From the NCBI RefSeq assembly GCF_011038975.1, contig NZ_JAAKEC010000008.1, positions 1 through 64,000 of the forward strand: DNA of 64,000 bases, read 5' to 3'. This document shows positions 1 through 64,000 of the stretch, piece by piece. Origin of the DNA: Adlercreutzia sp. ZJ176 (GTDB taxonomy: Bacteria; Actinomycetota; Coriobacteriia; Coriobacteriales; Eggerthellaceae). Positions within the stretch are counted from its first letter, which is position 1, and every line of letters begins with the position of its first letter. Below the pieces are notes generated by a model that was not told the origin of the DNA, searched no databases, and worked only from the letters and a program-made list of their open reading frames with translations. The translations under genes and the position numbers were made by a program.

Positions 1-271
1 CGCGCGCCGCCGGCTTGTCGCCCTCGCCCCCGCGCGCCGCGCCGGCGCCCGCGCCACCCGCGCCGCGCCCGCCGCGCCTCGAGGCGCCCTTGCGCGCGAT
101 CGGCGCCACCTCCACCAGGTCGCCGTCGAACGCGCCGTTCATGCAGGCGGCCGGGACGAAGTACTCTCCCTCCGCCGTCTGCACGAAGCCGAAGCCCCCG
201 GCGCGCGCCACGAGCACACCGCGGGGGTGGGAGCGCGGCGTGCGCCGCGTATGAGAGCGGGTGCGACCCAT
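1..271 (-). CDS. rnr: Ribonuclease R, N-terminal fragment cut by the window edge
   Basis: About 90 codons are visible from ATG at 271, preceded by a GGCGAGG ribosome-binding site. The peptide starts MGRTRSHTRR and then reads GVLVARAGGFGFVQTAEGEY, FVPAACMNGAFDGDLVEV. This is the cold-shock-like OB domain at the start of RNase R/VacB (a G-FGFV-FIP-M-A-GD-V pattern). RNase R is a processive 3'-5' exoribonuclease for structured RNA and takes part in trans-translation quality control. After the OB domain comes a Gly/Ala/Arg-rich stretch that runs off the window. The start lies 11 nt after the stop of the S41 protease, so it probably ends an ftsE-ftsX-protease-rnr operon. The catalytic RNB domain is not visible, so the call rests on the N-terminus and the context. 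Confidence 0.68.
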   Translation of the reverse strand, partial: MGRTRSHTRRTPRSHPRGVLVARAGGFGFVQTAEGEYFVPAACMNGAFDGDLVEVAPIARKGASRRGGRGAGGAGAGAARGGEGDKPAAR

Positions 272-282
272 GCGCCTCGCCG

Positions 283-1605
283 CTAGGCCAGCGGGACCAG
301 CGCGTCCAGCGCGTCGGCGGCGGAGCTCGCCACGTCGATGGCGACCAGGCGCTGCGTGTCGGAGTCGGGGTCGGAGCCCGGTCCCACCACCGTGCTCGGC
401 ACCACGCCGATGCCGTCGATGTCGTGCCCGAGCGGGGTGCGGTAGTAGGCCGCGGTGTAGCGCACGGCGCCGCCGAAGCTCAGCTCGCGCACCACCTGCA
501 CCGAGCCCTTGCCCAGGGTGGTCTCGCCCACCACGGTGGCGCGCTGGTTGTCCTGCAAAGCCGCCGCGAGGACCTCGGCCGCCGCCGAGGTGTAGCCGTT
601 GACGAGCACGACGAGGGGCGCCTGGGTCACGGTCACGCCCGAGGCGGTCTTGGTGGTGGTGCCCTCCACCGTCTGGATCTGCACGAGCACGCCGCTCTGC
701 ACGAACAGGCTGGCCACGTCGACCGCCTGCGTGAGGTAGCCGCCGGGGTTGTCGCGCAGGTCGAGCACGAAGGCGGCGGCGCCCTGCGACGTGAGGCTGC
801 TCACCGCGTTCTTCACCAAATCAGACGAGTTCTGCGTGAACTGGCGCAGGCGGATGTAGCCCACGTCTCCCGTAAGGCCCGTCGACAGGTTCGCCTCCTC
901 GAAGCGGCGGCACGTGAGCGTGGTGGTGAACTCGGAGCCCGTCTCGGCGTCGAGGCTGACGGGATGCATCCACGTGATGGTGACGCTGTCGCCGTCCTCG
1001 CGGGCCAGCGCGTTGACCACCTCGGTCATCGTCCACTCATGGCTGCTGTCGCCGTCGATGGCCTCCACGAAATCGCCCTGCACCACGCCCTTGGCCTCGG
1101 CCTCCGAGCCCTCGAACACGTCGACCACGTAGGCGCGCCCGTTGTAGTCGGAGAACAGAACGCCGATGCCCGCGTACGAGCGGTCGGCCGTCTCCTTGAT
1201 GTACTTGGCGTAGCGGTCGGGGTCGAAATAGGTGGCGTACGGGTCGTTCGTGGCCTTCATCAGGGCCGAGAGCATGCTGTTGGCGGCCGTCGACACGTCG
1301 TAGACGTCCAGGCTGTTCGCGTTGAGCAGATCCTCCACCTCGGACACGCGCATCGCGGCCGAGTCGTAGGTCGTCTTCTTCGTCGCGCTGCCCGCGCCTG
1401 CGGCGTCCTCTTCCTGCGAGAGCGGGAAGCCGAGCGAGGCCACGAACGCCGTCTGGCTGCGCACGAGGAAGCCCGCCGCGAAGGCGATCACCACCGCGAT
1501 GAACACGCAGAGCACGCGAGCGGCGCGCTTGCCGCGCATCCGCTCGCGTGAGGTGACCGACGCCTGCTTCTTGCGCCGCGCGTTATGTCGAGGAGACTCC
1601 CCCAT
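283..1605 (-). CDS. C-terminal processing serine protease, S41 family, with PDZ domain
   Basis: This 440-residue protein is a membrane-anchored protease of the CtpA/Prc type. A basic N-terminus is followed by one membrane helix at about residues 31-49. A PDZ domain spans roughly 135-215 and the S41 core about 240-400. The likely Ser/Lys dyad is Ser340 (NGYTSAAAEVL) and Lys366 (TLGKGSVQ). The LDLRDNPGG block at 281-289 is typical of the family. The protease domain should lie outside the membrane and trim or degrade envelope proteins. It begins 21 nt after ftsX. In Firmicutes and Actinobacteria, FtsEX is often followed by envelope hydrolases or proteases, so a shared role in cell-wall remodelling at division is likely. 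It ends with TAG. Confidence 0.92.
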   Translation of the reverse strand: MGESPRHNARRKKQASVTSRERMRGKRAARVLCVFIAVVIAFAAGFLVRSQTAFVASLGFPLSQEEDAAGAGSATKKTTYDSAAMRVSEVEDLLNANSLDVYDVSTAANSMLSALMKATNDPYATYFDPDRYAKYIKETADRSYAGIGVLFSDYNGRAYVVDVFEGSEAEAKGVVQGDFVEAIDGDSSHEWTMTEVVNALAREDGDSVTITWMHPVSLDAETGSEFTTTLTCRRFEEANLSTGLTGDVGYIRLRQFTQNSSDLVKNAVSSLTSQGAAAFVLDLRDNPGGYLTQAVDVASLFVQSGVLVQIQTVEGTTTKTASGVTVTQAPLVVLVNGYTSAAAEVLAAALQDNQRATVVGETTLGKGSVQVVRELSFGGAVRYTAAYYRTPLGHDIDGIGVVPSTVVGPGSDPDSDTQRLVAIDVASSAADALDALVPLA

Positions 1606-1626
1606 GCCTTCCGCCCGACGCGCCCG

Positions 1627-2541
1627 CTAGACCTTGAGGTAGCGGCGCATGGCGAGCGCCGAGCCGAACAAGCCGATGATCAGGCCCGCCACCACCAAAG
1701 CGGCGTAGATGAACAGGTACATGGTGCCCTCGATGTTGAAGTTGAGGAACATGAGCGCGCTCTGCAGCTGCGGGATGGCGAACATACGCAGAAGCTGGAT
1801 GGCGCCCACCGCGAGCAGCGAGCCGATGATGGCGTGCAGCGCGCCCTCCATGAGGAAGGGCCCGCGGATGAAGCCGTTCGACGCGCCCACGAGGCGCATG
1901 ATGGCGATCTCCTTGCGGCGCGCCAGGATGGCCAGGCGGATCGTGTTGTTGATGAACACGAGCGCGATGAAGATCAGAAGCACGATGAGCGCGGCGCCCA
2001 CGTAGCGCACGTAGTTCGTCAGCGTGAGCAGGCGCTTGGTGGTGGTCGACCCGTACTTGACGGAGTCAGCCACGTCAGCGGGGTCCTCGCAGATGCGGGT
2101 GTACGTCTCGTCCGCCACGATCGCGTTGGCCACGCCCTCGACCAGCTGCGCCTCGGTCAGCTCCACGTCGATGGAGGCCGGCAGCGGGTTCACGCCGTCG
2201 AGCTGGTCGATGATCTCGGGGTTCGAGGTCATCGAGTTGCGGAAGTTCTCGAGCGCCTGGTCCTTCGTGGTGAACGACACGCTCGCCACGCCCTCCATGT
2301 TGCGGATGTCGGCCATGACCTTGTCGATGTCGGCCTGGCTGGCATCGTCGGCCACGTAGGCCGTGATGGACACCTCGTCCTCAACCGAGGACAGCAAGCG
2401 GTCGATCATGACGCCGCCCACCAAGAACACGCCGATGATGAGCAGCGAGAGGAAGATCGTGACGATGGAGCCCAACGCGGTGGAGAGGTTGCGGGTAAAG
2501 CCCTGCAGGGACTCCTTGAAGAAATAGCCAATGCTAGACAT
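1627..2541 (-). CDS. ftsX: Cell division protein FtsX, membrane subunit of FtsEX
   Basis: This 304-residue integral membrane protein has the FtsX layout: a cytoplasmic N-terminus, a first helix at about 22-45, a large outside loop of about 120 residues, then three helices in the C-terminal third ending in a short basic tail. FtsX does not move a solute. With FtsE it passes ATP-driven conformational changes across the membrane to activate peptidoglycan hydrolases at the septum. The reading frame overlaps ftsE by 8 bp (ATGTCTAG), so the two are translationally coupled as in most bacteria. The length is normal and no substitution stands out. The stop codon is TAG. Confidence 0.95.
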
Positions 2542-3391
2542 CGAAGCCGTACACCCCCCTGTCCTGGTCGCGCGTGAGGTGCCCGCGGTCGAGCGCGATG
2601 ACGCGGCGACGCATGTTGTCCACCATCTCGCGGTCGTGCGTGGCGACCAGCACCGTGGTGCCCGTGCGGTTGATGCGCTCGAGCAGGTCCATAATGCCGC
2701 GCGAGGTCTGCGGGTCGAGGTTGCCCGTGGGCTCGTCGCAGATCAGAAGCGGTGGGCGGTTCACGATGGCGCGCGCGATGGACACGCGCTGCTGCTCACC
2801 GCCGGAGAGCTGGTCAGGCTTCTTGTTGAGCTTCTCCTGCAGGCCCACCAGGCGCAGGACCTCGGGGACCTGCGTCTTGATGACGTGGCGGCTCTTGCCG
2901 ATGACCTCGAGCGCGAAGGCCACGTTCTCGAACACCGTCTTGTTCGGCAGGAGCTTGAAGTCCTGGAACACGCAGCCGATGTTGCGGCGCAAATACGGCA
3001 CACGCCAGTTGCGCATGGTGGAGAGGTCCTCGTCAGCGACGAAGATGCGCCCCTCCGAGGGCTTGATCTCGCGCGTGAGCAGCTTGATGAAGGTCGACTT
3101 GCCCGACCCCGAGTGCCCCACGAGGAACAGAAACTCGCCCGCGAAGATCTGCAGGGAGATGTCCGAGAGAGCGGGCTTGTTGGGCTGGGCGGGATAGATC
3201 TTGGTCACGTGGTCGAAGGTGATGACAGGCGTGCCCATCTGGCCGGGTGTGTCATCAACCTCGAGCACGGGCAGTGCCTGCGATAACTGGGAGGTTATCT
3301 GAGCACGGCTTTGGGGTTGAGCTTGGCGCGCGTGGCCGGCATGGCGGCCGCGACGCGGCGTGAGCTCCCCCCGGCTCGTTTCATTCGTCAC
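2534..3391 (-). CDS. ftsE: Cell division ATP-binding protein FtsE, with N-terminal extension
   Basis: This 285-residue ABC ATPase has Walker A GHSGSGKS at 92-99, the signature LSGGEQQR at 195-202 and Walker [13 protein letters not shown] from 215. The core starts at residue 52 ([15 protein letters not shown]), and most FtsE proteins begin there. The GTG at 3391 is preceded by GGAG at a good distance, while the internal ATG at 3238 has no ribosome-binding site. I therefore keep a 51-residue polar, basic extension of unknown role. FtsE powers FtsX in regulating septal wall hydrolysis. Extended -10-like sequences (TGCATAAT, TGCTAGAAT) just upstream suggest its own promoter after the transketolase genes. 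Confidence 0.93.
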
Positions 3392-3449
3392 AGTTTGCTC
3401 CGTTCAAGTAGTCATTATGCACTGAGACGTACAAATTCTAGCAGACGCC

Positions 3450-4415
3450 CTATCGGGCCCTGACCGTCTTCACAGCTTCAACAATGGCAGCGGCATCAAG
3501 CTCGAAGTAGGCGAGCAGCTCCTCGAACTCGCCCGACTTGCCGAATCGGTCGCGCACGCCCACGAACTCGCAGGGCGCGGGGTGCTTGCGCGCCAGCAGC
3601 TCGGCCACGGCCGACCCGAGGCCGCCGATGACGGAGTGCTCCTCGGCGACCACGACGCGGCGTGTCTTGGCAACCGAGGCCAAGATGGTTCCCTCGTCGA
3701 GCGGCTTGACCGAGAACGCGTCGATGACCTCGGCCGACACGCCTTCTGCGGCGAGGGCCTCAGCGGCGGCAAGCGCCTCGCGGATCTCCACGCCGCACGC
3801 CACGATGGTGACGTCGGCCCCCTCGCGCAGCACGTAGGCGCGGCCGAGCTCGAGCTCCACGTCGTCGTCGTACACGCACGGCACGCTCGCGCGGCCCATG
3901 CGCACGTACACCGGGCCCGGCGTGGCGGCGGCGAGCTTGAGCGCCGCGCGCGCCGCGGCGTAGTCGGCGGGCACGAGCACGCGCATGCCAGGCAGCCCGC
4001 GCATGAGCGAGACGTCTTCGAGCATCTGGTGGCTGCCGCCGTCGGGGCCCACCGAGATGCCCGCGTGCGTGGGGGCGATCTTCACGTTGAGATTGGAGTA
4101 GCACACGGTGTTGCGGATCTGGTCGTAGGCGCGGCCCGTGCCGAACACGGCGAACGAGCCCGTGAAGGCGATGTTCCCCGTGAGGGACAGGCCCGCGGCC
4201 ACGTCGATCATGTTCTGCTCGGCGATGCCGCAGTTGAACAGGCGGTCGGCATGGCCCGCGTCAGCGAGCTTCTTGGTGGTGGTCGACCCGGAGAGGTCGG
4301 CGTCGACGGCGACGACGGGCACGCCCGCGTCGGCGAGCTCGGCGAGCGTCACGCCGAACGCCGCGCGCGTCGCCTTCTTCGTCTGGGCCTGTTCGGGGGT
4401 TGCAAGCTTAACCAC
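3450..4415 (-). CDS. Transketolase, C-terminal (pyrimidine-binding plus C-domain) subunit
   Basis: This 321-residue protein covers the second half of transketolase, as in the alpha-2-beta-2 two-gene form. It includes the TPP pyrimidine-binding region with GIAEQNMIDVAAGLSLTG and GPDGGSHQ, then a C-terminal domain. Together with the N-terminal subunit it moves two-carbon units between sugar phosphates in the non-oxidative pentose phosphate pathway. The start is GTG at 4415, with AGGAGGA about 7 nt upstream. The gap to the N-terminal subunit gene is only 12 nt, so the two are one operon. Split transketolases are common in Firmicutes, archaea and Coriobacteriia, so this is a normal arrangement and not a broken gene. 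Confidence 0.93.
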   Translation of the reverse strand: MVKLATPEQAQTKKATRAAFGVTLAELADAGVPVVAVDADLSGSTTTKKLADAGHADRLFNCGIAEQNMIDVAAGLSLTGNIAFTGSFAVFGTGRAYDQIRNTVCYSNLNVKIAPTHAGISVGPDGGSHQMLEDVSLMRGLPGMRVLVPADYAAARAALKLAAATPGPVYVRMGRASVPCVYDDDVELELGRAYVLREGADVTIVACGVEIREALAAAEALAAEGVSAEVIDAFSVKPLDEGTILASVAKTRRVVVAEEHSVIGGLGSAVAELLARKHPAPCEFVGVRDRFGKSGEFEELLAYFELDAAAIVEAVKTVRAR

Positions 4416-4427
4416 GATCGTCCTCCT

Positions 4428-5255
4428 CTATGCGCGCGCAGCTTGCAGGTCGGCAAGCGCGGTCTGAAGTTGCTCTGCGTTGGGGGCCTTGCCGTGCCAG
4501 CCGGCCTGGTTCTCCATGAACGACACGCCCTTGCCCTTGACGGTGTGCGCGATCACGGCGTGCGGGACGTCCCCGCCGGCGGCCTTGGCGGCGCCGAATA
4601 CCTCCACAAGCGCTTCCAGGTCATGCCCGTCGACGTGGGTGACCTCCCACCCGAAGGCGGCGAACTTGGCGCCGAGGTCCTCGGGACTGCACACGTCGGT
4701 GATCTTACCGTCGATCTGCAGGCCGTTGTTGTCGACGATGGCCACGAGGTTGCCGAGCTTGCGGTGCGCGGCGAACATGGCCGCCTCCCAGACCTGGCCC
4801 TCCTCGCACTCGCCGTCGCCCAAAAGCGCGAACACGCAGCCGGCCTCGCCGTCGAGCGCCAGGCCCGCCGCCGTGCCCGCCGCGATGGACAGGCCCTGGC
4901 CGAGCGACCCGGTGGACACCTCGACGCCGGGGACCATGCTCGAGTCGGGATGCCCCTGCAGGCGCGTGCCGAGCTTGCGCAGCGTGGCGAGCTCGTCGGT
5001 CGGGAAGTAGCCCGCGTGCGCGAGCGTGGCGTAGAGCGCGGGCGCGGCATGCCCCTTGGCGAGGAAGAACCAGTCGCGGCCGGCCATCTGGGGGTCGGCG
5101 GGGTCGTGCTCCATGACGCCGCCGAAGTACAGCGCCGTCAGGATGTCAGCGCACGAGAGCGAGCCTCCGGGGTGCCCGCTTCCCGCCTCGGCGATCATCG
5201 ACACGATGTCGATGCGGATGCCCCGCGCCTGAGATTCCAGTGAACGAGAGTCCAT
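4428..5255 (-). CDS. Transketolase, N-terminal (pyrophosphate-binding) subunit
   Basis: This 275-residue protein is the thiamine-pyrophosphate-binding half of a split transketolase. The motif begins GDGE at 146-149 and ends with Asn-Asn at 176-177, binding Mg2+ and the TPP diphosphate. Other family blocks are SGHPGGSLSCADIL near 26-39 and LAKGHAAPALY near 66-75. The ATG at 5255 has GGGAAGGA upstream. It is the first gene of the pair, and a weak promoter is visible in the 160 nt upstream. The partner subunit supplies the other face of the active site. Together they interconvert pentose, triose and hexose phosphates in the cytoplasm. Confidence 0.93.
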   Translation of the reverse strand: MDSRSLESQARGIRIDIVSMIAEAGSGHPGGSLSCADILTALYFGGVMEHDPADPQMAGRDWFFLAKGHAAPALYATLAHAGYFPTDELATLRKLGTRLQGHPDSSMVPGVEVSTGSLGQGLSIAAGTAAGLALDGEAGCVFALLGDGECEEGQVWEAAMFAAHRKLGNLVAIVDNNGLQIDGKITDVCSPEDLGAKFAAFGWEVTHVDGHDLEALVEVFGAAKAAGGDVPHAVIAHTVKGKGVSFMENQAGWHGKAPNAEQLQTALADLQAARA

Positions 5256-5285
5256 GCTGTTCCTTCCCTCATGAGAATGTCGCGC

Positions 5286-5316
5286 TTATATTATCATTAC
5301 TGCTATGGCTGTCGCA
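5286..5316 (-). promoter_or_regulatory. Weak candidate promoter of the transketolase pair
   Basis: On the minus strand TAATAT (5288-5293) is preceded at 17 bp by TGCGAC (5311-5316). The -10 is good and the -35 is poor. It overlaps the right end of the dispersed element at 5313-5366, so element and promoter may act together. Confidence 0.35.
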
Positions 5317-5366
5317 GGTCGGATCGTAACGTCAGCGAGAAGCTCTGACGTGTTTCAGATAGCCCC
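5313..5366 (-). repeat. Dispersed intergenic element, copy 1
   Basis: This 54-bp sequence shares four blocks in the same order and spacing with 25034-25086. On the plus strand the blocks are CGCAGGTCG, TCGTAA, GTCAGCGAG and AGATAGCCCC. On the minus strand it starts GGGGCTATCT and lies just downstream of prfB and upstream of transketolase. This copy can form a 7-bp hairpin (ACGTCAG/CTGACGT), which the other copy does not keep. No coding potential is seen. Confidence 0.6.
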
Positions 5367-5416
5367 GCCTTTGGGCCAAGCGGCCTTCGTGCCGCGCCGC
5401 GCCCGAAGGCGCCTCC

Positions 5417-6511
5417 CTACTGCGAGACGCGCCACTTGTGGAATCCGATGACGAACTCCTCCAGGTCGCCGCCGAGCACCGCGTCGACGTTGCCCGTCTC
5501 CACGCCGCTGCGCAGGTCCTTCACCATCTGGTAGGGGTAGAGCACGTAGTTGCGTATCTGGCTGCCGAACGAGTTGTCCATGCGCTCGCCGCGCAGCGCG
5601 TCGATCTCCTCCTGGCGCTTGCGCTCCTCGAGCTCGTAGAGCTTGGCGCGCAGCACGCGGAAGGCGGCCTCCTTGTTCTGGAGCTGGCTCTTCTCGTTCT
5701 GGCAGGTGACCACGATGCCCGTGGGCTCGTGCGTCAGGCGCACGGCCGAGTCGGTGGTGTTCACGCACTGCCCGCCCGGACCGCTCGAGCGGTACACGTC
5801 GACGCGCACGTCGGCGGGGTTGAGGTCCACCTCGATGTCGTCGGCGAGCACGGGAAGCACCTCGACGCCCGCGAAGGTGGTCTGGCGGCGCGCCTTCACG
5901 TCAGTCGGCGAGATGCGCACGAGGCGGTGCACGCCGATCTCGCTGCGCAGCATGCCGTAGGCGTAGCGCCCCTCGATCTGGATGGTGGCCTTGTCGAGCC
6001 CGATGCCCTCGCCGGGCACCACGTCGAGCGCGGTGACCTTCCAGCCCTTCGCGTCGGCGTAGCGCGTGTACATGCGCCAGAGCATCTCGGTCCAGTCCTG
6101 GGCCTCGAGGCCGCCCTGCCCGGGGTTCACCGTGAGGATGGCGTCGCCCTCGTCGAACTCGCCCGAGAACCACGAGGTGATCTCGAGCGCGGCGAGCTGC
6201 GCAGCGAGCGCGGCGGTCGCCTCGGCGTACTCGTCGGCGAACGCCTCGTCCTCGCTCGCCAGCTCGAGCGCCGCGCGGGCGTCCTCGAGGGTGGAGACGG
6301 CCTCGTCGTAGTCGTCGATGGTGGCGCGCAGGTTCGACGCGCGCTTCGACACCGCGCTCGCGCGCGCCGCGTCGTTCCAGAACGCCGGGTCGGACGCCTG
6401 CTCGTCGAGCTTTCTCAGCTCGGATGACTTGTCGTCGATGTGGAGGAAGGCGCGCGCGTCAGCCACGCGCGCCGCAAGCTCCTCGAGCTCCTTGTTCTCT
6501 TTCTCAGCCAT
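5417..6511 (-). CDS. prfB: Peptide chain release factor 2, with SPT instead of SPF at the stop-codon reading loop
   Basis: This 364-residue protein has normal RF2 length when started at ATG 6511. GGQ, which triggers peptidyl-tRNA hydrolysis, is at 246-248 (SSGPGGQC). Two features are odd. First, the tripeptide that reads UGA/UAA is normally Ser-Pro-Phe; here residues 201-203 read Ser-Pro-Thr (VRISPTDVKARRQTTFAG), from the clear codons TCG CCG ACT. Second, the in-frame UGA and +1 frameshift that autoregulate many prfB genes near codon 25 are absent; that region reads through as ARAFLHIDD. The gene itself ends in TAG, which is an RF1 codon. TGA is used by other genes here, so RF2 must work. Confidence 0.95.
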   Translation of the reverse strand: MAEKENKELEELAARVADARAFLHIDDKSSELRKLDEQASDPAFWNDAARASAVSKRASNLRATIDDYDEAVSTLEDARAALELASEDEAFADEYAEATAALAAQLAALEITSWFSGEFDEGDAILTVNPGQGGLEAQDWTEMLWRMYTRYADAKGWKVTALDVVPGEGIGLDKATIQIEGRYAYGMLRSEIGVHRLVRISPTDVKARRQTTFAGVEVLPVLADDIEVDLNPADVRVDVYRSSGPGGQCVNTTDSAVRLTHEPTGIVVTCQNEKSQLQNKEAAFRVLRAKLYELEERKRQEEIDALRGERMDNSFGSQIRNYVLYPYQMVKDLRSGVETGNVDAVLGGDLEEFVIGFHKWRVSQ

Positions 6512-6608
6512 GTCGTCTTTCTCGTATCGCCAAACTCCCAACCGCGGCAACCGGCACACCGCCGCGAAGCCGCCCGCCCCGCCGGGACGAACGTCTTTTG
6601 AGCGGGAC

Positions 6609-9407
6609 CTACTGGTTCATGCCGTGGCACTTCTTGAACTTCTTGCCCGAGCCGCAGGGGCAGGGGTCGTTGCGGCCCACGTTGGCGAAGGGGTCGTCCT
6701 TGTCCTTCACGTAGGTCTGCGGCTTGGCCGGGGCGGGCTTGGGCACCGTGCTCGCCGCGGCGGCCGCGGGCGCGGCGGCGGCGCGCGCCGAGCGCATTCC
6801 CGAGGACTGGAGCGCCGATTCGGGCGAGGAGTAGCTCATCTTGCGCTCGAGCGGGTTCTCGGCGTTGATGGACTCCGGCGCCGGCGCGGCAGTCGCGATC
6901 TCGAGGCGCAGCAGCGTGCGCAGGTAGTCGTCGTACATCGAGCCGGTAAGCTTCTCGAAGGCGTTGTACGCCTCGTTCTTGTACTCCACGAGCGGGTCGC
7001 GCTGACCGAAGGCGCGCAGGCCGATGCCCGTCTTGAGGTAGTCCATCTCGGAGAGGTGGGCCATCCAGCGCGTGTCGATGATGCGCAGCATCACCTGGGC
7101 CGCGAGGTTCTTCATGAGGTCGTGCCCCAGGGCGTCGGCTTTCTCCGCGTATACCGCGCCGAGATACTCCTCGATGGCCTCCGCCACCGCCGCGGGGTCG
7201 TCGTCGTGGTCGAGCGCCGCCACGCTGAAGCCGGTCCGGCCCGTCATGTTCGCCACCCAGAGGTCGACCGCCTTCACGTCCCAGTCGTCGCTCGCGACGC
7301 GGTCGGGACAGTTCTCCGCCACCACGGCCGCCGCGGCGTCGGCGATGATCTCGGGGATGCGCTCGGACATGTCCTTGCCGTCGAGGATGGCGTTGCGCTC
7401 CTCGTAGATGGCCTTGCGCTGCAGGTTCATCACGTCGTCGTACTCGAGCACGTTCTTACGCGCTGAGAAGTGCATCGACTCCACCTGGCGCTGCGCGCTC
7501 TCGATGGACTTCGACACCATGGAGGCCTGGATCGGCATGTCGTCGGTCATGTCGGCCTTCTGCATCATGTTGGAGATGGAGTCCATCTTCGAGCCGCCGA
7601 ACAATCGCATGAGGTCGTCCTCGAGCGAGAGGTAGAACTGCGTGGTGCCCGGGTCGCCCTGACGGCCGGAGCGGCCGCGCAGCTGGTTGTCGATGCGGCG
7701 GCTCTCGTGGCGCTCGGTGCCGATGACGCACAGGCCGCCCGCCGCGCGCACCTGCTCCTGCTCCGCGGAGCACACCTTCTTCGCGTCGGCGAGGGCGCTT
7801 GCGCGCTGCTCGGGCGTGGGGCAAGCCGGGTTCGGCGCGCCCTCCTCGGTGAGCGCGGGGGCCTCCGGGTCAAGCCCGCGGGCGCGCAGCAGGTCGTCGG
7901 CGAGCACGTCCGGGTTGCCGCCGAGCAGGATGTCGGTGCCGCGGCCGGCCATGTTGGTGGCGATGGTGACCGCGCCGGTGCGCCCAGCCTGCGCCACGAT
8001 GTGCGCCTCGCGCTCGTGGTGCTTGGCGTTCAGGGTCTCGTGTCTGATGCCGCGCTTGTCGAGCAGGCGGCTCAGGCGCTCGGAGTTCTCGATGGACACC
8101 GTGCCGATCAGGCAGGGCTGCCCCGCTGCGTGGCGCGCGGCGATGTCGTCGGCCACGGCGTTGAACTTCGCCTCGACCGTGCGGTACACCAGGTCGTTCT
8201 CGTCGACGCGCACCACCGGCCGGTTCGACGGGATGGCGACCACGCCCAAGTTGTAGATCTGGCGGAACTCCGACTCCTCGGTCATGGCGGTGCCCGTCAT
8301 GCCGGAGAGCTTCTCGTAGAGGCGGAAGTAGTTCTGCAGCGTGATGGTGGCGAGCGTCTGGTTCTCCTCGCGCACGCGCACGCGCTCCTTCGCCTCGAGC
8401 GCCTGGTGCAGGCCCTCGGAGTAGCGGCGGCCCTCCATGATGCGGCCCGTGAACTCGTCGACGATCTTGACCTCGCCGTCGATCACCACGTAGTCCACGT
8501 CGCGGTGGAAGAGGAACTGGGCCTTCAGCGCCTGCTGCAGGTGGTTCGCCAGCTGGCCGGACGGGTCGGCGTAGATGTTGTCGATGCCGAGCATCAGCTC
8601 GATCTTCTCCAGGCCGCTCTCGGTGGCGTTGATGGTGCGCTTGGCCTCGTCCATGTCGAAGTCGACGCCCTCCTTGAGCCCGGGCATGACGCCGGCGAAG
8701 CGCTTGTAGGTGTCGGCCGCCTGCGTGCCCGCGCCGGAGATGATGAGCGGGGTGCGCGCCTCGTCGATGAGGATGGAGTCGACCTCGTCGACCACGGCAA
8801 AGTGGTGCCCGCGCTGCACGCGGTTGCTCCCGCGCGTGACCATGTTGTCGCGCAGGTAGTCGAAACCGAACTCGGAGTTCGTGCCGTAGGTGACGTCGGC
8901 CTTGTACGCCGGAATCTTCGAGGCGGGGCGCATGCCGTTCTGGATGAGGCCCACCTCCATGCCGAGGAACCTATAGATCTGGCCCATCCACTCGGAGTCG
9001 CGCTTGGCGAGGTAGTCGTTCACGGTGACGATGTGCACGTTGTGCCCGGGGATGGCGTTGAGGTAGCCCGCCAGCGTGGAGACGAGCGTCTTGCCCTCGC
9101 CGGTCTTCATCTCGGCGATCTTGCCGTCGTTCAGGGCCATGCCGCCGATGAGCTGCACGTCGAAGTGACGCAGGCCCGTGGTGCGCCGGGATGCCTCGCG
9201 CACGGCGGCGAACGCCTCGGGCAGAAGCGCGTCGAGCGGCTCGCCCGCCGCGTGGCGCTCGCGGAAGGCCGGGGTGAGGGCGCGCAGCTCCTCGTCGGAG
9301 CGCGCCTCCATCTCAGGCTCGAGCGCGTTGATCTGCTCTACGACCTTCTCGTAATTCTTGAGCTGCTTGCCCTCGCCGAGGCTGAGCAGCTTGGAAAGAA
9401 ATCCCAT
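6609..9407 (-). CDS. secA: Preprotein translocase ATPase SecA
   Basis: This 932-residue protein is full-length SecA, the motor that pushes unfolded preproteins through SecYEG. Visible landmarks are the Walker A MKTGEGKT, the DEAD-box region VVDEVDSILIDEARTPLI, NMAGRGTDI of the second ATPase domain, and RIDNQLRGRSGRQGD. The C-terminal zinc motif (DPCPCGSGKKFKKCHG) binds SecB or ribosomes in other bacteria. A low-complexity Ala/Pro linker precedes that zinc motif. The gene lies just upstream of prfB with about 97 nt between them. The long open frame on the opposite strand is only a shadow of its codon usage. Confidence 0.98.
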   Translation of the reverse strand: MGFLSKLLSLGEGKQLKNYEKVVEQINALEPEMEARSDEELRALTPAFRERHAAGEPLDALLPEAFAAVREASRRTTGLRHFDVQLIGGMALNDGKIAEMKTGEGKTLVSTLAGYLNAIPGHNVHIVTVNDYLAKRDSEWMGQIYRFLGMEVGLIQNGMRPASKIPAYKADVTYGTNSEFGFDYLRDNMVTRGSNRVQRGHHFAVVDEVDSILIDEARTPLIISGAGTQAADTYKRFAGVMPGLKEGVDFDMDEAKRTINATESGLEKIELMLGIDNIYADPSGQLANHLQQALKAQFLFHRDVDYVVIDGEVKIVDEFTGRIMEGRRYSEGLHQALEAKERVRVREENQTLATITLQNYFRLYEKLSGMTGTAMTEESEFRQIYNLGVVAIPSNRPVVRVDENDLVYRTVEAKFNAVADDIAARHAAGQPCLIGTVSIENSERLSRLLDKRGIRHETLNAKHHEREAHIVAQAGRTGAVTIATNMAGRGTDILLGGNPDVLADDLLRARGLDPEAPALTEEGAPNPACPTPEQRASALADAKKVCSAEQEQVRAAGGLCVIGTERHESRRIDNQLRGRSGRQGDPGTTQFYLSLEDDLMRLFGGSKMDSISNMMQKADMTDDMPIQASMVSKSIESAQRQVESMHFSARKNVLEYDDVMNLQRKAIYEERNAILDGKDMSERIPEIIADAAAAVVAENCPDRVASDDWDVKAVDLWVANMTGRTGFSVAALDHDDDPAAVAEAIEEYLGAVYAEKADALGHDLMKNLAAQVMLRIIDTRWMAHLSEMDYLKTGIGLRAFGQRDPLVEYKNEAYNAFEKLTGSMYDDYLRTLLRLEIATAAPAPESINAENPLERKMSYSSPESALQSSGMRSARAAAAPAAAAASTVPKPAPAKPQTYVKDKDDPFANVGRNDPCPCGSGKKFKKCHGMNQ

Positions 9408-9635
9408 GTCGTGTTCCGTCCTTCTCCTGGGAAGCGGTTTCGCCGCGCGGACCTCGCGCGATGCGCGGGCCTGCGGGAAAGTACAAGCCTCCTTATTCTA
9501 ATGCACCCCACCTCAACGCGGCGGAATTACATACGACCGCCAAGGAGCGAAGAGGCGCCGCGGGCGGCGCGAGGGCGCGAGGGCGAGGGCGCGCGGGCGC
9601 GGGGGCGCGGGCGCGGCGGGGCGGGGCGGGCCCCC
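9408..9635. other. Intergenic region between the SARP regulator and secA
   Basis: This 228-bp gap is dominated by a G/C simple-sequence run at about 9553-9630 (repeats of GGGCGCG and GAGGGCG). The side near secA has a TAGAAT box on the minus strand as a weak promoter candidate. No convincing gene or terminator is seen. Confidence 0.4.
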
Positions 9636-12293
9636 TCATGCGAGCGGCTCCTCCGTCTCGATGATGGAGCGGTACAGCTCGACGGTCTTCGCGGAGGGGT
9701 CGATCCCCAGCTCGTCGGAGAGGAAGCGGCGGCAGGCGAAGTACGTCTCGATCGCGGAGGCGCGCTGGTCGGCGGCGACCTGCGCCTCCATGAGCGCCAG
9801 GTAGGCGTCCTCCCGCGCGGCGTCGCGGCGCAGCGCCTCGCGCGCGAACCACACCGACCCGCGCGCCTCGCCGCGCTGCGAGAGCCGGATCGACGTCGCG
9901 ATCAGCCCGTCGATGAGCTGCACGCGGTAGCGGTCGCGCATCGAGGCGATGATCTCGTTGTCCTCCTCCCCCGGCATGAGGTCGTCGGCGTACACGTCGC
10001 ACACCTGCGCGTAGAGCTCCTCCCACCCCTCGGACTCCGGCACGCCGAACAGAAGCGTGCGCGAGAGCGCCTCGAAGGCGGCCACGTCGCTCGTCACGAG
10101 CCGCGGGTCGAGCCGGCACCCGTTCTGGCTGCGGATGAGGTACGGGCAGTGCTCCCCCACGCGCAGCGCGCGGTTGAGCTTCGACCAGATGCTGTAGAAG
10201 TTCTTGCGCGCCGCCTCCGGCGTGGCGGCCGGCCACATCAGCGCCGCCAGGCGGTCGCGCGCGACCTCGCGGCCACGGTTGAGCACGAGCATGGCGAGCA
10301 GCGTCCTGGTCTTGACGCGGCTGAAGGCGCGCGGGTCGACGAGCTCGTCGCCGATGCGCGCCTCGAGGCCGCCGAACAGGCGCACGAACAGGGTGGGCAC
10401 GGCGGTGCGCGCCGTTATCGCGTAGGCGGCCGACGTGTCGTGCGCACGGAACGGGTCGGGGTGCGCGAGCTGGAACTCCCGCCGCTCGCCGCGGCGCGCG
10501 TCCTGGGAGCGCCGGTAGCGCTCGCGCTGCCCGATGCACGCCACCTCGGCGCGCCGCAGCGTCGCCGCCGTCGCAGGCGCGGGGGCGAACGCGGCGAGGC
10601 GGCCGTCGCGCGCCACCGCTCGCTCGAGCGCTTCGCTGGCGGCGAGCGCATACCAGCTCGGCGCGCCGTGGGCGCAGGCAGCCGCGAGCGCGGCGCCGAC
10701 GAAGGAGGCGATCATGTCGGCGGCGAGGCGGCCGTCCGAGGCGCGCAGGCCGACGAGCTGGCTTGCAAGCTGGCCGGTGCCGTCCTCGCAGGCCAGGTCG
10801 TCGAGCAGCCACGCCGCGCCGAGCAAAAGCGCGTTTCGCAGGCCGCGCGGGCAGGCGGGAGAGCCTGAGGCGTCGGCCGCCGCGGCGCGCTCCCACGCCC
10901 GCAGCCGCTCGCCCGCCTCGGGCGCGGCGGCGAGGCGCGCAAGCAAAGGCCACGCCATCGTGTCGTCGGCGGCGCGGGCCGTCTCCTCGTCAAGCGGGGT
11001 GCGGGACGTCGGCGCCATGAGCCCTTCGAGCGCCAGCACCGCGCGCTCGCGCACCTCGGGCGCGCCCTCCCGCGCGAGCAGCACGTTCGCACGCACGCGG
11101 TCGAGCGGGGAAGCGGCCGAGGAGCGGGTCACGCGCCGCGCGTAGGCGAGCGCCTCGGGGACGTCGTCGAGCATGAGGCACGCCCAGCCGCGCAGGCTCG
11201 AGAGCACGTCGTGCATGCCGGTCGCCCCGCGCGCCACGTCCTCGTGCATCTCGCAGAAGGCGTGCGCCTCGCCGTGCTCGAGCAGCTCCCAGCCGTGCGC
11301 GCACGCCCACGTCGCGGCCGCGCCCTTCGCCGCGAGCGCCACCATGAGCCGGCAGGCCCGCACGAGCCGCCCGCGGGCGAAGAGCTCCTCGGCGAGGCGG
11401 GCGGCGAGCTCATCGCGGGCAGAACACGCCGAGGCCGCCGCCATGTCGTCCATGCGGTGCCCGAAGGCGACGCCGAGCTCGCCCGCCTCCAAGCTGACGG
11501 CGCGGTACGTTCCCGCCCTCCCGTCGATTCCCAGAAACGCGTAGCCGTCCTCGAGCAAGCGCGCGATCTCGCACGCGCGCTCGCACGGCAGGAATACGGC
11601 CAGGTCCTCCACGCTCCCCTCCCCGAGCGCGAGCAGCACGAGCATGCCGAGGCGCACGTCGCCGGGAAGCTCCTCGCGCCGCACGCCCTCCATGAGCGTG
11701 CGGGCGCCCCCTTCGCCCCACCGCAGGCACGCCACGCGCTCGCCCGGCGCGCAGGTCCGCCGCAGCTCCTCGCCCATGCGCCCGCTCGCCACCTCGCAGG
11801 ACAGCTCCTCGTCGCTCAGCAGCAGGTCAACGCCGCGCAGCAGCATGCGGTCGCGCAGCAGCGGCGCGAACGAGTCAGCGGAGGGCACGCAGGTCACGAT
11901 CACCTCGATCCTGCGGTCGAGCAACGCGTCGACGAGGCGCGCGAACGAAAGCGTGCGGTCGTCGTCGAGGCGCGGCACGTCCTCGCACACCACGAGCGCC
12001 GCCTGGGGATCGAGCCTGCACACGGAGCTCAAGAGCACGTCGGCGTCGAGGTCGCGCAGAAAGCACGGGGAGCGGCCGTTGATCCAGAACACGTGCTGGA
12101 ACGAGCACACCACGTCGGCGTACTCGAAGGCGAGGGCGGACTTGCCGAAGCCCGCGGGCGCCACCACGAAGCGCGCCACATGCCGGTCGCGCAGAAGGCG
12201 GGCGATCAGATCAGAGCGGGAGAAGTGGCGGCGCGCGATGACGCCTTCGGGGCGACGGCCTCTGCAGCAGCAGGCCTCGACGAACGTGGGCAC
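9636..12293 (-). CDS. Large ATPase-linked transcriptional regulator with C-terminal SARP-type DNA-binding and BTAD domains
   Basis: This 885-residue protein has an N-terminal STAND-like ATPase with Walker A APAGFGKS at 45-52. A long helical, repeat-like middle follows. From about residue 635 there is an OmpR-like winged helix (LFVRLFGGLEARIGDELV), then a bacterial transcriptional activator domain to the end (FLSDELGIDPSAKTVELYR). This is the large SARP/AfsR-like or MalT-like design, in which nucleotide and ligand binding gate promoter activation. The start is GTG at 12293, preceded by GAGGAG. The gene stands alone behind its own promoter. The target is unknown. Several Cys residues cluster at the N-terminus (ACCCRG) and might sense metal or redox state, which is speculation. 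Confidence 0.85.
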   Translation of the reverse strand: MPTFVEACCCRGRRPEGVIARRHFSRSDLIARLLRDRHVARFVVAPAGFGKSALAFEYADVVCSFQHVFWINGRSPCFLRDLDADVLLSSVCRLDPQAALVVCEDVPRLDDDRTLSFARLVDALLDRRIEVIVTCVPSADSFAPLLRDRMLLRGVDLLLSDEELSCEVASGRMGEELRRTCAPGERVACLRWGEGGARTLMEGVRREELPGDVRLGMLVLLALGEGSVEDLAVFLPCERACEIARLLEDGYAFLGIDGRAGTYRAVSLEAGELGVAFGHRMDDMAAASACSARDELAARLAEELFARGRLVRACRLMVALAAKGAAATWACAHGWELLEHGEAHAFCEMHEDVARGATGMHDVLSSLRGWACLMLDDVPEALAYARRVTRSSAASPLDRVRANVLLAREGAPEVRERAVLALEGLMAPTSRTPLDEETARAADDTMAWPLLARLAAAPEAGERLRAWERAAAADASGSPACPRGLRNALLLGAAWLLDDLACEDGTGQLASQLVGLRASDGRLAADMIASFVGAALAAACAHGAPSWYALAASEALERAVARDGRLAAFAPAPATAATLRRAEVACIGQRERYRRSQDARRGERREFQLAHPDPFRAHDTSAAYAITARTAVPTLFVRLFGGLEARIGDELVDPRAFSRVKTRTLLAMLVLNRGREVARDRLAALMWPAATPEAARKNFYSIWSKLNRALRVGEHCPYLIRSQNGCRLDPRLVTSDVAAFEALSRTLLFGVPESEGWEELYAQVCDVYADDLMPGEEDNEIIASMRDRYRVQLIDGLIATSIRLSQRGEARGSVWFAREALRRDAAREDAYLALMEAQVAADQRASAIETYFACRRFLSDELGIDPSAKTVELYRSIIETEEPLA

Positions 12294-12343
12294 GGATGCG
12301 CTCCTCGTCTGCCGAGGGGCGCATCAGCTGGGAGCAACGCGCC

Positions 12344-12372
12344 ATGCTAGGCAAAGCCCCCTGCCCAAGCAA
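12344..12372 (-). promoter_or_regulatory. Promoter of the SARP-type regulator
   Basis: Minus-strand TTGCTT (12367-12372) and TAGCAT (12344-12349) are 17 bp apart, a good sigma-70-type match. The transcript would start about 45 nt upstream of the GTG start. Confidence 0.5.
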
Positions 12373-12431
12373 GGAGGACACATGTGCGCCCCGTCGGGCG
12401 CATCGCGCGCGACAGCTGCGCTGAGCGCGCG

Positions 12432-12476
12432 AACCCGTCTTTGGGCACAGCAGAAGAACTGTCCCGAAAGACGGGT
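12432..12476. repeat. Long imperfect stem-loop between rsfS and the SARP regulator
   Basis: An 11-bp outer stem (AACCCGTCTTT paired with AAAGACGGGTT) continues into an inner stem (GGCACAG with CTGT-CC) around an 8-nt loop. No T-run follows on either strand, so it is not a standard intrinsic terminator. It lies 40 nt past the rsfS stop and could protect that mRNA end or be a dispersed palindrome. Confidence 0.6.
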
Positions 12477-12517
12477 TGGGATAGGTGATGGGTTAGGTGG
12501 CGCGAAGCGCCGATTCC

Positions 12518-12949
12518 CTATTTGCCGAGCATCTTGGCGATGCGCTCGGAGTACGGGATGTCGGCAAGGCCCGCCTCAGCGGCCAAGTCGACCACCGGCG
12601 CGTCGTTCCACAGCGCCTCGAGGCGGTAGTACTCGCGCGTCTCGGGCATGAACACGTGCACCACGATGTCGCCGTAGTCCAGAAGCGACCACGAGCCGTC
12701 GCCGGACACCTCGCGGTGGCTCGGCTTGACCTGAGCCTCCTCGCGCAGCTTGTCCTCGATCTCGTCGATGATGGCCTCCACCTGGCGCGAGTTGGCGGCG
12801 GTGACGATCACGAAGTAGTCGGTGACGCCGATGAGCTCGCGCACCTCCTGCACCATGATGTCGGTGGCCTTCTTCTCGTCGGCCGCGCGCGCGGCGATGA
12901 TGGCGCACCTGCGCGAAAAAGCAGCCTGCTCGGCAATCTTGTCGGTCAT
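12518..12949 (-). CDS. rsfS: Ribosomal silencing factor RsfS
   Basis: This 143-residue protein belongs to the RsfS/Iojap family. It binds ribosomal protein uL14 and blocks subunit joining when nutrients are low. The block VTDYFVIVTAANSRQVEAI is typical, as is the later GDGSWSLLDYGDIVVHVFMP. The start ATG overlaps the stop of the NadD-YqeK gene (ATGA), so the two are coupled. The order nadD-yqeK-rsfS is conserved widely in bacteria, which supports all three calls. Confidence 0.95.
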   Translation of the reverse strand: MTDKIAEQAAFSRRCAIIAARAADEKKATDIMVQEVRELIGVTDYFVIVTAANSRQVEAIIDEIEDKLREEAQVKPSHREVSGDGSWSLLDYGDIVVHVFMPETREYYRLEALWNDAPVVDLAAEAGLADIPYSERIAKMLGK

Positions 12950-14484
12950 TTCCTTCCTTTCTTCTTACGCGGATGCGCGTTTTGGTAGCGCGCAGCGTAG
13001 GCGTTCCAGATAGCGATCGTGTCGGGGGCGAGCGCGCTGCCCCGGTCGAGCATGAGCACGAGCCAGTGGCGGTACGTCAGGAAGAAGAGGTCCTCCAGGC
13101 TCGCCTTCCCCACCTGCGCGCGCAGCTCGTCGACCGGCCCGAACGTGCGGCCGGGCTCGAGCGCGTCGGCGATGTAGACTACCATGTCGAGCGGCTCCAT
13201 GTCGAGGGCGCCGACCGTGTGGCGGTCGATGGCCCGTATGACGTCGGCGGGTATCGCGGGGAACGCGCGCGCAAGCGCCACCGCAGCCGTCATGCCGTGC
13301 AGCACGCGCGGGATGGCCAGGTACTCCGGGGGGACGTCCATCCCCAGCTCGCGCACGCGCGCGAGCATGCCCTCGTCGTCGTAGCCCTTGTCCCAGTCGT
13401 GCAGAAGCCCCGCGAGGCGCGCCTTCCGCTCGTCGACGCCGTAGGCCCGCGCGAGGCGCTCAGCCGTCTCGGCCACGCCCTCGATGTGCTCGAGGCGCTT
13501 GGCGCTCACGCGGTCGCGCAGCTCGGCGTGCCGCGCGCGATAGAACTTCCCGCCCAGCGGATCAGCCGCCATCGCTTGCGCTCCCTTCTCGTTCCCTTCG
13601 CCAGCTGCGCTGGCTGCACCGGCCGCGCCAGCCGCACCGGATCCGTCGGCTACGCGCTTCCCGCCAGCTTCGCCGGCCGCGTCAGGTTCGCCAGCCCCGC
13701 CGGCCGCCCCCTCCCCGCCCGGGCCGCCCGCAGCCGCGCGCGCCGCCTTCGTCGCGTAGGGCGCCGCGCCTTCTCCGCGGTACAGCTCGTGCCGGTGCAC
13801 GTAGTCGCATACCGCCAGCGGCGTGAGGTAGCGCAGCGAGTAGCCCGCATGCACCCGCGCGCGCAGGTCGCTCGACGACACGGACAGCGCCGTCACCTCG
13901 ACGTAGCTCACGTCGTAGTCGCCCAGGCTGGCAAGCTCCTCCTTGAACGCGTCCGTCACCACGTAGCCGGGGCGCGTGACCGCGATGAAGCGCACGAGCG
14001 AGGCGATCTCCGCGCTCTTGCGCCAACGCGCGATCGACAGGATGGAGTCGGCCCCCGTGATGAAGAAGAGCTCGACGTTTTCGGGGTAGTGCGCGCGCAG
14101 GGCCCGCACGGTGTCCACCGTGTAAGTCACGCCGCCGCGGGCGATCTCCATGGCGCTCACGTCGAAGTGCGGGTTGGGCAGCGCGGCGAGGCGGCACATC
14201 TCGAGGCGCATCCGCCCCGGCGTGACGTCGCGGTCGCGCTTAAAGGCGGGGTTGCCCGTAGGGATGAACACCACCGCGTCGAGGCCGTACGCCTCGCGCG
14301 CCTGCTCGGCGCAGGCCAGATGCCCGATGTGGATGGGGTCGAACGTGCCGCCCATGATGCCGAGGCGCGCAGGCGCGCCGTCGGCCCCCAGGCTGTCGAA
14401 GCGCTCGCACACCGTCGGCGCGCCCGCGCCTGCCGGGCGCGCCGACGTGCGCGCGCGTCCCGTGTCTTCGCAGGACGCACTCAC
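12946..14484 (-). CDS. nadD: Fusion of nicotinate-nucleotide adenylyltransferase (NadD) and YqeK-type HD hydrolase
   Basis: This 512-residue protein joins two enzymes that are usually encoded by adjacent genes. The front half has the NadD signature GGTFDPIHIGH at 45-55 and the second motif LSVSSSDLRARV, for making deamido-NAD from nicotinate mononucleotide. An Ala/Gly-rich linker of about 70 residues follows. The back half is a YqeK HD-domain protein (RLEHIEGVAETAERLA, then LLHDWDKG), a family shown to cleave Ap4A symmetrically. The GTG at 14484 overlaps the proA stop (GTGA), giving a 40-residue leader before the core. A later start nearer MGGTFDP cannot be excluded. No frameshift separates the halves. 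Confidence 0.9.
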   Translation of the reverse strand: MSASCEDTGRARTSARPAGAGAPTVCERFDSLGADGAPARLGIMGGTFDPIHIGHLACAEQAREAYGLDAVVFIPTGNPAFKRDRDVTPGRMRLEMCRLAALPNPHFDVSAMEIARGGVTYTVDTVRALRAHYPENVELFFITGADSILSIARWRKSAEIASLVRFIAVTRPGYVVTDAFKEELASLGDYDVSYVEVTALSVSSSDLRARVHAGYSLRYLTPLAVCDYVHRHELYRGEGAAPYATKAARAAAGGPGGEGAAGGAGEPDAAGEAGGKRVADGSGAAGAAGAASAAGEGNEKGAQAMAADPLGGKFYRARHAELRDRVSAKRLEHIEGVAETAERLARAYGVDERKARLAGLLHDWDKGYDDEGMLARVRELGMDVPPEYLAIPRVLHGMTAAVALARAFPAIPADVIRAIDRHTVGALDMEPLDMVVYIADALEPGRTFGPVDELRAQVGKASLEDLFFLTYRHWLVLMLDRGSALAPDTIAIWNAYAARYQNAHPRKKKGRK

Positions 14485-15767
14485 TGCGCGCGCACCTGCC
14501 CATCCCCGCGCAGGACGTACTTGTACGAGGTGAGCGCGTCGAGCGCGAACGGCCCGCGCGCGTGCAGCTTCTGCGTGGAGATGCCGATCTCGGCGCCGAG
14601 GCCGAACTGCCCGCCGTCGGTGAACGCCGTCGACGCGTTCGCGTACACCGCCGCCGCGTCCACGCGCGCCAGGAAGCGCTCGACGGCGTCCTCGTCGGCG
14701 GCCACGATGGCCTCGGAGTGCTTCGTGCCGTAGCGGTTCACGTGCGCGATGGCCTCGTCGACGCCGCTCACGCACTTGACGGCGATCTCGGGCGCGAGGT
14801 ACTCGGTCGCCCAGTCCGCCTCGGTCGCGGCCACGCAGCGCACGTCCGGGCCCGCCTCCGCGGCGCACGCGCAGGCCAGCTCGTCGCCGTGCACGAGGAC
14901 CCCGCGCGCTGCCAGCGCGGCGAGCGCACCGGGCAGAAACGCGCGCGCGACCTGCTCGTCCACGAGCAGCGTCTCCGCGGCGTTGCACACGCCGAAGCGG
15001 CGGCACTTCGCGTTGAGCACGATGTCGCGCGCCATCGCCAGGTCCGCCGAGGCGTGCACGTACACGTGGCAGTTGCCCGTGCCCGTCTCGATGACCGGCA
15101 CGCGCGAGCACTCCACGCAGTGGCGGATGAGCCCCGCGCCGCCGCGCGGGATGAGCACGTCGACGATGCCGTGCAGCTGCATGAGCGCGTCGGTGGCCGC
15201 GCGGTCGGTGGTGGTGATGGCGCAGACGGCGTCGGCCGGCAGGCCCGCGCTCGCGGCCGCCTCCGACAGCACGCGCGCGATCACCTCGTTGGAGCGCGCC
15301 GCCAGGCTGCCGCCGCGCAGCACGCAGGCGTTGCCCGACTTCACGCAGATGCCCGCGGCGTCGGCCGTCACGTTCGGGCGCGCCTCGTACACCATGGCGA
15401 CCACGCCGAGCGGCACGCTCACGCGCGTGAGGCTCATGCCGTTGTACAGCGTGCTCTCCATCTGCACGCGCCCGAGCGGGTCGGGCAGGCGCATGAGGTC
15501 CTCGAGCGCCGCGGCCATGGCCTCCACGCGCCCCTCGTCGAGCATGAGCCGGTCGAGGATCGACGCGCTCGTGCCCTTCTCGCGCGCCGCGGCCATGTCA
15601 GCAGCGTTGGCCTCGACGATCTCGCCCGCGTGCGCACGCAGGGCGGCCGCCATGGCCATGAGCGCGGCGTTGCGCGCCTCCGCGCTCGCCGCGCCCACCT
15701 CCGCGCTCGCCGCGCGGGCGCGCAGGGCCAGCTCCCGCACCTCGTTCTCGATGTTCACCTCGCCCAT
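14481..15767 (-). CDS. proA: Gamma-glutamyl phosphate reductase
   Basis: This 428-residue protein catalyses the second step of proline synthesis, reducing glutamate-5-phosphate to the semialdehyde with NADPH. The active-site cysteine lies in IETGTGNCHVYVHA. The aldehyde-dehydrogenase fold is complete, ending KYVLRGDGQVRAQ. I chose ATG 15767 because AAGGGGG precedes it. An ATG 17 codons earlier has none and overlaps a TATAAT box. proB lies directly upstream but is separated by 97 nt that hold a palindrome and this possible promoter, so proA may be transcribed both with proB and on its own. The stop overlaps the next gene (GTGA). Confidence 0.95.
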   Translation of the reverse strand: MGEVNIENEVRELALRARAASAEVGAASAEARNAALMAMAAALRAHAGEIVEANAADMAAAREKGTSASILDRLMLDEGRVEAMAAALEDLMRLPDPLGRVQMESTLYNGMSLTRVSVPLGVVAMVYEARPNVTADAAGICVKSGNACVLRGGSLAARSNEVIARVLSEAAASAGLPADAVCAITTTDRAATDALMQLHGIVDVLIPRGGAGLIRHCVECSRVPVIETGTGNCHVYVHASADLAMARDIVLNAKCRRFGVCNAAETLLVDEQVARAFLPGALAALAARGVLVHGDELACACAAEAGPDVRCVAATEADWATEYLAPEIAVKCVSGVDEAIAHVNRYGTKHSEAIVAADEDAVERFLARVDAAAVYANASTAFTDGGQFGLGAEIGISTQKLHARGPFALDALTSYKYVLRGDGQVRAQ

Positions 15768-15806
15768 CTCAGGCCCCCTTCCGCTCGTAAGCGAATGAAT
15801 GTTCCC

Positions 15807-15834
15807 ATTATAAGCCAAACGCCCTTGGGTTGAC
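15807..15834 (-). promoter_or_regulatory. Possible internal promoter of proA
   Basis: On the minus strand a perfect TATAAT (15807-15812) follows GTCAAC (15829-15834) at 16 bp. The -35 is poor and sits in one arm of the palindrome at 15827-15858. A protein or hairpin at the palindrome could therefore control it. Confidence 0.4.
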
Positions 15835-15858
15835 GTACCGTCGGCGGTACATCAACCC
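15827..15858. repeat. Palindrome between proB and proA
   Basis: A 32-bp near-perfect inverted repeat with arms GGGTTGA-GTACCG and CGGTAC-TCAACCC surrounds a 4-nt centre. On the plus strand it is followed by GACTTTTT and looks like a terminator, although no plus-strand gene ends here. On the minus strand it could be an attenuator or an operator for the TATAAT box just downstream. Confidence 0.6.
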
Positions 15859-15864
15859 GACTTT

Positions 15865-18590
<2,726 letters not shown>

Positions 18591-18613
18591 CTATTGAGCG
18601 GCTGCAGGGGCTT

Positions 18614-18865
18614 TTACGCCTCGGGGCGCACGTGCACGCGGCGCTTGACGCCGCGGGTGAAGTCGACCTTGCCGTCGCACAGGGCGAACAGGGTATCGTC
18701 GCTGCCGCGGCCGACGTTCTCGCCCGGATGGAAGTGCGTGCCATGCTGGCGGACGATGATCTGGCCCGTCTTGATGGTCTCGCCTGCGAACTTCTTGACG
18801 CCGAGACGCTTTGCGTGGGAGTCGCGGCCGTTGCGAGTGGAGCCTAAGCCTTTTTTGTGTGCCAT
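18614..18865 (-). CDS. rpmA: 50S ribosomal protein bL27
   Basis: This 83-residue protein begins [16 protein letters not shown], the form without the cleavable Firmicutes-type N-terminal extension. The basic N-terminal tail reaches the peptidyl-transferase centre. Length and sequence are typical. It follows rplU by 20 nt and both are driven by the promoter at 19244-19272. The stop is TAA, as for its partner. Confidence 0.98.
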
Positions 18866-18885
18866 GAGTAATTCCCTCCCTTACG

Positions 18886-19206
18886 TTACTCGGCGGTAGC
18901 GGTACCGACGGACGTGATCTGGACGCGCGTAAGCTGCTGGCGATGGCCGCGCAGCTTCTTGTAGTTCTTGCGCTTCTTGAACTTGAAGACGAGCTGCTTC
19001 TCGCCCTTGAACTGCTCGAGCACGGTGGCGGTGACCTTCGTCTCGGCGGCCTTCACGGGGTCGGCCTCGACCTTGTCGCCGTCGACGACGCAGATGGCCT
19101 GAAGCTCGACGGTGGCGCCGACCTCGGCATCGAGCTTCTCGATGTTGATCTTGTCACCCGGGGCAACCTTGTACTGCTTGCCGCCAGTCTTTACGATTGC
19201 GTACAT
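18886..19206 (-). CDS. rplU: 50S ribosomal protein bL21
   Basis: This 106-residue protein begins MYAIVKTGGKQYKV and contains KFKKRKNYKKLRGHRQQLT, both standard bL21 blocks that contact 23S rRNA. It is the first gene of the rplU-rpmA-obg-proB operon. A GAGGAGT ribosome-binding site precedes it and the leader from the predicted promoter is only about 30 nt. There is thus no room for the long bL21 leader RNA known from Firmicutes. Confidence 0.98.
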   Translation of the reverse strand: MYAIVKTGGKQYKVAPGDKINIEKLDAEVGATVELQAICVVDGDKVEADPVKAAETKVTATVLEQFKGEKQLVFKFKKRKNYKKLRGHRQQLTRVQITSVGTATAE

Positions 19207-19550
19207 GTCTTCTACTCCTCATTTGAAATAAACGCAAGGCGATAGCTTAGCAGCGTGACCGTAGCAAGTCAACCAAGCCCCGTGAAGCCCGAGGCGGCTG
19301 TCCGTATGCACGATCCCCGCGTATCATCGCACTTATTCCGAAGCTGCACCTTTTTGGCGCAACCTTGAAGATGATAGCAGATAATCGCCCGCTCCGCGCC
19401 GAGAACTTGCGGGTTTTTTTCGCCAGCCTGCACGGGGTGCGAGCGCGGCTGCGCGGCTGCGGGGGCGCGGGACGCGGGCGCGGGGCGCGGGTGCGGGGTG
19501 CAGGCGCGGGCAACCTCGCGGCCCGCAGCCGCCTGCCGCGGGTCGGCCCG
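19207..19550. other. Intergenic region between polA and rplU
   Basis: This 344-bp gap holds the rplU promoter on its left side. Its right side is GC-rich filler downstream of polA (about 19435-19510, runs of GCGGGCGCGG). An open frame at 19247-19513 has skewed Arg/Ala/Pro composition, lies across the promoter and has no recognisable fold, so I do not call it a gene. Confidence 0.5.
19244..19272 (-). promoter_or_regulatory. Promoter of rplU-rpmA
   Basis: Minus-strand TTGACT (19267-19272) and TAAGCT (19244-19249) are 17 bp apart. This is one of the best sigma-70-type matches in the window and suits a strongly expressed ribosomal operon. Confidence 0.7.
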
Positions 19551-22178
<2,628 letters not shown>

Positions 22179-22241
22179 GGAGGGTCCCTTCGTGAGAGCG
22201 TGCGGAAGCGTGTTTCGGGAAGAGTATACCCCACGCCCTCA

Positions 22242-22919
22242 CTAGGCGCTCCAGAGGTAGCCCACTCCCCGCACGGTTTCCAGACGCTGGGCCAGCTCGG
22301 GGCCGAGCTTCGCGCGCACGCGGCGCACGTGCACGTCGACGGTGCGGCTGCCGCCGTAGTAGTCGAAGCCCCACACGCGGCGCAAGAGCGCGTCGCGCGA
22401 GTACGTGCGCCCGGGGTGCGTCACCAGGAAAGCCAGCAGCGCGTACTCCAGATACGTGAGGTCGAGCGGCTCGCCGGCCACCTTCACCTGGTAGGTCGCC
22501 AGGTTGATGGTCATGTTGTCCACCGTGATGAAGTCGGACGTGGAGCTCTCGTTGCCCGGCCACAGAAGCTGGCGGATGCGCGCCGCGCACTCCTCGGCGG
22601 AGGCGCCGTGCACCACGAAGTCGGCCTTCACCTGCACGGGCAGGCGGAACTCCGCGAGCTGCCCCTCGTTCACGATGACGAGCATCGCGGGCGCGCCGTC
22701 CTCCACCAGCATGGCCTCGGCCTGCGCCACGTTGCCGAGCGCGTCGCCGCGCGCCTCGTAGATCACCAGGTCGTGGTTCGGATGCGTCGAGAGCAGCTTC
22801 TTGAACTGCAAAGACGAGCCCGCCGCCACGTCCACGTCGAGCCCGGAGAGCACCTGCTGGAACTTGTGCGCGTTGTCCAGGCTGTCCGCGATGAATATGA
22901 CGCTCTTGCGCTGCGCCAT
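22242..22919 (-). CDS. GlnR-like orphan OmpR-family regulator with Glu at the phosphorylation position
   Basis: This 225-residue protein has a receiver-like N-terminal domain and an OmpR-type winged helix (LTYLEYALLAFLVTHPGRTY, SRTVDVHVRRVRAKLG). No histidine kinase is nearby. At the usual phospho-acceptor site the protein reads HDLVIYEARGD, with Glu where Asp is expected, so classical phosphorylation is unlikely. The ATG at 22919 overlaps the glnA stop (ATGA), so the two are made from one message. Actinobacterial GlnR is also an orphan OmpR-type regulator that controls glnA, so nitrogen control is the best guess. A 33-nt longer frame exists but has no better ribosome-binding site. Confidence 0.8.
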   Translation of the reverse strand: MAQRKSVIFIADSLDNAHKFQQVLSGLDVDVAAGSSLQFKKLLSTHPNHDLVIYEARGDALGNVAQAEAMLVEDGAPAMLVIVNEGQLAEFRLPVQVKADFVVHGASAEECAARIRQLLWPGNESSTSDFITVDNMTINLATYQVKVAGEPLDLTYLEYALLAFLVTHPGRTYSRDALLRRVWGFDYYGGSRTVDVHVRRVRAKLGPELAQRLETVRGVGYLWSA

Positions 22920-24262
22920 CACAGCACCGCCAGGAACCGGTCGAGCTCCCAGGGGGTCACGACGCTCTCGTACTCCCGCCACTCGGCGCGCTTGGCCGCC
23001 ACGAGGTAGCTGTGGATGTGCTCGCCGAGCGTCTCGCGCATGAGCTCGCTTCCCTCGAACAGCTCGACCGCCTCGCCGAGCGTCTCGGGCAGAACGCCCA
23101 CGCCGCCTGAGCGCAGGCCCTGCTGGGAGTGGACGAACAGGTTGTGGTCCTCGGTGGGCTGCACGAGCTCGAGCTCGTCCTCGATGCCCTTGAGGCCCGC
23201 CGCCAACATGACGGCGAAGGCGAGGTAGGGGTTCGCCGCCGGGTCAGGGCTGCGCAGCTCCACGCGGCAGGCGTCCTCGCGGTTGGGGCGGTACCCCGGC
23301 ACGCGCACGAGGGTGGAGCGGTTGCGCTGGGCCCACGACAGGTAGGTGGGCGCCTCCCCTCCGGCCGCAAGGCGCTTGTAGGAGTTCACGAACTGGTTCG
23401 TGACCAGGCAGAACTCAGGCGCGTACTTCAGCAGGCCCGCGATGTAGTGCTTCGCTTCCTTCGAGAGGTTGTAGCCCCACGGGTCGCTCTCGTCGAAGAA
23501 CGCGTTGCGGCCGTCGAGGTCGAACAGGCTCTGGTGCACGTGCATGCCGTTGCCCGGCGCGTCGGCGAGCGGCTTGGGCATGAACGACGCGTACACGCCG
23601 TGCTTGAGCGCGATCTCCTTCACCACCAGCTTGTAGGTCATCACCGCGTCGGCCATGGAGAGCGCGTCAGCATAGCGCAGGTCGATCTCATGCTGCGAGG
23701 GGCCCATCTCGTGGTGCGAGTACTCCACGGGGATGCCCATCTTCTCGAGCGTGAGCACCGTGTCGCGGCGCAGGTCGCTCGCGGAGTCGAGCGAGGTGAG
23801 GTCGAAGTAGCTGCCGCGGTCGAGCACCTCGGTGCCGCTCGGGTCCTTGAAGTAGAAGAACTCCAGCTCAGGACCAACGTTGAAGACGTAGCCCGCCTCG
23901 GTGGCCTTCTGCACCATGCGCTTGAGCACGTGGCGCGGGTCGCCCTCGAAGGGCCGGCCGTCGGGCGTCTTGATGTTGCAGAACATGCGCGCCACGGCGT
24001 TCGACTCGGGGCGCCACGGCAGCACCTGGAACGTCGAGGCGTCGGGGAAGGCGAGCATGTCCGACTCCTGGGTCTTCGAGAAGCCCTCGATGCAGCTGCC
24101 GTCGAAGCCCATGCCGTCGGCGAAGGCGTCCTCGAGCTCGCCGGGGACCACGGCGAACGACTTCATGGTGCCGAGCACGTCAGTGAACCAGAGGCGCACG
24201 AAGTGGACGTCACGGCCCTTGACCGTCTTGAGGACGAAATCTTGATCGGGATTGGTTACCAC
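22919..24262 (-). CDS. glnA: Glutamine synthetase, type I
   Basis: This 447-residue enzyme makes glutamine from glutamate, ammonia and ATP. Visible blocks are GFDGSCIEGF near 53-62, the metal-binding VGPELEFF, NGMHVHQSLF, and VPGYRPNREDACRVELRSPD. I see no NLYDLP-like adenylylation site. With the shorter length this points to the GSI-alpha type, usually controlled by feedback and transcription. The start is GTG at 24262, with AAGGGGAG in front. It is the first gene of a glnA-regulator operon, and its promoter carries a direct repeat that could bind the downstream regulator. Confidence 0.97.
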   Translation of the reverse strand: MVTNPDQDFVLKTVKGRDVHFVRLWFTDVLGTMKSFAVVPGELEDAFADGMGFDGSCIEGFSKTQESDMLAFPDASTFQVLPWRPESNAVARMFCNIKTPDGRPFEGDPRHVLKRMVQKATEAGYVFNVGPELEFFYFKDPSGTEVLDRGSYFDLTSLDSASDLRRDTVLTLEKMGIPVEYSHHEMGPSQHEIDLRYADALSMADAVMTYKLVVKEIALKHGVYASFMPKPLADAPGNGMHVHQSLFDLDGRNAFFDESDPWGYNLSKEAKHYIAGLLKYAPEFCLVTNQFVNSYKRLAAGGEAPTYLSWAQRNRSTLVRVPGYRPNREDACRVELRSPDPAANPYLAFAVMLAAGLKGIEDELELVQPTEDHNLFVHSQQGLRSGGVGVLPETLGEAVELFEGSELMRETLGEHIHSYLVAAKRAEWREYESVVTPWELDRFLAVL

Positions 24263-24295
24263 GGCGCTCCCCTTCTCTTCTCAGCTTAAAGTCAC

Positions 24296-24326
24296 ATTAT
24301 AGCGGGCTATGTTACGAGGCGGTTAC
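24296..24326 (-). promoter_or_regulatory. glnA promoter with GTAAC-N6-GTAAC operator-like repeat
   Basis: On the minus strand a perfect TATAAT (24296-24301) has no good -35. In the -35 zone there is instead GTAAC-CGCCTC-GTAAC (24311-24326), two identical 5-mers spaced 11 bp. OmpR-family proteins bind such one-turn direct repeats, and the Streptomyces GlnR consensus also uses GTnAC and GaAAC half-sites separated by 6 bp. Activator-dependent control by the co-encoded regulator is a plausible reading. Confidence 0.55.
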
Positions 24327-24342
24327 GCGGAGGGGCGGCCCA

Positions 24343-24382
24343 GACGCAAGAGGGCCCGCCCCTCGTGCGGGGCGGGCCCTCT
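24343..24382 (-). terminator. Hairpin terminator after rpmE
   Basis: A 14-bp perfect GC-rich stem (AGAGGGCCCGCCCC with its complement) and a 6-nt loop lie 26 nt past the rpmE stop. The following minus-strand sequence is TTGCGTCT, so the T-run is weak but the stem is very strong. Confidence 0.65.
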
Positions 24383-24407
24383 CAGCGCGTTGGCATATGC
24401 GGGGCCC

Positions 24408-24848
24408 TTACGCCTCGGCAGCCTCCTCGGCGGCAGGCTCGGCAGCCTCTTCCGCAGCCGGCTCAGCGGCGGCGGCGGCAGCCTCGGCCTTGGCAGCCTC
24501 CTCGGCGGCCTTGGCGGCGAAGGCGGCGGCACGCTCGGCCTTCTTGGCGGCCTTAGCCTCGCGCTCGGCCTTCTTGGCAGCCTCGCGCTCGGCGATCTCG
24601 GCGGCACGGGCGGCCTTCTTGGCGGCCTCGCGCTCGGCGACGAGGTTCTTGGCAGAACCGAAGCGGTCAGCGAAGCGCTGGACGCGTCCGCCGGTGTCGA
24701 TGAGCTTCTGGGTGCCGGTGTAGAACGGGTGGCACGCGTTGCAGATGTCGATCTTCAGCTCGGGCTTGGTGGAACGCGTGGTGAAGGTGTTGCCGCAGCT
24801 GCACTTCACGACGCAATCGACGTACTTCGGATGAATTCCTTGCTTCAT
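24408..24848 (-). CDS. rpmE: 50S ribosomal protein bL31 with long charged C-terminal tail
   Basis: This 146-residue protein begins [20 protein letters not shown] and has Cys16, Cys18, Cys36 and Cys39, the zinc-binding (C+) form of bL31. Normal bL31 ends near residue 70 to 75. Here about 73 more residues follow, almost all Ala, Glu, Lys and Arg ([12 protein letters not shown]-like repeats), likely a long charged helix or disordered tail. The start at ATG 24848 follows AGGAGTG; the longer open frame has no family match upstream of it. The leader carries two identical hairpins, described separately. Confidence 0.93.
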
Positions 24849-24873
24849 GGGTTCACTCCTTGTGGGTTCTCTC

Positions 24874-24917
24874 CCTTGGTTTCCGACCAAGGTCAGCGCC
24901 TTGGTTTCCGACCAAGG
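24874..24917 (-). promoter_or_regulatory. Tandem identical hairpins in the rpmE leader
   Basis: The 19-bp palindrome CCTTGGTCGGAAACCAAGG occurs twice (24874-24892 and 24899-24917), 6 nt apart, in the roughly 80-nt leader between promoter and rpmE. Each copy folds into a 7-bp stem with a short loop. Autoregulatory bL31 leader RNAs are known in Actinobacteria and Firmicutes. This layout could be another class, inferred from position and duplication. Confidence 0.55.
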
Positions 24918-24933
24918 CAGGACAAGCTTGTCT

Positions 24934-24961
24934 ATATTACCAAACAAGGCAAGAAATGCAA
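24934..24961 (-). promoter_or_regulatory. Promoter of rpmE
   Basis: Minus-strand TTGCAT (24956-24961) and TAATAT (24934-24939) are 16 bp apart in an unusually AT-rich stretch. The transcript would begin about 80 nt upstream of rpmE and include both leader hairpins. Confidence 0.6.
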
Positions 24962-25000
24962 GAGGGAAATAAAGTTTGGAAAGGGAAGAAAAAGAGGCGC

Positions 25001-25045
25001 AAGAAAAGAAGAACGACCTGCGGTGTTTAATCCCGCAGGTCGTTC
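25001..25045 (-). terminator. Terminator after the superoxide reductase gene
   Basis: A 13-bp stem (GAACGACCTGCGG with its complement) and a 9-nt loop are followed on the minus strand by TTCTTTTCTT. Its upstream arm overlaps the end of the dispersed element at 25034-25086. Confidence 0.75.
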
Positions 25046-25086
25046 GTAAAGTCAGCGAGGGTTCTTGCGGTGCCTGAGATAGCCCC
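25034..25086 (-). repeat. Dispersed intergenic element, copy 2
   Basis: This 53-bp sequence matches 5313-5366 in four ordered blocks. On the minus strand it begins at the superoxide reductase stop (TAGGGGCTATCT) and runs into the terminator. Copies at two unrelated 3' ends suggest a small mobile or regulatory element associated with message ends. Confidence 0.6.
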
Positions 25087-25466
25087 TACAGCTCACTCAC
25101 CCAGAGGCCGTGAAGGTTGCAGAACTCGTAGACGACCACGGGGGCGTCGCCCGCGGCGACCGTGAAGTCAGCGACGGGGGCGTCAGCCGGCGTGAGCGGG
25201 CGGACCTGGTAGCCCTTCTCTGTCACGAGGCAGATGAACTGGATGGAGTGCTCCTCGGTCATGGGATGCTCGACGCTGCCCACCTGCACGTGGACGTTCG
25301 CGCCGTCGACGGTGACGGCCGGCGCGTGCTTCTCGAGCGCCGCGTCAACCGCGCCCGCCACGAGCTCGACCATCTTCTCGCCGCAGCACACCAGCGGCAC
25401 GCCCGCGTCGACGACCTTGACCGCGATGTTCCCGCAATGCTCGCACCTAAAGAACTTGACCTGCAT
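25086..25466 (-). CDS. dfx: Desulfoferrodoxin, two-iron-centre superoxide reductase
   Basis: This 126-residue protein reduces superoxide to peroxide without making oxygen, the usual defence in anaerobes. The N-terminal desulforedoxin domain has FRCEHCGN and VCCGEKM, giving the four Cys ligands of centre I. The catalytic domain has KHAPAV, EHPMTEEHSI and EFCNLHGLW, giving the four His and one Cys of centre II. Both domains are complete, so this is the 2Fe class. It follows lgt by 38 nt, is preceded by AAGGAG, and is followed by a strong terminator. Confidence 0.95.
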   Translation of the reverse strand: MQVKFFRCEHCGNIAVKVVDAGVPLVCCGEKMVELVAGAVDAALEKHAPAVTVDGANVHVQVGSVEHPMTEEHSIQFICLVTEKGYQVRPLTPADAPVADFTVAAGDAPVVVYEFCNLHGLWVSEL

Positions 25467-25504
25467 GATGATTCTCCTTCGTCTCGTCTTGCTTTGCTTA
25501 AATG

Positions 25505-26338
25505 TTACTCTTTTTCTAGCATTTTAGGAAGACCCTCTTGCGGCTTCTTCATGCGAACGGCATAAACGAGCACGCACACGCCCACCGCCACGAGCGGAAG
25601 CGACAGGAGCTGCCCCATGGTGAGCCAGCCGCCCCACAAGTACCCGAGCTGGACGTCGGGCTCGCGCACGAACTCGATGGCGAAGCGGAACACCCCGTAC
25701 ATGACCAGAAACACGCCGAGGAACGTCCCGCGCGGGCGCGGGGGCACGCGACGCGAGAGCGCGTAGAGCACCAGGAAGATGACGACGCCCTCGAGCAGCG
25801 CCTCGTAGAGCTGCGAGGGGTGCCGCGGCATCGTACCGGCCGCGCCGCCGAACACCACGCCCCACGCCGCGTCGGTCGGCGCGCCCCACAGCTCGCCGTT
25901 CACGAAGTTCGCGCAGCGGCCGAAGAACAGGCCCACCGGCGCCGCGATGCAGCCGAGGTCAGCCAGCGTGAGGTACGGGATGTGCGTGAGGCGCGCCGCC
26001 ACGATCCCCGAGAGCAGCGCCCCGATCAGCCCGCCGTGGAAGCTCATGCCGCCCTGGTTCGTCGCGAGCACCTCGAGCGGGTGGGCGAGGTAGTAGCCGT
26101 CGCCGTAGAAGAGCACGTAGCCTGCGCGCCCGCCGACGATCACGCCGATGATCACGCACACGAGCACGGTGAGCAGCGCGTCAAGATCGACGCTCACCTT
26201 CCAGCGACGCGCCACGCGGGAGATGATGAGGGCCGCGCAGGCGAACCCGAGCACGTACGCGATGCCGTACCAGCGCACGGAGAGGGGCCCCAGCGTGAAC
26301 GCGACGGGGTCGAGCATCTGGTAGATGTTGTTGAGCAC
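25505..26338 (-). CDS. lgt: Prolipoprotein diacylglyceryl transferase
   Basis: This 277-residue protein has seven predicted membrane helices. It attaches diacylglycerol to the lipobox cysteine of prolipoproteins. Conserved blocks are QGGMSFHGGLIGALLSG and FGRCANFVNGELWG, including the essential Arg and His positions. The start is GTG at 26338 with AGGAGCTCT in front; that site overlaps the stop of the small zinc-ribbon gene 9 nt upstream, so the two are coupled. Confidence 0.95.
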   Translation of the reverse strand: MLNNIYQMLDPVAFTLGPLSVRWYGIAYVLGFACAALIISRVARRWKVSVDLDALLTVLVCVIIGVIVGGRAGYVLFYGDGYYLAHPLEVLATNQGGMSFHGGLIGALLSGIVAARLTHIPYLTLADLGCIAAPVGLFFGRCANFVNGELWGAPTDAAWGVVFGGAAGTMPRHPSQLYEALLEGVVIFLVLYALSRRVPPRPRGTFLGVFLVMYGVFRFAIEFVREPDVQLGYLWGGWLTMGQLLSLPLVAVGVCVLVYAVRMKKPQEGLPKMLEKE

Positions 26339-26347
26339 GGAGAGCTC

Positions 26348-26557
26348 CTATTCCAAGCCCATGCCCGCGCCCACCTCGACGGCGGCGAAGCGCACTTCCT
26401 CGCGCAGGTCAGGCGGGATGGGCTGAAGCGTCGATACCTTCGTCGCACAGTGGTTGCAGTGAAGCGAGAAGAGGGCGAGGTCGGGGCGCAGCACCATCAG
26501 GGAGTCGTAGGCGCGCAGGTCGAGATCATGAGCTCCGCACGACGGGCAGGTGAGCAT
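26348..26557 (-). CDS. Small zinc-ribbon protein of unknown function
   Basis: This 69-residue protein has two CxxC pairs (LTCPSCGAH near the start and HCNHCATK about 28 residues later), typical of a zinc ribbon. The rest is acidic and ends EVGAGMGLE. I start at ATG 26557, which follows AAGGTG; the longer frame upstream has no family features. It lies 9 nt ahead of lgt in the same operon. I do not recognise the family. A role as a small RNA-, DNA- or protein-binding adaptor is only a guess. Confidence 0.7.
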   Translation of the reverse strand: MLTCPSCGAHDLDLRAYDSLMVLRPDLALFSLHCNHCATKVSTLQPIPPDLREEVRFAAVEVGAGMGLE

Positions 26558-26749
26558 GGGCACCTTGGGAACCTCCTCGCTTGAAAAACGATTCCAGCTT
26601 CCCCCATTGTAGCAGAACGAGCGCGCCGGGCGCGGCGAACCTATGGCGGACCTGTCGCGGCGCGCGGGGCCCGCGCGGGGCCCGCGTGAGGCCCGCGGGC
26701 CGCGGCTGCGCGAAGCCACGGCCGCCAGCCCCCAGGACGCGAGCCCGCC

Positions 26750-27040
26750 CTAGAGCAGGAAGCGGTTGGGGTTGCCCTGGCGCCTGAAGTCGGCGGGGCG
26801 CTCGGCCATGGAGGGGCCGTGCGCGAGGAAGTGCTCGCAGAAGCGGCAGATCTCCTTGACGGCGGCGTCGTAGTCGCGGTCGGGGTTGAGCAGCAGGTTG
26901 AAGTCGTCGCACACCACGTGCGTCTTGCGCTGGCATGCGGCGAAGTGGCAGTCGGCCGGGCACGGCTCGCCCGGTATGTTATGAGGGCAGCGCCCCCGCA
27001 TCTCGTCGTCGCACCCGCGACGCTCCCAGCACCTCTCCAT
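26750..27040 (-). CDS. Cysteine-rich small protein of unknown function
   Basis: This 96-residue protein has nine cysteines, seven in the first 44 residues (MERCWERRGC, GRCPHNIPGEPCPADCHFAAC) and a later CRFC pair. The spacing suggests one or two metal or iron-sulfur sites, or disulfides. There is no signal peptide or membrane helix. The start ATG 27040 has GGAGAGCGAGGAG in front. It sits downstream of a NifU-type scaffold gene, which hints at an iron-sulfur link, but a terminator lies between them. I do not recognise a named family. Confidence 0.65.
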   Translation of the reverse strand: MERCWERRGCDDEMRGRCPHNIPGEPCPADCHFAACQRKTHVVCDDFNLLLNPDRDYDAAVKEICRFCEHFLAHGPSMAERPADFRRQGNPNRFLL

Positions 27041-27099
27041 ACGTGCTCCTCGCTCTCCTTCGCGAAACCAAAGCCGAAACGCGCGCCTGGCCGCGCGCA

Positions 27100-27131
27100 T
27101 GAAAAGGGGCGAGCCGCCAGGCCCGCCCCTT
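27100..27131 (-). terminator. Terminator after the NifU-type gene
   Basis: A 12-bp stem (AAGGGGCG-GCC with GGC-CGCCCCTT) with a 4-nt loop ends in a TTTT run on the minus strand, 20 nt past the NifU-type stop. Confidence 0.75.
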
Positions 27132-27150
27132 ACTTGCTCAGGCGCAGACA

Positions 27151-27387
27151 CTACGCCAGGTCGGCCGGGACGACCTTCGCCACGCCCGGCACGCGCTCCT
27201 TCAGGATGCGCTCGACGCCGTTGGCCAGCGTCATCTGCGACATGGGGCAGCCCTTGCACGCGCCCTGCAGCTCGACGGTGACGATGCCGTCCTCGGACAC
27301 GTCGACGAGCCGCACGTCGCCGCCGTCAGCCTGGAGGCTGGGGCGGATGAGCTCGAGCACCGCTGCGACGTCAGACTTCTCTACCAT
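27151..27387 (-). CDS. NifU C-terminal-domain iron-sulfur scaffold protein
   Basis: This 78-residue protein is a stand-alone NifU/Nfu domain. It has the LIRPSLQADGGDVRLVDV block and the cluster-binding ACKGCPMS motif (CxxC). Proteins of this size assemble or carry a 4Fe-4S cluster between subunits of a dimer and pass it to client enzymes. The start ATG 27387 has AAGGAG at 6 nt. It appears to be a single-gene unit with its own terminator. Confidence 0.93.
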   Translation of the reverse strand: MVEKSDVAAVLELIRPSLQADGGDVRLVDVSEDGIVTVELQGACKGCPMSQMTLANGVERILKERVPGVAKVVPADLA

Positions 27388-27461
27388 GATGAACTCCTTA
27401 TCTGGGATGTTTTCTTCGAACGCATTCTATCATAGCCGACGCGCCCGCGCGCGGACGTGAG

Positions 27462-27486
27462 AAACCCCCGTCCGTCACGAGACGGG
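27462..27486 (-). terminator. Possible terminator overlapping the end of the LCP-like gene
   Basis: A short CCCGTC/GACGGG stem encloses the TGA stop and is followed on the minus strand by GGTTTCTC. The stem is only 6 bp, so this is tentative. Confidence 0.35.
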
Positions 27487-28998
27487 CATCCAGTCCTTCC
27501 CGATGATGACGAGCACGTTGGTGTCGAAGGTGTAGAAGTCGCCGCCGTTGATGACGCGCCCGCCGCTCGCGGCGCGCGCGACGGCCTTGGCGGCGCCCTC
27601 GTAGGCCGCGTCCTTGTAGATGACGAACGTCTCGGGGTAGACGGTGCCGTCGTCGACGTTGCCGACGCCCTCCACCTTGAAGCCCGCGGAGGTGAGCATC
27701 TCGCTGAGGCGCCCTGCCGCGCCCGTGGTGCCGGCGCCGTTGCGCACCTCGACGGTGACGTCGGACGGGTTCACGCCCGCGGCCGAGCTGTCGACGATCG
27801 CCGGGTCCTCCCCCGCCTTGAAGCGCGCGAGCATGTCGGCCCACTCGTCCTCGTAGTACTCGAACAGCGGCTCGGCCGCGTCCGTCGCGTAGCCGGGGAG
27901 CGCGCAGACGTAGGTGGTCGCCTCATCGAGCGGACGCAGGGCGTCGCCGAGCGCGATGAGCTGCCCCGACGTGAAGTCGCAGCTCAGGTAGTTGCCCGCC
28001 TCGCCCACGAGCGACGCGAAGCTCAGGCCCTCGGAGGCGAGCGCGCGCTGCGCGAGCTCAAGCGTGAAGGCGACGCGGTTGGCCGAGGCCGCGTCGAAGC
28101 CGCCCGAGAAGTTCAGGGCGCGCAGGTACACGAGCGCCTCGTTCCCGCCCAAGGTCTGCTCGCCCGCCGGCAGGACAACCGTGCCTGCGCGCGGGTCGTC
28201 GACCTCCTCGGAAAGCGTGAGCGTCACGCCGCCCACGGCGTCGACCATGCCGGCCAGGCCGTCTGCGTCGGTGGCCGCGAAGTGCGCGACGTCCACCTCG
28301 GCGAGCTTGGCCACCTGCCTGATGAGCTCAGCGTCGCCCCCGAGCCCGCGCGCGTCGTAGAGCGGGTGGTCCTTGCCGTCCGACAGGCGCACGTCGAGGT
28401 TGGCGGGGATGGACGCGAAGCTCAAGCTGCGCGCCGCCTCGTCGACGCGCACGAGCAAATACGCGTCGGTGGCCGCGCCGCGCGCCTTCGCCGCGCTTCC
28501 GAGCTCGGCGGCGCAGAGCACGTAGTAGGGCTCGCCCTCCGCGGGGGCGACGAGCGCCTCCTTGGCGTTCGAGGAGCCGAGCGCCAGCTTGGAGTCGGAC
28601 GAGCTGAAGTAGGTGTAGGCGCCCACGACCGCGGCCACGGCCACCACGAGCACCGCCACGAGCCCGAAGAACAGGATGCGCCGGTGACGCGCCTTGCGCT
28701 GGATCTCCTGCACGTAGCCCAGGCGCGACACGCGCCGCGAGTAGGCGCTGTCGCTCTCGCCGCTTCGCGCCGAGGTGCCCACGTGGCTCACGTACCCGCG
28801 CGTGGCCTTGTTCGCGCGGCGCATGTTCGCGAAGTCGACGCTCGACGCGTTCGACGGCGCGCCCGAACGGCCCGGCGCGTGCTTGCCGCGGCGCGTGCCC
28901 GCGTCGCGCACCACGTGCGAGCCCACGGTCGACGACTGCATGCGCTTGGACATGCGCTTGGACTGGGAGGCGCTGAAGCCCTTCTTCCTGCCGAGCAT
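27475..28998 (-). CDS. LytR-CpsA-Psr-like envelope protein with LytR_C domain and altered active-site residues
   Basis: This 507-residue protein has a basic cytoplasmic N-terminus of about 105 residues, one membrane helix near 107-130, an LCP-like domain, then a LytR_C domain (VTVEVRNGAGTTGAAGRLSE). LCP enzymes attach wall polymers to peptidoglycan using several Arg residues that hold the lipid pyrophosphate. The usual SIPRD is SIPANLDV here. The usual Arg-rich block after ALxYLR reads ALNFSGGFDAASANRVAF, with most Arg and Gln missing. It may bind without catalysing, or act as a regulator. It starts 7 nt after murA and is coupled to it. Confidence 0.82.
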   Translation of the reverse strand: MLGRKKGFSASQSKRMSKRMQSSTVGSHVVRDAGTRRGKHAPGRSGAPSNASSVDFANMRRANKATRGYVSHVGTSARSGESDSAYSRRVSRLGYVQEIQRKARHRRILFFGLVAVLVVAVAAVVGAYTYFSSSDSKLALGSSNAKEALVAPAEGEPYYVLCAAELGSAAKARGAATDAYLLVRVDEAARSLSFASIPANLDVRLSDGKDHPLYDARGLGGDAELIRQVAKLAEVDVAHFAATDADGLAGMVDAVGGVTLTLSEEVDDPRAGTVVLPAGEQTLGGNEALVYLRALNFSGGFDAASANRVAFTLELAQRALASEGLSFASLVGEAGNYLSCDFTSGQLIALGDALRPLDEATTYVCALPGYATDAAEPLFEYYEDEWADMLARFKAGEDPAIVDSSAAGVNPSDVTVEVRNGAGTTGAAGRLSEMLTSAGFKVEGVGNVDDGTVYPETFVIYKDAAYEGAAKAVARAASGGRVINGGDFYTFDTNVLVIIGKDWMPVS

Positions 28999-29005
28999 GG
29001 ACGTC

Positions 29006-30286
29006 CTAACGCACGAGGTCGCCCGGGACGCGCTCGACGTCGGCGCCGAGGCTCGCGAGCTTGCCCGCGTAGTCCTCGTAGCCGCGGTCGATGTGCTCGA
29101 TGCGGTGGACGCGCGTCTCGCCGTCGGCTACGATGCCCGCGAGCACGAGCGCCGCGCCGGCGCGCAGGTCGGTCGAGGACACCGGGGCGCCCTGCAGGCC
29201 CGCCACGCCGCGGATGAGCGCGTGGTGGTCGTCGATGGTGATGTCGGCGCCCATGCGCATGAGCTCGGCGGCGAACATGAAGCGGTTCTCGAACACGTTC
29301 TCGGTGATGACCGACGTGCCCTCAGCCAGCGCCGCGAGCAGCATGAACTGCGCCTGGAGGTCGGTGGGGAAGCCCGGGTGCGGCAGCGTCTGGATGTCGG
29401 CGCACACGAGGTCGCCCGAACGGCTCACGCGCACCCAGTCCTCGCCCGTCTCGACTGTACACCCCATGGCGCGCAGCTTCATGATGGCCATGCGCAGGTA
29501 CGCCGGGTTGATGCCATGCGTCGTGACGGGGCCGCCCGTGAGCGCGCCGCCCGCGAGGAAGGTGCCCGCCTCGATGCGGTCGCCCACCGTGGTGTGCTCG
29601 CAGGGGTGCAGGTCGGTGAGCGGCACGCCCTGGATCTCGATGTGCGAGGTGCCCGCGCCGCTCACGCGCGCGCCCATGGCGTTGAGCATGCGGGCCAGAT
29701 CCTCGATCTCCGGCTCGCACGCCGCGTTCTCCAGATAGGTGGCGCCGTCGGCCACCACGGCCGCCATCAGCAGGTTCTCGGTGGCGCCGACGCTGGGGAA
29801 CTCGAGCATCACGTGCGTGCCGGAAAGGCCGTTCGGCGTGCGCGCCACGAGCACGCCGTGGTCGATGCTGAACTCGACGCCGAGGGCCTCGAGCCCCACG
29901 AGGTGCATGTCGATCTTGCGCGCACCGATCTGGCAGCCGCCGGGCATGGCCACGTGCGCCTCGCCGAAGCGGCCGATGAGCGGCCCGAGCACCGAGATGC
30001 TCGCGCGCATCTTCGAGACGAGCTCGTAGGGCGTCTCGCACGAGTCGACGGGCTGCGTGTCGATGACGAGGTCGTGCCCGCGGCGCTCGACGGTGGCGCC
30101 GAGGCGCTTGAGCACCTCGCCCATGAGGCTGATGTCCGAGATGAGCGGCACGTTGTGCAGGGTGGTGACGCCCTGCCCGAGCAGCGACGCCGCCATCAGC
30201 TTGAGCGCCGAGTTCTTCGCGCCCGAGACGCTCACGTCGCCGGCAAGCGTGTTGTTGCCGCGCACGATGATGATTTCTGAGGTCAT
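29006..30286 (-). CDS. murA: UDP-N-acetylglucosamine 1-carboxyvinyltransferase
   Basis: This 426-residue enzyme performs the first committed step of peptidoglycan synthesis, adding enolpyruvate to UDP-GlcNAc. The catalytic cysteine, which is also the fosfomycin target, is present at Cys118 in MPGGCQIGARKID. Lys24 in SGAKNSALK is also in place. I start at ATG 30286, which has AAGGATAG upstream; an earlier TTG in frame lacks one. A TATAAT box lies about 95 nt upstream. The murA-LCP pairing links wall precursor supply with envelope polymers. Confidence 0.96.
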   Translation of the reverse strand: MTSEIIIVRGNNTLAGDVSVSGAKNSALKLMAASLLGQGVTTLHNVPLISDISLMGEVLKRLGATVERRGHDLVIDTQPVDSCETPYELVSKMRASISVLGPLIGRFGEAHVAMPGGCQIGARKIDMHLVGLEALGVEFSIDHGVLVARTPNGLSGTHVMLEFPSVGATENLLMAAVVADGATYLENAACEPEIEDLARMLNAMGARVSGAGTSHIEIQGVPLTDLHPCEHTTVGDRIEAGTFLAGGALTGGPVTTHGINPAYLRMAIMKLRAMGCTVETGEDWVRVSRSGDLVCADIQTLPHPGFPTDLQAQFMLLAALAEGTSVITENVFENRFMFAAELMRMGADITIDDHHALIRGVAGLQGAPVSSTDLRAGAALVLAGIVADGETRVHRIEHIDRGYEDYAGKLASLGADVERVPGDLVR

Positions 30287-30616
30287 GTCTATCCTTAAGG
30301 GCAAGCCGCGCGCCCGGCGAGCGCAAGCTCGCTTTCCCCGGCGCCGCGCGGCAGGTCATTCGTTCTCCGCCACGCGTCCATTATAGGAAATACCGCCGCC
30401 CGCGCGCAGGTGCGCGCAGCAAGACCTCAAGCTTTCTATATCAGAGGTCGAACAGGTCGTCCGAGCATACGAGCCGCCAAGCGCCCGCGCCGAAGGCGAG
30501 CCGCCCGTCGCTCTTGCCGAAGGCGAGCCGCCCGCCGCCAGGCGCATCGCCGAGAGCACGGCACGCTCAACACCATCAGGCGATCCCGCAAGCGCACAAG
30601 AGAAGCTATTCCGACG
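30287..30616. other. Intergenic region at the left border of the accessory island
   Basis: This 330-bp region holds a TATAAT box (30380-30385, minus strand) that may serve murA. It also has a 19-bp direct repeat (30489-30507 and 30516-30534). The rest shows no gene; the open frames across it are shadows. It marks the change from core genes to the toxin-antitoxin island. Confidence 0.45.
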
Positions 30617-31006
30617 CTACGCTTCGTCGCGGTCGGCCTCGCCAGGCTCGACCTCATCCCGCTCGGCGTCGGCGACCAGCTTCCTCAGCTGGTCGGCAAA
30701 CTCCCAGAGATCGTCAAAGAGGACTTGGGTCACGATGTCCCACTTGGTACTTTCGCAGTCATGCACGAGGCGATGACGCAGACCCGCAACCTTCGACCAG
30801 GGGATGTCGGGATGCTCTTCCCTCGTCTCCTTCGAGAGGTGAGACACGTACTCGCCGATGTTGTAGAGCGGCGTGGTGACCGCCCTCTGGACGAACTGAT
30901 CCGATTCGACCAGCTCGCGCGTAATATCCCTCTCCTCCATCATGGCATGCAAATCGTCTGCGAACGAGAGAACGCGCTTGACCTTCCGCAGGTCGGACGG
31001 GCTCAT
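30617..31006 (-). CDS. hepT: HepT-type HEPN toxin with Cys in place of the AMPylated Tyr
   Basis: This 129-residue helical protein is a HEPN (DUF86) domain. It has the RX4H ribonuclease motif in GLRHRLVHDC. In characterised HepT toxins the motif is RX4HXY, and the antitoxin MntA inactivates the toxin by adding AMP to that Tyr. Here the residue is Cys, so either the control differs or the toxin is already tame. The C-terminus is very acidic (DAERDEVEPGEADRDEA). The ATG overlaps the stop of the mntA-like gene (ATGA). A 44-bp remnant of a second copy lies at 32856-32898. Confidence 0.85.
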   Translation of the reverse strand: MSPSDLRKVKRVLSFADDLHAMMEERDITRELVESDQFVQRAVTTPLYNIGEYVSHLSKETREEHPDIPWSKVAGLRHRLVHDCESTKWDIVTQVLFDDLWEFADQLRKLVADAERDEVEPGEADRDEA

Positions 31007-31302
31007 GCGATCACCCGTGCGTCGGCGTGGATGCGCTTCATCAACTCAGAGCCCTCACGTATCTCCGACTCCTCATAGACGTCAACGCGCTTGCCCGACA
31101 CGTTGTAGAGGTCGTCGGCGATGGCGAAGATGTTCGTCGGCACGAACTGCTCGCCGCCCCTCACGAGGAGGTCGATGTCCGACTCAGGTGTTGCCTCCTC
31201 GCGCGCGTACGAGCCGAAGAGCAGGGCGGACTCGGCGTCATAGCGGTCGAGGATGGGCTTGACCAGGTTCTGAAGATCATCGAACGTATACACGACTTCC
31301 AT
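31003..31302 (-). CDS. mntA: MntA-type minimal nucleotidyltransferase antitoxin
   Basis: This 99-residue protein has the nucleotidyltransferase signature GSYAREEATPESDIDLLV (GSX10DXD). It should be the AMP-transferring antitoxin of a type VII MntA-HepT pair. The start ATG 31302 has GGGAGGTG upstream. A longer open frame exists, but its extra 44 residues look random and span a promoter-like TGCTATACT. The gene precedes and overlaps the toxin gene, the usual antitoxin-first order. It is the first unit of an island of small accessory genes. Confidence 0.87.
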   Translation of the reverse strand: MEVVYTFDDLQNLVKPILDRYDAESALLFGSYAREEATPESDIDLLVRGGEQFVPTNIFAIADDLYNVSGKRVDVYEESEIREGSELMKRIHADARVIA

Positions 31303-31325
31303 GTCGAAGCACCTCCCGTCGCTGC

Positions 31326-31336
31326 AGAGTATAGCA
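31326..31336 (-). promoter_or_regulatory. Extended -10 promoter candidate of mntA-hepT
   Basis: Minus-strand TGCTATACT is an extended -10 box (TATACT at 31328-31333), about 25 nt upstream of the mntA start. No strong -35 is seen, which extended -10 promoters tolerate. Confidence 0.45.
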
Positions 31337-31575
31337 CGGAGGGGAAAGGCGCGTTCGAGCCACAAGCAATCTTTTGAGTCCGCCTGAGCGGCCATGTCTG
31401 CTCCTTCCGATAGGCGATCGAAAGTCTTTCTCAACGTCGAAAGGTCAACTTCATGTCTGCTGAAGATGGGCTGGGGGTCAACGAGGTCGCACGCCCTGCC
31501 TTTCCCCGCAGGCGATCCTCCTGTACTACGAGCGCCGCCAGACCCCCGAGCAAGACAACGTCCAAAGACTTAGAG
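31337..31575. other. Non-coding or decayed stretch before the repeat
   Basis: No intact gene is found. One plus-strand frame entering the pseudogene at 31576 reads AILLYYERRQTPEQDNVQ, protein-like and possibly a scrap of another gene joined at a recombination point. I cannot identify it. Confidence 0.3.
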
Positions 31576-31752
31576 GCAGAGCGCTGGAGGCACGATGCTT
31601 TCCGCTCGTTGTCATCGCATTGCTGACCTGGCACTGCTTCGTGGGCGCCAATTCACTGCTCAAGGACTGGCATTCCAAGCCGGCATAAAAGCGAGCTGCG
31701 TGTTCTGATGGCCGTGGTCGTCGCTGCTGCATGCCTGACCCTCCCGCTCTGA
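31576..31752 (+). pseudogene. Truncated, frameshifted copy of the gene at 34759-35241
   Basis: This stretch aligns base for base with the last third of the membrane-protein gene at 34759-35241 (about 35064 onward), including the block encoding LLTWHCFVGA. The N-terminal two thirds are missing. A 2-nt deletion after LLKD shifts the frame to an early TAA. The duplication continues past the stop into the palindrome cluster, so gene end and repeat were copied as one piece. Confidence 0.8.
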
Positions 31753-31794
31753 CGCATCAAGGCACGGAGGAGCGTCGACGAGAAGCCCTCGAAG

Positions 31795-31985
31795 CACCGA
31801 CAACGCCCTCTTTGCATCCACAGCTCGGGAAAGCTGGCTGGAAAACGCCCGTTGTCGGTGCTCCGGGCCCCGAAAACCACCGACAACGCGCATTCTCCAG
31901 CCACTTTTCTCAAAAAACCACCGACAACGCCCTTGTTTCATCCAGAATCACCTGAGGGGTGGATGGAAAAGCGCCGTTGTCGGTG
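31795..31985. repeat. Cluster of CACCGACAACGC palindromes, copy A
   Basis: CACCGACAACGC occurs three times in direct orientation (31795, 31878, 31919), and its complement (CGTTGTCGGTG) twice (ending 31860 and 31985). Two large stem-loops result, 31795-31860 and 31919-31985. The second also pairs CATCCA with TGGATG inside. The cluster lies between convergent gene ends and is duplicated at 35284-35472. Confidence 0.8.
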
Positions 31986-32062
31986 ACGCCGTCGGCGCAT
32001 CGCAGGTCACAGGCTTAACCCGCTGATCGCGACGACGCGCTCCCCCTCTCTTCACCCATCGT
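31986..32062. other. Right end of duplicated segment A
   Basis: The duplication continues to about 32030 (AGGCTTAACCCGCTGATCGC) and then diverges from its partner. In the partner copy this same sequence supplies the stop codon of the alpha/beta hydrolase gene. No gene is seen here. Confidence 0.55.
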
Positions 32063-32584
32063 CTACCAGCTTTCGGCGAAACGCGCGAAGAGAGCTGCCA
32101 TGGCGCAGGCGACGGCGCCCAAGACCCAGGGAAGCCAGAAGAACCTGAGGCAGAACGCCGCGAAGACGACACCGGCCTCGCCCCAAGCGTGGTCGGGAGC
32201 GGCGCCCATGGCGAACGGCGCGAACAACATGCCAAGCGCGAGCGCGGTAGACACGAGCATGATAACGCCGCAGATCACACTCATGCGCCTACCCTGGCGG
32301 CACGAGACGGGCGCCTCGTTGTATTCGTCGGCGTTGTCAGGAACGGGCGGAGCGACGTCTGAGGGAGCAGGCAGCGCGACAACGGCGAGATCGCCCCGCA
32401 CCAGGTCGTCAAGCGAGCAGCCGAAGACCTGGCACAGACTCAGCAGCTTGTCCATCTCGGGGTAGGCGCGCTCGGACTCCCACTTGGTGACGGACTGGCG
32501 GCTCACGCCGAGGAGCGCGGCGAGCTGCTCCTGGGTCATGCTGTGCGCGGCGCGCAGGTGCCGCAGGTTGTCGCGAAAGCTCAT
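32063..32584 (-). CDS. XRE-family regulator with C-terminal membrane helices
   Basis: This 173-residue protein starts with a helix-turn-helix of the Cro/C1 type (MTQEQLAALLGVSRQSVTKW at about 16-35). An acidic linker follows, then two hydrophobic segments near 104-124 and 140-165. Membrane-tethered XRE regulators of this shape are common in Firmicutes and Coriobacteriia and often control a neighbouring membrane or transport gene. The ATG has AAGGAA upstream and a TATAAT box about 35 nt away. A degraded copy of its last 38 codons lies at 37168-37295. Confidence 0.85.
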   Translation of the reverse strand: MSFRDNLRHLRAAHSMTQEQLAALLGVSRQSVTKWESERAYPEMDKLLSLCQVFGCSLDDLVRGDLAVVALPAPSDVAPPVPDNADEYNEAPVSCRQGRRMSVICGVIMLVSTALALGMLFAPFAMGAAPDHAWGEAGVVFAAFCLRFFWLPWVLGAVACAMAALFARFAESW

Positions 32585-32952
32585 GGACGCGGTTCCTTTC
32601 GTCGGCGTCGCCCCATTATACGTCCGCAGGCGCGCCCGCGCGCTCGGGCGCGGCGGAACAGCGGGGCAACGGGTGGCGCGACAGATGAAGTCGACGCCTG
32701 CCGGAGATGCGGGCTAGCTTAACGATACGCCGATAGCCTGCCCCGATCAACCAACCGCAGGCTGCTTTTCCACGCCCTCTTGGCGCCCACCGGTTGCAAA
32801 GCGCAGGTCAGCGACGTGCGTCAAAGGCAAGCGCACCCGACGCCGGCGGGCACTTTCCCCAGCTCTTCATCAAACTCCCAGAGCTCGTCAAAGAGGACCC
32901 CTCTACCACGACACGCCTGAAACCGCAGGGATAAACATACAACGACGCCGAC
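32585..32952. other. Intergenic region with a gene remnant
   Basis: This 368-bp region holds a TATAAT box for the left gene (32615-32620) and a hepT fragment (32856-32898). The remainder has no coding sign on either strand. Confidence 0.45.
32856..32898 (-). pseudogene. Remnant of a hepT-like gene
   Basis: About 43 bp match the part of hepT at 30681-30724 that encodes VLFDDLWEFADQL, with roughly 36 identities. Here it would read VLFDELWEFDEEL. Nothing of the rest of the gene remains, so a second MntA-HepT pair probably once stood here and was lost. Confidence 0.65.
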
Positions 32953-33555
32953 CTACTTCCCTTGGGAGATGAAGAAGCCCTTTGCCACGAGAAGGGCGAA
33001 GCAGACGATCCCCGCATACGGCTGCCTGGAGGCGATGAACGCCGCGACGCCCACGATCGAGAGGACCATGCCCGCGGCAAGCAGGCCCCTGCCCAACGTC
33101 GTCTTGCCGAGGCTGGCCGCAGCCAACTCGAGCGCGCCCGCCAGGACCGTGGCGCCGACAAGCGCCGCGAACGCGGCTTTCAGCCAAGGGCTGACGCCGG
33201 TCAGGTCGAGCAGCGTCACCGTGGCGGTGGAGTCCGCGCCGTTGCCGAAGGCGGGTATGAGCAGAAGCACGACGAGGAGCACGTCGAGCGCACCGCAGAT
33301 GAGGGAGCGATACCTGACGACAAACCCCCTCCTGTCCTCCTCGGCCGCTACGATGATCTCGTCCGAGCATATGAGCTCGTCTATCGACACGGAGAAGAAC
33401 CGGGAGAGCTGCTTGAGCGAGTCGATGCTCGGGTAGCCTCTGCCGGACTCCCATTTCGACACCGCCGTCCTGGAGACGTAGAGGGCACAGGCGAGCTCCT
33501 CTTGCGTGAACGACCGCGCCTTCCTCAGCTCCTGCAGCTTCTCGCTGAACTCCAT
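32953..33555 (-). CDS. XRE-family regulator with membrane domain
   Basis: This 200-residue protein has an N-terminal helix-turn-helix (FTQEELACALYVSRTAVSKW at about 16-35) and a linker with ICSDEIIVAAEEDRRG. About four hydrophobic helices fill the last 115 residues. It resembles the regulator at 32063-32584 in design but not in membrane sequence. The ATG 33555 has GGAGGGACGAGG in front. It overlaps the 3' end of the PAP2-like gene by 31 bp, so the two form a coupled pair. The longer frame upstream is a shadow of that gene. Confidence 0.87.
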   Translation of the reverse strand: MEFSEKLQELRKARSFTQEELACALYVSRTAVSKWESGRGYPSIDSLKQLSRFFSVSIDELICSDEIIVAAEEDRRGFVVRYRSLICGALDVLLVVLLLIPAFGNGADSTATVTLLDLTGVSPWLKAAFAALVGATVLAGALELAAASLGKTTLGRGLLAAGMVLSIVGVAAFIASRQPYAGIVCFALLVAKGFFISQGK

Positions 33556-34265
33556 CCTCGTCCCTCCGTGTCCAGATTGGCCCTTCTGCGGTCCGCGAAT
33601 GCGACAGCCGATCGGTACGTCATGAACAGCCCGGCCGCCAGCAGGGCGGCCCCGACGATGTCCGTTGCCCAATGGACACCCGCGACCAGCCGCCCGAGCA
33701 CCATGAGCGCCGAGAATCCGACCGCGAACACCGTTGCGGCGCCCCTGAGGACCAGGCTCTTCGCCCTGCGGTCGACCTGGTACTTCAGCGTCGGCATGAC
33801 GCTCAGGACCAAAAGCGTCGTAGAAGAAGGATACGACGCCTCCATCATCCCGTCTATGGGTATGGGCCGGTAGTTGACCGGGCTCATCTCGAAGACCAGG
33901 TACCCGAAGACGACGAGGATGTAATAGGCGCCCAGCAGGAGAAGGTCCGCGTCCACGCGAAGCAGGCTCCTCCGCCTGACCAGCTGCACGGCGCCCAGCA
34001 CCCCGAAGCACAGGCAAACCGCGATCGGAACGAGGCCGAGCCAGTCCGTGACCAGGTAGATCCCCATGTGCACGCCCGTCAGCTCGTGGAACCACACGTT
34101 GAGCGCCGCAAAGCCGACGTCCGTCCCGTTCTGACCGACGGGCCGCACGTCCACGCATTGGACCAGCGCGGTCCAGAGCGCGAAGGCAGCCAGCAGCGCC
34201 AGCCCTGCGAGCAGCTCTCCCCTCCCTGCGCTGCGCCTGCGTGTTGCGCTTGGCATATGCACCAC
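33525..34265 (-). CDS. PAP2-like membrane phosphatase with altered motif
   Basis: This 246-residue protein has about six membrane helices and the PAP2 layout: NYRPIPIDG for the first motif region, YPSSTT for the PSGH motif, and RLVAGVHWATD for the third motif with the catalytic His. The middle motif has Thr where a His is usual, so activity on lipid phosphates is uncertain. The start could also be the ATG three codons later. It is coupled by overlap to an XRE-type membrane regulator, suggesting local control in response to an envelope signal. Confidence 0.8.
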   Translation of the reverse strand: MVHMPSATRRRSAGRGELLAGLALLAAFALWTALVQCVDVRPVGQNGTDVGFAALNVWFHELTGVHMGIYLVTDWLGLVPIAVCLCFGVLGAVQLVRRRSLLRVDADLLLLGAYYILVVFGYLVFEMSPVNYRPIPIDGMMEASYPSSTTLLVLSVMPTLKYQVDRRAKSLVLRGAATVFAVGFSALMVLGRLVAGVHWATDIVGAALLAAGLFMTYRSAVAFADRRRANLDTEGRGWSSARSCRS

Positions 34266-34758
34266 TTCCTTTCGTCTCGCCTTGATGCGAGGCCGAAGGT
34301 AGCGGGCGCTGGCGGGACCGGAAAGAGCCGCGACGTCACGCCGGCGACACGCTTCGTGTCATGCGCCGCCTTCCAGGCGTTTTGCGCACATGCTGCAGGA
34401 TGCGCGGAAGACAGCGGCGACCCGCCAAGGTCTAAGCAAACCGCTTCCAGAGCAAGTGGTTTTGTAAGGCGGAGTCGCGAAAGCGGTTCCGCCTCGTTGT
34501 CTGCCGTCAGTCTCCTCTGACAGCGACGTTGTGCTTTGGGAATCCAGCGATCCGTGGCGAAACGTGACAACCCCTTGCGAATCCGAGCAGGTTCTGCCGC
34601 ACCGTTTGATTATCCTTATATATGGATGATATACTTTGCCTTGAAATGTAAGGAGGCTCGACCGTGAAAAGGGAAGCGACAAACGGAATACGCCACCTGG
34701 CTCGACGCCGAAGCCTCCTACGCTTCGCATCTCCTGAAGCTCTGCGAGGTCCTCTCGC
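34266..34758. other. Divergent intergenic region between the PAP2-like gene and the plus-strand membrane gene
   Basis: This 493-bp region separates leftward from rightward genes. It has a promoter for the plus-strand gene (34606-34635) and a short hairpin GGCGGA/TCCGCC near 34471. A good ribosome-binding site (AAGGAGG, 34650-34656) precedes GTG at 34663, opening a 32-codon frame whose stop overlaps the next ATG (ATGA). That small frame may be a leader peptide or the relic of a longer gene. Other open frames here look random. Confidence 0.45.
34606..34635 (+). promoter_or_regulatory. Promoter of the plus-strand membrane gene
   Basis: TTGATT (34606-34611) and TATACT (34630-34635) are 18 bp apart in an AT-rich patch unlike the surroundings. 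The leader would be about 115 nt and contain the short frame at 34663-34761. Confidence 0.55.
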
Positions 34759-35241
34759 ATGAAGCTTCGCAGGGTGAACGGATCAGCTGCCGCGATTATC
34801 GTCGCGGCATTCTTCTTGCATGCGATCATGGGCGCGCTTTGGCTTCGCTTTGGATTCTCGGATCACCTGGCATGGGTGGCGTGGATCGCCGCGGGCGTGG
34901 CCGGCGCCCATGTCGGGCTTTCAGCAGCAACGAGCTATTCGATGATGGCGGACAGGCGGCGGCCTCCTAGCAGCCGCAAGAAAGCGCACCTTGCTCTCAA
35001 ATGGGCAAGTGGCGGGATGCTGCTTGCCGCTGCGCTGATCCATGTGGCAGCGGGCCTGACGGGCGGAGCGCTGGACGCACGATGCTTTCTGCTCATTGTC
35101 CTCGCATTGCTGACCTGGCACTGCTTTGTGGGCGCCAAGTCACTGCTCAAGGACCTCGGCATTCCAATCCGGCATAAAGGAGGGCTGCGCGCTCTGATGG
35201 CCATGGCCGCCGCTGTTGCATGCTTGGCCCTCCTGCCCTGA
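34759..35241 (+). CDS. Four- to five-helix membrane protein, cytochrome-b-anchor-like
   Basis: This 160-residue protein is the only plus-strand gene in the window. It has hydrophobic helices near 10-29, 38-57, 82-102, 108-126 and 143-158. Histidines sit in or near several helices (FFLHAIMGAL, GAHVGLSAA, LIHVAAG, TWHCFVGAKSLLKDLG). The last resembles the H-x-x-G-x-R/K-x-L-x-x-D pattern of SdhC/FrdC-type haem-binding anchors. That likeness is weak and the partner subunits are absent, so I leave it as unknown. A truncated copy lies at 31576-31752, and both copies run into the same palindrome cluster. Confidence 0.7.
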   Translation: MKLRRVNGSAAAIIVAAFFLHAIMGALWLRFGFSDHLAWVAWIAAGVAGAHVGLSAATSYSMMADRRRPPSSRKKAHLALKWASGGMLLAAALIHVAAGLTGGALDARCFLLIVLALLTWHCFVGAKSLLKDLGIPIRHKGGLRALMAMAAAVACLALLP

Positions 35242-35283
35242 CGCATCGAAGTGAGGAGGAGCGCTGCCGAGAAGCCCTCGAAG

Positions 35284-35472
35284 CACCGACAACGCCCCTT
35301 TTGCATCCACGGCCCGGAAAAGCTGGCTGGAAAACGCGCGTTATCGGTGCTTCGGGCCCCTAAAACCACCGACAACGCGCCTTTTGCATCCACTTTTTCC
35401 GAGAAACCGCCGATAACGGCCTCGTTTCATCCAGAATCACCTGAGGGGTGGATGGAAAGCGCCGTTGTCGGT
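35284..35472. repeat. Cluster of CACCGACAACGC palindromes, copy B
   Basis: This is the duplicate of 31795-31985, with scattered base changes (for example TTATCGGTG for TTGTCGGTG). The two stem-loops are 35284-35348 and 35408-35472; the second keeps the CATCCA/TGGATG inner pairing. The duplicated segment as a whole spans about 35064-35520. Confidence 0.8.
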
Positions 35473-35503
35473 AACGCCGTTGGCGTGTCGCAGGGCACAA
35501 GGC

Positions 35504-36481
35504 TTAACCCGCTGATCGCGGCGCCGCCCCCCCCTTGCCGTGCACGCTCACGTCCTTGATGGCCGAGACGAAGGCCCGAGGCTTCTCGATGTGGATCCCG
35601 TGGCCGCAGTCGAACCGGACGAGCGCGCAATCGGAGATGAGCCCCATGCACTTCGCGAGGTCGTCTTCATCGAGCGCGGCGAAGAGAACGCCGTCATCAG
35701 ACCACTCCGTTTTCGCCTTCATGAACAGGGTCGGGCACTTGATCTCGCCGAGCAGCTCCTCGTGGGGAATCCCGCAGTGGAAGCTGTCGTCGTAGAACGC
35801 CTCCCCGAACCGCGGATCGTAGTCCCCCATCCCGACAAACGCCGCCAGGGCGGTCTTTGGCCAGAAGGGAACCTTCAGGTCCTGTCCGGGATGCTTCTGC
35901 AGGAACTTCCTGGCTGCCGCGATGCTCTTCGGGCGCACCTTCTCGCGCGCCTTCTCCGGGAAGAAGCTCCAGGCGTATTGGTTCTCGAAGTAGAACAGGA
36001 CGAAGCTTTCGCACGTCGAGCCCTGCGCCGCGCCTTGCAGGTACTCATGGCACACCGACGAGAGGTCCAGGTAGTTGAACGTCTTCCTTCTCCGCTCGCC
36101 CTGACAGGCAAAGAAGGGCGGGTCCTCGAGGACGAGCTGCTCGCAGAGCTCCGTCTTCCCGGCGGCGTATGCGGCGACCAGTCCGCCCGAGGAGTGCCCG
36201 AGCAGCATACACGACCTGCCGACCACCTCTTCGACGAACCTTGCGAGGGCGTCTCCCAGCGAGACGATGTTGTACAGATTCGGGTTGTGGGCGCTCCTCC
36301 CGTGCCCGAAGCAGTCCACGGCATACACGGTGAAGTCTTTCGACAGCGGCTTTATCACCTTGTCGAAGCTACGCCGATCGATGCCCTGCGCGTGGACGAG
36401 GACCAAAGCGCGCTCGCCGCCTTCATGCTCTGCGTAAGAGAGCGAAGGCTGCCCAACCCCTTCTTCGAAATTATGCGTCAT
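35504..36481 (-). CDS. Alpha/beta-fold hydrolase of unknown substrate
   Basis: This 325-residue protein has the oxyanion region LVLVHAQGIDRRSFD, the nucleophile elbow LLGHSSGGLVAA (Ser near 97), and a late CGHGIHIEKP with the catalytic His. An acid near 262 (WSDDG) may complete the triad. There is no signal peptide. It starts at ATG 36481, with GAGGAG about 12 nt upstream. Its last five codons and stop lie within the duplicated repeat, after an 8-base G run, so the tail may be a product of recombination. The downstream XRE/AbrB regulator suggests an operon with control of this enzyme. Confidence 0.82.
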   Translation of the reverse strand: MTHNFEEGVGQPSLSYAEHEGGERALVLVHAQGIDRRSFDKVIKPLSKDFTVYAVDCFGHGRSAHNPNLYNIVSLGDALARFVEEVVGRSCMLLGHSSGGLVAAYAAGKTELCEQLVLEDPPFFACQGERRRKTFNYLDLSSVCHEYLQGAAQGSTCESFVLFYFENQYAWSFFPEKAREKVRPKSIAAARKFLQKHPGQDLKVPFWPKTALAAFVGMGDYDPRFGEAFYDDSFHCGIPHEELLGEIKCPTLFMKAKTEWSDDGVLFAALDEDDLAKCMGLISDCALVRFDCGHGIHIEKPRAFVSAIKDVSVHGKGGAAPRSAG

Positions 36482-36597
36482 ATGCCAGAGCTCCTCGAGG
36501 ACGAGGTCGATGGCGAGCAGCTTGCTTGTGAGGCCAGCCTTCGAGCTCGGCGCTCCTCGCCGGGCTGCCCTCCACGTCCGCAGGTCCTCTCCCTGGA

Positions 36598-37032
36598 TCA
36601 GTCGGAGATCCTCTCGCTCACGGCGCGTCCGTAGCTCTCCAGCATGGCCACCGCGTCCTCGACGCGCTGAAGCGCAAGCCCTTGCGACTCGTCGCCCAAC
36701 ACCAGAAGCTCGCTTCCGGCATGCAGCTCGAAGATGTCGCGCGCCTTCTTCGGGATGACCACTTGGCCGCGCTCGCCCATGCGGACGACGCCGAAGATAT
36801 GCCGGCCACGGGGAGCGACAGGGTACCCGACCTGCTCCTCGTCGTGGTGGACGAGCGCATCGATGCTCACGTCGAGCAGCTGCGCGAGGCGTATCGCGTT
36901 GGCGAGGTCGGGGATGGCGTCTCCCGCCTCCCATTTCGCGACGGTCTGCCTGGCCACGCCGATTTTCTGGGCGAGCTCCTCCTGCGTCATGCCAGAGCGC
37001 GTCCTGAGCGAGAGTATGTTCTGACTGATCAT
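36598..37032 (-). CDS. XRE helix-turn-helix regulator fused to an AbrB/SpoVT-like domain
   Basis: This 144-residue protein has an N-terminal Cro/C1 helix-turn-helix (MTQEELAQKIGVARQTVAKW) and a C-terminal swapped-hairpin DNA-binding domain (GERGQVVIPKKARDIFEL). Two DNA-binding domains in one chain could bridge two sites. The GGAGG at 37045-37049 is 10 nt from ATG 37032 but only 1 nt from the ATG at 37041, so I choose 37032. Upstream are two 26-27-bp imperfect direct repeats, likely operators. It precedes the hydrolase gene by 116 nt. Confidence 0.82.
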   Translation of the reverse strand: MISQNILSLRTRSGMTQEELAQKIGVARQTVAKWEAGDAIPDLANAIRLAQLLDVSIDALVHHDEEQVGYPVAPRGRHIFGVVRMGERGQVVIPKKARDIFELHAGSELLVLGDESQGLALQRVEDAVAMLESYGRAVSERISD

Positions 37033-37083
37033 ATCTTTCATACCTCCGAGCTCAGTATAGGCGGATCTAGCCTGCCCATCCAC

Positions 37084-37143
37084 CATGTCAGGGTGACACA
37101 TCTCAGATGCTGTTGTCATGTTCAGGTGACATGCCTCAGAGCC
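37084..37143 (-). promoter_or_regulatory. Direct repeats upstream of the XRE/AbrB regulator
   Basis: Two copies of CATGTCAGGGTGACACATCT-like sequence (37084-37110 and 37118-37143) are spaced 34 bp, about three helical turns. A TATACT box (37054-37059, minus strand) lies downstream of both. They are candidate binding sites for the regulator itself. Confidence 0.5.
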
Positions 37144-37167
37144 GTGAGCATTTGCCCGCGACGGTGC

Positions 37168-37295
37168 ACTCCCTCTTCTCGCCTGTCGTCTGCCGGCTTT
37201 CGGTGAAGCGCACGAAGGGAGTCGCCATGGCGCAGGCAGCGGCGCCCAAGGCCCAGGGAAGGTCCGGGGAAGCCAGAAGAACCTGGGGCAGAAAC
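37168..37295 (-). pseudogene. Remnant of the 3' end of an XRE-membrane regulator gene
   Basis: This segment aligns with 32042-32155, the last codons and downstream bases of the regulator at 32063-32584 (FFWLPWVLGAVACAM region). It has an 11-nt insertion that breaks the frame and has lost the stop codon. It marks the right border of the accessory island, just before the tsf terminator. Confidence 0.75.
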
Positions 37296-37322
37296 AGCGA
37301 GGGCCGCTTGATGCGGCCCTCG
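37291..37322 (-). terminator. Terminator after rpsB-tsf
   Basis: A 10-bp perfect stem (CGAGGGCCGC with its complement) and a 5-nt loop are followed on the minus strand by CTGTTTCT. It lies about 60 nt past the tsf stop. Confidence 0.65.
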
Positions 37323-37383
37323 ACTTCGGGTTATGCTGATTCGATCAAGCGCCTGCCAGGCGCCTGTACCTCTGCGCTGTCGG

Positions 37384-38244
37384 CTACTCGCCGAGGGCGA
37401 AGCGGGTGAAGCCCTTGATGGCGATCGTGCCGCCGAGGGCCTTGGCGCACTCGTTGACGTAGTCGGCGACCGTCTGGTCGGGGTTCTTCACGAAGTCCTG
37501 CTCAGCGAGGCAGTTCTCCTTGTAGAACTTCTCCATGCGGCCCATGGCGATCTTCTCCTGGATGTTCTCGGGCTTGCCGGACTCGGCGGCCTGAGCCTTG
37601 TAGATGGCCATCTCGTGCTCGGCCACGTCAGCCGGCACGTCCTCGCGCGTGGCGGAGACGGGGTTGACGGCAGCCACCTGCATGGCCACGTCGCGGCCGC
37701 ACTTCTGGAAGTCGGCGGAAGCGGGGTCGATGCCCTCGACGTCGAAGGCCACGAGCACGCCGATCTTGCCGCCGCCGTGGATGTAGGAGGACACGCCCGC
37801 GCCCTCGGCCACGGCAACGCGCGCGAGCTGGGTGTTCTCGCCCATCACGTGGATGCAGTCGGTGACGACGGCCTCGACCGTCTCGCCGTCGATCTCGGCG
37901 GCCTTCAGGGCCTCAACGTCGGCCGGCTTGGCGGCGAGCGCCGCGGTGGCGATCTTCTCAGCGTAGGCCTTGAACTTCTCGTTCATGCCCACGAAGTCGG
38001 TCTCGCAGTTGAGCTCGACCACGGCGCCGCAGGTGCACTCGTCGTTCACGAGCGCCATGACGGTGCCCTCGTTGGTGGCGCGACCGGCCTTCTTGGCGAC
38101 GGCGGCCAGGCCGCGGGTGCGCAGCACGTCGACGGCCTTGTCCATGTCGCCCTCGGCCTCGGTGAGGGCCTTCTTGCACTCCATCATGCCAGCGCCGGTC
38201 ATCTCACGAAGCTCTTTGACCATAGAAGCGGTGATAGCAGCCAT
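37384..38244 (-). CDS. tsf: Elongation factor Ts
   Basis: This 286-residue protein is the nucleotide exchange factor for EF-Tu. The N-terminal UBA-like region reads VKELREMTGAGMMECKKAL and the core has FGMNEKF-like NCETDFVGMNEKF. It begins MAAITASM and ends FTRFALGE. It follows rpsB in the conserved rpsB-tsf pair and is followed by a terminator. Length and sequence are normal. Confidence 0.97.
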   Translation of the reverse strand: MAAITASMVKELREMTGAGMMECKKALTEAEGDMDKAVDVLRTRGLAAVAKKAGRATNEGTVMALVNDECTCGAVVELNCETDFVGMNEKFKAYAEKIATAALAAKPADVEALKAAEIDGETVEAVVTDCIHVMGENTQLARVAVAEGAGVSSYIHGGGKIGVLVAFDVEGIDPASADFQKCGRDVAMQVAAVNPVSATREDVPADVAEHEMAIYKAQAAESGKPENIQEKIAMGRMEKFYKENCLAEQDFVKNPDQTVADYVNECAKALGGTIAIKGFTRFALGE

Positions 38245-38331
38245 GGGAATTCCTTTCTGTGGGAAGGGGTGTTTTCAGGAAGCGCGCGGGGCGCGTCAGC
38301 CGCCCCGCGCGCGCAGTTCCAAGCGAATCGG

Positions 38332-39099
38332 CTACTCGGCAGCAGCCTCAGCGGCCGGAGCCTCAGCCTCGGCAGCCTCGGGCGCGGCCTCGCCCGCCAT
38401 CTCGGCGGCGGTCACGTCAGCGCCGGTGCCCGCGATCACGGCGTCGGCGACGAAGTCGGCCAGCAGGCGCACCGAGCGGATGGCGTCGTCGTTGGCCGGG
38501 ATGCCGTACTCGACATCGTCCGGGTCGCAGTTGGTGTCAAGCGTGCCCACCACGGGGATGTTCAGGCGCTTGGCCTCGTGGATGGCGATCTCCTCGCGGT
38601 TGGTGTCGATCACGAAGACGGCGTCGGGGACGCGCTTCATGTTGCGGATGCCGTTGAGGTTGGTCTGCAGCTTGCCGAGCTCCTTGTGCAGCAGGATCTG
38701 CTCCTTCTTCGGCAGCAGCGCCATGCGGCCGTCGGCGTCCATGGCCTCGAGCTCCTCCATGCGCTCCACGCGGGTGCGGATGGTCACGAAGTTCGTGAGC
38801 ATGCCGCCGAGCCAGCGGGCGTTCACGTACGGCATGCCGCAGCGGTTCGCGGCGTCGGCCACGGCCTCCTGGGCCTGCTTCTTGGTGCCCACGAACAGCA
38901 CGGTGCCGCCCTTGCGGGTGAGGTCGGACACGAAGGTGTACGCCTTGTCGAGGCCGATGAGGGTCTGCTTGAGGTCGATGATGTAGATGTCGCCGCGGCT
39001 GCCGAAGATGTAGGGCTTCATCTTGGGGTTCCAGCGGCGGGTCTGGTGACCGAAGTGGCTGCCTGCGTCAAGCAGCGTGGAAATGCTGACTTTCGTCAT
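38332..39099 (-). CDS. rpsB: 30S ribosomal protein uS2
   Basis: This 255-residue protein begins [20 protein letters not shown] and contains [10 protein letters not shown] and [10 protein letters not shown], all standard. The last 28 residues are an Ala/Glu-rich tail. I start at ATG 39099, which has GGAGAAGAG in front; the longer frame is upstream noise. It heads the rpsB-tsf operon behind a good promoter and a leader of about 120 nt. Confidence 0.97.
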
Positions 39100-39225
39100 G
39101 TCTCTTCTCCATTCGTTAGTCCTCTGCCTGCGGTCAACCCTGCGTCCGCAGCCTTTTCCAGGTGGCCACTGGCGGATCAGGTCACGCAAGCATGTGTGAT
39201 AGTCTGCTGTTTACACAGCCTGTCT
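39100..39225 (-). promoter_or_regulatory. rpsB leader
   Basis: About 120 nt lie between the promoter and rpsB. Small stems are visible (GCTGT/ACAGC near 39210-39224 and CTGCGG/CCGCAG near 39122-39148). A uS2-binding leader is possible but not shown. Confidence 0.35.
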
Positions 39226-39261
39226 AAGATAGCACAACCCCCTCGCATTGCAAGGGGGTTG
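39226..39261 (-). promoter_or_regulatory. Promoter of rpsB-tsf within a palindrome
   Basis: Minus-strand TTGCAA (39248-39253) and TATCTT (39226-39231) are 16 bp apart. The spacer and -35 lie inside an inverted repeat (AACCCCCT at 39237 with its complement ending 39261), so a regulator could occupy the promoter. Confidence 0.55.
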
Positions 39262-39345
39262 CGGGAAAATACCGCGCCGATCGCGGATAACGGGGCGCAG
39301 ACCACCGTCCCCGCGTCCCCGTCGCGGGCTGTCTACCGCGCGCCA

Positions 39346-39593
39346 TCCTGAGCAGAGTCCCCCCCCCGGGTCATCCTGAGCGAAGTCCTCCCGGGTCATC
39401 CTCCTGCGTCATCCCGAGCGGAGTCCTCCCGGGTCGCGCTTCATCCTGAGAGGAGTCCACCCGGGCCACCCTTCATCCTGAGAGGAGTTCGCCCAGGTCG
39501 CCCTCTCCTGGGAGGAGCCCACCTAGATCGCTCTCCCCTGTCCTAAGCGAGCGCCCTCCCCCGTGTCATCCTGGCGAACACGCCCCCTATGTC
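39346..39593. repeat. Degenerate array of TCATCCTGAG-type repeats
   Basis: At least seven decayed copies of a roughly 25-35-bp unit (TCATCCTGAG-GGAGTCC-CCCGGG) occur with irregular spacing and many substitutions. There is also a 9-base C run at 39359-39367. No coding potential is seen. The spacing is too irregular and the units too decayed for a CRISPR array. Confidence 0.65.
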
Positions 39594-39790
39594 ATCCTGA
39601 GCGAGCGAAGCGAGTCGAAGGATCTGGTTCCGGGCACGGCACGTTCGCATGCGCAGCCCACTCGCGGCCAGATCCTTCGACTCCGCGCCCTGCGGGCGCT
39701 CCGCTCAGGATGACACGGGGGAGGGCGCCTGACGCGGGCGCTCCGCTCAGGATGACACGGGGGAGGGCGCCTGACGCGGGCGCCCCGCTC
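39594..39790. repeat. Inverted-repeat element with GTCATCCTGAGCG ends plus tandem copies
   Basis: A left arm reading TCATCCTGAGCG followed by GTCGAAGGATCTGG is answered by CCAGATCCTTCGACTC and CGCTCAGGATGAC, giving an inverted pair of about 125 bp. A 42-bp unit with the same CGCTCAGGATGAC then repeats (39714-39790). Sequences of this GTCATCCTGAGCG type are known as dispersed repeats in unrelated bacterial phyla. Confidence 0.7.
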
Positions 39791-39815
39791 GGGGCGCGAA
39801 GGGCTGCCCCTTCTC

Positions 39816-41840
39816 CTACTTGTACTGGCTCTCGTGCTTCTTGAAGAAGTCGAAGCGCGGGGGGAGCTCCTGGATGCGGTGGCGGGCGTCGTCGATCTCG
39901 GCGGCGGTGCACAGCTCGTCGTTCGAGTCGAAGTCGTAGTTCCAGCTGAAGAACTCGTTGAAGCTGAAGCTCAGGTAGTCGCAGATCTTCTCGCAGCCCA
40001 CCGGCACGATCGGGTGCATCATGAGCGTGCAGACGCGCAGCAGGAAGAAGCAGTCCACGAGCACCTGGCGGCGCGCGTCCGCATCACCGGCGGCGTCGGC
40101 GGCCTTGATCTGGTCGGCCCAGCGCTTGTTCGACCAGCGGATGAACTCGTCCATGAGCGACATCACCGAGTGCAGCTCCACCTTGTGCATGAGCTCGTCG
40201 TAGCTGCGCAGCGCGCGGCGGGCGCGCACGCCCACCTCCGGCGTCACCGCGCCGAGCGGCATGTACCCCTCGCAGTTCTTCTGCGCCTCGTAGAAGCAGC
40301 TGCGCGCGAGGCGGTTGAACACGTTGGTGAGCAGCGCGCCCTCCTTGAGCGCCGGGTCGGCCACGCGCGGGTCGCTCCGCTTGGCCTCGTCGGGGTCGAA
40401 GGGCTTCGGGGAGAAGCCGACCGACTTCTGGTCGAGGCCGAGCGCGAGGAAATGCGCGCGCAGCTGCTCGGGCGTGTAGTGCTCGAGGAGCTGCTCTCCC
40501 GTGGGCGGCTTGACCTTGCCCGACGAGGACGCCTTCGTCTTGCCGAACAGCAGGTGGTGGTTGGCCACGAGCGTGGTCTGGCGCAGCGCGAGCGCGTCGT
40601 CGCCGCCGTCGAGCAGGCCGCCCGGGCGCAGCGCCTCAAACAGCGCCGGCTGGGCCACGCCGTAGAAGTACAGGTTGTCCTGCCCGATGAACTGGTACAC
40701 GCACGCGTCGTCGGAGCACCAGAAGTCGCGCCAGCTGCCGCGCGGCAGGCCGCGTTCGTCGTTCACCGCGCAGGTGAACGAAATGGGCGCCCACAGCGAC
40801 TCGGGCCAGCACCACACGGTGAGACCCTCGACGCCCTCGATCACCGGCGCCTCCACGCCCCACTCGATGTTGCCCGTGATGCGGAAGGGCACGAGCGTCT
40901 TGGAGGTGCGGAAGCGGATGTTCGCGCGCGCGAGCACGCTGCGCGCCTCGTCGCGCGCCGCGATGGACTCGAACTCGATCTCGAAGCTGGCCTTGCCCTT
41001 CTCCGCCGGGCGGTACGCGTGCCGCGGCAGCTCGCCGGCGACGGCCTCGTACGCCTCGTGCGCCTCGTTCTTCACGAAGATCACCGGCGGGGCCAGAAAC
41101 TCCGCGATGGTCTGGGGCACCACGGGGCGCACCTCGGGGTCGGCCGCGAGGTTCGAGGCGTGCGCGCGCAGGAAGTCCGCGAAGGCCGGCAGGTCGAAGT
41201 ACCAGTTCTCCACCGGGCGCATCTCGGGCGCGGCGTTCGAGAGCGTCGAGATCGGCGCGATGAGGTCGGCGGGCGCGTACTGGTGCCCCAGGTCGCACTC
41301 GTCGGCGTAGGCGTGCTCTGACTTGCAGCCCTGCACGGGGCAGCGCCCGACCACCTGGCGGCCGTTCAGGAACGTCTCAGCCTGGGCGTCGTAGAACTGC
41401 AGCGTGGAGGTGCGCTTGAGCCAGCCGTTCTCGTAGAGGCGCTCGATGAACGCGTTCGTGACCCGCTGGTGCACGTCGGCCGCGTGCCCGATGCCCGAGC
41501 CGTCGAAGATGTCGAGGCTGATGTGGTACGCCTCGAGCACGGACTTCTGCGCCTCGTGGTTGCGCATGACGTACTCCTCGATGGAGCCGTCGAACTGACC
41601 CGCCTCGACGAGCTTGCGGTAGCCCTCGTTGATGGGGCTGCCGAAGCAGTCCGTCCCCGACACGAAGCGCACGTTGTCCGCCCCGATGCGGTCGCGCAGA
41701 AAGCGCGCGAACGCGTCAGCGGGCACGAACACGCCTCCGATGTGGCCGAAGTGCAGCGGCTTGTTGCCGTACGGCATGCCCGCCGTGACCACGGCGCGGG
41801 CAGGCCACTTCACGCGCTTGTTATCCCTCAAATCCGACAT
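39816..41840 (-). CDS. Methionyl-tRNA-synthetase-like class I tRNA ligase with altered KMSKS loop
   Basis: This 674-residue protein has a class I catalytic fold with the HIGH motif as HFGH at 30-33. A zinc-knuckle-like segment (Cys167, Cys172, Cys182, His186) fits MetRS. The insert and C-terminal helical domain (ELHSVMSLMDEFIRWSNKRW) also resemble MetRS. The KMSKS position reads GKTKASSSGKVK (434-443), keeping only Lys and Ser. An extra segment of about 90 residues lies at 235-325. It may be the housekeeping MetRS of this lineage or a divergent second copy. ATG 41840 overlaps the sppA stop by 20 bp. Confidence 0.82.
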   Translation of the reverse strand: MSDLRDNKRVKWPARAVVTAGMPYGNKPLHFGHIGGVFVPADAFARFLRDRIGADNVRFVSGTDCFGSPINEGYRKLVEAGQFDGSIEEYVMRNHEAQKSVLEAYHISLDIFDGSGIGHAADVHQRVTNAFIERLYENGWLKRTSTLQFYDAQAETFLNGRQVVGRCPVQGCKSEHAYADECDLGHQYAPADLIAPISTLSNAAPEMRPVENWYFDLPAFADFLRAHASNLAADPEVRPVVPQTIAEFLAPPVIFVKNEAHEAYEAVAGELPRHAYRPAEKGKASFEIEFESIAARDEARSVLARANIRFRTSKTLVPFRITGNIEWGVEAPVIEGVEGLTVWCWPESLWAPISFTCAVNDERGLPRGSWRDFWCSDDACVYQFIGQDNLYFYGVAQPALFEALRPGGLLDGGDDALALRQTTLVANHHLLFGKTKASSSGKVKPPTGEQLLEHYTPEQLRAHFLALGLDQKSVGFSPKPFDPDEAKRSDPRVADPALKEGALLTNVFNRLARSCFYEAQKNCEGYMPLGAVTPEVGVRARRALRSYDELMHKVELHSVMSLMDEFIRWSNKRWADQIKAADAAGDADARRQVLVDCFFLLRVCTLMMHPIVPVGCEKICDYLSFSFNEFFSWNYDFDSNDELCTAAEIDDARHRIQELPPRFDFFKKHESQYK

Positions 41841-43050
41841 GGTTTTCCATCTCCTCCAAAGCGGCGGCGAGCGCACGCGCGTCGGCGCTGCCGCGGCTCT
41901 CACTCATCAGGTTGAGCAGGTCGTCCAGACCGCTCGTGCTCGGCCGCAGGTACACCGTGTCGCACTGCGCGAAGCCCGCGAGGTCGCCCGCCTTGGCGAC
42001 GGCGTCCTCAAGCGTGCCGATCTCGTCGGCCAAGCCGTTCTCAACCGCGTCCATGCCCGTGAACGTGAGCCCCGTGGCGAGCGCGCGCACCTCGTCGACC
42101 GTCATGCCGCGGCCCTCGGCCACCGTCTCCACGAACGTCGTGTTGATCTGGTCGACCATGGCCTGGTAGTAGGCGCGCTCGTCCTCGGTGAGGGCGCGCG
42201 TGCCGTAGCTCGAGTCCTTCGACTCAGCTGACGTGATGTTGTCCACCGTGATGCCGAGCTTGTCGAGCAGCTCCGAGATGTCGGTGAGCTGCATGGCCGT
42301 GCCGATGGCGCCGATGGCGGTGGTCTTGGCCGTGAAGATGTAGTCGGCTTGGCTCGAGATCTCGTAGGCCGCGCTCGCGTTCATCGACGCGCTCGAGACC
42401 ACCACGGGCTTGGAGAAGTCGCGCACGTAGGCGGCCATCTCCTCGCCCGCCGTCGCCGTGCCGCCGCCCGAGTCGACGCGCAGCACCACGGCCTTGATGT
42501 AGGGGTTCTCCTCGGCGCGGTCAAGCTGCGCCTTGAGTCCCTCGGGGCTCGCGGTGGTGCCGTCGTACTGGATGGTGCCCGAGACCTCGATGATGCCCAC
42601 CGAGTTCGTGGTGACGGAGTCAGAGGAGAGGTCCTCGCCCAAGGTGCCGAAGGGGTTGGCCACCGCGCTCACGGCGGCAGTGCACGACGCGAGCCCGAAG
42701 AACATGAGCGCGAAGAAGAGGACCACCGCCACGAGCGCGACGATCCAGCCCTTGCCCTTCTTGGGAGCGGGCGCAGGCGGCTGCGGCGCGTAGGCGGGCT
42801 GCGCGTAGGCGGGCTGGGGTGCTCCGGGATAGGCGCCGAAGCCCGGCTGGGGCGCCGCGGCCTGCGCAGGCTGCGGGGCGGGCTGCGGGGCCTGCGCTGC
42901 GGGCTGCTCCGGAGCTGCCGCACCCGCCTGCGGGGCCTGCGCGCCCGGCTGAGCGGGAGCCGCGGCGTTGTAGGTTTGCTCGTAGGCGTTGGGCGCCGGG
43001 GTGCTCCCGTCGCCCCAGACGCCCTGCTGCCAGTTGTTCTGCTGGGTCAT
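41821..43050 (-). CDS. sppA: Signal peptide peptidase SppA, short form
   Basis: This 409-residue protein has about 98 residues of Pro/Ala/Gln-rich cytoplasmic sequence, one membrane helix (WIVALVAVVLFFALMFFGLA), then an S49 serine protease domain. The likely dyad is Ser in MNASAAYEISS and Lys in AESKDSSYG. SppA degrades signal peptides left in the membrane after secretion. It is a single-domain form that would work as an oligomer. It follows rho by 15 nt and overlaps the next gene. Confidence 0.92.
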   Translation of the reverse strand: MTQQNNWQQGVWGDGSTPAPNAYEQTYNAAAPAQPGAQAPQAGAAAPEQPAAQAPQPAPQPAQAAAPQPGFGAYPGAPQPAYAQPAYAPQPPAPAPKKGKGWIVALVAVVLFFALMFFGLASCTAAVSAVANPFGTLGEDLSSDSVTTNSVGIIEVSGTIQYDGTTASPEGLKAQLDRAEENPYIKAVVLRVDSGGGTATAGEEMAAYVRDFSKPVVVSSASMNASAAYEISSQADYIFTAKTTAIGAIGTAMQLTDISELLDKLGITVDNITSAESKDSSYGTRALTEDERAYYQAMVDQINTTFVETVAEGRGMTVDEVRALATGLTFTGMDAVENGLADEIGTLEDAVAKAGDLAGFAQCDTVYLRPSTSGLDDLLNLMSESRGSADARALAAALEEMENHVGFEG

Positions 43051-43065
43051 GGCTCCTCCTTGAGC

Positions 43066-45366
43066 CTAGAACTCGAATCCCTCGTCCGACTTCCCGTGGC
43101 TGCCCTGGGCCTTCTTCGCCGTGCGGATGAGGAACTCCTGGTTGGTCTCGGTCTGCTTCAAGGACTTGATCAGCATGTCCATCGCGCGCTCGGTGTTGTT
43201 CATGTTCGCCAGGATCCTGCGGACGGCCCAGATGAGCGGGGCTTCCTGCCCGTCGAGCAGCAGCTCCTCCTTGCGCGTGCCCGACGACACCGGGTCGATG
43301 GCCGGGAAGATGCGGCGGTCGGCCAGGTAGCGGTCGAGCTTGAGCTCCATGTTGCCCGTGCCCTTGAACTCCTCGAAGATGACCTCGTCCATCTTCGAGC
43401 CCGTGTCGATGAGCGCCGAGGCCAGGATGGTGAGGCTGCCGCCGTTCTCGATGTTGCGCGCCGCGCCCAGGAAGCGCTTGGGCGGGTAGAGCGCCGTGGA
43501 GTCGACGCCGCCCGAGAGGATGCGGCCCGAGGCGGGCTGCGCCAGGTTGTAGGCGCGCGCCAGACGCGTGATGGAGTCGAGCAGGATCACCACGTCCTTG
43601 CCCATCTCCACGAGGCGCTTCGCGCGCTCGATCACGAGCTCGGCCACGGCGATGTGGTTCTCGCACGGCATGTCGAACGTGGAGGAGACGACCTCGCCGC
43701 GGATGGAGCGCTCCATGTCGGTGGCTTCCTCGGGGCGCTCGTCGATGCCCAGGTACATCAGGTGCACGTCAGGGTTGTTGGCCGTGATGGAGGCGGCGAT
43801 GTCCTTCAGAACGGTGGTCTTGCCGGCCTTCGGCGGCGAAACGATGAGGCCGCGCTGCCCCTTGCCGATGGGCGCGGCCAGGTCGATCACGCGCGCCGTG
43901 ATGGTGTTCTTGCCGTGCTCCATGAGCAGGCGGTCATCCGGGAACACCGGCGTGAGGTCCTTGAAGTGCGGGCGGGCGCCCAGCTCCTCGAGGGGGATGC
44001 CGTTCACGGAGATGACCTTCTGGATGGCGGCAAACTTCTCGTTCTCGCGTGCGGGGCGGGTCTGCCCCACCACGAGGTCGCCCTTGCGCAGGCCGTTGCG
44101 GCGGATGGTGGCGGCGCCCACGTAGGCGTCGCCCTCGCCGGGCAGGTAGCCCGCGGCGCGCAGGAAGCCGTAGCCGTCGGCGAGGATGTCGAGCACGCCC
44201 GTGACCTCGACGAAGCCCTCGGCCTTCACCGCGGCGTCATACACCAGGCCCACGAGCTCGGCCTTCTTGACGCCCGTGCCGTCGACGCCGAGCTCGGCGG
44301 CCTTCGCGCGCAGCTCGGCCACCTTGAGCTCCGCAAGCTCTTCCTTGGTGATGCTCGGGACCACCTCGCGGTTGGCGCGGTTGTCGCGCTGGCGGCGCGG
44401 GCGGCGGTCGTTGCGGTCGCGGCTGTCACGGCTGCTGCGATCGTTGCGGTCATTGCGATCGCTGCGGTCGTTGCGGTCGTTGCGATCGCTGCGGTTGCCG
44501 CCCTTGCCGTTGCGGTTGCCGCGCGGGTCGCGGTCGTTGCGCTCGGCGCGGTCGCGGCTGGGACGGCCCTCGGAGCGGTCGGCGCGGGTGCGCTGGTAGT
44601 CGCGCGGGCGCGGGGCGTCGGCGTGCGCCTCGGGCGCGGGGGCGGATGCGGCGGCGGCAGGCGCGGGGGCGGCGTCGGCGGAAGCGGCGGGGGCCACGGC
44701 GGAAGCGGCCTCAGCCGGCGCGGGCGTCTCGAAGACGGGCGCGGGGGCGGGCGCCTCGGGGGCAGCGGCCTCAGGGGTGGCGGACGCGGGGGCGGATGCG
44801 GGGGCCACCTCGGCGTCAGCCGGCTTCACCTTGCGCGGACGTCCCCGGCGCGGCTTGGGAGCCTCCTCGGCGGCAGGCGCGGCGTCGGCGGAAGCGGCGG
44901 GCGCAGCCGCAGGAGCAGCGGCAGCCCTCGCGTCCTCGGCCGGCACGACCTTGCGCGGGCGCCCGCGGCGCTTCGCGGGAGCGGGCGCGACGTCAGCGGC
45001 GCCGTCGGCGCCCTCGGCAGCCGCGGGCGCGACGTCAGCGGCGGCCTCGCCCGCCTCAGGCGCGGCCTTGCGGGTGCGGGTGCGCGTCGCCTTGCGCGGA
45101 GAGGCCTCCGGCGCCTCGGCGGCGCCCTTGGCGGCGTCCCCGTCAGCAGCAGGCGCCTCGGGGGCGGCCTTGCGGGTGCGCGTGGTCTTGCGCGCAGGCT
45201 TCTCGGCCTTGCCCTCGGTGTCAGCGCCGGCAGCCTTCGCCTCCGCAGCGCCCTCCTCCGCCTTCTTCGCGCGCGTGGCGCGACGGCGCACGGGCTTCTC
45301 CTCGGCGGCTGCCTCAGGTGCAGGGGCGGGCGCGCCCGCCGTCTTCGTCTCTTCGACTTCGCTCAT
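43066..45366 (-). CDS. rho: Transcription termination factor Rho with very long disordered N-terminus
   Basis: This 766-residue protein is far longer than E. coli Rho (419). Residues 1-335 are low-complexity: Ala/Pro/Glu blocks, two AT-hook-like RRGRPRKV motifs (133-140 and 173-180), several TRTRK clusters and an Arg-Asn-Asp repeat (about 275-330). The Rho_N helix domain follows near 338-382, then the RNA-binding fold and the ATPase with Walker A PPKAGKTT (511-518) and Walker B VVILLDS (592-598). Long basic inserts in actinobacterial Rho improve binding to structured RNA. The ATG immediately follows the transaldolase stop codon. Confidence 0.97.
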
Positions 45367-46047
45367 TTACTGTACTTTCTCCCAGTCTGCGAGGAACGCC
45401 TCAAGCCCGCGGTCGGTCAGCGGGTGGGCGACCATCTTCTTCAGCACGCCGAAGGGCACGGTGGCGATGTCGGCGCCCATGAGGGCGGACTGCGTCACGT
45501 GGTTGGCGCTGCGGATGGACGCGGCGATGATCTCGATCTGCTCGCCGTTCACGGTGTTGGCCGTGAAGTCGTAGTTGTTGATGGCCGTCACGATGTTGGC
45601 CACCTGGTCGAGGCCGTCCTCGGAGATGTCGTCGAAGCGGCCCACGAACGGCGAGATGTAGCGCGCGCCAGCGCGGGCGGCCAGGATGGCCTGCGGCACG
45701 GTGAAGCACAGCGTCATGTTTACGCGGATGCCCTCGTCGGCCAGCGTGCGCGTGGCCGCGAGGCCCTCGACCATGGTCGGGATCTTCACCACGACGTTGG
45801 GGGCGATCTGCGCCAGCTCGCGGCCGTCGCGCACGAGCTCGTCGCGCGTCATGGCGACCGACTCGGCCGACACGGGGCACTCAGGCCCCACGATGTCGCA
45901 GATGCGCTTGATGTGGTTGTGGAAGTCGTCGAGCTTGCCCCCGATGCGCGCGTAGAGCGTGGGGTTGGTGGTCACGCCCGCGAGCGCGCCCCAGCTGGCA
46001 GCCTCCTCGATCTCGGCGAGATCGGCGGTGTCCAGAAAGAACTTCAC
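45367..46047 (-). CDS. tal: Transaldolase / fructose-6-phosphate-aldolase family protein
   Basis: This 226-residue protein is the short transaldolase form, starting VKFFLDTADLAEIEEA with GTG at 46047 and a GAGGAGGA ribosome-binding site. The Schiff-base lysine is Lys88 in NVVVKIPT. Short family members act either as transaldolases or as fructose-6-phosphate aldolases. With split transketolase in the same window, transaldolase in the pentose phosphate pathway is the more likely role. It heads a tal-rho-sppA-MetRS-like operon behind a good promoter. Confidence 0.93.
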   Translation of the reverse strand: MKFFLDTADLAEIEEAASWGALAGVTTNPTLYARIGGKLDDFHNHIKRICDIVGPECPVSAESVAMTRDELVRDGRELAQIAPNVVVKIPTMVEGLAATRTLADEGIRVNMTLCFTVPQAILAARAGARYISPFVGRFDDISEDGLDQVANIVTAINNYDFTANTVNGEQIEIIAASIRSANHVTQSALMGADIATVPFGVLKKMVAHPLTDRGLEAFLADWEKVQ

Positions 46048-46101
46048 GTGGTCCTCCTCTTTCAGATGGTTCGGATGGTGCGAACGTGCGCGGCTGCGCA
46101 C

Positions 46102-46362
46102 GTATCCTGCCTTGGCTTATGCGGAATTGACGGGATTTCCTCTTGGGGATGCTTCCTCTGCAGACGGCACGAAAGCCGCCTTGCCGCGAATCGCCGGGGC
46201 GCGCCCGCGCGAAAAACGCGCAAAGCGCCTGGATGGGCGGGCAGATGAGCTTCTGTGCGGGGAAAATGAAACTGCGCCCATGTTAGCGCATGTCTTCGCG
46301 CAGTTCAAGCACGGAACGCACAAGGTGCGTCGCATGACGGCATAACGTTAACGTTGCCGCCG
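46102..46362. other. Intergenic region between hisI and transaldolase
   Basis: About 260 bp contain the tal promoter near the hisI side, leaving a leader of roughly 225 nt before the GTG. An open frame at 46117-46335 starts beyond the promoter and has no family features, so I leave it uncalled. A hairpin GTTAACGTTAAC-like sequence lies near 46345-46355. Confidence 0.4.
46280..46308 (-). promoter_or_regulatory. Promoter of the tal-rho operon
   Basis: Minus-strand TTGAAC (46303-46308) and TAACAT (46280-46285) are 17 bp apart, a strong match. The long leader could be where Rho controls its own synthesis, as known for rho in other bacteria. Confidence 0.6.
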
Positions 46363-46701
46363 CTAGACCTCGAGCGTGCGGAAGAAGCAGCTCCCGGCCC
46401 CCGTGTGGCACGCCGGACCCGCCGCCTCCACGAGCGCGAGCAGGCAGTCGGCGTCGCAGTCGTAGCGAATCTCCACCACGCGCTGGGTGTTTCCGCTAGT
46501 CGCGCCCTTGTGCCAGAGCTCCTGGCGGCTGCGCGACCAGAACACCGTCTCGCCCGTCTCGCGCGTGAGCTCGAGTGACGCCTCGCTCATCCACGCCACC
46601 ATGAGCACTTCCTTGCTGCGCACGTCCTGCACGACGCACGGGATGAGGCCCGCCTCGTTGTAGGCGAGCTGGGAGAAGTCGGTGATGTCGGGGGCGTCCA
46701 T
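46363..46701 (-). CDS. hisI: Phosphoribosyl-AMP cyclohydrolase
   Basis: This 112-residue enzyme performs the third step of histidine synthesis. The metal-binding block [21 protein letters not shown] is present, as is [18 protein letters not shown]. It lacks the HisE pyrophosphohydrolase domain, which must be encoded elsewhere because it is not seen in this window. ATG 46701 has AAAGGAG upstream. It is the last gene of the histidine block, 67 nt after the radical SAM gene. Confidence 0.95.
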
Positions 46702-46768
46702 GCAGCCCGCTCCTTTCCTGCGCCTCGGAGCACACGCGCGCATGCTCCGCGCCGCGCGCCTGGCGCCG

Positions 46769-47680
46769 CTAGAACGATGCCTTGTGCAGCATCTCGCGCA
46801 TGCGCCGCGCCGCGCCTTCGTTCATCTTCGGGATGAGGTTGTCCAGAAGCTCGAGCATCAGCCCCTGGGCCTCGGGGACCATGCCCTCGAAGCGCAGGAC
46901 GTCGGTGTCATGCGAGCAGTTCACGTGGCAGGTGCAGGTGAGGTGCTCGATGAACGTGCGGATCTCGCGCGCCATCTCGCCCTCGGTCGGCGCGGCCCAC
47001 GTGCCCGCGGCGATGTCGCGCGCGAGCGGCCAGGTCTGCGTCGGCGTGAGCGTGACGATGAGGATGTCGCTCGGGTTCGCCGCGCTGAACGCGCGCGCCG
47101 ACGCGACGGCGTTCTGCTCGCCCTGCCCCGCGCCCGCCATGCCTGCGAGGTAGAAGAACGTGAAGTCGATGCCCGCCTTGTGCAGGCGCTGCCCCTGCTC
47201 GACGATGTCGGCCGCGGTGTGGCCCTTCTCCATGAACGCGAGCGTCTCGTCGAAGCCGCTCTCCGCGCCGATGGTGATGCGGTCGACGCCGCGCGAGGCC
47301 AGAAGCGCCAGCTCCTCGTCGGACTTGCGCGCCACGTCCACGATGCGGCAGAAGCCGCCATAGCTATTCACCGTGGGGATGCGCTCCTCCACCATGTCGA
47401 AGATCTCGATGAGGCGGTGCGTGGGCAGCGCGAAGGGGTTGCCGCCCGTGAGGTAGATGCGCCGGGTGAGCGCCGTCGCCGTGCGCGCGATCTCCTCGAT
47501 GTCGGCCCTGATCTCCTCGTCCGGCGACGCCGCGAACGGCACGCCGTTGAAGATGTCGCAGAAGTGGCACTTGCCGTGCGAGCACCCCGTGACGACCTGC
47601 AGCATGGGGCACCCCAGATCGTGCGGCGGCCGATGCTGCGGAGAGGAGATGTGGGACTTGATGTTCTGCTGAGCAGGCAT
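46769..47680 (-). CDS. Radical SAM protein in the histidine block
   Basis: This 303-residue protein has the cluster motif [11 protein letters not shown], a CX4CX2C spacing used by one radical SAM subgroup, followed by TGGNPF and IGAESGFDE typical of the fold. A later pair CTCHVNC might bind a second cluster or metal. It starts MPAQQNIK at ATG 47680, with AAGGGGAAAG upstream and an extended -10 promoter. It sits between hisF and hisI, but no histidine step needs radical chemistry. It may simply be a neighbour. The substrate is unknown. Confidence 0.85.
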
Positions 47681-47719
47681 GACGCTTTCCCCTTTCGAGA
47701 CCTGCCGAAACCCTGCCCC

Positions 47720-47730
47720 TCATTGTATCA
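47720..47730 (-). promoter_or_regulatory. Extended -10 promoter of the radical SAM gene
   Basis: Minus-strand TGATACAAT is an extended -10 box (TACAAT at 47722-47727), about 40 nt upstream of the start. It suggests the radical SAM-hisI pair can be expressed apart from the main his operon. Confidence 0.45.
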
Positions 47731-47935
47731 CGGGATACCAGCCGAGAAGCAGCGGTGCGACCCGCCGCGCAGGAGGCGGCGATGCGACCCGCCGCCGCAG
47801 GAGGCAGCGCCCTATCGCCGGCTCGGAATGCCCAAGGCACCCCGCCGAACGCATCCCGCCGAACCAAGCGCGGACAACGCTAGGCGGGCGCATGCGCACG
47901 GGGCTCCAACGCACACAGGCCCCAAGGGAACGGGG

Positions 47936-48700
47936 CTACAGGCGCACGGGGATGCCGCAGGAGCGCATGTGCTCCTTCACCTGGCGCACGGTGAGCTCGC
48001 CGAAGTGGAAGACGCTCGCGGCGAGCACGGCGTCGGCCTCGCCTTCGATGATGCCCTGCGCGAAGTGCTCGAGCTCGCCGACGCCGCCCGAGGCGATGAC
48101 CGGGATGTCCACGGCGCGCGCCACCACGCGGGTGAGCGCGCAGTCGAAGCCGTCGCGGCTGCCGTCGCGGTCCATGGACGTGAGCAGGATCTCGCCCGCG
48201 CCGCGCCGCGCGGCCTCCTGCGCCCACTCGACGGCGTCGATGCCCGTGGCGGTGCGCCCGCCCGCCACGTAGACCTCCCACTTGTTGGGGTTGCCCGCCA
48301 CCGCCTTCGCGTCAATGGCGCACAGGATCGCCTGCGTGCCGAACGCAGCGGCGGCCACCGTGATGAGCTCGGGGTTCTTCACCGCCGCCGAGTTCACGCT
48401 CACCTTGTCGGCGCCCGCGGCGATCATGCGGCGGATGTCGGCCACGCTGCGGAAGCCCCCGCCCACGCAGTACGGCAGGTGAAGCTCCTCGCTCGCGCGG
48501 CTCGCGAGCTCGACGGTGGTGGCGCGGTCGTCGGAGGTGGCCGTGATGTCGAGGAAGATGACCTCGTCGGCCTTCTGCTCGTCATAGGCGCGCGCGAGCT
48601 CGATGGGGTCGCCTGCGTCGCGCAAGTTCACGAAGTTGACGCCCTTGACCACGCGGCCGTCCTTCACGTCCATGCAGGGGATCACTCGCTTAGTTAACAT
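47936..48700 (-). CDS. hisF: Imidazole glycerol phosphate synthase, cyclase subunit HisF
   Basis: This 254-residue TIM-barrel enzyme starts [20 protein letters not shown], with the catalytic Asp in CMDVKDG. The second acid lies in [12 protein letters not shown]. With HisH it makes imidazole glycerol phosphate and AICAR. It follows hisA by about 240 nt, a gap that holds a palindromic element. Downstream, 255 nt separate it from the radical SAM gene. Confidence 0.97.
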
Positions 48701-48752
48701 GGGGAATCTTCCTCTTCCGCTGATGGTCTTCCTGAGCCGACGGAGGTGGCAC

Positions 48753-48877
48753 GGAACGGAGCTCAGTCGCTCGAGAGCGATGTGAAATGGTGCTCACCAA
48801 GCGAGTTCCGCACGAGCCGAAAGCGCCGGCGGCGCTTTCGTGCGAGCAGGACTGTTTGAGCGACTGAGCTCCGTTCC
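48753..48877. repeat. 125-bp palindromic element between hisA and hisF
   Basis: Perfect 20-bp terminal inverted repeats (GGAACGGAGCTCAGTCGCTC at 48753-48772 and its complement at 48858-48877) enclose this element. Inside lies an 82-bp unit (48789-48870) found again in hisH at 49991-50072. The unit folds into GCACGA/TCGTGC plus GAAAGCGCC/GGCGCTTTC with a 3-nt loop. No gene is present, although the frame across it encodes the same peptide as the hisH insert. Confidence 0.85.
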
Positions 48878-48936
48878 ACATCGCTCCCGCACACGCCTCA
48901 TTCCGCGCCACCTCCTGACGTTGCCAAGACGCGCTG

Positions 48937-49674
48937 CTATTCGCCGCTTGCGGCGGCACAGGCCGCCACGCCCTCCTCGACGGTGAGCGTGCCCTCGTAG
49001 ATGGCGCGGCCGGCGATGATGCCCTCGACGGCATGGGCCACGGGCGCGAGGCGCTCGACGTCGGCCACGCTGGCCACGCCGCCGCTCGCCACCACGGGAT
49101 GCCCGAACGCCTCGTGCATGAGCACGTACGCCTGCGGGTCGAGGCCGGTCTGCATGCCGTCGCGCGCGATGTCGGTGTACACGAGGTGCTCGTAGCCTGC
49201 GTCGGCCATGCGGCGCGCGAGCTCGTGCGCCGTGATGCCCGAGCCTTCGCACCAGCCCGACACGGCCACCTCGCCGCCCTTCGCGTCGATGCCCGCCACG
49301 AGCGCGCTCCCGCCGTACGCGGCCACCGCCTCGCGCGCGAACGCCGGGTCGCGCACGAGCGCCGTGCCGAGCACCACGCGCGTCACGCCCGCCGCCATGA
49401 GGCGCTCGATGGCGGCCATCGAGCGCACGCCGCCGCCCACCTCCACCTTCAGGTTGGTGGCGGCCAGAACGCGCTCGATCACCTCGACGTTGTCGGGGTT
49501 GCCCGACTTCGCGCCGTCGAGGTCGACCACGTGCAGCCAGGAGGCGCCCGCCGCCTCGAACGCGCGCGCCTGCGCCACGGGATCCTCGTTGTAGACCGTG
49601 ACCTGAGCGTAGTCGCCCTTCGCCAGGCGCACGGCGCGCCCGCCCAGAATGTCGATGGCCGGAAGCAGAAACAT
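48937..49674 (-). CDS. hisA: Phosphoribosylformimino-5-aminoimidazole carboxamide ribotide isomerase
   Basis: This 245-residue TIM-barrel enzyme starts MFLLPAIDILGGRAVRL, with the catalytic Asp in AIDILGG and the second in YTDIARDGM. It opens the ProFAR ring ahead of HisF/HisH. ATG 49674 has AAAGGACG in front and lies 16 nt after the hisH stop. In Streptomyces and Mycobacterium a HisA homologue (PriA) also serves tryptophan synthesis; that cannot be decided here. Confidence 0.96.
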   Translation of the reverse strand: MFLLPAIDILGGRAVRLAKGDYAQVTVYNEDPVAQARAFEAAGASWLHVVDLDGAKSGNPDNVEVIERVLAATNLKVEVGGGVRSMAAIERLMAAGVTRVVLGTALVRDPAFAREAVAAYGGSALVAGIDAKGGEVAVSGWCEGSGITAHELARRMADAGYEHLVYTDIARDGMQTGLDPQAYVLMHEAFGHPVVASGGVASVADVERLAPVAHAVEGIIAGRAIYEGTLTVEEGVAACAAASGE

Positions 49675-49690
49675 GGCCCACGTCCTTTCG

Positions 49691-50539
49691 CTAGATCTCG
49701 CCCACGATGCGCACGAAGTTCGCGAGCACCTTCGCACCCGCGTCCGAGCTCTTCTCGGGATGGAACTGCACGCCGAACACGCGGTCACGGTACTGCACCG
49801 CGCACGGGAACGTGACCGAGTGCGTCGTCACGGCCACGGTGGCCGGCGTGTCGGGTGCCACGTAGCTGTGCGTGAAGTAGAAGAACTCCCCCGGCGCCAC
49901 GCCGTCGAACAGCGGACAAGCGAATTCAGCCTGTCCGCTCCCGCTGGGGACGACGGCACACGGCACGGCCTCGTCGCCGGGGGCGGGAGCGGTGCTCACC
50001 AAGCGAGTTCCGCACGAGCCGGAAGCGCCGGCGGCGCTTCCGTGCGAGCAGGACTGTCCGAGCGACTGAGCTTTGCTCCCGCCCCCGGCGACCCCGAGCG
50101 CACCCGCGCCCGCGCCCGCCGGAACGACGGCGTTCCACCCCACGTGCGGCACCTTGTAGGCGCGCCCCGCGGCGTCGACGCGCGGCATCCTTCCCACCAC
50201 GCCGGGCAGGATCGCGAGCCCGCGCGGGCGGCGCGGCTCCTCGCCTTCGCCAACCTCGGGCGCGCCCTCCTCGCCCTCCTCGAACATGAGGTGCTCGCCC
50301 AGGCAGATGCCGAGGAACGGCACGCCGGCGTCCACGCGCGCGCGGACGGCCTCCATCTGCCCAAGCTCGGCCATGGTGGCCGCCGCGTCGGCGAAGGCGC
50401 CCACGCCCGGCAGCACGATGGCGTCGGCGCGCGCGATCACGTCCACGTCGTCGGTGATGCGCGCGTCGCCGCCCACCGCGGCCAGGCCGCGCTCGACGCT
50501 CTTCAGGTTCCCCTTGTGGTAGTCGACGACCGCTATCAC
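49691..50539 (-). CDS. hisH: Imidazole glycerol phosphate synthase glutaminase subunit HisH, with in-frame palindromic insertion
   Basis: This 282-residue protein is a class I glutaminase with Cys79 (GICLGEH), His260 and Glu262 (FHPEK). It feeds ammonia to HisF. Usual HisH length is about 200-215. The excess lies between VGWNAVVP (140) and CPLFDG (208), normally a short loop before the LF-G segment. About 29 of the extra residues (156-184, AQSLGQSCSHGSAAGASG) are encoded by the 82-bp palindromic unit also found between hisA and hisF. The rest is Gly/Ala/Pro-rich. The triad is intact, so the enzyme probably works. GTG overlaps the hisB stop. Confidence 0.93.
   Translation of the reverse strand: MIAVVDYHKGNLKSVERGLAAVGGDARITDDVDVIARADAIVLPGVGAFADAAATMAELGQMEAVRARVDAGVPFLGICLGEHLMFEEGEEGAPEVGEGEEPRRPRGLAILPGVVGRMPRVDAAGRAYKVPHVGWNAVVPAGAGAGALGVAGGGSKAQSLGQSCSHGSAAGASGSCGTRLVSTAPAPGDEAVPCAVVPSGSGQAEFACPLFDGVAPGEFFYFTHSYVAPDTPATVAVTTHSVTFPCAVQYRDRVFGVQFHPEKSSDAGAKVLANFVRIVGEI
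49991..50072. repeat. 82-bp palindromic unit inside hisH
   Basis: This is the second copy of the unit at 48789-48870, about 94 percent identical by eye. In the central stem both partners change together (GAAAGCGCC/GGCGCTTTC there, GGAAGCGCC/GGCGCTTCC here), so pairing is kept. It is read in frame as part of the HisH loop insertion. Confidence 0.85.
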
Positions 50540-51126
50540 AGCGCCCCCTTGGTCGAGGGCAGCGCGTCGCCCACGCGCGCATCGAGCTCGCACGCCTGGC
50601 GCAGCGCGCGGCCGCACGCCTTGAACGAGGCCTCCACCAGGTGGTGCGCGTTCTCACCCGCCAGCTGGCGGACATGCAGCGTCACGCCGGCGTTGGCGGC
50701 CAGCGCGATGAGGAACTCCTTCGCGAGCGACGTGTCGAACATCCCCAGCAGGCAGAGCGGCACGTCGACGGCGTAGTGCAGCTGGCCGCGCCCCGAGATG
50801 TCGCACGCGGCGAGCACGAGCGCCTCGTCCATGGGCAGCAGCTGCGAGCCGAAGCGCGCGATGCCGCGCTTGTCGCCGAGCGCGCGGGCGATGGCCTGCC
50901 CCAGCACGATGCCGACGTCCTCCACCGTATGGTGCGCGTCGACCTCGACGTCGCCGCGCGCCCGCACGCGCAGGTCGAACAGGCCGTGGCGCCCGAAGGC
51001 GTCGAGCATGTGGTCGAAGAACGGCACGCCGGTGTCGACGTCGACGACGCCCGTGCCGTCCAGGTTGATCTCGACGCTGATGTCGGTTTCCTTGGTGGTG
51101 CGCTCCACCGTTGCGGTTCTGCTCAC
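50536..51126 (-). CDS. hisB: Imidazoleglycerol-phosphate dehydratase
   Basis: This 196-residue enzyme removes water from imidazole glycerol phosphate. The two metal-binding His clusters are present (DAHHTVEDVG and GENAHHLVEASFKA), and FFDHMLDAFGRHG near the start. It is the single-domain form without the phosphatase domain of E. coli HisB. It follows hisC by 19 nt and overlaps hisH by GTGA. Confidence 0.97.
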   Translation of the reverse strand: MSRTATVERTTKETDISVEINLDGTGVVDVDTGVPFFDHMLDAFGRHGLFDLRVRARGDVEVDAHHTVEDVGIVLGQAIARALGDKRGIARFGSQLLPMDEALVLAACDISGRGQLHYAVDVPLCLLGMFDTSLAKEFLIALAANAGVTLHVRQLAGENAHHLVEASFKACGRALRQACELDARVGDALPSTKGAL

Positions 51127-51145
51127 GATCTCCCCTCCCCTTCCG

Positions 51146-52219
51146 TCAGCCCTCGGGGCGCAGCGCGAAGTCGCGCAGGCTCCTCAGGAACAGGTCGTTC
51201 TGCTCGGGCGTGCCGATGGTCACGCGCAGACCACCCTCCAGGTACGGCGCGCTGCTGAAGTCGCGCACGAGCACGCCGTGCGCGTAGAGGTACTCCCACG
51301 CCTCGGCCGCGCCGGCGATCTTGAAGAAGATCCAGTTCGAGTCCGACGGGTACGGGGTGACGCCCGGCACCTTGTGCAGCGCCTCCATCATGCGGGCGCG
51401 CTCGGAGATGATGGCCTCGATGCCCGGCTCGAACTTCGCGCGGTTGGCGAACACCACGCGCGCGATGGCTTGCGACACCGCGTCGACCGAGTAGGGCTGG
51501 CGCACCTTGACGAATTCGCGGATCACCCCGGGGTTCCCGAGGATGTAGCCCACGCGCACGCCCGCGAGCGAGAACGCCTTGGAGAACGTGCGCAGGATGA
51601 CGAGGTTCTCGTGCGCGGCCAGGTGCGGGCGCATCGTCTGACGCGAGAACTCGAAGTACGCCTCGTCCACCATCACGAGCGCGTCCGTAGAGTCGAGCAG
51701 GCGCTCGAGGAACAAAGGCGGCGCCATGAGGCCCGTGGGGTTGTTGGGGCTCGCCACCGCCATGAAGTCGATGTCGCCCTGCGCCACGCGCGCGAGCACG
51801 GCCTCCTCGTCGATGGAGTAGTCGGGCTTGCGCGGGACGTCGACCACCGTGGTGTTCGTGAGGCGCGCGTTGGCCGCGTACACCGAGAACGTCGGCGGCA
51901 GGTTGAGGAACGTGCGCCCCGGGCCGCCCCACGCGAGCGCCAGGTTGAACAGAAGCTCGTCGCCGCCGTTGCCCACGAGCACCTGGTCGCGCTCGAGGCC
52001 GTTGGCCTCGGCGATCATGTCGCGCAGCTCGTTGGCGAGCGGGTCGGGGTAGCGGTTGAACGCCGTCTTCTTCACCTCGCGGATCGCCTGCGAGCGGATC
52101 TCATGGTCCACGTCGCGCGGGTTCTCGTTCGCGGAGAGGAGCGCCTCGGCGGGCAGGTACTTCGGATCATAGGGCATAAGGCCCCGAAGCTGGGGGGCGG
52201 ATGCGCGCACCTTATTCAT
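51146..52219 (-). CDS. hisC: Histidinol-phosphate aminotransferase
   Basis: This 357-residue PLP enzyme has ASPNNPTG, DEAYFEFS and the PLP lysine in RTFSKAFSLAGVRVGY. It transfers an amino group from glutamate to imidazole acetol phosphate. ATG 52219 follows GGGGAGG and overlaps the 3' end of hisD by 8 bp. Length and motifs are normal. Confidence 0.95.
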   Translation of the reverse strand: MNKVRASAPQLRGLMPYDPKYLPAEALLSANENPRDVDHEIRSQAIREVKKTAFNRYPDPLANELRDMIAEANGLERDQVLVGNGGDELLFNLALAWGGPGRTFLNLPPTFSVYAANARLTNTTVVDVPRKPDYSIDEEAVLARVAQGDIDFMAVASPNNPTGLMAPPLFLERLLDSTDALVMVDEAYFEFSRQTMRPHLAAHENLVILRTFSKAFSLAGVRVGYILGNPGVIREFVKVRQPYSVDAVSQAIARVVFANRAKFEPGIEAIISERARMMEALHKVPGVTPYPSDSNWIFFKIAGAAEAWEYLYAHGVLVRDFSSAPYLEGGLRVTIGTPEQNDLFLRSLRDFALRPEG

Positions 52220-53633
52220 CGGCGGCCTCCCCTTCCTCAGCGTCGGCGCCGGCAACGTCGGAAGCGCCAGCCCCTGCCCCGGCGGCCTGCGCGACTCCGG
52301 CGCCGGCGGCGGCGCCAGCCCCGGCGGCCTGCGCGGCGGCGGCGGCCTCGAGCGCCTCCACGCGCAGCGCGACCGACTCGGCGTGCGCCCACAGGCCCTC
52401 GTGGCGCGCGATGCGCATGGTGGCCTGCGCGTCGTTTCTCAGCGCCTGGGGCGAGAACTGGATGATGGACGACTTCTTCACGAACTCGTCCACCGAGAGC
52501 GGGCTCGCGTAGCGCGCCGTGCCGCCCGTGGGCAGCGTGTGGTTGGGGCCCGCCACGTAGTCGCCGAGCGCCTCGGTGGTCCACTCGCCGAGGAAGATGG
52601 CGCCCGCGTTGCGGATGCTGCCCAGATAGCTCATGGCGTCGGCCACGTGCATCTCGAGGTGCTCCGGGGCGATGACGTTCACGGCTTGCAGGGCGGCCTC
52701 CATGCTCGGGCAGACGGTGATGAGGCCCTGTCCCTCGAGCGAGGCGCGCGTGATCTCGGCGCGCATGGAGCGCGCGAGGTGCCCCTCGATGGCAGCCTCC
52801 ACGGCGTCGGCGTACGCCTCGGAGAACGTCACCAGGTAGCACGCCGCAAGCGGGTCATGCTCGGCCTGCGCCATGAGATCGATGGCCACGAGCGACGGGT
52901 CGGCCGCCTCGTCGGCCACCACGCACACCTCGGACGGCCCGGCGATCATGTCGATGCCCACGTCCCCCGAGACGATCTTCTTGGCGGCGGCCACGTACGC
53001 GTTGCCCGGGCCCGTGATCTTGGCGACCGGCTCGATGGACTCGGTGCCGTAGGCCAAAGCGCCGATGGCCTGCGCGCCGCCCACGGAGTAGATCTCGGTC
53101 ACGCCCGCGATCTTGCACGCCGTGAGGATGCCCGCGTCAAGCGTGCCGTCCTTCGTCGGCGGCGTCACGCACACGATGCGCTCGACGCCCGCCACCTTCG
53201 CAGGCAGCGCGTTCATGAGCACGGTGGAGGGGTAGAGGGCGCGCCCGCCCGGCACGTAGATGCCCACCGACTCGAGCGGCGTCACCTTCGCGCCGAGGAC
53301 GGCGCCGTCGGCGCGCGCGTAGATCCAGCTCTGCTGCACCTGGCGCTCGTGGAAGTCGCGGATCTGCGCGGCGGCGTGCTTGAGCGCCTCCACCGTGGCG
53401 GGCGCGACGTTCGCCTCGGCGGCCTCGATGGCCGCGGCTGGCACGCGGAAGTCCTCCAGGCGCACGCCGTCGAACTTCTCGGTGAAGTCGCGCAGGGCCG
53501 CGTCGCCGCGGGTGCGCACCTCCTCGATGATGGACGTGGCGGCCTCGAGCGCGCGGGCGTTGAAGGCGCCCGTGCGGTTGATGAGCGAGCTGGTGAACGT
53601 TTCGTCTGGGCTGAGGATGACGCGGCGCATCAT
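52212..53633 (-). CDS. hisD: Histidinol dehydrogenase with Ala/Gly-rich tail
   Basis: This 473-residue enzyme oxidises histidinol to histidine in two NAD-dependent steps. Conserved blocks are YVPGGRALYPSTVLMNALPA, IAGPSEV, LMAQAEHDP and VAGPNHTLPTGGTARYASPL. The family normally ends near residue 430. The last 45 or so residues here are nearly all Ala, Gly and acidic residues and are probably disordered. ATG 53633 or the adjacent ATG is preceded by AGGAG. It follows hisZG by 61 nt. Confidence 0.96.
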   Translation of the reverse strand: MMRRVILSPDETFTSSLINRTGAFNARALEAATSIIEEVRTRGDAALRDFTEKFDGVRLEDFRVPAAAIEAAEANVAPATVEALKHAAAQIRDFHERQVQQSWIYARADGAVLGAKVTPLESVGIYVPGGRALYPSTVLMNALPAKVAGVERIVCVTPPTKDGTLDAGILTACKIAGVTEIYSVGGAQAIGALAYGTESIEPVAKITGPGNAYVAAAKKIVSGDVGIDMIAGPSEVCVVADEAADPSLVAIDLMAQAEHDPLAACYLVTFSEAYADAVEAAIEGHLARSMRAEITRASLEGQGLITVCPSMEAALQAVNVIAPEHLEMHVADAMSYLGSIRNAGAIFLGEWTTEALGDYVAGPNHTLPTGGTARYASPLSVDEFVKKSSIIQFSPQALRNDAQATMRIARHEGLWAHAESVALRVEALEAAAAAQAAGAGAAAGAGVAQAAGAGAGASDVAGADAEEGEAADE

Positions 53634-53694
53634 GGTGATCTCCTATCTTTTGTCGGCAGGCCCGCACGGCCGTGCCCGGTGTCTTGCTCTTGGG

Positions 53695-55584
53695 TTACCC
53701 GACGGATGCGGCGGGTTTGGCGGGTGCGGCGGGTGCGACGCCGCTGTCGGCGGGCGCGGCTGGCTCAGCGGCGCTGCCGATGGGCTTTCCCGCGATGGGC
53801 TCGTAGGTGCTCTCGTCGGCGTGGCGTTGGAGCGCGCGCGCCAAGGCCGCGACGCGCTCGTCGGTGCGGAACGCGCAGGTGTTCGCGAAGAAGCGCGCCG
53901 TGGAGGACAGCACCTCCTCCACGACCACCAGGTTGTTCTCGCGCAGCGTGGTGCCCGTGGCCGTGATGTCGACGATGCGCTCGGCCATGCCCGTGAGCGG
54001 CGCGAGCTCGATGTTGCCGTGCAGCTTCACGATCTCCACCTGCACGCCGGTCTTGGCGTAGTGGGCGGACGTGATGTTGGGATACTTCGTGGCCACGCGG
54101 ATGGAGCCGAGCTTGCGGTAGTGCTCGTCGATGGCGCCGCTTGCGCCTGCGGGCTCGGCCACCACGAAGCGGCACTCGCCGAACTTGAGGTCCACGAGCT
54201 CCACCACGTCGGGCGACGCCTCGAGCAGCGAGTCCTTCCCGCAGATGCCGCAGTCGGCGGCGCCGAGCGCCACGAACACCGGCGCGTCGGAGGGGCGCAC
54301 GATGATGAAGTCCACGCCCGGGTTGCTGATGATGAGCTGGCGCCCCGGGTTGTCGAGGCCCGCGGTGTCGAGCCCCGCGGCGCCGAGGCACTCGAGGGCG
54401 TCGGCGGCCAGCGAGCCCTTCGGCACGGCGATGCGCAGGGGGCGCGCCATGCGGCCCGCGGCGCTGGCGGACGTGGCGGTCGCGCTGGGGGCAGCGCAGG
54501 CGGTCTCGCCGCCCTCCGCGGCCGGCGTGAATTCTGCAGCCTCGCCGCCCTCCGCGGCCGGCGCGGCTTTGGCGGCCTGCGCGGCCTTCTCCGCAGCGGC
54601 GGCGCTCATCACCTGCTCGAGGTAGAACGCGAAGCCCGCCGCCGGGCGCTCCACGCCGTAGGCGCCGATCATGTGGTCGTAGCGCCCGCCCGAGCCGAGC
54701 GGCGAGCCCAAATGCGGCGAGTACGCCGCGAACACGATGCCCGTGTAGTAGTCGAACGAGCTCATGACCGAGAAGTCGATGAGGATGCGGTCGGCCAGGC
54801 CGCGGTCGGACAGCGCGTTGAAGGTGCGCTCGAACTCGTCGAGGCCGTCGGCGCAGCCGAGCGGCACCACGAGCGAGCGCACGGCCTCGATGGCCTCGAT
54901 GCCGCCGCGGATGCGCGGCAGCGCGCGGATGGCGTCGGCATAGGCCGGGGCCACGCCCGCGACGTCGACGTCGAGCGTGGCGTCGTCGAGGTCGGTCAGG
55001 CGGTCGAGCTCCACGAAGTCGGACGCGTGGTACGCCTCGAGCACGGCGGCCTTCCACGCCTCGGGCGCGCCCGAGCGGTCGAGCAGCGCGCGCAGGACGC
55101 CCACCGTGGCGAGCGCCAGCGAGAAGTCGTCCACGCCGCTCTCGCGCACCGCGTCGATGAACAGCCCCACGATCTCGGCGTCGGCCTCGAACCCCTCCTC
55201 GCCGATGCACTCCACGCCGAACTGCGTCATCTCGCGCTCGGCGGCCTGCGCGTCGGCCTCCGTCTCGCGGAAGACGCGCTGCGTGTAGCGGAAGCGCAGC
55301 GGCCCCTCCTCGTTGCGCAGGCGCGTGGCGCACATGCGCGCGATCTGCAGCGTGACGTCGGGGCGCATGGCCAGAAGGTCGCCGCGCGAGTCGAAGAACT
55401 TGAACGACGAGCCCGGCAGGCGCCCGCCGGCGCGCATGACGTCGAGGACCTCGAGCGTGGGGGTCTCTATGGGGAGGTAGCCGCGGTCAGCGAAGAGCTG
55501 CTGCACCGCGCGCGTGATCGTCTCTCTCGCGCGCGCCTCCTGCGTGAGGACGTCGCGGAAACCAGAGGGGGTGACAAGGTTCAC
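53695..55584 (-). CDS. hisG: HisZ-HisG fusion: ATP phosphoribosyltransferase regulatory and catalytic subunits in one chain
   Basis: This 629-residue protein combines the histidyl-tRNA-synthetase-like regulatory subunit HisZ (about 1-328) with short-form HisG (about 383-610). HisZ landmarks are RFRYTQRVFRE, SFDYYTGIVF and GSGGRYD (298-304). HisG landmarks are RIAVPKGSLA, the DCGICGKDSL region and TATGTTLRENNL. An Ala/Glu linker with a repeated PAAEGGE motif joins them. Separate HisZ and short HisG normally form a hetero-octamer that is feedback-inhibited by histidine. The GTG at 55584 follows GGAAAG. It is the first gene of the his operon, behind a roughly 300-nt leader. Confidence 0.93.
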   Translation of the reverse strand: MNLVTPSGFRDVLTQEARARETITRAVQQLFADRGYLPIETPTLEVLDVMRAGGRLPGSSFKFFDSRGDLLAMRPDVTLQIARMCATRLRNEEGPLRFRYTQRVFRETEADAQAAEREMTQFGVECIGEEGFEADAEIVGLFIDAVRESGVDDFSLALATVGVLRALLDRSGAPEAWKAAVLEAYHASDFVELDRLTDLDDATLDVDVAGVAPAYADAIRALPRIRGGIEAIEAVRSLVVPLGCADGLDEFERTFNALSDRGLADRILIDFSVMSSFDYYTGIVFAAYSPHLGSPLGSGGRYDHMIGAYGVERPAAGFAFYLEQVMSAAAAEKAAQAAKAAPAAEGGEAAEFTPAAEGGETACAAPSATATSASAAGRMARPLRIAVPKGSLAADALECLGAAGLDTAGLDNPGRQLIISNPGVDFIIVRPSDAPVFVALGAADCGICGKDSLLEASPDVVELVDLKFGECRFVVAEPAGASGAIDEHYRKLGSIRVATKYPNITSAHYAKTGVQVEIVKLHGNIELAPLTGMAERIVDITATGTTLRENNLVVVEEVLSSTARFFANTCAFRTDERVAALARALQRHADESTYEPIAGKPIGSAAEPAAPADSGVAPAAPAKPAASVG

Positions 55585-55888
55585 AGGTGCTTTCCTTCTC
55601 CAACGTATTCTCAGACAGCTTATGGTACTGCTCGCGCGCCGCCCGGGTAAGCAGCGCGGCGAAAACAGCGGATTTTCAGCATGCGCCGTCGGCGTGCGAC
55701 CGCACCCGCGCAACATGCGCCGCCACACGACCGGCACGCAGCCACGTGCGATCGGCGTGCATCGGCGTACGCCGACTCCACACGGCTGGCGCGCAACCTT
55801 GCGCAACCAGCGTGAGCCGTCGGCAATCCACTTCATGCGACCGCGCGAGACTGGCGTGCGACCGCATAGGATTCCGGCAGCGCCCCAT
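55585..55888 (-). promoter_or_regulatory. Long leader of the his operon
   Basis: About 300 nt separate the promoter from hisZG. The leader is full of short inverted and direct repeats, among them GGCGTGCGACCGCA twice (near 55687 and 55850) and CGATCGGCGTGCATCGGCG. I found no T-box consensus and no run of His codons typical of a leader peptide. An upstream ATG in frame with hisZG gives an 84-residue Arg-rich extension with no family match. Confidence 0.45.
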
Positions 55889-55916
55889 ACTTTAGCACAG
55901 TAGAGTGATAAAGCAA
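55889..55916 (-). promoter_or_regulatory. Promoter of the his operon
   Basis: Minus-strand TTGCTT (55911-55916) and TAAAGT (55889-55894) are 16 bp apart, with TGC just before the -10 box. It lies between larC and hisZG. Confidence 0.55.
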
Positions 55917-55954
55917 GCGTTCGCGTCGAATTGATCGCGAGAAGCTGCCGAAAG

Positions 55955-55979
55955 GCGCGCGGCGAGCCCTGTCGCGCCC
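55955..55979 (-). terminator. Possible terminator after larC
   Basis: A GGCGCG/CGCGCC stem with an 11-nt loop is followed on the minus strand by TTTCGG. The stem is short and the T-run weak, but the position right after the larC stop fits. Confidence 0.35.
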
Positions 55980-55983
55980 TGCC

Positions 55984-56910
55984 CTACTCCACCGGCTCGA
56001 TGATGAGGGCGCGCAGGATGCCGGGAGTCTCGTAGGCGCGCTTGCCCGCGCCCATGCCCACGCGCTTGACGGTGAAGCGCTCGGGGAGTTTGTCGATCGT
56101 GCGCACGGCGGCCGCCACGGCGGCGCCCGTCGGCGTCACGAGCTCGCCGCGCACGTCGAGCACACGCAGCACGAGGCCATGGGCTGCGGCGATGTTGACC
56201 ACCGCGGGAACGGGCACGGGGATGACGCCGTGCTGACAGCGCACCGTGCCGCGCCCCTCCGCGAGCTCGGTGACGACCACCCCCTCGACATGCAGGCTGT
56301 CGAGCGCCGCGGCGACGGCCACCACGTCGGCGATGGAGTCGACGGCTCCCACCTCGTGGAAGTGGACTTCGCCGACGGGCACGCCGTGCGCCTGCGCCTC
56401 GGCCTCGGCTATGATCGCGAACACCTCGCGCGCGATCGCCTTCGCACCTGGAGTCATGTCGGCGGCGTCGATGAGGGAGGCGATCTCCGCCATCCCGCGG
56501 TGCTCGTGCGGGTGCGCGTGCCCCTGCGCGCCAGCGCCTTCATAAGCGTGCGCATGCGCGTGGCCGTCCTCGCCTGCGTGTGCGTGACCTTGGTCGTCCT
56601 CGTGCGCGTGCGGCTCGTGCGGATGCGTGTGACTTCCCTCGTGCGTATGCGCATGCTCACAACCCGTGCCGTGCAGGTACTCCATGTCGTGGTCGTGGTT
56701 CTCGTGCTCCGCGTCGAGCACCACGTCGAAGTCGCACACGTCCAGGCCCGACTTCACCACACGCGTGATGCGCACCTCGAACCCCTCGACTGGCAGGCTC
56801 GCGAGGGCGCGGCGCACCGCCCCCTCGTCAGCGCCCGCGTCGAGCAGCGCCGCCGCGCACATGTCGCCGCTGATGCCCGACGAGCACTCCAACCACAAAA
56901 CGCTTCCCAC
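55984..56910 (-). CDS. larC: LarC N-terminal domain protein (nickel insertion for the nickel-pincer cofactor) with His-rich insert, C-terminal domain missing
   Basis: This 308-residue protein matches the first domain of LarC (CSSGISGDMCAAALLDAGA at the start; GEVHFHEVGAVDSIADVV and GRGTVRCQHGVIPVPVPA later). Residues 69-137 hold about 21 His, a likely nickel-binding store. LarC is a CTP-dependent cyclometallase that normally has a second domain, made by frameshift in some lactobacilli. Here TAG follows ILRALIIEPVE and I see no LarC2 sequence in any frame downstream. The GTG at 56910 has GGGAG in front. It is 238 nt from larB, with parS-like sites between. Confidence 0.85.
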   Translation of the reverse strand: MGSVLWLECSSGISGDMCAAALLDAGADEGAVRRALASLPVEGFEVRITRVVKSGLDVCDFDVVLDAEHENHDHDMEYLHGTGCEHAHTHEGSHTHPHEPHAHEDDQGHAHAGEDGHAHAHAYEGAGAQGHAHPHEHRGMAEIASLIDAADMTPGAKAIAREVFAIIAEAEAQAHGVPVGEVHFHEVGAVDSIADVVAVAAALDSLHVEGVVVTELAEGRGTVRCQHGVIPVPVPAVVNIAAAHGLVLRVLDVRGELVTPTGAAVAAAVRTIDKLPERFTVKRVGMGAGKRAYETPGILRALIIEPVE

Positions 56911-56924
56911 TCAAACTCCCTTCT

Positions 56925-56976
56925 CAAGGCACCGCGTTCGCAAGGCACTCCGCTCGCAAGGCGCTCCGCCTGCAAG
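56925..56976. repeat. 16-bp tandem repeat between larC and the parS sites
   Basis: Three full copies and a partial copy of CAAGGCACTCCGCTCG-like units lie head to tail (56925-56940, 56941-56956, 56957-56972). They occupy the stretch just upstream of larC and next to the first parS-like site. Confidence 0.75.
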
Positions 56977-56994
56977 ACGTCATACGACTCACGA

Positions 56995-57010
56995 TGTTTC
57001 ACGTGAAACA
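56995..57010. promoter_or_regulatory. parS site, perfect match
   Basis: TGTTTCACGTGAAACA is the exact 16-bp ParB/Spo0J binding palindrome known across bacteria. It is non-coding here, between larB and larC. Chromosomal parS sites cluster around the replication origin and load the ParB-CTP clamp and SMC. Confidence 0.9.
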
Positions 57011-57028
57011 TCGGTTCGCACAAACGAA

Positions 57029-57044
57029 TGTTTCATGTGAAACA
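57029..57044. promoter_or_regulatory. Second parS-like site, one central change
   Basis: TGTTTCATGTGAAACA differs from the perfect site only at one central base and is 34 bp away centre to centre. Such variants are bound by ParB in other species, often more weakly. Confidence 0.75.
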
Positions 57045-57148
57045 TTCCGCCCGCGGCGCGCGACACGCCGCCAGGCAGGCGCTCGCTCCGCTCAACCGCC
57101 CACGCACACCGCACATCGCGCCCGCAGGGCGCACGTGCGCCGCCGGCC

Positions 57149-57946
57149 CTACGCGCCCGCGCGGGCGGAGAGGTGGTTGATGAGGCTCGCCTGATAGGCT
57201 GCGCCGAACCCGTTGTCGATGTTGACCACCGACACCCCGCTCGCACATGAGTTCAGCATCGCGAGCAGCGCCGTCACGCCGCCGAACGCCGTCCCGTAGC
57301 CCACGGACGTGGGCACCGCGATCACCGGGCACGCCACCATGCCGCCGATCACGCTCGCGAGCGCGCCCTCCATGCCCGCCACGGCGATGACCACCTGCGC
57401 GCGGGCGAGCTCGTCCGAGCACGCGAGCAGCCGGTGGATGCCCGCCACGCCCACGTCGAGCAGGCGCACCACCTCGTTGCCGAGGAACTGCGCCGTGAGC
57501 GCCGCCTCCTCGGCCACGGCGACGTCGCTCGTGCCCGCCGCGGCGACCACGACCACGCCGTCGCCGTCGGGCGCGGGCATGCCGCCCGCCACGCCCAGGC
57601 GCGCCTCGGGGTAGTACGCCAGCTCGCACGCGTCCCCCAGAAGCTCCTGCGCCGCGGTGTGCTTCGCCTCGTCGAGCCGCGTCACCAGCACGCGCGGCTG
57701 GCCGCCCGAAAGCAGCGCCTGCACGATGCCCGCGATCTGCCCATGCGTCTTCCCCTCGCCGAAGACCACCTCGCCAGCGCCCTGCCGCGCGCCGCGCGCG
57801 AGGTCAGCCCGCGCGTACCCCAAGTCCGTGAAGCCGCGCGCCTGGTCGATCTCGGCGCACAACGCACGAGAAGCCTCGTCAACGGCGAGGCTTCCCTCTG
57901 CGACGGCGCGCAGCATGTATTCGATTTCCCGTGCCTTGCAAACCAT
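57149..57946 (-). CDS. larB: LarB, pyridinium-3,5-biscarboxylate synthase of the nickel-pincer pathway
   Basis: This 265-residue protein is a PurE-related carboxylase. It carries out the first step of nickel-pincer nucleotide synthesis, carboxylating and hydrolysing nicotinic acid adenine dinucleotide. Its blocks EVVFGEGKTHGQI, AAGTSDVAVAEEA and EGALASVIGG fit LarB. The C-terminal part reads VVNIDNGFGAAY. It starts 6 nt after the merR-type gene and should be on the same message. The substrate NaAD links it to the NadD activity encoded at 12.9-14.5 kb. Confidence 0.92.
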   Translation of the reverse strand: MVCKAREIEYMLRAVAEGSLAVDEASRALCAEIDQARGFTDLGYARADLARGARQGAGEVVFGEGKTHGQIAGIVQALLSGGQPRVLVTRLDEAKHTAAQELLGDACELAYYPEARLGVAGGMPAPDGDGVVVVAAAGTSDVAVAEEAALTAQFLGNEVVRLLDVGVAGIHRLLACSDELARAQVVIAVAGMEGALASVIGGMVACPVIAVPTSVGYGTAFGGVTALLAMLNSCASGVSVVNIDNGFGAAYQASLINHLSARAGA

Positions 57947-57952
57947 GTAGTG

Positions 57953-58345
57953 CTAGTAGTTCTCCTCTGTGAAGCGGATGGCGTTCTCACCCGCTAAAAC
58001 CGTCTCCTCGTAATTCTCGATCTTGTAGTCGAGTTTCGCAAGAGCTTCTTGGAGCTCTCCGATGCGTCTCCTGAGTCGGCTGCGCTGTTGCTCGAGCAGA
58101 TCCCTGCGCTGAAGCAACGTTCCGTCACCCTGCTCGAGCAACTCCATGTACTCAACGAGAGCCTCGATGGACATGCCCGCGTCGCGCATGCACTTGACGA
58201 ATTCAACCGTTCGGCAGCTGCTTTCGTCGTAGTCACGAATGCCGCTCTTGTTGCGCGGCACGTGGCGGAGAAGTCCGATTCTTTCGTAGTACCGAAGGGT
58301 GTCGGCAGAGATGTCGTACCGTTTGCTCACTTCTGCAATCTTCAT
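57953..58345 (-). CDS. MerR-family regulator leading the larB-larC operon
   Basis: This 130-residue protein has the MerR winged helix (MKIAEVSKRYDISADTLRYY) and a coiled coil (LRRRIGELQEALAKLDYKI). It lacks the C-terminal Cys pattern of metal-sensing MerR proteins; Cys78 in the FVKCMRDAG region is the type seen in NmlR/AdhR-like aldehyde or redox sensors. ATG 58345 has AAGGAG at 6 nt. Only 6 nt separate it from larB. Its promoter has the 19-bp spacer that MerR proteins untwist, so autoregulation together with lar genes is likely. Confidence 0.88.
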   Translation of the reverse strand: MKIAEVSKRYDISADTLRYYERIGLLRHVPRNKSGIRDYDESSCRTVEFVKCMRDAGMSIEALVEYMELLEQGDGTLLQRRDLLEQQRSRLRRRIGELQEALAKLDYKIENYEETVLAGENAIRFTEENY

Positions 58346-58394
58346 TGCGCTCCTTAATTTGCAAACGTAATCATCCCCACATCCAATAAGGCGT

Positions 58395-58425
58395 ATTACA
58401 CCATATGGAGTTAACTGCAAGTCAA
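58395..58425 (-). promoter_or_regulatory. MerR-type promoter with 19-bp spacer
   Basis: Minus-strand TTGACT (58420-58425) and TGTAAT (58395-58400) are 19 bp apart. The spacer holds a dyad (ACTCCAT-ATGGTGT, 6 of 7 pairs). Long spacers with a central dyad are the hallmark of promoters activated by MerR proteins. Confidence 0.7.
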
Positions 58426-58481
58426 TACACGCGCAATGATTCCGCCCGCGTAGGGCACGATTCCTCCACAAAGGAAAAGCC

Positions 58482-58615
58482 GCGCCCCACGCGAACCCAA
58501 GCAAAAGCCGGCCTCCGCCGAGCCGCTTTCAAGCCGCGCCCACGCGGCGGCGCCACCCAGCCAAGGCCGCGCCCGCACAAGGGCGCCACCCAGCCGAAGC
58601 CGCGCCCCACGCGGG
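58482..58615. repeat. Short direct repeats between the merR-type gene and the small membrane gene
   Basis: AAGCCGCGCCCCACGCG-like units occur three times (about 58482, 58531, 58597), and a 30-bp unit containing GGCGCCACCCAGCC occurs twice (58549-58578, 58580-58610). No gene is seen in this gap. Confidence 0.55.
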
Positions 58616-58626
58616 CTCGCGAGGCG

Positions 58627-58890
58627 TCACGAAGCGAGCAGCACCGCCTGGTACATGCTCCACACCATGAAGACGATGACGGCGAGCGCTGCCGTCACCA
58701 CGCACTTCACGGGCAGGGGCCAGTCGCCGCGCCACATGAGCACCAAGCCCACCGGCCAGAGCACCACCAAGAAGAAGATGATCCAGAACGTCTCCCGGTA
58801 CCACTTCTTGGCAGAAGGGTCGCGAACGATGGTGTTCGCCTCCCGATGGCTGCGATGCTGCCAGTCGCCCGGCCTGCGCTCGTTGCCCAT
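58627..58890 (-). CDS. Small two-helix membrane protein of the gat operon
   Basis: This 87-residue protein has a polar N-terminus with WQHRSHREANTIVRDPSAKK, then two membrane helices near 32-52 and 60-82 separated by MWRGDWPLP. It starts 15 nt after gatB and is probably the last gene of gatC-gatA-gatB. The function is unknown. The Trp-rich turn between helices recalls small SHOCT- or DUF-type membrane proteins, but I cannot name a family. Confidence 0.75.
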   Translation of the reverse strand: MGNERRPGDWQHRSHREANTIVRDPSAKKWYRETFWIIFFLVVLWPVGLVLMWRGDWPLPVKCVVTAALAVIVFMVWSMYQAVLLAS

Positions 58891-58905
58891 GACGCCTCCC
58901 CTCCG

Positions 58906-60480
58906 CTACTCGGCAAGCCTCCTCGCCAGCAGCTCGTTGATGACCTTCGGGTTGCCTTGTCCTCGCATCTTCTTCATGCACTGTCCCACGAAGAACCCTA
59001 TGACCTTGGTGTTGCCGTCCTTGTAGCGCGCCACCTCGTCGGGGTTCGCGGCGATCACCTCGGCGACCACGGCCTCGATGGCGCCCGTGTCGGACACCTG
59101 CTTCATGCCGCGCTCCTCCACGATGGCCTCCGGGTCCTTGTCCTCGGCGAGCACCGCGGCGAAGACCTGCCTGGCCTGCTTGGACGAGATGGCGTCGGAC
59201 GCCTGCAGCCGCACGAGCTCGACGGCGCGCGCGGGGGAGAGCGGCGTCGCGGCGAGCGCCACGCCCTCCGCGTTCAGATACGCCGTGACGTCGTTGATGA
59301 TGAGGTTCGCCACTGGCTTGGCGAGCTTGGCCGCCTCGCCGCCGGCCGCCTCCATGCACGCCTCGAAGAAGCGGGACGTCTCGCGGTGCTCCACCAAATG
59401 CCGCGCGTCGTAAGCCGAGAGCCCGAACGCCTCCTCGAAGCGGCGGGCCTTCTGGTCGGGCAGCTCGGGCAGCTTGGCGCGCACGCGCTCGATGAACGCG
59501 TCGGTGAGGTCGTAGGGCGCCAGGTCGGGCTCGGGGAACAGGCGGTAGTCGTCGGCCGTCTCCTTCACGCGCATCACGATGGTGCGCTTGGCGGAGGGAT
59601 CCCAGTGACGCGTCTCCTGGTAGATGACGCCGCCCTCCTCGAGCACCTCCGCCTGGCGGCAGATCTCGTAGGCCAGGCCGTCGTGCAGGTTCTTGAACGA
59701 GTTCATGTTCTTGAGCTCGGTCTTCGTGCCGAACTCCTTGGCCCCGCGGCGGCGCAGGCTCACGTTGCCGTCGCAGCGCAGCGAGCCCTCCTCCATGGAG
59801 CAGTCCGAGATGCCGATGGCCAGGTAGATCTGGCGCAGCTTCTGCATGAACAGGCGCGCCTCCTCGGGCGTGCGCAGGTCGGGCTCGGTCACGAGCTCGA
59901 TCAAAGGCGTGCCCGCGCGGTTGTAGTCCACGAGCGAGTGCGTGGCGCCGGCGATGCGGCCCTCGCCGCCGCCGACGTGCACCATCTTGCCCGCGTCCTC
60001 CTCCATGTGGATGCGCGTGATGCCCACGTGCGCCACGTAGCCGTCCTCGGTGCGCGTGATGTTGCCGTCGCTCTCGCCTACGCCCAGGTCGTCCAGGCGG
60101 TAGCGCTCGCGCGCGGCCGGGCCGTCGACGTCGAGGTCCAGATGCCCGCGCATGCAGAACGCCACGGGGCCCTGAGTGGTCTGGAAGTTCTTCGCCATGT
60201 CGGGGTACATGTAGTTCTTGCGGTAGAACATCGAGTGCTTCTCGATGTCGCAGTTGGTGGCCAGGCCCGCCAGCACGATGGACTCGATGGCGGCCTTGTT
60301 CGGCACGGGCAGGGCGCCCGGCAGCCCCAGGCACACGGGGCAGGTGTGGGTGTTCGGCTCGGCGCCGAACTCCAGCTTGCAGCCGCAGAACATCTTCGTG
60401 TTCAGCGTGGTCAGCTCGGCGTGGATCTCGAGGCCGATGACAGCCTCCCATGTCTCAAAAACCTCTTCGAGCTTCTTCAC
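58906..60480 (-). CDS. gatB: Aspartyl/glutamyl-tRNA amidotransferase subunit B
   Basis: This 524-residue protein binds mischarged Glu-tRNA(Gln) or Asp-tRNA(Asn) and phosphorylates the side chain. The N-terminus reads WEAVIGLEIHAELTT, followed by the zinc-site CPVCLGLPGALPVPN. The C-terminal YqeY-like tail that holds the tRNA ends MKKMRGQGNPKVINELLARR. It follows gatA by 3 nt. The trio implies the organism makes Gln-tRNA, Asn-tRNA or both by amidation. Confidence 0.96.
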   Translation of the reverse strand: MKKLEEVFETWEAVIGLEIHAELTTLNTKMFCGCKLEFGAEPNTHTCPVCLGLPGALPVPNKAAIESIVLAGLATNCDIEKHSMFYRKNYMYPDMAKNFQTTQGPVAFCMRGHLDLDVDGPAARERYRLDDLGVGESDGNITRTEDGYVAHVGITRIHMEEDAGKMVHVGGGEGRIAGATHSLVDYNRAGTPLIELVTEPDLRTPEEARLFMQKLRQIYLAIGISDCSMEEGSLRCDGNVSLRRRGAKEFGTKTELKNMNSFKNLHDGLAYEICRQAEVLEEGGVIYQETRHWDPSAKRTIVMRVKETADDYRLFPEPDLAPYDLTDAFIERVRAKLPELPDQKARRFEEAFGLSAYDARHLVEHRETSRFFEACMEAAGGEAAKLAKPVANLIINDVTAYLNAEGVALAATPLSPARAVELVRLQASDAISSKQARQVFAAVLAEDKDPEAIVEERGMKQVSDTGAIEAVVAEVIAANPDEVARYKDGNTKVIGFFVGQCMKKMRGQGNPKVINELLARRLAE

Positions 60481-60483
60481 GAG

Positions 60484-61986
60484 CTACTCACCCGCCTTTC
60501 CGTCGGCGAAGTCAGGCGCGACGGGCGCCGGGCCGTAGACCGTCTCGAGCGCCGCGGCCGCGCGCAGCATGTTCTTGTCGCGGAAGGCCGGCGCGATGAG
60601 CTGCGCGCCGACCGGCATGCCCGTCTCGGCGCCGAGGCCGATCGGCATCGACATGCCGCCGTTGCCTGCGATGTTGATGGAGATGGTGAACATGTCGGAC
60701 AGGTACATCTCGGTGGGGTCGGCGATCTCGCCGAAGCGAAACGCCGTGCGCGGCGCCACCGGCGCCAGGATGCAGTCGACCTGCTCGAAGGCGCGCGCGT
60801 AGTCCTGCGTGATGAGGGTGCGCACCTGCTGGGCCGGGTAGTAGTACGTGTCGTACACGCCCGCGGACAGAAGGTAGCTGCCGAGCATGATGCGGCGGCG
60901 CGCCTCGGGGCCGAAGCCGTTCGCGCGGCTGGCCTCGTACTGGCCGCCGAGGTCCTTGTGCCCCGGGTCGCAGTAGCCGTAGCGCACGCTGTCGAAGCGC
61001 GCGAGGTTCGAGAACGCCTCGCAGGGGCCGAGCACGTAGTAGGCGCTCATGGCGGCCTGCGCGTTGGGGAGCTCCACCTCCACGAGCTCGGCGCCGAGCT
61101 CCTCGAGCTTGACGGCCGCCTCGGCCACCTTGTCGCGCACCTCGGGGGTGAGGCCGGCGGCGTCCATGAACGCCGGGACCACGCCGATCCTCATGCCGCG
61201 CACGCCCTCGGCGAGGTTGGCCGTGAAGTCGACCGTGACCTCCTGGCTCGTGCAGTCGAGCTCGTCGCGGCCGGCGATGGCGTTCAGGGTGAGCGCCGCG
61301 TCCTCCACCGTGCGGGCGAAGGGGCCCACCTGGTCGAGCGAGCTGCCGAAGGCCACCACGCCGTAGCGCGAGACCACGCCGTAGGTGGGCTTGACGGCCA
61401 CGATGCCGCAGAAGCTGCCCGGCTGGCGGATGGAGCCGCCCGTGTCGGAGCCGAGCGTCACGGGCACGAGGCCCGCCGCCACGGCCGCGGCGCTGCCGCC
61501 CGAGGAGCCTCCCGGGACGCGGCCGAGGTCCCACGGGTTGCGCGTGGGGCCGAACGCCGAGGTCTCGGTGGAGGAGCCGAAGGCGAACTCGTCCATGTTG
61601 AGCTTGCCGACGGGCAGCGCGCCCGCCTCGAGCGTGCGCGCCACGCACGTGGCCGTGTAGGGCGACACGTAGCTCTCCAGCATGCGCGACGAGCACGTGG
61701 TGTGCGTGCCCGCGAGGTTCATGTTGTCCTTGTACGCCACGGGCACGCCGGCGAGGGGCCCGAGCTCACAGAGGCCGCGGCCCGCCGCGAGCGCCGCGTC
61801 GACGCGCGCCGCGGCCTCGAGCGCCGCTTCCTCGGTGGTCTCGAGGAAGGCGTGCACCTGCGCGTCAGCGGCGCCGATGCGCTCGAACGTGCCGCGCGCC
61901 ACCTCGGCGGCCGAGAACTCCCGGGCGATAAGGCCCGCCTGGATGGCGCGCACGCTCAGGGAGCCGAACGTCTGCGAAGCCGTCAT
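60484..61986 (-). CDS. gatA: Aspartyl/glutamyl-tRNA amidotransferase subunit A
   Basis: This 500-residue amidase frees ammonia from glutamine. The Ser-cisSer-Lys triad is visible: Lys86 in PVAYKDN, Ser161 in PGGSSGGSAA and Ser185 in DTGGSIRQP. The start ATG overlaps the gatC stop by 1 nt (TGATG), a tight coupling. Length and motifs are normal. Confidence 0.97.
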   Translation of the reverse strand: MTASQTFGSLSVRAIQAGLIAREFSAAEVARGTFERIGAADAQVHAFLETTEEAALEAAARVDAALAAGRGLCELGPLAGVPVAYKDNMNLAGTHTTCSSRMLESYVSPYTATCVARTLEAGALPVGKLNMDEFAFGSSTETSAFGPTRNPWDLGRVPGGSSGGSAAAVAAGLVPVTLGSDTGGSIRQPGSFCGIVAVKPTYGVVSRYGVVAFGSSLDQVGPFARTVEDAALTLNAIAGRDELDCTSQEVTVDFTANLAEGVRGMRIGVVPAFMDAAGLTPEVRDKVAEAAVKLEELGAELVEVELPNAQAAMSAYYVLGPCEAFSNLARFDSVRYGYCDPGHKDLGGQYEASRANGFGPEARRRIMLGSYLLSAGVYDTYYYPAQQVRTLITQDYARAFEQVDCILAPVAPRTAFRFGEIADPTEMYLSDMFTISINIAGNGGMSMPIGLGAETGMPVGAQLIAPAFRDKNMLRAAAALETVYGPAPVAPDFADGKAGE

Positions 61987-62297
61987 CAGCGGTCACCCCC
62001 CTCGCCCAAGATGGACGGGATGAGGAAGCAGCCGTCCTGCTGCTTGGGGGCGTTCTCGAGCGCCACGCCTTGCGTGAAGCCCTCGCGCTCCACGTCCTCG
62101 CGCATGACGTTGGACAAGTCGCCGATGGGGTGGAACGTGGGCTCGACGCCCGCGAGGTCGTATTCGGTGATGGGAGCCAGCGAGTCGATGATGGCGTTCA
62201 GGTCAACCGTCATCTGCTTGACTTCCTCATCGTCGAGGCCGATGCGCGTGTATTCGGCGATGCCGCGCACATCATGCTCGGATAGGTGCTGTGTCAT
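61986..62297 (-). CDS. gatC: Aspartyl/glutamyl-tRNA amidotransferase subunit C
   Basis: This 103-residue subunit wraps GatA and stabilises the complex. It begins MTQHLSEHDVRGIAEYTRI and has the LRVDV-like segment as NVMREDVEREG. ATG 62297 has GAGGA upstream; an ATG 10 codons earlier has no ribosome-binding site. It is the first gene of the gat operon. Confidence 0.93.
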   Translation of the reverse strand: MTQHLSEHDVRGIAEYTRIGLDDEEVKQMTVDLNAIIDSLAPITEYDLAGVEPTFHPIGDLSNVMREDVEREGFTQGVALENAPKQQDGCFLIPSILGEGGDR

Positions 62298-62466
62298 GGT
62301 TGGTCGGTCCTCTTTCGGATTGCTCATCGCCGCAGCGCGCGGCGGACTCATAGCAAACCATGATAGCAAACCCGCGAACCGATGAACCCGCACGTGGCGC
62401 GCGCGTTAGAGATTTAACACGAAGCCGCGGCGGCGAGGGTCGCGCGGATCGCGCGCCGCGGCCACG

Positions 62467-63783
62467 TCACATCCCGAGCTCGCGCGCCGCGGCGGCGAGG
62501 GTTGCGCGCGTGAGGGGCTCGCCGTGCGGCACGTGGGTGGCGAGGCAAGAGAAGCGCGGCTTGTCGGCGAGATAGGCGTCCGCGGGCAGGCCCGCCCGCG
62601 CGGCGAGCGCGCGGGAGGAGGCGCGCACGTCGGCCTTGGCGAGCCCTGCGCGGCGCAACGGCGAGACGACGCCCGCCTCGTCAAGCGAGCGGAAGCCCGG
62701 GCGGCGCGCCGGGTCGTCGCTCGCGTTGGTGCCGTCGGCGAGCACCGCAAAGCCGTCGGCGCGCGCCGCCTGCCAAATGCGCGCGAAGATGAAGCGCTTG
62801 CAGAGGCGGCAGCGGTCGGGCGGGTTCGCGCAGATGTCGGCCTGGGAGAGCACGTCGGCCTCGATCACGCGCAGGGGCACGCCGACGCGCGCGGCCACCG
62901 CGCGGGCGTCGACGAGCTCGAAGGCCGGCTGGAAGGCCGTGCTCACCAGGTACGCCCCCACCTCGCAGCCCGCCGCGCGCGCGGCCGCGAGCAGGTACGC
63001 CGAGTCGGTGCCGCCCGAGAAGGCCACCGCGAGCCGCGGGGTGCGCGCGAGAAACGCCTCAAGCGGCTCCGCGCCGAGGCGCTGCCCCTCCCCCACCCAC
63101 GCCGCGTCGGGGGCCACCGCGCGCTCTGCGGGATGCTCGATCACGCGCATGTCAAGCCGCAGCGTCTGCTCGACGATGCGCATGAGCACCTCGTCGCTCA
63201 CCTCGGGTTCCACCTTCAAGAGCCCCACCAGGCCGAACAGCACCACGCAGAACATCTCGCGCACGAGGTCGATCTCCACCTGGTGGTAGGCGGCGTACTC
63301 GGTGACGATGTGCTCGTTGATGCAGTCGACCGTCTCGCGCACGGCGCGCACGTCGAACGCGTCACGCTGCCCGAGCTCCTCGAGCACGCGGATCATGGGG
63401 CGCGGGCCGTCGGCGTCGTAGAGCGCGAGGCGCAGGGCGCGCACGCCCTTTTTGAGCGAGGCGGGCGTGTCGCCGAACACGCGCAGCTCGTTCCACACGA
63501 GCACCGTCTCCACGAGGTCGGCCACGTAGTCGTCGAGCACGGCGTCGATGACGGCCTGCTTGCTGGCGAAGTAGTAGTAGAACAGCTCGCGCGTGATGCC
63601 CGCCTCGGCGGCGATGGCCGTGACGGTGGTCGCGCGCACGCCGTCGCGCTCGAAGCACGCCCGCGCCGCCTGCATGATGTCGCCGGCCTGCCCGCCGAGC
63701 CGCACGACGGCCGCGTCCTTCTGCCGCCCCGTGATGCGCACGCGGCGGCCGCCATCCTGCGCACGGCAGGGACGCTCGGGCAT
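62467..63783 (-). CDS. larE: TetR-type regulator fused to LarE-type sulfur transferase
   Basis: This 438-residue protein has a TetR helix-turn-helix at about 35-82 (VTAIAAEAGITRELFYYYFA) and TetR-like helices to about 212. A LarE domain follows at about 248-425, with PP-loop SGGTDS at 256-261, NPPDRCRLCK (Cys325, Cys328) and SCLATHVPHG (Cys413). LarE donates sulfur to make the thiocarboxylates of the nickel-pincer cofactor. Three such cysteines suggest the iron-sulfur type, not the sacrificial single-Cys type. There is no stop or ribosome-binding site between the parts. ATG 63783 has AAAGGAG. Confidence 0.85.
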   Translation of the reverse strand: MPERPCRAQDGGRRVRITGRQKDAAVVRLGGQAGDIMQAARACFERDGVRATTVTAIAAEAGITRELFYYYFASKQAVIDAVLDDYVADLVETVLVWNELRVFGDTPASLKKGVRALRLALYDADGPRPMIRVLEELGQRDAFDVRAVRETVDCINEHIVTEYAAYHQVEIDLVREMFCVVLFGLVGLLKVEPEVSDEVLMRIVEQTLRLDMRVIEHPAERAVAPDAAWVGEGQRLGAEPLEAFLARTPRLAVAFSGGTDSAYLLAAARAAGCEVGAYLVSTAFQPAFELVDARAVAARVGVPLRVIEADVLSQADICANPPDRCRLCKRFIFARIWQAARADGFAVLADGTNASDDPARRPGFRSLDEAGVVSPLRRAGLAKADVRASSRALAARAGLPADAYLADKPRFSCLATHVPHGEPLTRATLAAAARELGM

Positions 63784-63799
63784 GGGCGGCTCCTTTCGG

Positions 63800-64000
63800 C
63801 TACTCGTTCTCCTCGACGACGCGTCGGTACGCCGCGGTGTCGGCGTAGATCTCGTCGGCAAGCGGGTTCAGCTTGGCGCGGCGGATGCGAACGACCTGCC
63901 ATGCGGCAAGCGCCACGTTCGACGCCAGCGCGACCAAGCTTACCACGAAAAACGCCGTGGGGTTGTGCGTGGTGGGAATGGGGGCCAGCACGTCAGCGAA
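63800..64000 (-). CDS. Small membrane protein, 5' end outside the window
   Basis: The visible 66 codons read through one membrane helix (AFFVVSLVALASNVALAAWQVV), then a charged tail ending AYRRVVEENE. A GTG at 63991 could start it but has no ribosome-binding site, so the true start is probably beyond the edge. It lies 16 nt ahead of the TetR-LarE gene and likely shares its message. No family is recognised. Confidence 0.55.
   Translation of the reverse strand, partial: FADVLAPIPTTHNPTAFFVVSLVALASNVALAAWQVVRIRRAKLNPLADEIYADTAAYRRVVEENE

Follow-up and report, generated by a model that had tools for sequence, protein, structure and literature searches.

The palindromic repeat found twice in the his region of the window (the whole stretch of DNA analyzed, 64,000 nucleotides long) is probably a non-autonomous mobile DNA hairpin of the order of its hosts, which we take to be the Coriobacteriales. 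It resembles the Rickettsia palindromic elements (RPE), and its arms are likely to be homogenized, and its core flipped, by template switching. We give this reading a probability of about 60%.

Two element copies in the his region

The source genome, G000, is 2.72 Mb in size and belongs to the Eggerthellaceae; G028 is its genus mate. The features of the his region are the following.

47936–48700, minus strand: hisF, from the ORF list
48753–48772, plus strand: inverted copy of the right end of the element (48858–48877), left of the hisA–hisF hairpin; inverted repeat I20, 20 nt, 100%
48772–48796, plus strand: left arm of the hisA–hisF hairpin; inverted repeat I16, 25 nt, 84% complementary to 48865–48889
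48789–48870, plus strand: element core in the hisA–hisF spacer, from similarity, inverted repeats and the covariance model
48865–48889, plus strand: right arm of the hisA–hisF hairpin; inverted repeat I16
48937–49674, minus strand: hisA, its start set by us at the codons for MFLLPAIDIL within a longer frame
49691–50542, minus strand: hisH, 283 aa, with in-frame read-through of the element, from ORF and translation
49973–49998, plus strand: left arm of the hisH hairpin; inverted repeat I10, 26 nt, 88% complementary to 50067–50092, overlapping the start of the 82-bp unit
49991–50072, plus strand (antisense to hisH): element core inside hisH, from similarity, inverted repeats and the covariance model
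50067–50092, plus strand: right arm of the hisH hairpin; inverted repeat I10

An earlier note on this DNA had described an 82-bp unit at 48789–48870 and 49991–50072, and both positions were verified. The two copies are 92% identical over 89 nt and 95% identical over 82 nt. The unit is a real repeat, but it was drawn too short: inverted repeats and folding extend the hairpin outward into site-specific arms. The covariance model, which includes both copies among its 82 sequences, scores them at 113 and 108 bits. The next match in the window reaches 18 bits and is the opposite strand of one his-region copy. None of the Rfam families matched the window at its gathering score, and all scores in the 48700–50150 fragment were far below it.

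The hisH copy is read in frame, as had been proposed, within a 283-aa HisH, where it lies in the loop between HVGWNAVVP and CPLFDG. The Cys-His-Glu triad is likewise intact: C79, H260 and E262 (alignment numbering), presumably the amidotransferase triad residues, are invariant in 30 sequences. In the structural model of HisH, residues 149–196, with the insert inside, have a pLDDT below 50; the rest is mostly confident, and the mean pLDDT is 80.6.

Hairpin anatomy and covariation

Three layers are seen in the 82 aligned copies (alignment A1, from which 10 of 92 copies were excluded for their other lengths): an inner stem, a near-invariant short helix with conserved internal-loop strands, and outer arms. 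The inner stem is variable and has about 10 bp. It is enclosed by the conserved asymmetric internal-loop core with the consensus CACCAAGCGAGTTCCGCA ... CAGGACTGTYYGAGCGACTG, outside which lie variable arms of about 15–25 bp. In the inner stem 9 of 10 pairs, and in the outer arms 15 of the 16 pairs counted, have changed on both sides; the middle helix is almost invariant, and overall two-sided change affects 24 of 31 pairs. The proportion of paired cells is 95.7%, compared with 74.0% in shuffles and 36–42% (maximum 42.4%) with the partner slid, and the covariation is 0.576, compared with 0.171 in shuffles and at most 0.116 when slid, for a structure drawn by us from these same sequences.

The left arm matches its own right arm with a mean score of 13.5 and the arms of other copies with 4.7 (78 records); the right boundary was misplaced by the pattern in 21 of these records, which lowers the own-arm mean. 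By eye, the core-adjacent positions of the arms in G000 are common to most copies and the remainder is site-specific. In the loci L091, L018 and L114, the inner stem is framed by a reversed internal-loop motif (AGCGACTGG ... CCACCAAGCGAG or a variant), like a doubled or nested module. In genus g2 (L162–L216), some elements form opposed pairs joined by the short palindrome CTCAACC..GGTTGAG, and many copies have shared end motifs such as GCGTAGAGG and CCGACCG..GAGCCGC beyond the arms, both by eye. The full unit in this genus may be about 160 bp long.

Copy number and host range

The similarity search in G000 gave 20 matches, two of which are the other strand of copies already counted, leaving 18 copies. 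The covariance model matches at E ≤0.01 number 24 in G000, 22 in G028, 39 in G004 and 52 in G009. Further copies had been expected, and they are present both in this genome (18, or 24 by model) and in many relatives; the opposite outcome, no further copies, did not occur. The element is present in 76 of 138 genomes of the host family, which agrees with the earlier proposal of a dispersed palindrome in a high-GC actinobacterium.

Of 288 class genomes, 50 have the exact core pattern, and all 50 fall into three families of one order. The pattern is present in 10 of 396 genomes across the phylum and in none of the 358 that lie outside the class. The reversed-pattern control gave 0 among the matches listed. 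The exact pattern is blind to diverged copies: G004, with 39 model matches, has no exact one. The covariance model is positive in 149 of 296 class genomes, a number to which long generic hairpins could contribute. Five high-scoring model matches, which all come from family f3 within the order, were inspected, and the core is visible in each. Since the exact pattern is confined to three families of one order, we limit the claim to the order, and the class-wide range implied by the model was dropped. The earlier note had placed the element in a high-GC actinobacterium, which holds, and its exact core extends to three families of the order.

Many copies are intergenic, and the stems are GC-rich, as would be expected of ordinary transcription terminators or of palindromes arising by chance at high GC content. 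The near-invariance of the core strands, the taxon-limited exact pattern and the presence of copies within genes and within an operon (hisA–hisF) refute this explanation, the probability of which is negligible.

A phage was considered as a possible vector: in IMG/VR, one stretch carries an exact 17-nt piece of the core. Among the open-licence papers listed, none describes the element in its title or abstract opening, and words of the core sequence had no match there. Another repeat, dispersed and about 55 bp long, includes CCAGCCAGCTTTCCCGAGCCGTGGCTGC and lies at 31792–31847 and 35281–35336 of the window, both on the minus strand, and in the left flank of L015. It has more than 15 matches across G000 and further matches in G028 and G029.

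Copies read inside proteins

Seven of the 18 copies in G000 lie in long frames judged to be coding by base composition; one of the seven is probably located upstream of the thyX start. In-frame copies (6 of 18) are those in HisH, TrmD, Mfd, an ABC-F ATPase, TsaB and a CoA-enzyme activase. The last name refers to a protein with BcrAD and DUF2229 domains, and the host taken for TsaB is the part of a fusion upstream of acetyltransferase and TsaD domains. One codon register serves both orientations: of the 82 copies, 64 keep it open in the forward direction and 75 in the mirrored one.

The HisH loop contains the core in 14 of 30 orthologues (10 sense, 4 antisense) and a partial core in one more; the 30 were the top scorers among 123 genomes, out of 137, that an insert-bearing query matched, so that insert carriers are over-represented and the proportion is not a frequency. 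The earlier note had asked whether the insertion is recent. It does not look so, the same loop being occupied in both orientations in the orthologues. Relatives with an element-free HisH do exist: in the motif test, 15 of the 30 are without the core, and the loop is short in 11 of these. The second refuting outcome named in the note, an unrelated loop of equal length, applies by this test to four of the 30 (L085, L086, L088 and L092), of which only two remain by eye, as L085 and L086 show a shortened core. In the element-free HisH of L097, a simple 12-bp hairpin occupies the same loop. The HisH locus of G064 (L083, genus g26) has a second, shortened element at about 2065–2150, and a direct repeat, GGACCAGGTTGAA, outside both arms; it is possible that this repeat is a target-site duplication.

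Eleven of the 14 parsed TrmD loops have at least one core, some of them degenerate, and three have none; 16 of the 30 loci were left unparsed by the motif. In the trmD gene of G028 (L145), a truncated first and a full second element lie in one loop with the frame kept. The same HisH and TrmD loops are occupied across genera.

Arm changes and core inversions between sister species

Twenty site pairs of sister species were compared; another five of the 25 were uncounted, three for unlike arms and two for a core that was not parsed. The L001 pair compares the hisH copy and not the hisA–hisF copy. Differences affect 53 of the 360 arm pairs in these 20 site pairs; 26 have changed on both sides, and 24 of the 26 still pair. 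A subtotal of 17 pairs excludes L169, L174 and L179, which may pair different copies. Here 34 of 306 arm pairs differ: 23 have changed on one side only, and 11 are two-sided, 10 of which still pair; independence predicts about 2.

The core is inverted at three of 11 sites shared by G000 and G028: hisA–hisF, ABC-F and Mfd. L006 and L013 were left out of this set for unequal copy number, and second overlapping or degenerate matches in L009 and L011 were ignored. The arms are kept in the ABC-F and Mfd flips. In the ABC-F flip, the protein segment reads AQSLGQSCSH in one sister species and AHQASSARA in the other. None of nine clean single-copy sites is inverted between G004 and G009, and flipping may be rare or lineage-bound. 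The nine-site set leaves out L179/L210, L174/L191, L184/L204 and L134/L130, and also L181/L215 and L186/L201, in one or both members of which the pattern found no copy. In G028, the 48753–48772 stretch corresponds to the start of a single, oppositely oriented element. We take this stretch to be what an inversion or a template switch left behind.

Template switching between inverted repeats has been reported to result in arm homogenization and spacer inversion (PMC8604942), and it can maintain hairpins (PMC8794818). The inverted yeast spacers in PMC8604942 are substitutions of 2–5 bp, much shorter than the core of the element. The earlier note had observed that both partners of the inner stems differ between the two his-region copies, as if folding were under selection. 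The two-sided changes are confirmed, but selection on folding is not required to explain them, since template switching can copy one arm onto the other.

The stems might nevertheless be kept by selection. The hairpin, as single-stranded DNA or RNA, would then serve a transposase, nuclease or regulator as substrate, and the double changes would be compensatory mutations. Covariation as strong as this, around an internal loop that is itself conserved, usually marks a selected structure, and the exact core is common to three families of the order. Both orientations in one coding loop and the flips between sister species, however, make the function of a single RNA strand unlikely. Selection on the stems is also compatible with template switching, and both may act together. 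We consider it a serious alternative, though an unlikely one. We prefer template switching to selection alone because arm homogenization and spacer inversion are its reported products; we infer it from patterns, and a very similar one would arise from selection on pairing. To explain why the core is conserved, selection on the core is required.

Empty sites and the origin of the arms

Flank queries of 26 loci from the sister species G004 and G009, which are 94.5% identical around trmD, were mapped back. Ten sites were fetched because a short flank spacing pointed to an empty counterpart in the other species, and the core is absent at all ten counterparts. The core is also missing from the counterpart of L013 in G029, which has about 10 bp between the genes; the L013 site has two tandem copies in G000, one inverted copy in G028 and none in G029. 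Of the 22 arms compared with the 11 empty sites, 20 score no higher than the 95% point obtained with shuffled sequence. The other two exceed this point by one base each, and both arms together exceed it at none of the 11 sites. L211, the copy used for one empty site, has 11 of 20 arm positions paired. Core and paired arms are thus missing together at the 11 sister-species empty sites, which implies that whole hairpins insert. The mobility suggested in the earlier note is supported by these sites.

The empty sites also bear on the possibility that the core inserts at the tip of pre-existing hairpins, for example terminators, and that the arms are the target's own. The arms vary by site, as this would predict, and most G000 cores are 87–96% identical to the window copy. 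REPs inside palindromes are mentioned in PMC3733652, and the hairpin in the L097 HisH could represent such a target. At trmD, G000 lacks the second G028 copy but, by eye, already has the sequence of its right arm, and at least one arm of this copy may come from the target. The absence of paired arms at 11 of 11 empty sites speaks against target hairpins as a general rule, and the arms in genus g2 show a recognizable consensus across copies (by eye), as though they were carried along. An origin of this kind may hold at single sites; as the explanation of the element it is improbable.

Two G004/G009 sites, L166/L194 and L185/L205, carry elements with unrelated arms, which are not easily explained by drift alone. 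No target-site duplication was established for the element copies, and this counts against the explanation that we prefer.

Search for a mobilizing enzyme

No mobilizing enzyme was found, and this is the weakest part of our account. The Y1 transposase (RAYT) family PF01797 is present in 137 of 292 genomes of the class. It has no match in G000, G028, G001 or G004, all of which have many copies of the element. In 15 genomes with model matches, fragments of 2.3–2.4 kb around 20 RAYT-like genes were fetched, and none contains the core. No transposase was recognized by eye near the copies among the representatives of the eight largest clusters of 735 ORFs; these clusters are housekeeping genes and reversed-strand artefacts (by eye). 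The RAYT-like genes L227, L231, L235 and L239 are flanked on each side by short palindromes of a different sequence, which may belong to a separate REP system.

The size, copy number and opposed pairs of the element are REP-like, and it might be a GTAG-type REP or REPIN moved by a RAYT, a Y1 HUH transposase. In genus g2, 24 of 51 copies have the tetranucleotide GTAG 14–50 nt upstream of the core, compared with 8 of 51 in a control stretch. However, it precedes only 3 of 17 copies in G000 and 0 of 13 in G028. The tetranucleotide CGTC is found upstream of the core in 4 of 17, 4 of 13, 1 of 24 and 2 of 27 copies, and the element stems are far longer than the 8–9 bp of CGTC REPs. With no PF01797 in the four carrier genomes and no core at the 20 RAYT-like loci, an origin from RAYT and REP is not supported, and we give it little credence.

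Proposed mechanism

Whole hairpins are gained or lost at sites, as the sister-species empty sites show. We propose that the conserved core is most likely recognized by a putative mobilizing protein. In the stems, pairing would suffice and the sequence would be free. Polymerase template switching between the arms would copy one arm onto the other, so that pairing is kept and the sequence drifts, as the two-sided changes suggest. At times, to judge from the flips, it would also invert the core in place. Since most copies have the codon register open on both strands, an insertion or a later flip could spare the frame. Copies would persist in proteins that can accommodate a disordered loop or linker, as modelled for HisH only.

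A bolder version of this proposal is held more tentatively, as somewhat less probable than not. The element would have no fixed arms: a small asymmetric core would be inherited as sequence, and the palindrome as a shape continually rewritten, mended and flipped by replication errors, which would rewrite and invert segments of conserved enzymes in frame. The mobilizer would then be a new kind of activity, because no Y1 transposase was found in four of the genomes tested.

The best-known protein-coding selfish palindromes are those of Rickettsia and Wolbachia, and there are scattered cases within genes elsewhere (PMC2229807, PMC3733652). The element adds a further case in common gut bacteria, and its many orthologous sites can be used as a test set for selection versus template switching as the cause of stem covariation. 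This cause bears on every RNA structure inference drawn from covariation. The element also points to a route by which conserved proteins may acquire long disordered loops and have these inverted.

Comparison with known systems

The GTAG and CGTC REPs described in PMC3733652 are likewise small dispersed palindromes, often in opposed pairs and some of them intragenic, and the CGTC REPs are also without a dedicated transposase. Their stems have 5–13 bp or 8–9 bp, with a GTAG or CGTC tag at one end. In contrast, the element has about 26 variable and five constant pairs around internal loops, it lacks a CGTC tag, and no link to RAYT was found. Eggerthella, Slackia and Collinsella are absent from the main text of that paper. 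RU-1, RU-2 and RU-3 of enterobacteria (PMC2759123) are small mobile repeats with open frames and gene fusions as well; they are called MITE-like, and the abstract does not mention site-specific covarying arms. MITEs have fixed terminal inverted repeats of a known transposon and a target-site duplication. The arms of the element vary in sequence. The coding palindromes of nematomorph mitochondria (PMC6649704) are perfect inverted repeats kept in translated genes. Both of their arms encode conserved protein regions, and a dispersed core family is not mentioned in the abstract.

The RPE, as described in the review PMC2229807, are palindromes of 105–146 bp that form long stem-loops and are intergenic or fused in frame in genes for conserved proteins. 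The resemblance suggested earlier is one of architecture: the element is also a dispersed palindrome of about this length that folds into a long stem-loop, and has both intergenic and in-frame copies, the latter again in conserved protein genes (here 6 of 18). It differs from the RPE in that its arms are site-specific and covarying, its core is flipped between sister species, it fills the same HisH and TrmD loops across genera, and its hosts form a high-GC actinobacterial order. The palindrome family is real and widespread, it differs in presence and absence between sister species, it is RPE-like in its working, and the tests do not place it among REPs of the RAYT type.
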